A DNA stretch of 33,581 nt from an uncultured Eubacteriales bacterium (GTDB lineage: Bacteria; Bacillota; Clostridia; Peptostreptococcales; Anaerovoracaceae). The stretch is taken from positions 1 to 33,581 of the forward strand of contig ONRQ01000019.1 of assembly GCA_900320285.1 (NCBI GenBank). Reading direction: 5' to 3'. A program made the position numbers and the translations under genes. Below the pieces are notes generated by a model. It saw nothing but the letters and a program-made list of their open reading frames with translations. It made no database searches and was not told the DNA's origin. Below, piece by piece: positions 1 through 33,581 of the stretch; position 1 is the first letter of the stretch, and each line of letters starts with the position of its first letter.

Positions 1-9
1 CAAAAAAAC

Positions 10-119
10 ACAAAAAGAAATAGAGGCGTGCGACCGGCATACAAAAAAGATAGAGCCGTGCGCGAAGAACAAAAAGCGCCGCGCACGAGGAACTATAGAA
101 AGAAGTAGAGGCGCATCCG
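10..119. repeat. Imperfect short repeats upstream of the first desulfidase copy
   Basis: A motif of the form ATAGAGSCGTGCG occurs at 20-32 and 50-62, each preceded by an ACAAAAA tract, and a weaker copy (GTAGAGGCGCATCCG) lies at 105-119. The first two copies are 30 bp apart. GTGCGCG at 58-64 can pair with CGCGCAC at 80-86. The window begins inside this region, so the full extent is unknown. It may be leader or operator sequence for the gene at 207, or the edge of another repeat array. Confidence 0.35.
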
Positions 120-206
120 AAGAGCATAAAACAATATACTGCACCTTAAACGACACTATCTACAGCACTATCTCAGGAATGTTCCGATCAGGGGAAGGGG
201 GCAGAG

Positions 207-1486
207 ATGAAAAAAACCGACAGCCGCTACAAGGCATATGTTCAGATCCTCAAAGAAGAACTCATGCCGGCGATGGGTTGTACTGAGCCGATCGCCATCG
301 CCTATGCAGCCGCGAAGGCCACGGAGACGCTGGGCTCCCGCCCGGAGCGTCTTCTTGTCGAGGTCAGCGGCAACATCATCAAGAACGTAAAGAGCGTAGT
401 GGTACCTCATACCGGAGGGCTGCGCGGTATACAGGCCGCCGCGGCTGCAGGAGCCGTAGCAGGTGATGCCGGCGCCGAACTTGAGGTCATCTCAAACGTG
501 ACTCCTCAGCAGATAGAGGAGATCGGCAAATATCTCAAAGAGTCTGAAATAGAAGTAAGGCACGTGGACCACGGCCACATCTTTGACATTGGCGTGACTG
601 CGTTCAGGGGCGCGGACTCGGCGTTCGTCAGGATAGTCGATCACCATACAAACATCGTGATGATCCGCCTGAACGACAACATCATATCAAGCAAGGACGT
701 GAGCGAATCTAAATCCGCCGGCCTGACCGACAGGGACTGCCTCACGATAGAGGACATAGTGGAATTCGCCGATATCGTGGACGTTGAAGAGGTGCGCGAG
801 GTCCTTGAAAGGCAGATCCAATACAACATGGCGATCGCCGAGGAAGGGCTTGCCGGCGATTACGGCGCCAACATCGGAAGCACCATCATGCTGGGCCATG
901 AATATGACCTGAAATACGTGATGAGAGGCTACGCGGCAGCGGCCAGCGACGCCAGGATGAACGGCTGCGAACTGCCTGTCGTGATAAATTCCGGCAGCGG
1001 CAACCAGGGCATCACCACAAGCGTACCCGTTATCGTCTACGCGAGAGCGCACAACAAATCAAGCGAAGAACTCCTGAGAGCGCTCTGCGTATCCAACCTG
1101 GTCACCATACATCTTAAGACGGGCATCGGAACGCTCTCCGCGTACTGCGGAGCCGTCAGCGCGGGCTGCGGTGCCGGAGCGGGTATAGCCTACCTGCAGG
1201 GCAAAGGAGTCGACGGCGTTGCTCATACGGTTGTCAACGCGCTTGCGGTCAATTCGGGCATAGTATGCGACGGAGCAAAGGCAAGAGCTGCGCGGCAAAA
1301 ATCGCCGTGTCAGTCGAGGCGGGCCTGATGGGACTGTCGATGTTCAATAAAGGCAACCAGTTCTTCGGAGGCGACGGACTCGTCAAGAAGGGTGTTGAAA
1401 GCACCATAGACACAGTCGGAAAACTGGCAAGGTTCGGCATGAGGGAGACGGACGAAGAGATCATCCGCCTGATGTTGGAAGACTGA
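207..1486 (+). pseudogene. L-cysteine desulfidase family (UPF0597/CyuA), frameshifted copy
   Basis: The family degrades L-cysteine to sulfide, ammonia and pyruvate using a [4Fe-4S] cluster. This copy matches the intact paralogue at 3244-4521 closely along its whole length. It starts at ATG 207 after a GGGGG ribosome binding site and keeps the N-terminal MGCTEP motif with Cys25 and the CGAVSAGCGAG segment. At 1284-1287 an AG is duplicated (AGAG). The native frame stops at codon 359, 14 unrelated residues follow, and a stop comes at 1328. The missing 66 residues, including the second Cys of CDGAKxSC, continue in another frame to 1486. The total span (1280 nt) is exactly 2 nt longer than the 1278-nt paralogue, so a single 2-nt insertion explains everything. 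Whether the 373-residue product retains activity is unknown; loss of a conserved Cys makes it unlikely. A sequencing error is possible. Confidence 0.85.
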
Positions 1487-1615
1487 ATGAAAAAACTGAA
1501 GGGCGCTGGTAAGAATACTGAGGATGATTGAACAACATACCGAAAAAGACTGAATGAAATACTGGAAAAGCGGAAGAAGTCCGAATATATAACAATGGCC
1601 TTTGCTTTGGTCTGA

Positions 1616-1963
1616 TGTTCGTAACGGAAATTGAATTATTACGAACAAACAGCATGCAGAGTATCTGGTGTTCGTAATGATGGGTAGATTATTACGAACA
1701 AATAGCATGCAGAGTATCTGGTGTTCGTAATGATGGGCGGATTATTACGAACACAGCAGGGTGATTGCCTTGATTGTTCGTAAAATAAGAGGTTTGGGAA
1801 TAGCCATAACGGTGTTTTTTACGAACAATGGCCTTGGGTGTTGGTTAATGTTCGTATTATAGAGAGGATTGTTACGAACATGAGGATATGACAAGTTCGA
1901 ATGTTCGTATTATTAGAAAGGTGGCTACGAACACAGCGGGGTAACTGCCTTAAATGTTCGTAA
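1616..1963. repeat. Array 1: phased palindromic repeats with TGTTCGTAA / TTACGAACA arms
   Basis: Thirteen 9-bp arms alternate in orientation. TGTTCGTAA or TGTTCGTAT lies at 1616, 1669, 1722, 1775, 1849, 1902 and 1955; TTACGAACA or CTACGAACA lies at 1639, 1692, 1745, 1819, 1872 and 1925. Start-to-start distances are 23, 30, 23, 30, 23, 30, 44, 30, 23, 30, 23 and 30 bp. The unit TTACGAACA-N21-TGTTCGTAA (39 bp) is therefore invariant in length in all six copies, while the gaps between units are 14, 14, 35, 14 and 14 bp. The forward-arm period is 53 bp, about five helical turns, and the single longer step (74 bp) adds 21 bp, about two turns. A degraded unit may precede the array (about 1563-1615). 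No protein or RNA family is recognised. It could be a cooperative protein-binding array, a transcribed hairpin array or a chromosomal repeat element. Confidence 0.9.
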
Positions 1964-1966
1964 ATG

Positions 1967-2006
1967 AAAGCGGCGCCTTGCACAAGTCTGATGCTGCCGC
2001 TTTTTT
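1967..2006 (+). terminator. Rho-independent terminator directly after array 1
   Basis: AAAGCGGC at 1967-1974 pairs with GCCGCTTT at 1996-2003, and six T residues run from 2001. It begins four bases after the last array arm. Any plus-strand transcript from the desulfidase promoter would contain the whole of array 1 before ending here. Confidence 0.7.
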
Positions 2007-2027
2007 ATGTGGCACGAATCCATAATA

Positions 2028-2191
2028 TTAGTCCGATTTTGAATGAACCGATGAAATCGGACCAAAAACAAACGCAAAAGATCCCGCAAATTAGTCCGAT
2101 ACCAGAAGAAGTACCGAAATCGTACTAATTCTATAAACAAAACACCGCACAAATTAGTCCGATACCGCAGCAACTTGCGATATCGGACTAA
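2028..2191. repeat. Array 2: three 38-bp dyads at exact 63-bp period (TTAGTCCGAT arms)
   Basis: Dyads lie at 2028-2065, 2091-2128 and 2154-2191. Each begins with TTAGTCCGAT and ends with a reverse arm: ATCGGACCAA, ATCGTACTAA and ATCGGACTAA respectively. In the first dyad the arms extend to 12 bp. Each reverse arm is followed by a 25-bp linker before the next forward arm, so the period is exactly 63 bp, about six helical turns. The two linkers differ but end alike (CCGCAAA and CCGCACAAA). The layout echoes array 1 with a different arm sequence. Because 63 is a multiple of three, minus-strand reading gives a periodic peptide, which I regard as a by-product. Confidence 0.88.
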
Positions 2192-2225
2192 CTACATTAC
2201 TCATAATGCCGTATTACTTGGTAAA

Positions 2226-2247
2226 GCCTGCTAATAGCAGCCGGCCG
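2226..2247 (-). terminator. Possible weak terminator of deoD
   Basis: CTGCTAATAGCAG is a short dyad about 65 bp beyond the deoD stop, and on the minus strand it is followed by GCTTTACC. The T-run is poor, so this is a weak candidate. The rest of 2192-2309 shows nothing else. Confidence 0.25.
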
Positions 2248-2309
2248 GGCCCAATGGATCAAAACCAATGTCTTTTAAGCAGTCTACGACTCTAGTAGCC
2301 TGTGGTTTT

Positions 2310-3017
2310 TTACGCGATCTCGAGGGCGATCTCCATCATCTTTGTGAAGGAGTTCTGGCGCTCTTCTGCTGTCGTATTCTCTTCAGGATAGTTGAAGGAA
2401 TCGGATATGGTGCAGATGCAGAGGCCGTTCTTGCCGAGCCTTGCAGCATTGCAGTACAGCGCTGCGGATTCCATCTCGATTCCGAGAACTCCCATCTTTG
2501 ACCATCTCATTGCGGAAGCTGCATCATCGTAGAACATATCCGACGAGAGGATGTTTCCGACCTTGAAGTTGGCGCCGGATGCTCTTGTTGCTGCAACGGC
2601 TTTCTCAAGGAGTTCGAACGAAGCGATCGGAGCGAATGTGCCAGGGAGCTCATACTGATTTGCGTAGCTGCCGTTTGTGCATGCTGCCTGCGCGATGACG
2701 ATATCGCGGACGTGGAGCTCAGGGTCTATCGATCCGCAGGATCCGATCCTGATTATGTTCTTTACATCGTAGAATGCGAAGAGCTCATACGAATAGATAC
2801 CGATAGCCGGCTGGCCCATTCCGGAAGCCATGACCGATACCTTCTTGCCCTTATATGTGCCGGTGTAGCCCTGCACGCCGCGTACGTTGTTCACGAGTAC
2901 AGGATTCTCAAGGAATGTCTCTGCGATGAATTTGCTGCGGAGCGGATCGCCCGGCATCAGGACTGTTTCAGCAAAGTCGCCTGCTTTAGCGTTTATATGA
3001 GGAGTAGGAATTGGCAT
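2310..3017 (-). CDS. deoD: Purine nucleoside phosphorylase, DeoD type
   Basis: This 235-residue cytoplasmic enzyme should cleave purine (deoxy)nucleosides with phosphate to give the free base and (deoxy)ribose 1-phosphate, in nucleoside salvage. Length is normal for the hexameric DeoD family. Visible family motifs are the N-terminal TPHINAKAGDFAETVLMPGDPLR segment, the RIGSCGS phosphate-site loop near residue 95, MESAALY near residue 180, and the ISD segment that carries the catalytic Asp, followed by an ERQ-containing C-terminal helix. The start at 3017 has an AAGGAG ribosome binding site 6-8 nt upstream. It lies alone between array 2 and the intact desulfidase gene, both on the minus strand; no other nucleoside catabolism gene is adjacent. 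Confidence 0.96.
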   Translation of the reverse strand: MPIPTPHINAKAGDFAETVLMPGDPLRSKFIAETFLENPVLVNNVRGVQGYTGTYKGKKVSVMASGMGQPAIGIYSYELFAFYDVKNIIRIGSCGSIDPELHVRDIVIAQAACTNGSYANQYELPGTFAPIASFELLEKAVAATRASGANFKVGNILSSDMFYDDAASAMRWSKMGVLGIEMESAALYCNAARLGKNGLCICTISDSFNYPEENTTAEERQNSFTKMMEIALEIA

Positions 3018-3140
3018 AACGGGTCTCCTTTCTGTTGAGTTTTCTACTGTGTTTCTTCTGTGATTCTTCTGTTATTTATCCAGTGAGTCATTTGTTTACA
3101 AAGTTATATTATCACAAATGTTAACACATATAAATGGGAT

Positions 3141-3160
3141 AGCACGGCATATGCTGTGCT
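3141..3160. other. 20-bp dyad in the deoD upstream region
   Basis: AGCACGGCAT followed by ATGCTGTGCT forms a 20-bp inverted repeat with one G-U-compatible mismatch. It is downstream of the desulfidase stop and about 125 bp before the deoD start. There is no T-run on either side, so it may be an operator or a weak terminator. The rest of 3018-3243 holds the deoD leader (with repeated ACAGAAGAA-like words) and no gene. Confidence 0.45.
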
Positions 3161-3243
3161 TCCCCGTGGAGGTAAACCCTGGGTCCGGGTAAGACGCGAA
3201 CGGCCGGGCCGGTTCAATGCCTGCAGGCCCATTTTACATATTT

Positions 3244-4521
3244 TTAGTCTTCGAGCATGAGGCGGATGATCTCTTCATCAGTCTGTTTCATACCGAATCT
3301 TGCCAGGCGGCCGACTGTATCTATCGTGCTTTCGACACCGTTCTTTACCAGGCCGTCTCCGCCGAAGAACGCGTTGCCCTTGTTGTACATCGACAGTCCC
3401 ATGAGGCCTGCTTCTACAGCCACCGAGATCTTCGCAGCACAGCTTGCCTTGGCTCCGTCGCAGACAATGCCCGAATTGATAGCGATGGCATTGACTACTG
3501 TGTGCGCTACGGCTTCGACTCCGCCGCCCTGCAGGTACGCTATGCCTGCACCTGCTCCGCAGCCTGCGCTTACAGCTCCGCAATATGCGGAAAGTCTGCC
3601 GATTCCGGTCTTGAGATGGGTCGTGACGAGGTTGGATACGCATAATGCACGCAGGAGTTCTTCTTTTGACTTGTTGTGTGCTCTCGCGTAGACGATGACC
3701 GGGACACTGGTAGTAATACCCTGGTTGCCGCTTCCCGAATTGATAACGACTGGAAGCTCGCAGCCGTTCATACGGGCGTCGCTCGCCGCAGCGGCATATG
3801 ATCTCATGACGTACTTGAGATCATACTCGTGACCCAGCAGCATCGTGCTTCCTATGTTGGCGCCGTAATCACCCGCAAGGCCTTCTTCAGCGATCGCCAT
3901 ATTGTAGCTGATCTGTCTTTCGAGAGTCTCGCGTACATCCTCTACGTCAACGATATCCGCAAACTCGACTATGCCCTCTATAGTAAGGCAGCTCCTGTCA
4001 GTCAGGCCTGATTCTTTTGGCTCTTCAACATCCTTCGAGAACAGGACATCTTCATTGTGTTTTACCAGAACAATATTTGTGTGGTAGTCCACTATGCGTA
4101 CACAGGCGGAATCCTCTCCGGCATATGCGGTCACGGCGATATCAAAAATATGGCCGTTGTCGACATGCTTTACTTCGATTGGCGCTTTTTCGAGAAAAGC
4201 TCCTATCTCTTCGATCTGAACCGGAGTCACATTTGAGATGACCTCGAGCTCTGCGTCGGCGTCGCCTGCGGCGGCGCCGGCTGCCGCGGCTGCAGGTATG
4301 CCGCGAAGGCCGCCGGTGTGAGGCACCACGACGCTCTTTACATTCTTTATTATGTTGCCGCTGACTTCGACCAGCAGGCGCTCAGGCTTTGTGCTGAGCA
4401 CTGCGGCAGCCTTAGCCGCGGCGTAGGCGATGGCAATAGGTTCAGTGCAGCCCATCGCCGGCAGAAGCTCTTCTTTCAGGATCTGCACATATGCTGAATA
4501 TCTGCTGTCAGTTTTTTCCAT
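3244..4521 (-). CDS. L-cysteine desulfidase family protein (UPF0597/CyuA), intact
   Basis: The 425-residue protein belongs to the family of archaeal L-cysteine desulfidase and E. coli CyuA (YhaM), which convert L-cysteine to sulfide, ammonia and pyruvate. Some relatives were formerly labelled serine dehydratase-like. Conserved cysteines are visible at Cys25 (MGCTEP), in the YCGAVSAGCGAG stretch around residue 320, and at Cys354 and Cys361 (CDGAKASC); these fit cluster binding and catalysis as known for the archaeal enzyme. The start at 4521 has an AAAGGGGGA ribosome binding site. It is the intact partner of the frameshifted copy at 207-1486. No transporter or regulator gene is next to it, though a pair of 21-bp repeats sits in its upstream region. 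Substrate is inferred from the family. Confidence 0.9.
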   Translation of the reverse strand: MEKTDSRYSAYVQILKEELLPAMGCTEPIAIAYAAAKAAAVLSTKPERLLVEVSGNIIKNVKSVVVPHTGGLRGIPAAAAAGAAAGDADAELEVISNVTPVQIEEIGAFLEKAPIEVKHVDNGHIFDIAVTAYAGEDSACVRIVDYHTNIVLVKHNEDVLFSKDVEEPKESGLTDRSCLTIEGIVEFADIVDVEDVRETLERQISYNMAIAEEGLAGDYGANIGSTMLLGHEYDLKYVMRSYAAAASDARMNGCELPVVINSGSGNQGITTSVPVIVYARAHNKSKEELLRALCVSNLVTTHLKTGIGRLSAYCGAVSAGCGAGAGIAYLQGGGVEAVAHTVVNAIAINSGIVCDGAKASCAAKISVAVEAGLMGLSMYNKGNAFFGGDGLVKNGVESTIDTVGRLARFGMKQTDEEIIRLMLED

Positions 4522-4615
4522 GATTCCCCCTTTGCTCTATTATGAAATGTGCTCTTTTCTCCAATCCCTTTTACGCTTTGTTATATTGCATTGCCGGTTC
4601 TGATCTTCATCTGCC

Positions 4616-4690
4616 CTGTATGGTTGCTTTGTATGCCGCCGCAGCCCTTTTGCACCGCCTGCACATGCACTGTATGGCCGTCTTGTATGC
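4616..4690. repeat. Pair of 21-bp direct repeats upstream of the intact desulfidase gene
   Basis: The pattern CTGTATGG-N5-TTGTATGC occurs at 4616-4636 and 4670-4690, 54 bp apart. The five central bases differ while the outer 16 are identical. On the gene strand each copy holds two CATACA half-sites in tandem. They lie about 95 and 150 bp upstream of the start at 4521 and could be operators for a cysteine-responsive regulator, or simply a local duplication. The remainder of 4522-4718 shows no gene. Confidence 0.5.
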
Positions 4691-4718
4691 CAGATCGCAG
4701 AACAGCCATGGGAGAGCC

Positions 4719-6068
4719 TTACTTTTTGCTTTTATGCTCTTCGCGCCACTTCTTTATAGCTTCATAGCGCTCTTTGAAGCGCGGCTCAAATCCCTGGTTG
4801 CCCGGATGATAGTACTCCGTACCGCGCAGATTCTCAGGCAGGCACTCCATGTCAGCTATCTTATCCTCTGTGTCGTGCGCGTAGATATACCCCTTGCCGT
4901 AGTCGAGCTCCTTCATCAGTTTTGTAGGAGCATTGCGTATATGCAGCGGAACAGGCTCGGCAAAGTGCTCGTTGGCATCGTGCGCCGCCTGCATGTATGC
5001 GACTTCCATCGCGTTGGACTTAGGCGCGAGAGCGTTGTAGATCACGGCCTCGGTGAGGTGCACGCTGCACTCCGGCATTCCAATCAGATGGCAGGCCTGG
5101 AATGCCGCCACCGAGAGCTCCAGAGCTCTCGGGTCAGCGAGGCCGACATCCTCTGCAGCAAACCTTGTGACGCGGCGCGCTATGTACATCGGATCCTCGC
5201 CCGACTCCAACATGCGGGCCAGCCAGTAAACCGCCGCATCCGCATCGGAATTCCTCATTGATTTGTGCAGAGCAGAAATCAGATTGTAATGCTCCTCACC
5301 CTGTTTATCATAAAGCAGCGACTTCCTCGAAGTGCACTGCTCAAAGTCCTCAGTCGTTACGGTTATCACCTCGTGACCGTCAGCCGGATCATTCGAATGG
5401 TCGGCATTCAGCACCATCATCTCGAAAGTCGAAAGAGCCGTCCTGGCGTCGCCGTTGGCGAATGACGCAAGCGCGTTAATCACATCATCGCTGATCCTGA
5501 GATCCTGACCTCCGAAGCCCCTCGGGTCGGATATAGCGTTCCTGATCAGCTGTGCTATATCCTCAGGGCTCAGCTGATGCAGTACGAACACCTTGCACCT
5601 TGAGAGTAAAGCGCCGTTCACCTCAAACGACGGATTCTCGGTCGTCGCGCCGATCAGTATGATGCTGCCCTTCTCAACGAACGGCAGAAAAGCATCCTGC
5701 TGCGCCTTGTTGAATCTGTGTATCTCATCCACGAAAACTATGGTGCGAGCTCCGATGGCGGTCATTTTGTCCGCCTGCTGCATCACCGTCTTTATATCCT
5801 TTATCCCGCTCGTAACGGCACTGAATGTGATGAACTGCGCGTCCGTCTTTGCCGCGATTATCTGCGCCAGCGTAGTCTTGCCCACCCCCGGCGGTCCCCA
5901 GAATATCATGGAGGAGACGCTGTCGCGCTCAATAAGATTGCGCAGTACCTTGCCCTCTCCCACGAGATGCTGCTGACCGACGAATTCATCAAAATTCCTC
6001 GGACGCATCCTCGCTGCGAGCGGCTGATTATCATTATTAGCTGTGTCAAAAATACTTAACTGTCCCAT
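4719..6068 (-). CDS. rarA: Replication-associated recombination protein A (RarA/MgsA AAA+ ATPase)
   Basis: This 449-residue AAA+ ATPase, related to clamp loaders and RuvB, acts at stalled replication forks. The start MGQLSIFD, followed by PLAARMRPRNFDEFVGQ, is the standard N-terminus. Walker A GPPGVGKTT is near residue 55 and Walker B VFVDEIHRF near residue 110; GATTENPSFEVN (sensor 1 region) and LLSRCKVF follow, then the C-terminal tetramerisation region with ALAPKSNA. Length is typical. The start is firm by homology, yet no Shine-Dalgarno sequence is visible: the ATG is preceded by repeats of the form CAATCAGAAAAAACAGA. It lies 125 bp downstream of the GNAT gene and may share its transcript. 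Confidence 0.96.
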   Translation of the reverse strand: MGQLSIFDTANNDNQPLAARMRPRNFDEFVGQQHLVGEGKVLRNLIERDSVSSMIFWGPPGVGKTTLAQIIAAKTDAQFITFSAVTSGIKDIKTVMQQADKMTAIGARTIVFVDEIHRFNKAQQDAFLPFVEKGSIILIGATTENPSFEVNGALLSRCKVFVLHQLSPEDIAQLIRNAISDPRGFGGQDLRISDDVINALASFANGDARTALSTFEMMVLNADHSNDPADGHEVITVTTEDFEQCTSRKSLLYDKQGEEHYNLISALHKSMRNSDADAAVYWLARMLESGEDPMYIARRVTRFAAEDVGLADPRALELSVAAFQACHLIGMPECSVHLTEAVIYNALAPKSNAMEVAYMQAAHDANEHFAEPVPLHIRNAPTKLMKELDYGKGYIYAHDTEDKIADMECLPENLRGTEYYHPGNQGFEPRFKERYEAIKKWREEHKSKK

Positions 6069-6164
6069 TCTGTTTTTTCTGATTGCGCATTATCTGTTTT
6101 TTCTGATTGCACATTTTCAGCTTTTACTGATTGTGTATTTTATGCTTTTCTAATAGCACTTTTT
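6069..6164. repeat. 24-nt tandem repeat forming the rarA leader
   Basis: Two nearly identical 24-nt units at 6069-6092 and 6093-6116 (core CTGTTTTTTCTGATTGC) are followed by a diverged unit at 6117-6140 and a weaker one at 6141-6164. They fill the space just upstream of the rarA start codon and leave no room for a normal ribosome binding site. Copy number could vary by replication slippage. Confidence 0.75.
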
Positions 6165-6193
6165 TTCTTTTCGGGTCGCACCCCGGCAGCGCG

Positions 6194-6733
6194 TTATTCT
6201 TCTATCTTCTTCTCCATAAGGACCAGGTCGACATCCCGTATTCCGTTGAACACGGTCGGAACTATATCTGTCTCAACATATCCGAGCTTAGCGTACATCT
6301 TACGCGCCCTCTTGTTTCTGGCATTGGTGTCTATCCTGAGCACCTCGCAGCCCCATTCCTTCCCGGTCTCTTCATAAAACCGCACAAAAGCCGGGCCGAT
6401 GCCCAGTCCTCTTGCATCCGGATCGACTGCCAGCGTGTGCAGGACGCATACCTTGTCATCCGGCGCCTTGTACTCCCAGTCACAGTCGAGATACACATTC
6501 ACCTGAGTTTTATTTATGGTACCGGTCGCTACAATTTTCCCATCATATTCGGCCACATACATATCGTCACGCTCAACCGACCCCTCGGCTACCTCCCTCA
6601 CGGGATAGATCCCTCTGACCCATCCGGTAGTGGTCAATCCCGCCTCCTCTGCATCGTGGGAGCGTTCATATATCCGCACTATATCCTCTATATCATCTCT
6701 TGTTGCTTTTCTGAATCTCAATCCATTTTTCAT
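6194..6733 (-). CDS. GNAT family N-acetyltransferase
   Basis: This is a 179-residue single-domain acetyl-CoA-dependent acyltransferase. The acetyl-CoA binding motif ARGLGIGPAFVRFYEE is preceded by the usual beta strand VCVLHTLAVDP, and NKRARKMYAKLGY is the usual late motif. The acceptor cannot be named; the fold is used for amino acids, antibiotics, polyamines and protein N-termini. Its ATG directly follows the TAA stop of the ABC transporter-GNAT fusion upstream, so translation is probably coupled and the two products may work together. The ribosome binding site is weak, which fits coupling. Confidence 0.9.
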   Translation of the reverse strand: MKNGLRFRKATRDDIEDIVRIYERSHDAEEAGLTTTGWVRGIYPVREVAEGSVERDDMYVAEYDGKIVATGTINKTQVNVYLDCDWEYKAPDDKVCVLHTLAVDPDARGLGIGPAFVRFYEETGKEWGCEVLRIDTNARNKRARKMYAKLGYVETDIVPTVFNGIRDVDLVLMEKKIEE

Positions 6734-9109
6734 TTATATATCTCTGGCCATTTTATACACTTCGTATCCGTCAGTGCTGACCGTTTCCTCCACTATCCTG
6801 AAGCCCTGCTCATTCCAGAATTTCAGAGCCTCTTCATTCTTCTTTGTTACGGCAAGCGACATGTAGTCGTATCCCGCTGCCTTCATCGCCGCACGCACAT
6901 CGGCAAAGATGCCCGAGCCTATGCCCCTTCCCTGCAGCTCTCCGTTTACCATGAGCCATCCGACGAATGCGTCATCACTCTCCGGATATCCGGTGATCAG
7001 ATCCATGACCGCGACAAGTACATCATCCTCGTTATAGAATCCGACAAAATGCTTGCAGATCGGGGAAACGCCTTCAGGAACTTCCGAAATGATCTCCGTC
7101 AGACTCTCTCGTGTAGGTATCCTTCCGAGGTACCTGTAATACCTCCTGTTGGACTTCGCCAGCCTGTATACAGGCGAAATGTCTGCCTCGGTTATCTTTC
7201 TGACTTTGTACTGCGTCGACAGTGTCTGTATATCCAGTCCGTCACTCTCTCCGGCCGCTTCAGCGCTGTTTCTTGCAGCCTCGCTGTCGATCGCCTGACG
7301 GAACTGCGTCTCGTAGAGCTCCTTGTATGTACCGCCAAGCGCTAGGAGCTCTTCGTGCGTACCCTGCTCAGCTATCACGCCGCCCTTCACCACGAGTATC
7401 CTGTCCGCCTTGAGTATGGTCGACAGTCTGTGCGCGATGACGATGCTGGTGCGTCCCACCATCATCTGCTCGAGAGCATCCTGTATAGAGTTCTCGGAGA
7501 TGGAATCGAGAGCCGAAGTCGCCTCATCCAGTATGAGGATCTTCGGGTCTTTCAGAATGACTCTCGCCAGAGACAGCCTCTGCTTCTCGCCTCCGGACAG
7601 CTTTAGCCCGCGGTTACCGACCTGCGTCATATATCCATCAGGCTGGTTGATTATGAATTCATGTATGTTTGCGATGCAGCACGCCTCTTCGATCTCTTCC
7701 ATCGTGGCGTCATTTTTCGCATACCTGAGGTTTTCAAGTATATTGCCGTTGAAGAGATACGACTCCTGCGTTACCACGCCGATCTGCTCCCTCAGATATG
7801 TGAGGTCGAAGTCGCGCACGTCCACACCCGCGATCTTCACGGAGCCTCCGCACACATCATAAAGTCTCGGTATGAGGTTCACCACCGTCGACTTGCCCGA
7901 ACCCGAAGGGCCTACTATCGCGTACATGCTGCCGCCCGGCACCTCGAAGTTAACATCTGTAAGAATAGGATTCTCCGGACTGTAGCTGAATGCCACGTGG
8001 TCGTATGTGATCGGTTTGTTATCGACGTCAGGTTTCTTGCCGTTCTCCGGCGACACGATCGTGTTCTCTCTGTCAAAGTAGTCGAAGATACGCGTGAACA
8101 GCGCCAGTGAGCGCGTGAAATCGACGGAGATATTCATCAGCTGCTCGATAGGTCTGTACAGCCTGTTGATGAGAGCTACCGTCGCTGTGATGACACCGAC
8201 CGTCAGAGTCGTGTCTATCTGCCTGATTATGAAGTATCCGCCCGCGAAGTATATGAGCAGCGGCCCCAGCTGCGTGAACATTCCCATGACCACGCGGAAG
8301 AGCTGGCCCGATCTCTGCTCCTTAAGGTTGAGGTCGGTGACTTCCTTGTTGACCTTTACGAAATCCTCGTACTCCTTCTGCTCGCGCGTGAATATCTTTA
8401 CGAGCATCGATCCGCTGACCGACAGGGTCTCGTCTATCTTCTGGTTGAGCTCATCGCTCTTGGCCTGGCTCTGCGTGAGGTATTTCCAGCGCGTACGGCC
8501 GGCAGTCCGCGTCGGGAGCACCAGCAGCGGAATGACAGCGATGCCCACAAGCGCAAGCGGAGGGCTCATGCTGAAAAGCGCCACCAGAGTCGTGATGACG
8601 GTCGCTACATTGCTCACGATGTTCGAAAGCGTGCCGCTGATGACCGAGCTCACACCGCTTATGTCAGTGTTCATGCGCGTGATGATGTCGCCCTGTTTCT
8701 CGGTTGTAAAGAAAGAATGCGGCATGTACTGCAGATGCTTATACATCTGATTGCGCATGTCAAATATGATGCGCTGCGAGATCCACGCGTTGATGTAGTT
8801 CTCGAGCACACCCACCAGCTGGCTCACCGTCAGAGCGGCAAAAGCCATAAGCAGGAGCTGAATGAGGAGCTCCATGTTTTTGCCCACGAGAGCCTCATCG
8901 ACGATGCGGCCGGTTATGATCGACGGGAATAGTCCGACCGTCGCCGACAGCAGTATCGCGATGAACACGAAGATGAACTGCAGCCAGTATGGCTTCAGAT
9001 AACTCATTATCCTGGCAAGCAGCGCCTTCGTCACCTTAGGCATATTCTGTTTTTCTTCCTCAGTGAGGAAGTGCATCGGGCCCATGCGGCCCGGTCCCGG
9101 TCCTGCCAT
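6734..9109 (-). CDS. ABC exporter (TMD-NBD) fused to a C-terminal GNAT domain
   Basis: The 791-residue protein has a type IV ABC exporter half-transporter: about six membrane helices in residues 30-320, Walker A GPSGSGKST near 400, signature LSGGEKQR near 503 and Walker B ILILDEATSALD near 521. A linker from about 595 leads to a complete GNAT domain from about 633, with GRGIGSGIF near 726 and NEEALKFWNEQGF near the end. The start ATG at 9109 (MAGPGPGRMG) has an AAAGGG site 6-8 nt upstream; an upstream TTG at 9136 has none. Drug, lipid or peptide export is typical of the family. The fusion suggests that the transported or a related molecule is acetylated in the cytoplasm. The reading frame is continuous through the junction, with no sign of a lost stop codon. 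A separate GNAT gene follows immediately. Confidence 0.93.
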   Translation of the reverse strand: MAGPGPGRMGPMHFLTEEEKQNMPKVTKALLARIMSYLKPYWLQFIFVFIAILLSATVGLFPSIITGRIVDEALVGKNMELLIQLLLMAFAALTVSQLVGVLENYINAWISQRIIFDMRNQMYKHLQYMPHSFFTTEKQGDIITRMNTDISGVSSVISGTLSNIVSNVATVITTLVALFSMSPPLALVGIAVIPLLVLPTRTAGRTRWKYLTQSQAKSDELNQKIDETLSVSGSMLVKIFTREQKEYEDFVKVNKEVTDLNLKEQRSGQLFRVVMGMFTQLGPLLIYFAGGYFIIRQIDTTLTVGVITATVALINRLYRPIEQLMNISVDFTRSLALFTRIFDYFDRENTIVSPENGKKPDVDNKPITYDHVAFSYSPENPILTDVNFEVPGGSMYAIVGPSGSGKSTVVNLIPRLYDVCGGSVKIAGVDVRDFDLTYLREQIGVVTQESYLFNGNILENLRYAKNDATMEEIEEACCIANIHEFIINQPDGYMTQVGNRGLKLSGGEKQRLSLARVILKDPKILILDEATSALDSISENSIQDALEQMMVGRTSIVIAHRLSTILKADRILVVKGGVIAEQGTHEELLALGGTYKELYETQFRQAIDSEAARNSAEAAGESDGLDIQTLSTQYKVRKITEADISPVYRLAKSNRRYYRYLGRIPTRESLTEIISEVPEGVSPICKHFVGFYNEDDVLVAVMDLITGYPESDDAFVGWLMVNGELQGRGIGSGIFADVRAAMKAAGYDYMSLAVTKKNEEALKFWNEQGFRIVEETVSTDGYEVYKMARDI

Positions 9110-9176
9110 TTTTATACCCTTTTCTACAGGAGACAAAGCGACTGCCCCTGTCTCCCAAGCGATTTCATTATCAGTA

Positions 9177-9205
9177 ATTGTATCATTTTAGGTTCATACT
9201 ATAAA
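9177..9205 (-). promoter_or_regulatory. Candidate promoter of the ABC-GNAT gene
   Basis: On the minus strand, TTTATA (9200-9205) and TACAAT (9177-9182) are separated by 17 nt, and the -10 box is preceded by TGA as in extended -10 promoters. The start codon is about 68 nt further on. It overlaps the edge of the preceding gene's terminator. Confidence 0.45.
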
Positions 9206-9235
9206 AGCGCCCTGCCTCTGAAAAGTCAGGGCGCT
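9201..9235 (-). terminator. Rho-independent terminator after the metallophosphoesterase gene
   Basis: AGCGCCCTG at 9206-9214 pairs perfectly with CAGGGCGCT at 9227-9235 around a 12-nt loop. On the minus strand the stem is followed by TTTTATAG. It marks the end of the closely spaced gene series that begins at 15509. Confidence 0.85.
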
Positions 9236-9249
9236 CAGTATTTTGTGTA

Positions 9250-10602
9250 TTACGGCATCAGCACTCCGTTCGGCTTGCTTCCTTCATATAAAAGATGATC
9301 CGTATAAACATCCACGAATTCATTTGTCGGCACGCCGTAGTCCTTATATGCGTTCTTATATTCTGTCTTGCGCTTGCCGTCGGCTCCGATCGTTATGATC
9401 GTAGCGCCTCTCTGCGCACCGGAATAATTGATGTCTGTATACGCAAGATTGTCGATCGAATAACCATAGCACAGATCGACACCCTTGTAGTTGACCATGG
9501 CGTTGTTTACATGGTCGTGGCCGCAATAGCAGGCCTCGAGCGCGTCGATGCCTGTAGGTCCCATAGCCTCGAAGAACTTGTCTATGTCAGCGAGAGGCAC
9601 ATCCTTTGTGATACCTCCATGCCAGATACGGCTGTGAGTGGTTTCATCCACCAGCTCATCCCAGACGCCCGAGATGTACTTGGTATTCTTTGTATCCTTC
9701 CATCCGTTCGCCTCAAGTTCCTCATACGCAATCCTGAACTCGCTCGTCGGGATATGGAAGAACGCGACTGTCTTAGGACAGCCCAGATCCTCCAGCGAAT
9801 CCGCTGCCCAGTTGACGGTAGAATCCCTTATAATGTCGTAATTCCAGTCAAGCACAGCCTGTATTGAATTATCTACATATGCATTACTGTCAACGAGCAG
9901 AAGGGCCTTCTTTATCTTTCCGTCTGTACCCTTTACGAGCATGATCTGGTTTGTGACGGAAGGGAGTCCCGCATCGTCCGTGTAATTCTGGTCGAAGATA
10001 CAGTACTCAAATCTGTCATTCATATACAGCTTGCCAAGATCCTGCCTGTTGGTATATCCGAACACCTCTGTGTCGTGGTTGCCGAATACCGTTGAGAAAT
10101 ATACCCCCTCATGGTTGAAGATGGTGATCACATCTTTAGCCGCCATGTAATTGTTGAGCGTTCCTCCGCCGTTGTAGACAGGTCCCGGCACAGCGAAAGT
10201 GTTGTCTCCGTCAAGAATTACAAGATCAGGCTTCTCCTTCTGAAGCATGGTGATTATCTCATAGACTGTCTTGCGGTCCTTTTCACGGCTCCAGAAACCA
10301 CCTCCCAGATGGATATCGGTGAGCATCATTATCTTAAGGTCTCTGTCTGTCGTGAACGTATAGTATCCCGTCTCAGGATCTATCTCAGGCACAACTCTGT
10401 CCACACCGCTGTAATCGACAGGCTCGAAGCTGCTGATATAATGCCTGAGGTGGAGCGATACTCCGTAGTTCACAAGCATGGCAGAACCGGCGAGGACTAC
10501 CGCCACGATAATGATCCATAGAGGGATCTTCCACCATAGTCCGCGCTTCTTCTTTTTTGCTTCAGGAGCCATATGCTTTTCGGCTCTTTTCTCTCTGCTC
10601 AT
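9250..10602 (-). CDS. Membrane-anchored metallophosphoesterase (calcineurin-like)
   Basis: The 450-residue protein has a Lys/Arg-rich N-terminus, one hydrophobic segment at about residues 22-45 (WKIPLWIIIVAVVLAGSAML), then a catalytic domain that is probably extracellular. The dimetal motifs appear in order: DIH near 94, GDN near 134, GNHD near 173, FFHIP near 282 and YCGHDH near 358. The family hydrolyses phosphomonoesters or phosphodiesters with two metal ions; the substrate is unknown. I chose ATG 10602 (MSREKRAEK) because AAAGGG lies just before it; a GTG at 10617 overlaps that site. It is the last gene before the terminator at 9201-9235. A GDPD phosphodiesterase lies in the same series, so cell-surface phosphodiester or teichoic acid turnover is a possible shared theme, but this is inference. 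Confidence 0.9.
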   Translation of the reverse strand: MSREKRAEKHMAPEAKKKKRGLWWKIPLWIIIVAVVLAGSAMLVNYGVSLHLRHYISSFEPVDYSGVDRVVPEIDPETGYYTFTTDRDLKIMMLTDIHLGGGFWSREKDRKTVYEIITMLQKEKPDLVILDGDNTFAVPGPVYNGGGTLNNYMAAKDVITIFNHEGVYFSTVFGNHDTEVFGYTNRQDLGKLYMNDRFEYCIFDQNYTDDAGLPSVTNQIMLVKGTDGKIKKALLLVDSNAYVDNSIQAVLDWNYDIIRDSTVNWAADSLEDLGCPKTVAFFHIPTSEFRIAYEELEANGWKDTKNTKYISGVWDELVDETTHSRIWHGGITKDVPLADIDKFFEAMGPTGIDALEACYCGHDHVNNAMVNYKGVDLCYGYSIDNLAYTDINYSGAQRGATIITIGADGKRKTEYKNAYKDYGVPTNEFVDVYTDHLLYEGSKPNGVLMP

Positions 10603-10656
10603 CTTTTTCCCTTTCACTGAAAGCGTCTGAAAGTACTGCTTTTTACAAATCTCACG

Positions 10657-11514
10657 TTACAGATCTACCGGTACCGGCTTGCTGATAGGCTCGTTCATCA
10701 CCTCAGGATGCTCGAGCATGTACTTGGCGATACGAAGCGACTTCGCGTAATAGAATCCGTCTGCGAGTCTTTCGTCAATTGTGAATGTGCAGTTTATCAC
10801 ATCCCTAGGCTGCCATGTGCCGTCTTCCATAAGCTTCTGCTCTTTGTGGAGCACTCCTATGGTGATCATCACCGAGCATGTTCCGTAGTTGCTGAGGTGG
10901 TGATAGCAGGAGTCAGATCTGATCGATCCGAGGTTCGAAAGAAGTACGGACGAGTAGTTCGGATCTCCGGCTGTGAGCGCCTTAGGCATGACGCCGTGAT
11001 ATTCAAGTCTTCTGAGTGTACCGAAGAACACCTCGAGGAAAGGTCTAGGCAGATTTCCGAAGAAATCCATAAGCTTGTCGAGGTCGTTGGTCTTTTCCTT
11101 ACGCACCTTGGTAACATCACCGATGATGAGCTTTGAGATCGAATCGAAGTTCATGTCAGGATCGACCTTGAGGAACATCAGCGTCTCTTCCGCTTCGTCC
11201 TCAAACTTCTGCTTTACAACGAAAGACAGAGTAATGTCAGGTCTTTCATAATAGGTCCTGCCCGAGATGAAGTAGTTCAGCTTTGGTCTGTGGTATACAG
11301 TCCTTGCTACGGCCGTGCATATCGCGTGGAAGATCTTGAGGTTTGTACCCTCCTTCTCGTTGCGCTCAGCCATATACTTCACCAGGTCAGTTACATCGAA
11401 CTGCTCGGTCATGGAAACTTCCGCCTCTGTCCTCTTCGGCATGATGTAAGGCAGTATATTATGATAACCATCCGGCCATCTGACTCTCTTTCCGTCTCTT
11501 CTCTTATTTCTCAT
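10657..11514 (-). CDS. Stand-alone 2-oxoacid dehydrogenase acyltransferase-like protein (CAT superfamily)
   Basis: The 285-residue protein resembles the catalytic domain of E2 subunits (chloramphenicol acetyltransferase fold), including DVTDLVKYM-like and NYSSVLLSNLGSI segments and a C-terminal TFTIDERLADGFYYAKSL. It has no lipoyl or E1/E3-binding domain and no dehydrogenase genes nearby. In true E2 enzymes the last motif reads DHRxxDG with a catalytic His. Here Glu stands at that position (DERLADG), so acyl transfer by the usual mechanism is doubtful. The start at 11514 has a GAGAGGA site. It lies 60 nt after the membrane protein gene and 54 nt before the metallophosphoesterase gene. Function is unknown; a binding, regulatory or altered transferase role is possible. 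Confidence 0.82.
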   Translation of the reverse strand: MRNKRRDGKRVRWPDGYHNILPYIMPKRTEAEVSMTEQFDVTDLVKYMAERNEKEGTNLKIFHAICTAVARTVYHRPKLNYFISGRTYYERPDITLSFVVKQKFEDEAEETLMFLKVDPDMNFDSISKLIIGDVTKVRKEKTNDLDKLMDFFGNLPRPFLEVFFGTLRRLEYHGVMPKALTAGDPNYSSVLLSNLGSIRSDSCYHHLSNYGTCSVMITIGVLHKEQKLMEDGTWQPRDVINCTFTIDERLADGFYYAKSLRIAKYMLEHPEVMNEPISKPVPVDL

Positions 11515-11573
11515 ATCGATTCCTCTCTGATTTTATTATTTGCAACCGGCCGCTGACCGACAGCTTATTAACG

Positions 11574-12353
11574 TTATTTGAGTTCAAGCTTTCTCAGTTT
11601 CTTCTCGCTGTATTCCTCTATCTGTTTCCAGAGCTTATGCAGCTGCTTTTTATGCACGCAGAGCTTTTCAGTGCAGTTGCTGCACTTGAGGTATGCGTTG
11701 GTGTGCTCGGAAAACCTCTCAGGATGCAGATAGAACGTGATCTCCCATCTTATGAGCAGGGCGATCGACAGCACCAGAAGGCTCCACGTGTATGTCTTGC
11801 TGACGAAGAACAGCGGTGTGAACATCATCGCGAAGTCCCAGTTGTAGATACGGCACGCGCTGCAGCATTTGTTCTTCAGGAACCATGACTGGAACGGGCA
11901 GAAGAACATGATGCATATCATGTCGCACACCGAATACGCTCCGCATAGCAGTATCATGATGCCGTCATCGAGTATGCCCATCATATGCAGCATCCCGAAT
12001 ATACCGTTGAACACGATCCAGATGAGTACCACCAGCATCGTGGCATTGTTATCGTGCACTATTACATCCGTTTCGCCTGTCTTTACGTAGTTGCGCGCGA
12101 ACTGCTTCTGGCAGCCCGGACTTTCGATCTTTGCCGGGAAGAAGCGGAATATCATCTCGATGACATAGACCACCCATACAAAGATGATGATACCGGGCAT
12201 CTTTTCAAGACCGATCACGAACGGCTGATGGTAAATGAACCTGTACCTGATATATGAATATACCAGGAGCAGGAACAATATTGATCTGTATATAAGGCGG
12301 GTCCAGTGCCACACCCCGACAGGTGTAAGTTTTACCCTTTTTTTAGTCCCCAT
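11574..12353 (-). CDS. Uncharacterised Cys-rich multi-pass membrane protein
   Basis: I do not recognise this family with confidence. The 259-residue product has about five to six hydrophobic segments, a basic N-terminus (MGTKKRVKLTP) and two cysteine clusters: CCSACRIYNWDFAMM in the middle and CSNCTEKLC near the C-terminus. The latter looks like a small metal-binding knuckle. The tail is Lys/Glu-rich and probably helical. ATG 12353 has an AAGGAAG ribosome binding site; an in-frame TTG at 12392 has none. It is on the same strand and closely spaced with the genes on both sides, so it is probably part of the same operon. Confidence 0.8.
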   Translation of the reverse strand: MGTKKRVKLTPVGVWHWTRLIYRSILFLLLVYSYIRYRFIYHQPFVIGLEKMPGIIIFVWVVYVIEMIFRFFPAKIESPGCQKQFARNYVKTGETDVIVHDNNATMLVVLIWIVFNGIFGMLHMMGILDDGIMILLCGAYSVCDMICIMFFCPFQSWFLKNKCCSACRIYNWDFAMMFTPLFFVSKTYTWSLLVLSIALLIRWEITFYLHPERFSEHTNAYLKCSNCTEKLCVHKKQLHKLWKQIEEYSEKKLRKLELK

Positions 12354-12419
12354 TTGTAAATTCTTCCTTTTATTCAAGGTTTCGGACTTCAATTAAAACA
12401 CCTACAGTTGATGCCGGAA

Positions 12420-12608
12420 CTATTCACTTTTTTCACTTTCCGGCACGTCTTCGAATTTCGGCTTATATTCCTCGAGCTTCTTCTCGCCCGCCATAACAGC
12501 ACCGATTATAAGAGCCCATGTCGCAACACCTGCAGCCGCTCCGATGCCCTGAGCCATCTTGCGGCGTCTGTTCCTCTTCATGATTTTTTTCATTTTCTTT
12601 TCAGTCAT
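12420..12608 (-). CDS. Small single-pass membrane protein, 62 aa
   Basis: The product starts with a very basic stretch (MTEKKMKKIMKRNRRRK), has one hydrophobic segment (GAAAGVATWALIIGAVMAG) and an acidic tail. AAGGAGG lies 6 nt before ATG 12608 and is embedded in the last codons of the GDPD gene, whose stop is one base before this start; translation is therefore probably coupled. It could be an accessory subunit for a neighbouring membrane protein. No known family is recognised. Confidence 0.75.
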   Translation of the reverse strand: MTEKKMKKIMKRNRRRKMAQGIGAAAGVATWALIIGAVMAGEKKLEEYKPKFEDVPESEKSE

Positions 12609-12609
12609 G

Positions 12610-13398
12610 TCAGTCCTCCTTATCACCCTTGCTGAGCAGCTCCTTAAGCTCCTCCGGAGTTATCCGTTCAAAAATTGGGATACTCCCCTCCCTGAGTGCC
12701 GTCCTGTATGCCTCGGCAGATCTTATGGTCCACGACATTTCGTCGTAACCCTTTCTGCGTATGATTGACCTCAGAACGGGATTCTTTCTGTCTGCAAATT
12801 TATATGCTATGAAATCCGGCTTCGTAAACCTGTTCAGCATCAGATTGGTCAGCATCACCACCTGATAGAACGGAAGCCCTTCTTTGCTCTTGAAGAAGTT
12901 CTGCGCGAGCTGTCCCCTGATGACCTCAGGCCTCAGCTTCCGGTATTCGAGAAGCACACGCGGGTCGAAGCTTTCAATGACATACTCGCCCTTGTAACTG
13001 TCAAGTCTCTCAGCGACGGCCTTTGCGAGTTCCTTGTGATTCCGCTTCACACATTTAAGTTCTATAAGGAGCGGAAGCCCTGTGTCCTCGAAAAGCTCCA
13101 GCACCTCGTCGAAAGTCGGGATCATCTCGTCAGTTCCCTCAAGCCTGAGCTTTCTGAGGTTGGTGATGTCGTAAGCTTCGATGCTGCCTTTGACTCCCGT
13201 CTGGCGCTCAAGGTCGTCATCGTGGAATATCACCAGCGATCCGTCAGCTATCAGATGTACGTCGAACTCCACCGGCAGACCGTATTCCACTGCGCGGCGG
13301 AATGCTGCCATCGAGTTCTCAGGTATCTGAGGTTTATCATGATAGCCCCTGTGCGCATAGTACGCCGCTAGCTTAAAAGGTCGTTTTGAGTGTTTCAT
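12610..13398 (-). CDS. Glycerophosphodiester phosphodiesterase (GDPD family)
   Basis: The 262-residue enzyme should hydrolyse glycerophosphodiesters to glycerol 3-phosphate and an alcohol, or a related phosphodiester. Family motifs are present: AHRGYHDKPQIPENSMAAF at the N-terminus, GLPVEFDVHL with the metal-binding acidic residues, VIFHDDDLERQTG with the catalytic His, and PLLIELK. There is no signal peptide, so it is likely cytoplasmic. The start is uncertain: ATG 13398 has AGGA 13 nt upstream, while an in-frame GTG at 13419 overlaps the stop of the MFS gene and lacks a clear site. The tight overlap suggests that it acts on material imported by that transporter, which is inference. Confidence 0.92.
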   Translation of the reverse strand: MKHSKRPFKLAAYYAHRGYHDKPQIPENSMAAFRRAVEYGLPVEFDVHLIADGSLVIFHDDDLERQTGVKGSIEAYDITNLRKLRLEGTDEMIPTFDEVLELFEDTGLPLLIELKCVKRNHKELAKAVAERLDSYKGEYVIESFDPRVLLEYRKLRPEVIRGQLAQNFFKSKEGLPFYQVVMLTNLMLNRFTKPDFIAYKFADRKNPVLRSIIRRKGYDEMSWTIRSAEAYRTALREGSIPIFERITPEELKELLSKGDKED

Positions 13399-13418
13399 AT
13401 TTTTCAAAGGTTCCTGCA

Positions 13419-14762
13419 CTACTCATTAAGGTCTTCCATGTCCTCGTATGCTTCGAGGCCGTGTTTCACCTCCGGCGCCGCGTCACCGTGCTTCACTTGT
13501 GTCATTGTCACGAAGCTGAATATCACAAAGAGCGCCGCATACGGGAACAGCACTTTGTAGCTGATGCTCCTCATCAGGAATCCCGCGAGTATAGGCGTGA
13601 CCACCTGCGCCGCCATGGACGCGGTGTAATAGTAGCCGGTAAATTTGCCGATGTCCGAGCCCTTGCACATCTCTACCACCATAGGCAGCGAGTTGACGTT
13701 GATGGCTGCCCAGGCAAATCCCACAAGAGCGAATACAACGAACATTATCGCATTGATGCTGCTGAATGCCGTGGTCAGGAAGTAGCCCGCAGCGAAACAT
13801 GAAGCCAGCATAACGATACCTATCATGATCGTTTTTTTGCGGCCTACCTTATGAGCCAGACTTCCGATAGGGATATACGAGATGATGGCTCCGCCTGTAG
13901 CTATGAGCAGGCAGGTGGAGGCTCCGCCGAGTCCCTGTCCCATCACCTTATCGACGTATGTGGTGAACCAGGTCGTGATTCCGTTGTAGCCGATGAACCA
14001 GAGTGCGATCGACGCTAGCAGGAATCCGAGGCTTCTCTTTACTTTTGCAGGAAGCACCTCATTGCCGCTTCCGTCGTCTTCGGCAAGGTTCCATTCAGGA
14101 TGCTCCGCCTCGAGAGCCTGGTTCTCAGCGACCAGCTTCGGCTCGTTTATGGTGAGCTTCATCACTATGATAGAGACCGCCATGATCAGCGCCACTACGA
14201 TGAACAGCGGCTGGTAATTAACGTGATCCAGTCCCAGTACTTTGGAGTTAGGATACATCACTGCGGCAATAGCCAGATAGATGATGCCTCCGACTGCTCC
14301 CATCAGATTGATGATGGCATTTGCGCGCGAACGGAGCGGCTTAGGTGTTACATCAGGCATCAGCGCTACAGCCGGCGACCTGTATGTGCCCATCGAAATG
14401 AGAAGCAGCCCCAGTATGACTATGAAAGCGACCATCTTGCCTGTGCTCGCCGCCGCATAGTACGAATTGTCGAGCAGCGGCAGTATATTGAGCAAAATTA
14501 CCGCGGCGAGCGTTCCTCCGAGTATGTACGGCGTCCTCTTTCCCAGTCTGGTGTTTGTCCTGTCAGAAAGCGTACCGAAGAACGGCAGCAGGAACAGCGC
14601 CAGAATATTGTCGGCTGCCATTATGGCTCCCGAGAATGTCTCATTTAGATGGAATGTCTTTGTGAGTATCAGCGGAACAACGTTGTCGTACATCTGCCAG
14701 AACGCGCATATCGACAGGAAAGCCAGCCCCACGAGCACGGTCCGCTTGTTGTTGAGTTTCAT
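13419..14762 (-). CDS. MFS transporter, SLC45/GPH-like
   Basis: A 447-residue protein with about 12 membrane helices. The loop between helices 2 and 3 reads GTLSDRTNTRLGKRTPYI, like the D-R-x-G-R-R signature of SLC45-type and glycoside-pentoside-hexuronide carriers. A second repeat has GSLAHKVGRKKTIM. A hydrophilic central loop with acidic residues separates the two halves. Sugar or polyol uptake is the best guess. The start at 14762 has a GGGAG site 8-9 nt upstream. Its stop overlaps the region of the GDPD start by one base, so co-expression is very likely. Confidence 0.88.
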   Translation of the reverse strand: MKLNNKRTVLVGLAFLSICAFWQMYDNVVPLILTKTFHLNETFSGAIMAADNILALFLLPFFGTLSDRTNTRLGKRTPYILGGTLAAVILLNILPLLDNSYYAAASTGKMVAFIVILGLLLISMGTYRSPAVALMPDVTPKPLRSRANAIINLMGAVGGIIYLAIAAVMYPNSKVLGLDHVNYQPLFIVVALIMAVSIIVMKLTINEPKLVAENQALEAEHPEWNLAEDDGSGNEVLPAKVKRSLGFLLASIALWFIGYNGITTWFTTYVDKVMGQGLGGASTCLLIATGGAIISYIPIGSLAHKVGRKKTIMIGIVMLASCFAAGYFLTTAFSSINAIMFVVFALVGFAWAAINVNSLPMVVEMCKGSDIGKFTGYYYTASMAAQVVTPILAGFLMRSISYKVLFPYAALFVIFSFVTMTQVKHGDAAPEVKHGLEAYEDMEDLNE

Positions 14763-14873
14763 TTACAAAACTCCCTCTCTTTTCCTAATACTGCAGCTGA
14801 TATAGGCAAGCTGAGTGTAAAACCCTAGTATAAACCCCTTATCTGCTCAGCTATATTTGCTTATTACGTTTTG

Positions 14874-15509
14874 CTAGTCCAGAAACCCCAGCTTTTCTAA
14901 TACGGCCGGCAGCTCATCAAAACTCTTAAGCGTGGCTACGGCATCATTGATCTCACCAAAGCCGTACGAAGCGTAAATGCAGTCTACGCCGGCCTTATGA
15001 GCCGCATCTGAATCCTTCTGTATATCGCCTACATAAATGCCTTTGGAAGCGCCATTACGCTCCATAACAAGCTTTATGTTGTCTGCTTTTAGAAGCATTG
15101 TGCGTCCCCATTCCTCGTAATCCACGAAGTACTTCCACATGTCCATCGAGTCGAGGAAAGCCTTGATATATCCCTCCTGGCAGTTACTTACAACAGCCAT
15201 CTGAACGCCCATATCCTTCAGTTTTGCCAGAGTCTCCTCTACGCCTTCGAAAAGTCTGCCACCATGCTCGGTGATATATCCGTTCTCGAACACCTCGCAT
15301 TTATGCGAAAGCTCATAGCGCTCTTTTTCAGGCAGAAAACCGAAGTGTCTGTCCGCTATCTCAGTCATCGTCAGTCCCATATACTTCATGATATCTGCAG
15401 CAGTAAGCGTATGTTCTTTTCCCACTTCCTGCTCAATTACAACATTCCATGATTCTGCTACCTGAACCGAAGAATCCCACAGTGTACCGTCCAAATCAAA
15501 TATAACCAT
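14874..15509 (-). CDS. HAD family hydrolase, phosphoglycolate phosphatase-like
   Basis: A 211-residue Cof/Gph-type phosphatase with all four HAD motifs: DLDGT (nucleophile Asp) at the start, VVSN (Ser) near residue 110, a motif III Lys near KADNIK, and VGDIQKDSDAAHKAG (metal-binding Asp residues). The cap domain lies between motifs I and II. Typical substrates are 2-phosphoglycolate or pyrophosphate; none is proven here. ATG 15509 is preceded by AGGGGG; an upstream ORF extension to 15545 lacks support. It is first in the minus-strand series that runs to the terminator at 9201. The 111-bp gap to the MFS gene contains an AGCTGAG/CTCAGCT inverted repeat. Confidence 0.9.
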   Translation of the reverse strand: MVIFDLDGTLWDSSVQVAESWNVVIEQEVGKEHTLTAADIMKYMGLTMTEIADRHFGFLPEKERYELSHKCEVFENGYITEHGGRLFEGVEETLAKLKDMGVQMAVVSNCQEGYIKAFLDSMDMWKYFVDYEEWGRTMLLKADNIKLVMERNGASKGIYVGDIQKDSDAAHKAGVDCIYASYGFGEINDAVATLKSFDELPAVLEKLGFLD

Positions 15510-15662
15510 TATGCCCCCTACTATGTTTAAAAGTTTTAGCTTCAAAATTATGTTGCTGCCGCTTTAATAGATCTATAGGTTTATAAGTATACAGATACTA
15601 AACTACCGCGGCTATGTTATGAATCTACAGGTCTATAAATCAATAAATACCTGGCTGCATGG

Positions 15663-15692
15663 ATTGTAACTATATAGCTCTCATAACGACAA
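15663..15692 (-). promoter_or_regulatory. Candidate promoter upstream of the HAD gene
   Basis: On the minus strand TTGTCG (15687-15692) and TACAAT (15663-15668) are 18 nt apart, about 155 nt before the HAD start codon. The fit to the sigma-A consensus is moderate. Direct repeats resembling ATCTAYAGGTYTATAA occur nearby at about 15570 and 15622. Confidence 0.4.
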
Positions 15693-15699
15693 TCCTATA

Positions 15700-16310
15700 G
15701 TTCTCCCAATTATAATTAGTATACCATATCGGCCCGCCGGCACGCGCCCCCATATTATCATTTGGAGCACCACACTTTACCATCTTTGTCGTGATACAGG
15801 AGCAGCTTTATTTACTCGCCTTTGTCTTAGCACACCGGCATCTTAGAAGTAGCTTTCTTTGCCCTCTTTTCGACATCAACGGCATAGCACATGATTGAGC
15901 GGGCAGGATAGCAGCAGTAAACAAAATCGGCGGTGGATAACCGATCCACAGCCCGATTGGGATGCAGCTCAATCGCTTCAACCCAATCGCTGCAGAGTCA
16001 AAAGCTAAATCAGCAAAAAAGCGTTGTGCAAAAGTCTGTGGACAGGATGTTGGCAGTATGCCTGTCAACGGGCTGTCCATGGACTTATGCATGACGCTGC
16101 AGAGAGATCGGTTATCCATGGCCGCTCGCCTCATCTGGCTCGCGGGGCCTGCCGTCCCACTCACCCTCGCTTTACAGCTGTCCTCGCGGGTTTAATAGTT
16201 CCCGCAGGCCAGCGCGGACTTGTTATAAGGAGGGGCACGTACTAAGTGCGGGAAGAGCCCTGATAACGGGTTCATGGGGCAGGCCAATATAACCTAATTG
16301 GCTCCTCTTA
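15700..16310. other. Dyad-rich region without a convincing gene
   Basis: No ORF here has a credible ribosome binding site or recognisable protein. Several inverted repeats are nested: GGATAACCGATC (15935-15946) with GATCGGTTATCC (16106-16117), perfect over 12 bp; CGATTGGG (15954-15961) with CCCAATCG (15982-15989); AAGTCTGTGGACAG (16032-16045) with CTGTCCATGGACTT (16073-16086), 12 of 14; and GACAGG (16041-16046) with CCTGTC (16061-16066). The last two pairings are mutually exclusive. GCGGG/CCCGC flank 16187-16206. It may be a structured RNA, a replication or recombination site, or a degraded gene. Confidence 0.55.
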
Positions 16311-16968
16311 AATCAAATGTATGAAAATGCATATATGGATATTCGTCCTTATTACGCTAAAACCGTCCCAACGCACGAATTTATTCGTCACTAATCTATA
16401 TTATCGATAACACAAGCACGAACTTGTCTCCCTTAATTCCATTCGGAATCACCCATATATATCTCGCGATATTTCCTTTTCTGGAATCCCGATGTTCCCC
16501 TAAAGAATCACTCTGAAGAAACAATCATATTCATGAATATCTATTCAAAAGTGGGAATTATTGGTTAACTTTCCAAAGTCTCTGCAAAAGCCGGTTCGTC
16601 CTTCATATAGAAAAAACAGCCATGAAACACGAAGAAATTCGTGCTTTTTCTCAGTTTTCAAAGATAAGCACGAATGCTACCTGTAATCCTGTACATACAA
16701 TGTATACCAGAACTTTATTTGAAGAGATATGAATGAGTTGCTGTAAAGACGGATCTGCTTTCAAAATCAGTTACTCATGATGCTTTTTTCGGTGCGGTAC
16801 ATGGAAAAAGTGCTTTCTCATGAAAATAGTGCATTTTATGTATGAATAAGGGCATTTCTCGTTTTTTGACCCAGTAGTTTCGATAGTAGAATCATGTCAC
16901 AAAGTAAAAGTGTAATTCAGAACCGTCACATATTAATTCATAAATCTCTATTGTAGATATAAAGCGAG
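16311..16968. other. AT-rich intergenic region with scattered CACGAA/TTCGTG words
   Basis: No gene is visible. The base composition is clearly more AT-rich than the flanking operons. CACGAA or its complement recurs at 16374, 16417, 16628, 16638 and 16669, twice as short hairpins: ACGAAT-TT-ATTCGT at 16375-16388 and CACGAA-GAAA-TTCGTG at 16628-16643, the latter followed by CTTTTTC like a weak plus-strand terminator. The composition matches the following gene better than the rest of the window. Confidence 0.5.
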
Positions 16969-16977
16969 GTGTCAGAA

Positions 16978-17829
16978 ATGTTGGTAGATGCGGAATTGAA
17001 CCACAGAATTAATTATGAGCTTATGTTGCTTGAGCGTACGAAAAGGGAATATGCAATGCGTTTAAGTCTTTTAAATGATTGCTGCGGAACTATTTTGAGA
17101 CGAACAAGGCCAGGGAATAGCAAGCATTTTTATTACTTTGTCAAACGACCGGGTTCTAATAAATATAGTTACCTTAAAAAGTCTGAAAGTCATTTGATTG
17201 AACGGGTTCGTGAGGCACGTTTTCTTGAGGAAGCAATCAGGCGTATAGACCGCGATATAAAACTTATGAAGTCTCTTTCAGACGGTTTTCTTCCTTTTGA
17301 CCCAAGTTCAATCAGTGATAGTCTGCCTGAAATATATCGATGCAAAGTACCACCGGTCTCGGAGCTATATGATTATGAAGGAAAGAAATGGTTGGCTAGC
17401 AGACTGGAATTTCAGAAAAGATTTCCGGAGAACTATCCGGAGAAAAAGAAGCATACGACATCTGACGGTATCCGGGTCAAGACTGTCAGTGAAGCCCTTT
17501 TATATGAGAGATTAAAATCAGCCGGTCTGGCCATTATATATGAGTTGCCGTTTCTGCCAAGTGATCACGGGCCTGCTTTATATCCTGATGTTACAGTACT
17601 GTCTCCTGTAGACATGAAAACAGAAATCATCATTGAGTATGTGGGGCGCATGGATTTGTTTGACTATCGCGGCGATTTTGCAAAAAAGATTGGCCGGTAT
17701 ATAGACAGCGGGTATACTCCATGGGTCAATCTCTTCTTTGTATTCAGTACAAACGACGGGCATATTGATTCCACACAAATAACAAAGCTGATTGCTGATA
17801 TTTTCGGAGTCAGGAACGTACTTGCTTAG
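16978..17829 (+). CDS. Putative PD-(D/E)XK nuclease-like protein
   Basis: The 283-residue protein is basic and Glu-rich in its N-terminal half (long helices, probably coiled). The C-terminal half has the order S-E-A-L-L-Y-E near residue 168, YELPFLPSD, YPDVTVLSP with an Asp, then IIIEYVGRMD with a Glu. This resembles the PD-(D/E)XK nuclease-like family common in gut Clostridia, where EHxG or EYxG replaces ExK. Catalytic activity is unproven. ATG 16978 has GAGG 8 nt upstream; a GTG at 16969 overlaps that site. It is the only clear plus-strand gene in the middle of the window, stands alone behind an AT-rich stretch and has a lower GC content than its neighbours, which suggests horizontal acquisition. 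Confidence 0.72.
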   Translation: MLVDAELNHRINYELMLLERTKREYAMRLSLLNDCCGTILRRTRPGNSKHFYYFVKRPGSNKYSYLKKSESHLIERVREARFLEEAIRRIDRDIKLMKSLSDGFLPFDPSSISDSLPEIYRCKVPPVSELYDYEGKKWLASRLEFQKRFPENYPEKKKHTTSDGIRVKTVSEALLYERLKSAGLAIIYELPFLPSDHGPALYPDVTVLSPVDMKTEIIIEYVGRMDLFDYRGDFAKKIGRYIDSGYTPWVNLFFVFSTNDGHIDSTQITKLIADIFGVRNVLA

Positions 17830-17872
17830 TGAATGCGAAGATCAATCCGGACAGCTGTATATATTGCAAGCT

Positions 17873-17900
17873 AAAAGCGGTCCCGCAGAGGACCGCTTCA
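17873..17900 (+). terminator. Terminator hairpin after the nuclease-like gene
   Basis: AAGCGGTCC (17875-17883) pairs perfectly with GGACCGCTT (17890-17898) around a 6-nt loop. It is followed by CATTTG, a weak T-run, and preceded by AAAA, so it may also act from the minus strand on the DUF3343 transcript. Confidence 0.65.
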
Positions 17901-17931
17901 TTTGTCGTATTTGGCAGCTTGCGTCTGCAGC

Positions 17932-18020
17932 TATTTAATGGCTTTATGTCTGCTGCAACTACTCATCTGCTGCATGCCGAAAGGTTGTTGTTACTTAATG
18001 GCTTCGAGTCTGTCGCAGGA
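17932..18020. repeat. Degenerate 60-bp-spaced duplication of the DUF3343 gene end
   Basis: The segments 17932-17960 and 17992-18020 share TTAATGGCTT plus a similar continuation (TATGTCTGCTGCA versus CGAGTCTGTCGCA). The right-hand one encodes the last residues and stop of the DUF3343 gene; the left-hand one lies just downstream. It looks like a local duplication that has since drifted. Confidence 0.45.
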
Positions 18021-18269
18021 TGGCTCACCTGCCGCACCGCCGCGGACTATGTGGTAATACGCATAGTCTTCAGGCTTAAGGGTGCTGTTCTCGCGGAATA
18101 TCTCTTCTGCACATTCTTTCTTATCCGGACGTATACGCACCGAAATACCGCAGCTCGCCGAGATGAATCTCGGGACAGGCATTATTGTAACTTCGGCCGG
18201 CTTCAGCAGCTTCTCTGTTGAGATGGCTGCGTGTGTGGATTCAAAAGTGAGAAGATAATATTCGTCCAT
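17991..18269 (-). CDS. DUF3343 domain protein (putative Se/S carrier-like)
   Basis: This 92-residue protein starts MDEYYLLTFESTHAAI and has VPRFISASCGISVRI with the conserved Cys followed by Gly; both are typical of DUF3343. The family is small, cytoplasmic and often encoded next to yedF and selenium or cysteine-desulfurase genes, so a sulfur or selenium carrier role is suspected rather than shown. AAGGG precedes ATG 18269. It lies about 90 bp downstream of yedF in the same orientation. Confidence 0.82.
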   Translation of the reverse strand: MDEYYLLTFESTHAAISTEKLLKPAEVTIMPVPRFISASCGISVRIRPDKKECAEEIFRENSTLKPEDYAYYHIVRGGAAGEPSCDRLEAIK

Positions 18270-18290
18270 TAATAACCCTTCTTATGTGCG

Positions 18291-18304
18291 CAGGTCCGGA
18301 CCTG
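18291..18304. other. Perfect 14-bp palindrome between yedF and DUF3343 genes
   Basis: CAGGTCCGGACCTG is a perfect palindrome in the 91-bp intergenic gap, about 22 bp upstream of the DUF3343 start. It may be an operator or a processing hairpin. Confidence 0.5.
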
Positions 18305-18360
18305 ACACCCGTTGTTTTCGGATGCGCGCCCGTACCGTGCACCTTTCTTCTTAATATTAT

Positions 18361-18936
18361 TTACAGCTTGATTACTTTGCTGACTTCCTGCATCGCGCCA
18401 AGTATATCATACATGTTGCTTACTGTGCCAACTTTCAGGTCATCTTTTATACCATAGAAGTTGAGGCATGTTCCGCATACGAGGACCTGTGTGCCCTTCT
18501 CAATGAGGGTGTTGAGGTTCTCTATGATCTGTGGCTCGTCGCCAGCCGGAAGCTTTACGCCTTCGTTCATGAAGAGAACATATGAAGGAACTCTCTCGGA
18601 TTCGCTAAGTGTGAAGATAGCCATCTTAGCGAGGTTTCCGCCGAGCTCACTGTTGTTTGTTCCGATTGCGTTTGTGTTGAAGAAAACAGCGTATGTATCA
18701 GCTTCAGCAACCTGTGCGCCCTTGATCGTCTCGCCGTTTGCGAACTTAACAAGGAACTTGTCGCCGAATGGCTCGCTTGTAGCTTTTCTTCCAAGAGCAT
18801 CACCGAGTCTCTCAAGGTTGCCTACCTGTGTAGGGCCGTCAACTACGATCTCAACATCCTGCTCGCCTGCTTCGAGCTCTTTCTTTGCCATAATTACAGG
18901 GATTGGGCACTGCTTGCCGCCTGCATCGATTCTCAT
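18361..18936 (-). CDS. yedF: YedF family protein (TusA-like plus DsrE-like domain)
   Basis: This 191-residue protein is of the type often annotated as selenium metabolism protein YedF. The N-terminal TusA/SirA-like domain has DAGGKQCPIPVIMAKKELE with the CPxP motif at residues 10-13. The C-terminal DsrE-like domain has LFMNEGVKLP and VLVCGTCLNFYGI with two cysteines. The ORF is open up to 19029, but ATG 18936 fits best: GGAGG lies 8 nt before it and family members start just before the CPxP domain. The encoded upstream stretch could still be an N-terminal extension from ATG 19029. With the adjacent DUF3343 gene it forms a known pair, but selD and a cysteine desulfurase are missing here. Confidence 0.88.
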   Translation of the reverse strand: MRIDAGGKQCPIPVIMAKKELEAGEQDVEIVVDGPTQVGNLERLGDALGRKATSEPFGDKFLVKFANGETIKGAQVAEADTYAVFFNTNAIGTNNSELGGNLAKMAIFTLSESERVPSYVLFMNEGVKLPAGDEPQIIENLNTLIEKGTQVLVCGTCLNFYGIKDDLKVGTVSNMYDILGAMQEVSKVIKL

Positions 18937-19090
18937 TTTCATTACCTCCGGATTGATATATAGTTCTGGTTTCAGTGGTCCATCCAAGGCTTGTCTCAGC
19001 GACCCGTCTTCGATGTTTTCAATGACCATACATAATTAATATACTCCCTTTTTCAGAAGTGTATTATTGATAATAACTATAACGCCGGCC

Positions 19091-19125
19091 AAAAAAAGAA
19101 ACTCCCTCCAATAGCAGAGGAAGTG
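19091..19125 (-). terminator. Terminator of the MATE-ATPase gene
   Basis: On the minus strand ACTTCCTC pairs with GGAGGGAG (one G-U pair) around a 7-nt loop and is followed by TTTCTTTTTTT. It separates the transporter unit from yedF. Confidence 0.75.
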
Positions 19126-19152
19126 GTACACCGGCTAAATCCGGCGATCTTT

Positions 19153-19213
19153 CGGATCAGCAGACCGCTTTGCCAGCCGGATCAGCAGGTTGCTTTGCTA
19201 TCCGGATCAGCAG
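19153..19213. repeat. 25-bp tandem repeat across the MATE-ATPase stop codon
   Basis: CGGATCAGCAG occurs at 19153, 19178 and 19203, exactly 25 bp apart; the first two units are similar throughout (tail GCTTTGC). The repeat contains the stop codon at 19157-19159. Because 25 is not a multiple of three, each copy is read in a different frame, and the last residues of the protein come from repeat sequence. Confidence 0.8.
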
Positions 19214-21037
19214 GTTGTTGAGATTGAACATAGTGGTATAAGTCACTTCGCTGGCTTCAGCCATTATCAGTCTGATCCCCATTTTCCCGCCGTCATTCTC
19301 GCTCGCGTAAAGTGTCTCGAACTTCTTTCGCGGATCGAAGCTCACGCAGTTGTCACGCATTCTTATTATAAGTTCGCCTTCCTTGTGTACGATCCTTGCA
19401 CTCAGCATGTGATCCTTTTTATCCTTGGTGAACCCATGGTCAATAACATTCTTGGCCATCTCTTCAACAGCCAGTGACGTAAGATATGCGATCCGGGTGG
19501 ACTCCCCCTTGTCAACACAAAACTGCCAGGCTTTTTCAGAGAACTCCATTACCTCTTTCTGTGTATCTATATCCGCAAATATCTCATCACTCGCCGGCAC
19601 CCCGAAATTCTTAGGGAACATCCACAGATGATCTTTGCAGCCATTCATCAGATTTATGATGCCTACAAATACCGGCAGTATGAGGACCGCTATGATGTTT
19701 CCGATCGAAACTCCCGCAAATATCCCCGTAGCAGCATTGTATCCGCCGAACCGCGCTATAGTCCCGCCGTATGCAGCGCCGAATAATACAAGCAGCACAT
19801 TGGAAATGAAGTACACGATAACAGGGATGATATTGTGACCGAAGCACTGGATGTAATTAGCGAACACCAGGACTATCATCTGAAAAATCAGGCCTATCGA
19901 ATACGCCTTCAGCGACGATGCCGTTCCCAGTATGACTTCGCTGCTCACATCACCCAGGTAAATATTCGCTATTACACCCGAAAGCGTCCACAGTAATACG
20001 CTGCATACCGCAATGCTGATGATCTCGTATGCAACAACGTTCTTTATGACCTTCTTGAAATTCGTTTTATCCTGCTCAGCCGAGAACATTCCCGCAAGCA
20101 GGAACATTGCGGAAACTGCACTGCTCATCAGAGCATTTATAAGATAGTTGACCTGAACGGTTACGTTATAAGCCTGCAGCCCAATGGATTCTGCGGAGAA
20201 TACAGAAATACCCATATTAATGATCTCCGCCTTGGCCATGAGCGTCAGACTGCACCAGACACTTATGATCCCGGCAGCCAGTCCTATCTTGTTGACCGAG
20301 ATCATCTCCCTGAAAGTGGATCCTTTGAATACAGGTCTTACAAGAGATTTCCTGCAGAAATAGTAAACAAGGACGGCCGTCCCGGCATAATAGCTGAAAG
20401 AAGTATCGAGAGTTACCAGAAAGACATCAAAGTCAAACAGTAATATGCCCGTCAGATCCAGCAACGCGTTGGTCACTACCATGACAGCAACGGAAATAAG
20501 CACTATGTCGCGCTTGCCTTCTATATGCACGCCTTTTGTGAGTATCGACATCGTCGTTATAGCCGGCAGTCCAATAACCGTACCTCTGAGGTAATCCATG
20601 CAAGGAGCGAATGCATTGCTTTCAGGTGAAACGCGCAGAAACTCTACGACCGGCGCAGTAAATACAAGCGTAAGGATCATGACTGCAGCCGAAAGACCGA
20701 GTCCGAGGATCAGGGCTTCACCAAGAGCCTTGCCCGCAGTCTCCGTATCGCCTCTGCTGAGGCTTCTGATGCACATGACCTGGAAACCTACAGCGGCGGT
20801 CGTTCCGATCAGCGAAAACAAAATCACGGCAGGTGAAACAAAGCCGAGCGCCGCAGTCGTGCCCTCGTCCATGGCATTGCTCAAAGCAAAACCGTCCATC
20901 ACCGACCCCAATACAGTCATAATGTTGGAAATGAAGAAAGACAAAACCAGAAAGCGGAACATTCCGGCCGTCAATGATAGATTTTTGTCTGGCAGCGATA
21001 ATTTCAAAATTGGATTTAACTTTTCAGGGGAGGTCAT
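19157..21037 (-). CDS. MATE family transporter with C-terminal RsbW-like ATPase domain
   Basis: This 626-residue fusion protein has about 12 membrane helices in residues 25-470, typical of MATE exporters that use an ion gradient. They are followed by a cytoplasmic HATPase domain of the anti-sigma (RsbW/SpoIIAB) type at about 490-612. The ATPase motifs are visible: AVEEMAKNVIDHGF near 522 (N box), IRMRDNCVSFDP (G1-like) and GGKMGIRLIMAE (G2-like). It may phosphorylate a partner or bind ATP to gate transport; neither is shown. The gene lies 108 bp after the histidine kinase gene but has its own promoter. The ATG at 21037 directly follows AGGGG and lies in the loop of an AGGGG/CCCCT hairpin, an odd arrangement. 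The C-terminal residues derive from a tandem repeat. Confidence 0.9.
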   Translation of the reverse strand: MTSPEKLNPILKLSLPDKNLSLTAGMFRFLVLSFFISNIMTVLGSVMDGFALSNAMDEGTTAALGFVSPAVILFSLIGTTAAVGFQVMCIRSLSRGDTETAGKALGEALILGLGLSAAVMILTLVFTAPVVEFLRVSPESNAFAPCMDYLRGTVIGLPAITTMSILTKGVHIEGKRDIVLISVAVMVVTNALLDLTGILLFDFDVFLVTLDTSFSYYAGTAVLVYYFCRKSLVRPVFKGSTFREMISVNKIGLAAGIISVWCSLTLMAKAEIINMGISVFSAESIGLQAYNVTVQVNYLINALMSSAVSAMFLLAGMFSAEQDKTNFKKVIKNVVAYEIISIAVCSVLLWTLSGVIANIYLGDVSSEVILGTASSLKAYSIGLIFQMIVLVFANYIQCFGHNIIPVIVYFISNVLLVLFGAAYGGTIARFGGYNAATGIFAGVSIGNIIAVLILPVFVGIINLMNGCKDHLWMFPKNFGVPASDEIFADIDTQKEVMEFSEKAWQFCVDKGESTRIAYLTSLAVEEMAKNVIDHGFTKDKKDHMLSARIVHKEGELIIRMRDNCVSFDPRKKFETLYASENDGGKMGIRLIMAEASEVTYTTMFNLNNLLIRIAKQPADPAGKAVC

Positions 21038-21062
21038 CCCCTATTTAGCTATAATTTTAACT

Positions 21063-21092
21063 ATTATATTTAATTTTATCACGAGCCGTCAA
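21063..21092 (-). promoter_or_regulatory. Promoter of the MATE-ATPase gene
   Basis: On the minus strand TTGACG (21087-21092) and a perfect TATAAT (21063-21068) are separated by 18 nt, about 25 nt before the start codon. This is the best sigma-A-like promoter in the window, so the transporter can be expressed apart from the two-component genes. Confidence 0.7.
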
Positions 21093-21145
21093 AAAGCGTA
21101 AATAACAATCGTCACTTTGATTCTGCAATTGAAAACGAGGACTTA

Positions 21146-21823
21146 TTAAGCCCTCGTCTTAGAACCACCTGTTTTTACTGCTTTTGGTATTCTGATCGTT
21201 ACTCTGGTTACACCGTCACTTGTCTGAATGTCCAGCGTGCCTCTGCAATAACTTGCCAGGCGGGCACTCACATTCTCAAGCCCGACACTTTTTCTGTTTT
21301 CTTTCTTCTCATAAACCACCGGATCTGACGGGACTGTGTTAGTCACTTCTATGATTATCCCGCGATTTGTTTCGAAGGTCGTAACAACGATCTCCGTTTT
21401 CTCTCCATTCCTGTCAGCACCGTGCTTTATTGCATTCTCGACGATTGGCTGAAGTGTAAGAGGCGGGATCATAAAATCTTTTATATTCAGTCTGTATTCC
21501 ACATCAAAATTATGGTCACCGGCCAGCTTTTCAAGTTCAAGATACACCTTGGTATACTCAAGTCCCCGGCTGAACGGGATCAGCTTCTCCGCCATCACGT
21601 TATCCAGATTGGCTCTCAGGTAATCGGCAAAGGCAACAATAGACGCCTTTGCTTTTACTGGATCGGTATCGCACATCCCTGCAATAACCTGAAGTGAGTT
21701 GTATATGTAGTGCTGTGAGATCTGTTCGTTGCGTTTGTTATCATCAGAAATACTCCTGCTTTTTTTGTGCACAGCATTTCTGATCATTTGAGGATGATTT
21801 CCTGCCCGTTTTTTTAAGCACAT
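21146..21823 (-). CDS. Soluble LytS-like sensor histidine kinase
   Basis: The 225-residue protein has the His_kinase domain QHYIYNSLQVIAGMCDTDP near residue 40, with the phosphoacceptor His and the conserved Asn, followed by a GHKL ATPase with PIVENAIKHGADRNG near 130 and SVGLENVSARLASY near 195. There is no membrane segment and almost no N-terminal sensor region, unlike normal LytS-type kinases, so the signal must come from a partner or from the cytoplasm. ATG 21823 has AAAGGAGG that overlaps the stop of the response regulator gene; a TTG at 21868 in the same frame is not needed. The partner is almost certainly the regulator at 21837. Confidence 0.88.
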   Translation of the reverse strand: MCLKKRAGNHPQMIRNAVHKKSRSISDDNKRNEQISQHYIYNSLQVIAGMCDTDPVKAKASIVAFADYLRANLDNVMAEKLIPFSRGLEYTKVYLELEKLAGDHNFDVEYRLNIKDFMIPPLTLQPIVENAIKHGADRNGEKTEIVVTTFETNRGIIIEVTNTVPSDPVVYEKKENRKSVGLENVSARLASYCRGTLDIQTSDGVTRVTIRIPKAVKTGGSKTRA

Positions 21824-21836
21824 AACAGGCCTCCTT

Positions 21837-22652
21837 TTATTCGACAGCAGCCGACTCCGTGATATCAAAGAGTCTTCCGACTGTCATCTCTGCCCACGAA
21901 TACTGTGACATATACTCACCGCGGAACAAATTTACCGCCCCGCTGTCACCTTTTAAGAAGTTGTAGTAGTCGCACTCCACCTTGCTCGTGTCGATTCCCC
22001 AGGTATTCCAGTTTTTCACAATCACCTTTCCCGCGCCGACCCGCTCAAGATCCTTTTTCAGAGCACCCATAATAACTCTGCATTGCGATTTAAGGCCCTT
22101 GTCTGCTGTGCGGTCCTCCCAGAGGATAGAGCAGATCTCGGCAACCGTACAGCCTGCCCCTCTGCGGTCTATTAGATAAGCAAACGCTTCCTTGCTGAGT
22201 GAGCGTCCGAATTTTACTATTCCTTCGTGTCCGAATACCTCAAAGTTGCCAAAGCACTGTACTCTAAGCAAAGTTTCATCTGCAGACTCATCTTTCGGCG
22301 GAACCCTCAGATTGGCTATCTCATCCAGAAGTCTTTCTTTTGTTACAGGCTTCATAACGTATCCGCTGGCATGCACGCCAAATGCATCAACAGCATATTT
22401 TGAATAACCTGTAACAAATACGATGTTAGTATCCGGAAGAATGGTTTTTATTTCGGCTGCAAGTTCCAGACCGTTGTAGCCGGGCATTTCTATATCGAGC
22501 CAGATCAGATCAGGCCTTTTTTCTACCACCAGTTTCTGAATCCCGGCCGGATCACTTTCTGCGTAATGGCTTCCTTCAGGATCGATTTCCTCCATCAGAT
22601 CCCTGATCTGCTTCGCAATAGACAGAACGTCATCAATAGCTATAGAGATCAT
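21837..22652 (-). CDS. Response regulator: REC domain plus winged-helix/BTAD-like output
   Basis: The 271-residue protein has a receiver domain (residues 1-118) with IDDV near the start, the phosphoacceptor Asp in IWLDIEMPGYNG near 53, FVTGYSKYAVDAF and the conserved Lys in YVMKPV. The output region from about 125 reads LLRVQCFGNFEVFG, then a winged-helix part and VIVKNWNTWGIDTSKVECDYYNF, resembling the SARP/BTAD type of transcription activators rather than LytTR. ATG 22652 has GAGGGGG upstream, and a GGCGC/GCGCC hairpin (22664-22677) sits directly in front of that site. It is the first gene of the unit and is preceded by a long dyad, a likely autoregulatory site. Confidence 0.87.
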   Translation of the reverse strand: MISIAIDDVLSIAKQIRDLMEEIDPEGSHYAESDPAGIQKLVVEKRPDLIWLDIEMPGYNGLELAAEIKTILPDTNIVFVTGYSKYAVDAFGVHASGYVMKPVTKERLLDEIANLRVPPKDESADETLLRVQCFGNFEVFGHEGIVKFGRSLSKEAFAYLIDRRGAGCTVAEICSILWEDRTADKGLKSQCRVIMGALKKDLERVGAGKVIVKNWNTWGIDTSKVECDYYNFLKGDSGAVNLFRGEYMSQYSWAEMTVGRLFDITESAAVE

Positions 22653-22698
22653 AATACCCCCTCGGCGCAAAAGCGCCTGATCTTCTCTCTGTATAAAG

Positions 22699-22736
22699 GT
22701 TGCTTAATTGTACATTACTCAGTACAATAACGCAAC
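22699..22736. promoter_or_regulatory. 38-bp dyad upstream of the response regulator gene
   Basis: The sequence GTTGC-N3-ATTGTAC-N8-GTACAAT-N3-GCAAC is symmetric about 22717/22718. On the gene strand a TATACA -10-like box at 22690-22695 lies immediately downstream, with no good -35 box, as in activator-dependent promoters. It is a strong candidate operator for the regulator encoded at 21837-22652. Confidence 0.65.
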
Positions 22737-22784
22737 ATAAGTGCAATTTAAAACATACAAAAAACATCATGAAAACGCCGCATA

Positions 22785-22818
22785 CCAAAAAGGCCAGCCA
22801 CCGAGGTGACTGGCTGAT
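22785..22818 (-). terminator. Terminator of the 1539-aa adhesin gene
   Basis: On the minus strand CAGCCAGTCAC pairs with GTGGCTGGC around a tetraloop and is followed by CTTTTTGG. It lies about 55 bp after the adhesin stop codon. Confidence 0.8.
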
Positions 22819-22871
22819 TTGTGTTGTCCAGTGTTTCAGTTCATGGTTCCAATCTCATGAACCTTTCAGCT

Positions 22872-25800
22872 TTACTGCATCAGGCGTCTGCGCGATACAA
22901 GCATCACTGCTGATCCCAGAGTCAGTATCGTTCCGAAGATGTAGAATAATGTCGTTCCGATACCGCCGGTGTGCGGAAGTGCTACGCCAGGTGTGTTGGT
23001 GATCCTGAGCAACGCTATGCTATTGCCGCTGGCTGCTGTGAACTCCAGAGATTCCGCGTCATCAACAGAATCTGCTTTATCGGTCTTTACATCTTTGACG
23101 ACTTTGTTTTCAATAGTGAATTCTATGTAGTCATAATCGCGTACATATCCATCCGGTACATAGACCTCACGCAGTCTGTAAGTTCCGTCAGTAAGTCCGG
23201 ATATTCTCTGAACTTCTCCGGTAGACTCAAACGCACTGTGATATGTGATATTGCCGCTTTCTGTTTCCTTTGTTACATCGCCCAGGCCGCGGACGCTGCC
23301 GATTTCCGAAGCATACATCTCCGAGTGACCTTCGGCATCTGTCAGTTTTTTCAGTTCGAAGACAGCTCCAGGCAGTCCGGCACCGGTTTCATCAAGCTTC
23401 TGAATGTCAATGTCAGTAACCATCGACTTGTTATAGTACGTTACATGATTATCGCGGTTAGTTGCAATAGTACCGCTGATCTCATATTTCCCCGTGAAGG
23501 TCTCGCTCTTCTCCGGATCCTCATCGCTTTCGCTAAGCTTGATTTCTCTGACGATCCTGACCGGAGTATATCCGTCATATTCATGCTCGGTAATAGTATA
23601 AGTTGTTCCAACCGGTACGTTTGCGATATTCAGCACCTGGTTCTGTCTGATACTGATCTGAGCGGAAACATAATTGTCACTATCGTGATTCATCTGGTTG
23701 CCGTAGAGCACAAGATCAGGTCTGCCGTCAAACTTGACTGTCTGAGCACCGGCAATTTCCTTAAAGCCGCCTGCACAGGTTCCATTATACACGTTGCCGG
23801 CTTCATCGGTTATTCTTACACCATTCGAGCCCCTTGCTTCCGCCTGATAGAAGTTACCATCCTTATCATGGTAATATAGTCCGCTGATACCATACCATGG
23901 GACATGGCTGCCCTCTGCTGTGAACGGTCCCGGATCAGTATCGTTGTGAAGCTCAACAGTATATGTGAACTCGGTATCGTCGCCCGGAACAGGAGTTGTT
24001 CCGTCTGTGTCAACAACTATCTTTTCAAGGTGTATGTATCCGCGAAGTGTGTTCTGTATCTTCAGCGAAGGAAGTCCGAGTTCTTCGCCTGTCATGCCTG
24101 TGATCTCTGCCAGCTTGCCGTTATTCTTGTCAATAGTGTAGTTGACGCTCTGCAGGACACCGTCGACCAGCATCGGATGGTAGACAGGTGATTCGAAGTC
24201 GAATTCAAACGTCAGTCCAGGCTCTTTGATCATGTAGTCATGGCCGGTTTCGAGAATATAGTACTTAGTGCCGTTGAACGTACCCGATGGATAAAGGCTC
24301 TTGTCAATTCCCAGCGCATTCATTCTGGCCTCGCTGAGCATCAGCCCTGTAGCGATCGAGAAATCTTCCTTCCATCTTGTTCCGACAACGCATTCCTGGC
24401 CTTCATATGTTACGGTCTTTTCGCCGTCTTTTTCCCAGATATACTTTTTCTGTGCATCGTCCCAGCCGAGTGTGACATCTGTGTACTTGGTCTCGCCCGA
24501 ACCCTGCATGATATCAAACGTGATCTTGTATTCCTTGCTGACCAGTTTACCGCTTTCTTCATCGAGCTCGTACAGCATCTGAGCCAGGATCTCCGGGTCT
24601 CTTTCGATATTCCAAATCTTCTCTATTGCCGATTCAGACGCTGTCAGCGGCATAGGCTCCGGTGTAGGGAGCTCAGCTTCATATGGCCCCTTGTATGTTG
24701 TTGTCGAAGTGCCGTTCTCATCTTTAGTCTCTACGATAGAGTACTCCACTTTCTGTTCGGTATTAGTCAGCACTGCGAATACTCCGTCCGGGTATTTAAC
24801 GATGGATGGGAAATCCTTTACTCCGCCCTTTTCATATCCCTTGCTGGCAGTAAGATCCTCATAAGTAGATGCACTTTTATCCCAGGTGTAGCCCTTGATA
24901 CCGTTGTTCAGCGCAGCAACGTAATCGTATGCGTCCTGATCAGGCCATACCACAAAGCTTGCGCTATATGTGTATCCGTCCAGCAGTGTTCCGACTCCGC
25001 TGAGATCCCATGTGAGCTTTCCGTTGCCCGACAGATCTGCGAGCGCCATCTTATACTCATCTCCGGAACCTGTAGTGTATGCCCAGTATTCACATGTTTT
25101 TCCGTCGATGACAGCTGACTTTTTCTCACCCGGATAGTCCTGTCCGTTTACTGTAAAGGTGACCTTAGGGTCTCCGTGTCCGTTTTCCTGATCCTCGGCT
25201 CTCACGCTGTACAGCTCGCCGACCGGTCCGCTGACCGTATACTTGTAGCCCTCAGCGCTTCCGTTCACCAGTGTCGTTGTCATGGCATCTGTCGTCAGTC
25301 CGTCAAGGACCTTTACTTTGCCGTATGCCATTGTGTTTGTAACCTGAGACATGATGTTCTGGAACGCATTCAGTAAAGCAGTTGTGGAATCAGCGTCGAA
25401 ATAGTAATCCGCTGTGCCTCCCGAAACGTTGGAATCGCCCACATCGCCTTTTCCGTAAGCATAGTTGACCAGGCGTCTGAGATAGCTCTTCATGGTATCC
25501 GTATCGCCATAGGTGAATATTCCGTAGAACTTGTGATCTGATGTCACAGTCTTTCCTGCTGCAGTTGTGATATCATGGGCATCAACGATAGCCTTGGCAT
25601 CTGGCTCTGCTGCCTTGAGGCACTTCACATTATCCTGATACCACTGGGCATTTCCGTTATCTCCGTGGATGTCCGTAGGCTCGCCGTCTGTCAGGAATAC
25701 CACGAACACAGGCTCATCAGGCTGCTCTGCCTTTTTCTGGTCAGCCACTTCCTTTGCATATTCCATGGCTTCTTCCCAGTTAGTACCTTTCGCAACGCTG

Positions 25801-27491
25801 TTGTCATCGATTGCCTTCTTCAGTGTGCTGTTATTTGTATAAGTTGTTCCCCAGCCGCTCTCTGTATTTGCGAAAGTGGTTCCTTTGGTATCAACATTGT
25901 TCCCGTTTCTTTTGAATCCCTTGGCCTTGTCTGCATCTGTACGGCCTGACGCAAAGCTGATGACCTTGACCTCGATGATGTCATCCAGTGAAACGGTGTT
26001 GCCTTCGTCATCAGTCACCGTCTCTCCCGGTCTGTTCTTATTTGTAAGCTCCTGGATGAGCGTTGCCAGCGCATCCTGCTCAGCATCCAAACGAGTCCTT
26101 CTTGTGTAGACCGCTCCATCATATGGCGCCGAACCTGTTACGTGATAGTTGCCCCAGTTGTCAGTATATCCTGTCTGATAGTAGTACCTGTTGTTCATGT
26201 ATGTCAGGACAACATTGTTGGAGTCACTGATAGTTCCATCCAGTACGCCGTAGTAAGATATGTCGTTCTTGTGCTCTCCGGTGTATTTGTCATATGTATT
26301 ATTGCTGGTCATGCTGCTTGAGCGGTCCATAACGATCAGCACGTTCGACTTTGTTACATCGCTGTATGTGTTTTGCTTCGATGCTCCTCCTACGCTCAGT
26401 GTCAGAGTGTAGGTTCCGTCATTTGTGCCATTAGGATTATGATTAGGCTCAAGAGTCTTGTTTGCATATGGTTCAGGCAGGTCATCATTAGTTTTACCCT
26501 TTGCAGCGCCGGCTTTCATAAGCTTGCGGGCTGCCGGCTTGTTCACGACTCTTCCCTGGTCACTGGTTTCGTGGGAGGTGAAAATACCAACATCAGAGGA
26601 AGTTGTCAGGTCATAGCTGAAGCCGGTTGCAACGGATTTGCTGCCTTCGATCTCCGAATCGTCGATGATCTCCGCACCGTCTTTATCGAAGAACGCTACT
26701 CCGGTATCAGCGCCTTTCTCCAGCTGCATCCCGTCGTCGAAGGTTATTTCAATGTGTGCAGGTTCAGAAAGCTCTACAGGATTACCGTCATTTACCAGCT
26801 GTACGTCGAAGAATCTCGCATCATCCAGGTTGGCAAGTTTTGCTTCATCAAGGAATCCCATTCCCTCGTTGTAATCCTTACGCTGTTCTTCGATCTCGAG
26901 ATACTCCTGATTGAGCTCTCCCCAGATCTGTCCGAGGTTCTGGTAATACTCATCTGTTCCATTTTTGATTTCGTTTACATCCAGCACAGTGCCTGCAGGC
27001 ATTTCAGCGTCTTCGTCGAAGGAAGCTGTGACCGTGTATCCATTGCCCTCGAACACCAGCGGAGATTCAGGGGAAACGTTTTCCTCATCGATGCTCTCTT
27101 CAACAACCTCTTCAGTTGCATCAACTTCTGCAGATTCGTCAGCATCAAGTGAAACATCTGACTCTTCCTGATCCTCGTTTTCGCTTGGGTCTTCCAGCTC
27201 TTCAGGATCTTCGTCTTCACCGGCACCCTCCGTGTCTTCAATTTCAATCGGATCTTCCTGGTCGCTGCTTTCATTTACTTCTGTCTCTGCCTCTTCAGCA
27301 AAGCTGGCAGCAGATAAATCAATACCACCCTGCTCAGCCGCCTCTTCTTTATCAAGAGTAAAAGCAGGTAAGATCAGCAGATACGTTGTTGTGAATACAA
27401 CAATACAGGAGAGAAGCAGAATCATCCTTCTCTGCCCATGCATGTTCTCCAGTATGTTCTTTATTAATCTGTTCATTCTCCGGCTCTTCAT
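22872..27491 (-). CDS. Sortase-anchored surface protein with VWA and SpaA-like domains, 1539 aa
   Basis: This is a large cell-wall-anchored adhesin. The N-terminus has a basic stretch and the signal-like LLSCIVVFTTTYLLILPAF followed by TLDKEE, a variant of the TTYALILPA motif common in Clostridia surface proteins. A very acidic Glu/Asp/Ser linker (about 55-135) and one FEGNGYTV...ARFFDVQL module (about 140-260) follow. The VWA domain (about 375-690) has the MIDAS residues in MDRSSSM near 387, GTNWEEAM and FLTDGEPTD. Several beta-rich domains and a SpaA-type domain (VTDIDIQKLDETGAGLPG) lead to LPHTGG near 1504, a hydrophobic segment and an RRR tail. ATG 27491 has GGAGG 5-6 nt upstream; an ORF extension to 27707 runs through the promoter region and is rejected. 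The neighbour at 27770 is a paralogue. Ligand unknown. Confidence 0.92.
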   Translation of the reverse strand: MKSRRMNRLIKNILENMHGQRRMILLLSCIVVFTTTYLLILPAFTLDKEEAAEQGGIDLSAASFAEEAETEVNESSDQEDPIEIEDTEGAGEDEDPEELEDPSENEDQEESDVSLDADESAEVDATEEVVEESIDEENVSPESPLVFEGNGYTVTASFDEDAEMPAGTVLDVNEIKNGTDEYYQNLGQIWGELNQEYLEIEEQRKDYNEGMGFLDEAKLANLDDARFFDVQLVNDGNPVELSEPAHIEITFDDGMQLEKGADTGVAFFDKDGAEIIDDSEIEGSKSVATGFSYDLTTSSDVGIFTSHETSDQGRVVNKPAARKLMKAGAAKGKTNDDLPEPYANKTLEPNHNPNGTNDGTYTLTLSVGGASKQNTYSDVTKSNVLIVMDRSSSMTSNNTYDKYTGEHKNDISYYGVLDGTISDSNNVVLTYMNNRYYYQTGYTDNWGNYHVTGSAPYDGAVYTRRTRLDAEQDALATLIQELTNKNRPGETVTDDEGNTVSLDDIIEVKVISFASGRTDADKAKGFKRNGNNVDTKGTTFANTESGWGTTYTNNSTLKKAIDDNSVAKGTNWEEAMEYAKEVADQKKAEQPDEPVFVVFLTDGEPTDIHGDNGNAQWYQDNVKCLKAAEPDAKAIVDAHDITTAAGKTVTSDHKFYGIFTYGDTDTMKSYLRRLVNYAYGKGDVGDSNVSGGTADYYFDADSTTALLNAFQNIMSQVTNTMAYGKVKVLDGLTTDAMTTTLVNGSAEGYKYTVSGPVGELYSVRAEDQENGHGDPKVTFTVNGQDYPGEKKSAVIDGKTCEYWAYTTGSGDEYKMALADLSGNGKLTWDLSGVGTLLDGYTYSASFVVWPDQDAYDYVAALNNGIKGYTWDKSASTYEDLTASKGYEKGGVKDFPSIVKYPDGVFAVLTNTEQKVEYSIVETKDENGTSTTTYKGPYEAELPTPEPMPLTASESAIEKIWNIERDPEILAQMLYELDEESGKLVSKEYKITFDIMQGSGETKYTDVTLGWDDAQKKYIWEKDGEKTVTYEGQECVVGTRWKEDFSIATGLMLSEARMNALGIDKSLYPSGTFNGTKYYILETGHDYMIKEPGLTFEFDFESPVYHPMLVDGVLQSVNYTIDKNNGKLAEITGMTGEELGLPSLKIQNTLRGYIHLEKIVVDTDGTTPVPGDDTEFTYTVELHNDTDPGPFTAEGSHVPWYGISGLYYHDKDGNFYQAEARGSNGVRITDEAGNVYNGTCAGGFKEIAGAQTVKFDGRPDLVLYGNQMNHDSDNYVSAQISIRQNQVLNIANVPVGTTYTITEHEYDGYTPVRIVREIKLSESDEDPEKSETFTGKYEISGTIATNRDNHVTYYNKSMVTDIDIQKLDETGAGLPGAVFELKKLTDAEGHSEMYASEIGSVRGLGDVTKETESGNITYHSAFESTGEVQRISGLTDGTYRLREVYVPDGYVRDYDYIEFTIENKVVKDVKTDKADSVDDAESLEFTAASGNSIALLRITNTPGVALPHTGGIGTTLFYIFGTILTLGSAVMLVSRRRLMQ

Positions 27492-27593
27492 ATGTAGACC
27501 TCCCATACATTGCCTTGCAGATTCAACCCTCTTTCCTTTGCGATAATACGCACTCGTTTCAACCTCTTTACAACTTGATAATAGCAGAATTAT

Positions 27594-27667
27594 CGTCATT
27601 TTATCCGTCATTTTTACTACTATTGTGACCGTAAGCGCTTTGAAGCGATGACGTTTTGCGTCATTTT
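27594..27667 (-). promoter_or_regulatory. Repeated AAAATGACG words in the promoter region of the 1539-aa adhesin gene
   Basis: On the minus strand AAAATGACG occurs at 27594-27602, 27606-27614 and 27659-27667, and the last forms a dyad with CGTCAT at 27648-27653. A TATTAT box lies just downstream at 27578-27583 with no clear -35 box. The words may be binding sites for an activator or repressor; the regulator is unknown. Confidence 0.4.
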
Positions 27668-27711
27668 CTGCGAACGACCTTAAGATTAGACAATTTGCAA
27701 AAAACAATAAA

Positions 27712-27752
27712 AAACCGCTCTCCGAACCGCATTGCAGTCCGAAGAGCAGTTA
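27712..27752 (-). terminator. Terminator of the 1875-aa adhesin gene
   Basis: On the minus strand CTGCTCTTCGG pairs (with G-U pairs) with a segment reading CGGAGAGCGG, and the stem is followed by TTTTTTATTG. It lies about 20 bp after the stop codon and separates the two adhesin genes into distinct transcripts. Confidence 0.75.
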
Positions 27753-27769
27753 TTTAATTTGCTTCAGGA

Positions 27770-30700
27770 TCAGATTTTGCGGATCCTTCTTCTTGAGATA
27801 AGTATTACAGCAGATCCTATCGCAAGTATTGATCCGAGCACGTAGAAGATCGTCGTTCCGATGCCGCCTGTGTGCGGAAGTTCAACTCCAGGCTCATTAG
27901 TAATCTTGATACTAATACCCTCAACCGTTGTATCCAGTTTGCTGACATCTCCGGTATCTGTAGTCACCTGCGTTATTTCACCTTTTTCAATCGTGAACTG
28001 TATATATTTGTATGTGCTTATATATCCATCTGGCACAAATACTTCATACAGTCTATAGGTTCCGTCAGGGAGGCCCTCGAGTGTCTGAATTTCTCCTGTA
28101 GTTTCAAAAGAGCTTGGGAAAACCGTTGACTTCCCATTAACAACTTTTGTAATATCCCCAATTCCTTTGATGCTAACAATCGTTGTAGCCATTGCTTCCT
28201 CATGGCCATTGACTGTCTTCAGCTGGAACACGGCGCCCTCAAGGCCAGACCCTTTTTCGTCCACTTTCTGAATAGTGATGTCCGTCACCAGACACTGGTT
28301 GGTATAGGCTACGTGAGTCTCAGTGTTCGGGACAATCTCTCCCTCAATGATTCCGGTCTCCTTATCACTCGCGTTGGTAGGATCATCGGATCCGATATTG
28401 CGCTTGATATTGATTAGCCTATAGCCCGGGCTCGCTTCAGTGATTTCCTTGATAGAATACTGTGTATTGATTGGAACGTTTGCAATATACAGCGTTTCCT
28501 TCTGGGTGATTTTTACAACCGCTGTTACCTTTTTATAGCCATCGGTATCATTGCCATCAGCTGGTGTCATCTGGTTTCCGCTGATCGTGATGGACTTCTG
28601 CTTACCGTCGACGGTATATGTGACCGTCTGGGCGCCAGCATTGTCCGGATCGAACGCATTACCTGTAGCCGGATATGGTCCCCCTTCCTCTGTCTTCACT
28701 TGCAAATTCCCGTCTACGTACTCTGCCTGGTAATAATTGCCTTCGTCGTCATGATAGTAGAGACCTTCGATACCGTACCAAGGGATGTGATTGCCTTCAA
28801 AGACAGGGAAAGCATTATTCAGTTCCACTCTGAATGTGAACTCAGTGTCGTCCGATTCCAGCGGATCACCATTATGATCGACCACAATTTTATCCAGGTT
28901 GATGTAGCCACGCAGGGTATTGAACACACTCAGAGCCGACTTTCCTGTGCCGGCATTGATATCCAGCGCTTCCATGCTGCTGATTTTTTTTGTATTACCT
29001 TCCGTAGAGAATTTAACATCCATCAGGACACCATCTACAAGCATCGGATGGTAGGTAGGCGCTTCAAAATCGAATTCATATCCCACAGACGGCTCTGCAA
29101 TCGTGAAATCATGACCATCCTCAAGGACATAATATGGCTTATTATTATAAGAATAACAGGTGTATATGGTCTTATCCAGACCTTTTGCATCCATCTGTGT
29201 CTCGCTCAGCATTAGACCGGTTGAGATGGAGAAATCCTGGGTCCAGCGCTTGCTGAAAGTCTTTCCGTTATACGTCACCAAATCACTCTGATCATATGCG
29301 CTCCAATCATATTCGAAGCCGTCATCTGTATCTATATGACCAGGCAGATTCACTTCTCTGTATTCCGTTCCATCCTGTTTAATTACAAACCCAATGTCGA
29401 AAGGCACTGGGTTGCCTTTTTCGTCTTTGGATTCATACAGGTATTTGTACAGGATACTTGGATCACGGTCGATGTTCCATACCTTCTCCAGCTGGGAAGC
29501 TGTACCGGTTAGAGGCATTGGATCAGGCGTCGGAAGATCTGAGGTAAACGGACCTTCGTAAGTAACTGTCGGTTGATCATTAACAGTTTCGGTTTTGGCA
29601 ATCGTATACTTCAGGGTTTGATCGGTGTTTGTGAGCACGGCAAAGGTTCCGTCCGTGTACTTGACTATCGATGGATAATCCTTAACGCCGCCCTTCCAAT
29701 ATGAATTTCCGTTTGAATCTGTGACCTTGTTCTCATCCGTTTCCTTGCTGGAATCCCATTCGACTTTTATGGTCTTACCCTGGGAATTCGTGATATTATT
29801 CAGCCTGTTGTTCAGGGCAGCTACATAATCGTATGCGTCCTGATCCGGCCAGACGGTAAAGCTGACCGCGTATGTGCATCCGTCCTCCAGCGCGCCAATC
29901 GCCGCCAGATCCCATGTGAGCTTTCCGTTACCCTCCAGATCCGCGAGCGTCATCTTATATTCGACCGCATCCTCTCCAGACCCAACAGTTACAGAGTAAT
30001 ATTTCTTGGTCTTTGGGACAGTCGTACCGTCCTCCTGCACCTCGTTATAATTATATGTTTTGCTTGGTCCGGCATCATAGTCCGTTCCATTGATATTGAA
30101 GGTGACATTTGGCTCACCTCCTTCGTTATCCTTGGCGGTCACTGTATAGACTGGGGTTCCCTTAGAAAGGACTTTGCCATCTGCGTTTACGACTCTGCCC
30201 CTGTACACCGTATACTGAAAGCCTTTAGCGCTTCCATTCACAAGGGTTGTCGTCATGGCGTCTGTAGTAAGGCCGTCAGTGATGCTCACCTGCTCATAAT
30301 GAGCGGAATTAGAAATGATATTGAATATCTTATTAAACGCCTCTTCCAGTTTTGAAAGGCTCGTGGCATTGTAGAAATAATCTCCTTCATCGTCTTCATC
30401 CACTTCTTCCATGGTATAATCGGTCTCCTTGCTGCCCGTGTTTCCGTGCGCAACATTTACAAGACGCTTGAGATAGTTCGTCATTGCCTCGCCTTGGCCC
30501 CAGGTGAAGATACCATAGAACTTGTAATCGCTGTTGGCCAATCCTGATTCGTTGACGATATAGTCTCTGGCAGCTTCGTAGGCAACAATATATCCACCGC
30601 CGATATTACCATAGTGGTTGGCACCATCGCTCTCACCTGTCACAGCCGTCGGCTCACCGTCGGTCAGGAAGATAATGTACATATCTTCTCCGCTCTGGCT

Positions 30701-33397
30701 AGGATCGGCCATCTTCTTATTTGCTACTTCCATGGCATAGCGCAACGCGTCTTCCCAGTTCGTTCCAGGCGGAGCAAAGCCACTGTTTACACCATCCATC
30801 AGCGTATCATAATCTGTTGACCAATCGACCTCACTCGTTGCGTTTGTTTCCTTATCTCCTCTCTGGCGTGCGAAGCTGATTACAGAGATCTCAATAAGAT
30901 CTTCCAGACTGATACCGTCAACAGTCGTCCCCTCGCCGTTCTTGGCAAGCAAATCATGAAGCAGTATTGACAGTGCCTCCTGTTCCTCGCTGAGGCGGGT
31001 GGTATATGTACCTGTATAGATATTGTCACCCGTATAATTCGTCACCGTAGCCTGCTGATCATCGGTATTGACATAGGTCCACCTGTAATGTGTCGCACCG
31101 GAACCGCCAGTATATGTTGTATAGTTCAGCTCACGGTAACGATCGCTGCCGTTCGATCTTACCTTGCCATAGTATCTGACACCCGGCTGAGGAACGAATT
31201 CTTTACCTCCACTGTAATAGCGACCATTATTGTTTCTAGTAGCTACCGCATTTGTATTAATAGTGCCGGACGGATAATTGTTGACCATGCTACTCGATCT
31301 GTCCATGATGATGAGCACATTGGACTTATTGATTTCCGTCGTAGTAGAAGACTTTGCACGTCCATCCACGGCCAGTTCAAGTGTGTACGTGCCATCATTC
31401 TTATCTTCAGACTTGTTAGGTGTCAGCGTCTTGGTAGCGATCGGCTCGTTAAGGTCTTCTTCTCCTTCACCAGTCTCTCCGTCCTTAGCAGCTTTCAACG
31501 CATTTGCATTTGTTTTCTTTTGAAGCATCGGATACTGCATAGGTGTCGGTGCAGAAAGGGTAACAGGCTCCGCAACCTCGTTATAAGTCTTTTGTCCCAC
31601 ATACGTACCAGTATCGGAAAAGCTGGCTTGTTCGTATTTGAAGGCAAGTACATTGCTTCCTTCAGTGACCGTATCCACTTCATCGATAAGCTCGACATCA
31701 TCTTCCGTATAGTGGACCACGCCGGAAACCGTTTCTCCGGCCATCTTCATACCATCGTCATAGGAAATTTCAACCTGTACCGGCACAGATGGCTCGATTA
31801 CCTTGCCGTCATGAAGCAGGCGGATATCAAAGAAACGGATGTAATCGAGGTTCACAAGCCCGACATCCGGCAAATCGCCCATCCATTCCTCATAGTGCTC
31901 GCGCTGCTCTTCAACCTCAAGGTATTCACGATTAATCTCGCGCCAGGCCTGTCCCAGTCGCTGATTGTACTGCTTTGATCCCTGCTCGAGTTCTTCAACA
32001 GTTAGAGTCGTCCCTAAAGGTATTTGAGCTTCAGCTGTGTACGATATTTTTACAGTATATCCATCACCACGGAATACGTAGGAGCCCTCCTCTGATTCGA
32101 CGGTCACGACCGCGAACACAGAGAACCCGTCAGTAAAGAAGTTTAGCGTATCAGTTTCATGCTTCACTTCCATTAATTCAGCCTTTTCGCCGAAGTGAAC
32201 GACTTGCACGCTATTTGCAATCTCCTCATCAAGGAGACGGATCTCCACAAGAACCTTTGCTTTCGGTTGGATCTCCTTTCCGTCTTTGCCCACTATGCTG
32301 ATATCAAAGAATCTGGCGTTGGAATCGTCTGTCTCGCGGCCAAGCGCTTCCTGTGTTTTCTCGACATACTCTTGGTATTTTGCTGCTTCAGTGATCTCGT
32401 GCACACGCAGTTCCGCATCGTCCGGGATCTTTGCATCATCATCGTATGTAACCTTGATCTCATATGTCTTCCCATCCGCTGTAAGAACATTAGTAGTGAG
32501 CTGCGAATAGACTACAGCGAACACTGAAAAGCTATCTGCGGTGAAAGCCGCCTCAGTTACTTTACTATTCTTTACTGTGATATCTGTGGTGTCCGCGTCG
32601 AGGACCTCCGGGGTTACCTCACCGCTCTTTTTATTCACTGCAAAATGTACGATATGGACTCTTTCAGGATCTGTTACCTTAAGTTCCTTTTGTAGTTTCT
32701 TACCGAAAGAAATCTTAACATCGACTGCTGAGTCCGGCTCAACTTCATCGTTCCCATCCATAAGCGAAATATCGTAGAATTTCGCAAATGCAAAATCCAA
32801 AGGCTCTTCAAGACCCTCTTCTTTCTGTGATTTCTGAACTGCCTCAAGCGCATCACTATATAAAGATTCGTATTCTTTCTTCTGCTTTTTATCGCTTTGG
32901 TCGATCTCACGGACTGCAACGCTCATGTCTTCAGAGAGTCCGGCATCTTCACCTTCGACTGCAACAACAAAGCCATCACCCTCCTCATTTTGGAGAGTAA
33001 CTTTCGATGGAGTTTTGTCTTTAGCTTCCGAAGAAGCCTCATGTTTCTTTGATTCCTGCGCAGCCGGTTTTGCAGCATCTGTTTCGACTGGTGTCCCAGT
33101 CTCTTTTTCCTCGGCTTTTATTTCCTCTTTTGCGTCTGAATCCGTATCCTCTTTTGATACAGATTCAGCCCGCGCTGCATCTGCTTCATCAGCTTCAGCC
33201 GACTGTTCTGTGCCAGGCACGTCAATGCCGCCCTGCTCTGATGCCTCTTCCTTGTCGAGAGTGAAAGCCGGTAAAATCAACATGTACGTTGTTATGAATA
33301 CCACAAGACAAGAAAGAACAAGGATCATCTTTCTTTTCTCATGCATATTCTCAATCAGAACTTTTATTAGTTCTCTAATTCTCGTCTGGATATTCAT
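27770..33397 (-). CDS. Sortase-anchored surface protein with VWA and SpaA-like domains, 1875 aa
   Basis: A paralogue of the 1539-aa protein with the same plan: signal-like LVLSCLVVFITTYMLILPAF then TLDKEE, a Glu/Lys/Ala-rich linker (about 55-130), VWA (about 685-1035) with MDRSSSM near 695, GTNWEDAL and FLTDGEPTA, beta-rich domains, a SpaA-type domain from about 1706 (VTDITIQKVDEKGSGLEG) and LPHTGG near 1840 before the membrane segment and RRRIRKI tail. It differs by having about three tandem modules before the VWA domain (about 130-305, 305-435 and 440-600), two of which end in SFSVFAVV or GFSVFAVV, against one in its paralogue. ATG 33397 has AAGGA 8-9 nt upstream. VWA with SpaA domains is typical of pilus-tip or matrix-binding adhesins; the ligand is unknown. 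No sortase gene is visible in this window. Confidence 0.93.
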   Translation of the reverse strand: MNIQTRIRELIKVLIENMHEKRKMILVLSCLVVFITTYMLILPAFTLDKEEASEQGGIDVPGTEQSAEADEADAARAESVSKEDTDSDAKEEIKAEEKETGTPVETDAAKPAAQESKKHEASSEAKDKTPSKVTLQNEEGDGFVVAVEGEDAGLSEDMSVAVREIDQSDKKQKKEYESLYSDALEAVQKSQKEEGLEEPLDFAFAKFYDISLMDGNDEVEPDSAVDVKISFGKKLQKELKVTDPERVHIVHFAVNKKSGEVTPEVLDADTTDITVKNSKVTEAAFTADSFSVFAVVYSQLTTNVLTADGKTYEIKVTYDDDAKIPDDAELRVHEITEAAKYQEYVEKTQEALGRETDDSNARFFDISIVGKDGKEIQPKAKVLVEIRLLDEEIANSVQVVHFGEKAELMEVKHETDTLNFFTDGFSVFAVVTVESEEGSYVFRGDGYTVKISYTAEAQIPLGTTLTVEELEQGSKQYNQRLGQAWREINREYLEVEEQREHYEEWMGDLPDVGLVNLDYIRFFDIRLLHDGKVIEPSVPVQVEISYDDGMKMAGETVSGVVHYTEDDVELIDEVDTVTEGSNVLAFKYEQASFSDTGTYVGQKTYNEVAEPVTLSAPTPMQYPMLQKKTNANALKAAKDGETGEGEEDLNEPIATKTLTPNKSEDKNDGTYTLELAVDGRAKSSTTTEINKSNVLIIMDRSSSMVNNYPSGTINTNAVATRNNNGRYYSGGKEFVPQPGVRYYGKVRSNGSDRYRELNYTTYTGGSGATHYRWTYVNTDDQQATVTNYTGDNIYTGTYTTRLSEEQEALSILLHDLLAKNGEGTTVDGISLEDLIEISVISFARQRGDKETNATSEVDWSTDYDTLMDGVNSGFAPPGTNWEDALRYAMEVANKKMADPSQSGEDMYIIFLTDGEPTAVTGESDGANHYGNIGGGYIVAYEAARDYIVNESGLANSDYKFYGIFTWGQGEAMTNYLKRLVNVAHGNTGSKETDYTMEEVDEDDEGDYFYNATSLSKLEEAFNKIFNIISNSAHYEQVSITDGLTTDAMTTTLVNGSAKGFQYTVYRGRVVNADGKVLSKGTPVYTVTAKDNEGGEPNVTFNINGTDYDAGPSKTYNYNEVQEDGTTVPKTKKYYSVTVGSGEDAVEYKMTLADLEGNGKLTWDLAAIGALEDGCTYAVSFTVWPDQDAYDYVAALNNRLNNITNSQGKTIKVEWDSSKETDENKVTDSNGNSYWKGGVKDYPSIVKYTDGTFAVLTNTDQTLKYTIAKTETVNDQPTVTYEGPFTSDLPTPDPMPLTGTASQLEKVWNIDRDPSILYKYLYESKDEKGNPVPFDIGFVIKQDGTEYREVNLPGHIDTDDGFEYDWSAYDQSDLVTYNGKTFSKRWTQDFSISTGLMLSETQMDAKGLDKTIYTCYSYNNKPYYVLEDGHDFTIAEPSVGYEFDFEAPTYHPMLVDGVLMDVKFSTEGNTKKISSMEALDINAGTGKSALSVFNTLRGYINLDKIVVDHNGDPLESDDTEFTFRVELNNAFPVFEGNHIPWYGIEGLYYHDDEGNYYQAEYVDGNLQVKTEEGGPYPATGNAFDPDNAGAQTVTYTVDGKQKSITISGNQMTPADGNDTDGYKKVTAVVKITQKETLYIANVPINTQYSIKEITEASPGYRLINIKRNIGSDDPTNASDKETGIIEGEIVPNTETHVAYTNQCLVTDITIQKVDEKGSGLEGAVFQLKTVNGHEEAMATTIVSIKGIGDITKVVNGKSTVFPSSFETTGEIQTLEGLPDGTYRLYEVFVPDGYISTYKYIQFTIEKGEITQVTTDTGDVSKLDTTVEGISIKITNEPGVELPHTGGIGTTIFYVLGSILAIGSAVILISRRRIRKI

Positions 33398-33444
33398 TTA
33401 TATATCCTTTATAACCCTTTCTAATTCTTTCCCGGAAGATCAAT

Positions 33445-33487
33445 ACTATATTCAAAAATGTAGTTTTTTGCATAAAAATTCTGTAAA
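33445..33487 (-). promoter_or_regulatory. Candidate promoter region of the 1875-aa adhesin gene
   Basis: On the minus strand TTTACA lies at 33482-33487, a CTACAT box follows after 18 nt, and TATAGT lies at 33445-33450. None gives a full consensus pair. The leader to the start codon is AT-rich. The rest of 33488-33581 shows nothing else. Confidence 0.3.
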
Positions 33488-33581
33488 CGGTAAACCATCC
33501 GTGCGTAGTTGGACATCTTGGAAAATGAGATAATCCATACTGAAATACTCTAAAAAGTCGAAAAAGTCTAAATTAGTCCAT

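Follow-up and report, generated by a model that had tools for sequence, protein, structure and literature searches.

REPs are thought to spread through RAYT transposases, and iterons and partition-site arrays are direct repeats, helically phased and bound by protein, that lie at an origin of a replicon or at a centromere. In published accounts, REP, BIME and REPIN sequences are described as short palindromes of alternating orientation that form arrays beside a cognate RAYT (TnpA-REP) gene and are also dispersed between genes, with several gene-repeat pairs in some genomes (PMC3116915, PMC2817692, PMC3733652). The array considered here lies at 1616–1963 of the window, that is, the whole stretch of 33,581 nucleotides that was analysed, and its host is a rumen bacterium. 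Arrays of its kind resemble the REP/RAYT pair in that palindromes are found both beside a gene and dispersed between genes, with the exception of arrays in G334, G000 (the window's genome) and G007 that have no recognised cognate. They differ from it in the enzyme, which is of the PD-(D/E)XK type and not HUH/Y1, and in their build, with 8–10-bp arms around a free core of ~20 bp and a helically quantised spacing. With iterons and partition-site arrays they share helical phasing of the repeats, but here the arms are inverted, many chromosomal loci are occupied and a nuclease-like gene is linked. In the open-access literature we recognised no report of such arrays with a PD-(D/E)XK gene, a weak negative, as subscription papers and preprints lie outside this scope. 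We consider it probable, at roughly 0.6, that the arrays are clusters of binding sites on one face of the helix for a cognate PD-(D/E)XK nuclease-like protein.

Geometry and conservation of the array

A preliminary description of this DNA had proposed 13 alternating 9-bp arms within 1616–1963, with arm starts alternating at 23 and 30 bp, a 39-bp unit of identical length in all six copies and a single irregular step that adds 21 bp. A recount of the positions bears this out in every part: all 13 arms are in place, ten of them exact and three with one mismatch (1849, 1902 and 1925), and the linkers between the 39-bp units measure 14 bp, except for one of 35 bp. When up to one mismatch is allowed, the whole window holds 19 arm matches, 13 of them within 1616–1963, compared with a mean of 6.55 and a maximum of 14 in shuffles. 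A further unit at the head of the row has decayed in the window and is intact in a related array, L007, of the sister genome RUG12153 (G003), a rumen MAG. Behind the row lies a second array, absent from the preliminary description. The parts are the following, none of them assigned to a strand:

1586–1624: decayed seventh unit, first in the row; left arm TATATAACA (5/9 matching), right arm at 1616–1624 intact
1639–1677: palindromic unit TTACGAACA-N21-TGTTCGTAA, 39 bp
1692–1730: palindromic unit, 39 bp
1745–1783: palindromic unit, 39 bp
1784–1818: linker of 35 bp, longer than the 14-bp ones by 21 bp (two helical turns); same place and same length in L007
1819–1857: palindromic unit, 39 bp, one arm mismatch
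1872–1910: palindromic unit, 39 bp, one arm mismatch
1925–1963: palindromic unit, 39 bp, one arm mismatch
2028–2191: second array, arm word TTAGTCCGAT...ATCGGACTAA, three 38-bp units (2028–2065, 2091–2128, 2154–2191), period 63 bp

Between the two arrays, a terminator-like hairpin with a T-run can be seen by eye at 1966–2006, its loop likewise measuring 21 bp. Two similar genes at 207–1486 and 3244–4521, which we take to be cysteine-desulfidase-like, face each other across the arrays and one further gene, presumably nucleoside-phosphorylase-like; they agree at ~76% on the DNA level, a value obtained with the near-identical RUG12153 copy of the first gene. By eye, the first gene itself has an apparent frameshift close to its end. 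At 22872–33397 the window holds two large ORFs, of 1611 and 1875 aa, that by eye look like surface proteins and have C-terminal ends of the sorting type.

The consensus of the LexA/SOS box is CGAAC-N4-GTTCG, with half-sites 4 bp apart. This candidate was rejected: the half-site word is present, but the window arms stand 21 or 14 bp apart. TIGR-Tas arrays combine kink-turn repeats with a Nop5-domain Tas protein, and CRISPR loci have direct repeats with unrelated spacers together with cas genes. Compared with CRISPR, the window repeats alternate in orientation, and Rfam gives no match in the window; phage records gave no match to the array region.

A 751-bp query, run against 99 genomes including that of the window, gave matches in three, namely the own genome, G016, where the match is limited to the second array, and RUG12153. 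The window arms recur at four loci of RUG12153, which holds the query once in identical form, once at 83% (L007) and once in a shorter form that keeps the 39/14 geometry with a different inner sequence (L009), besides a further copy of the window-type array met in a control stretch (L108). Over positions 1–2400 the alignment of the window with RUG12153 contig 12 has just 2 differing positions, and beyond 2400 (to 3060) the two diverge by 12–24 per 100. Because the near-identity ends so abruptly at ~2400, either recombination may have brought the window array here or the contig could be a chimera.

Aligned in register over 1669–1963 (11 of the 13 arms), the window and L007 arrays show substitutions at 5 of 99 arm, 25 of 105 inner and 22 of 91 linker positions and zero indels (arms versus rest, Fisher p = 2e-5). 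Hence, arms and lengths are kept while the remaining sequence drifts, in agreement with the earlier proposal that spacing rather than intervening sequence is under selection. Two outcomes had been named that would speak against this proposal, free variation of the spacing in relatives and a recent duplication with all parts equally conserved, and neither is seen. An exact-arm search of 47 genomes that allowed 6–36 bp between the arms returned TTACGAACA-N21-TGTTCGTAA in 11 of 11 matches (3 in the window's genome and 8 in RUG12153; reversed control pattern, 1), and inner and linker DNA changes 4–5 times faster than the arms. A fixed spacing around different inner sequence, the support looked for at the outset, was found at other loci and with other arm words. 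For GGTCCGAT, 18 bp separate the arms in 6 of 7 matches (reversed control, 0); for TGGCGTAA, the distance is 21 bp in 14 of 18 matches and 20 bp in the other 4 (reversed control, 4). Units of GACGGAAGT measure ~40 bp in several genomes; its arms are shorter and hence less specific than the other arm words searched, with 96 forward matches versus ~27 for the reversed control among those listed. At least 17 GACGGAAGT matches lie in the window's genome (control there, 0), and 11 of the 13 matches listed for G007, a genome without a member of the gene family described below, are at 39–40 bp.

Recent tandem duplication without function would account for neighbouring units that are near copies of each other, such as those at 1639 and 1692. 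We hold it to be extremely improbable in view of the slow change of the arms, the length kept at loci with different inner sequence and the quantisation of spacing across arm words.

The linked PD-(D/E)XK-type gene family

The preliminary description, made from the letters of the window alone, could not show that a nuclease-like gene family is linked to such arrays. In RUG12153, array L007 begins 51 bp behind a gene for a PD-(D/E)XK-type protein of ~285 aa, and this protein is 32% identical to the product of an ORF in the window:

16342–16675, no strand assigned: decayed palindromes with a third arm word, AGCACGAA, upstream of the gene below; best unit ~16637–16675
16969–17829, + strand: 286-aa member of the array-linked family, PD-(D/E)XK type, with E175, D207 and E223

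The AGCACGAA arms, a word picked after looking, give 7 matches (at most 1 mismatch) in 16165–16968 against a mononucleotide-shuffle mean of 0.5, and the array detector described below assigns these palindromes only a score of 4. Since its own neighbourhood has a different arm word, we do not regard the protein of 16969–17829 as cognate to the TTACGAACA array. A gene cognate to this array was not found in the window's genome, 78.6% complete; the putative cognate is a protein encoded on contig 8 of RUG12153 (L136). Arms resembling those of the second window array (TTGGTCCGAT) adjoin a family gene in RUG12153 (L044).

Within the genus, 43 of 47 genomes have the family, with 1–7 copies each, as do 27 of 291 genomes of the class (own genome included), with up to at least 8 copies. 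Among 96 members, E175 and D207 are invariant (96/96 each) and E223 is kept in 94, the remaining two having D; judged by sequence, these are the conserved acidic residues of the PD-(D/E)XK nuclease superfamily. The predicted structure (pLDDT 84, pTM 0.53) has an N-terminus of helix, beta-tip and helix, and its C-terminus resembles the PD-(D/E)XK nucleases Bax1, TnsA and Hjc, at modest Z. A Pfam search of the window ORF and an NCBIfam search of both this ORF and the L007 protein returned no match, and a PHROGs search gave a sole hit at 0.16.

The window ORF and the L007 protein match the C-terminal domain of the PADLOC candidate PDC-S68 (9e-12 and 4e-22, respectively), and among four plasmid matches two are annotated as AAA-family ATPase and one as RecQ helicase. 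This would suit a defence system in which the arrays serve as marks or titrating sites for a nuclease whose target is otherwise foreign DNA. We find such a role improbable: the nuclease domain is the sole part in common with PDC-S68, whose models comprise 1202–1273 positions as against ~285 aa, another N-terminus and repeat arrays here, and plasmid and phage searches with the family protein gave no match covering more than 40% of it. Full-length membership in PDC-S68 was rejected, the best stretches spanning only ~1087–1219 of 1221 model positions.

The association of gene and array was assessed with a detector that tallies copies of 10-bp words, allowing one mismatch and looking for both orientations, inside 450 bp. 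From 137 matches in the genus, 97, mainly the best-scoring, were examined as 98 loci (L010 and L012 being one locus). The class search outside the window's genome gave at least 88 matches, with up to 8 candidates per genome scored, and 49 were examined, comprising 29 and a further 20 chosen ones (three were the rest of G334, the others high-scoring). In the genus, 35 of 98 family loci versus 3 of 80 control segments score at least 5 (Fisher 7e-8, gene unmasked), and 65 of 98 versus 7 of 80 score at least 4. Outside the genus, 12 of 29 loci versus 3 of 100 controls reach 5 (Fisher 6e-7), as do 14 of the 20 chosen class loci. Masking of the gene leaves 43 loci with a score of at least 5 among the 125 from genus and class, and a search of the control stretches for the family gene (E 1e-5) found none. 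A score below 5 is seen at 63 of the 98 genus loci, and some loci at or above it are irregular clusters (L060, L095, L102).

In half of the six control segments that score at least 5, the arm word is also that of an array beside a family gene of the same genome (L108/L013, L122/L061, L281/L316). For the two G334 control arrays the prediction of such a match failed, their arm word occurring in none of the four G334 family loci, and the G008 control array has no match to the best words of the four G008 loci. Likewise, the GACGGAAGT-type arrays in G000 and G007 have no recognised close cognate there. In G334, locus L275 holds two phased arrays of one arm word (3346–3545 and 7788–8093), and no family gene was found in its 20-kb stretch; by eye, the arrays flank an apparent two-component system.

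Within RUG12153, a stricter detector finds an array at 5 of the 7 family genes, with four clearly different arm words; those of L045 and L047 differ by one base. Just upstream of another of its family genes (L042, contig 30, ~2380–2440, minus strand) lie short direct repeats, and the detectors found no inverted-arm array at this gene. Close relatives with similar proteins tend to have similar arm words (32 loci, Mantel p = 4e-4, r = 0.19), and below 60% protein identity no clear relation is seen.

Among 125 loci, 57 have an array of score 4 or more upstream of the gene and 19 have one downstream. For four arm words, 31 arrays were classified by position: 24 are intergenic, and the other 7 overlap ORFs of at least 90 aa predicted by a crude ORF caller. 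The excess of upstream and intergenic positions would fit operator or chromosome-architecture arrays, through which the nuclease-like protein represses its own gene and organises intergenic DNA, with binding under selection and spread left to ordinary recombination. We regard this as unlikely, given that the nuclease-type residues are almost invariant, that many arrays are downstream of or distant from a family gene and that a genome may hold 1–7 gene copies with differing arm words. A clean empty site for the arrays was not found.

Helical phasing of the unit spacing

Spacings that recur within an array, taken as one value per array and spacing class, cluster near 43, 53, 63, 74, 82, 95 and 106 bp, i.e. 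at whole helical turns. A set of 40 values falls at 51–54, 62–65, 73.5–76, 82, 95 and 106–108 bp (R = 0.83 at 10.5 bp), and 28 values from outside the genus, ranging from 43 to 108 bp, give R = 0.82; the two sets overlap (L163–L191) and arrays of the same lineage are not independent, so these statistics are approximate. Both sets peak near 10.8 bp, and some of the 106–108 bp spacings are two 53-bp steps across a decayed unit. Adding spacings seen once (51 values) lowers R to 0.69, with values between the bands such as 50, 66, 72, 80, 89 and 112. The arm word TGGCGTAA is spaced by 53–55, 64–65, 75 and 84–85 bp at different loci of three genomes, where 55 and 65 bp sit 2 bp off whole turns. The shortest spacing seen, ~41–44 bp (four turns), occurs in an array beside a family gene of G334 (L311, 3479–3862). 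The additional 21 bp in the window array is an instance of whole-turn spacing, and the helical phasing, proposed earlier for this array, extends to different arm words.

The preliminary description had named either cooperative protein binding or a folded nucleic acid as the cause. Because the linkers are themselves helically phased, protein on duplex DNA is preferred over a folded strand, and the phasing argues for complexes on one face of the duplex. For the folded strand the results are mixed. Relative to shuffles, inner sequences fold somewhat better in the window's arm family (z −0.93, n = 18) and better for GGTCCGAT (z −1.28, n = 14), show no effect for TGGCGTAA (z −0.15, n = 20) and go in reverse for GACGGAAGT (z +0.43, n = 22). 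The two positive families, the ability of the units to form hairpins and the position of 9 of the 31 arrays between convergent genes would suit an RNA or single-stranded hairpin element (an attenuator or processed RNA) that uses the arms as stems and acts after transcription. However, two of the four families do not follow, helical quantisation extends to the linkers between hairpins, for which single strands should have no need, and no Rfam family reaches the gathering threshold in the window; we consider such an element very improbable.

Proposed mechanism and relation to REP/RAYT

We thus favour same-face clusters of binding sites for a cognate nuclease-like protein, which would combine an N-terminal helix/beta-tip/helix part with a C-terminal nuclease domain in ~285 aa. 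Each 39-bp palindrome would bind a symmetric oligomer, with one subunit or dimer per 9-bp arm. Since neighbouring palindromes are spaced by whole helical turns, the complexes would stack on one DNA face and bind cooperatively, and each gene lineage would have its own arm words. As the arrays adjoin genes and are scattered in intergenic DNA, they would most likely amplify and spread via DNA cutting by the protein and copying during repair. What we infer is arm binding by the protein, cooperativity of this binding on duplex DNA and a driving role in the spread; cutting and mobility are put forward in the same conditional sense. More tentatively, and here we lean towards doubt, the arrays might form a new self-spreading class in which each nuclease reads its own 8–10-bp arm word, assembles at whole turns on one face and multiplies by cutting and repair, independently of known transposases.

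By analogy, the arrays and their nuclease-like protein are best read as a putative functional counterpart of REP/RAYT with an unrelated enzyme. A search of four genomes for PF01797 (Y1/HUH transposase) gave no match in G000, G003 and G013; in G014, two matches lie on contigs C19 and C35, and the TGGCGTAA arrays there are on C12, C39, C45 and C47. REP palindromes bear an unpaired GTAG or CGTC tag at one end; such a tag was not seen at the palindrome ends of the four arm families, which were read by eye.

If true, this would be a second, independently evolved partnership of enzyme and palindrome beside REP/RAYT, and would supply naturally matched pairs of an arm word and a DNA-binding protein. 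The pairing of gene and array occurs in several families of Clostridia. Its clearest feature, the helix-locked spacing, makes the assembly directly testable with synthetic arrays.
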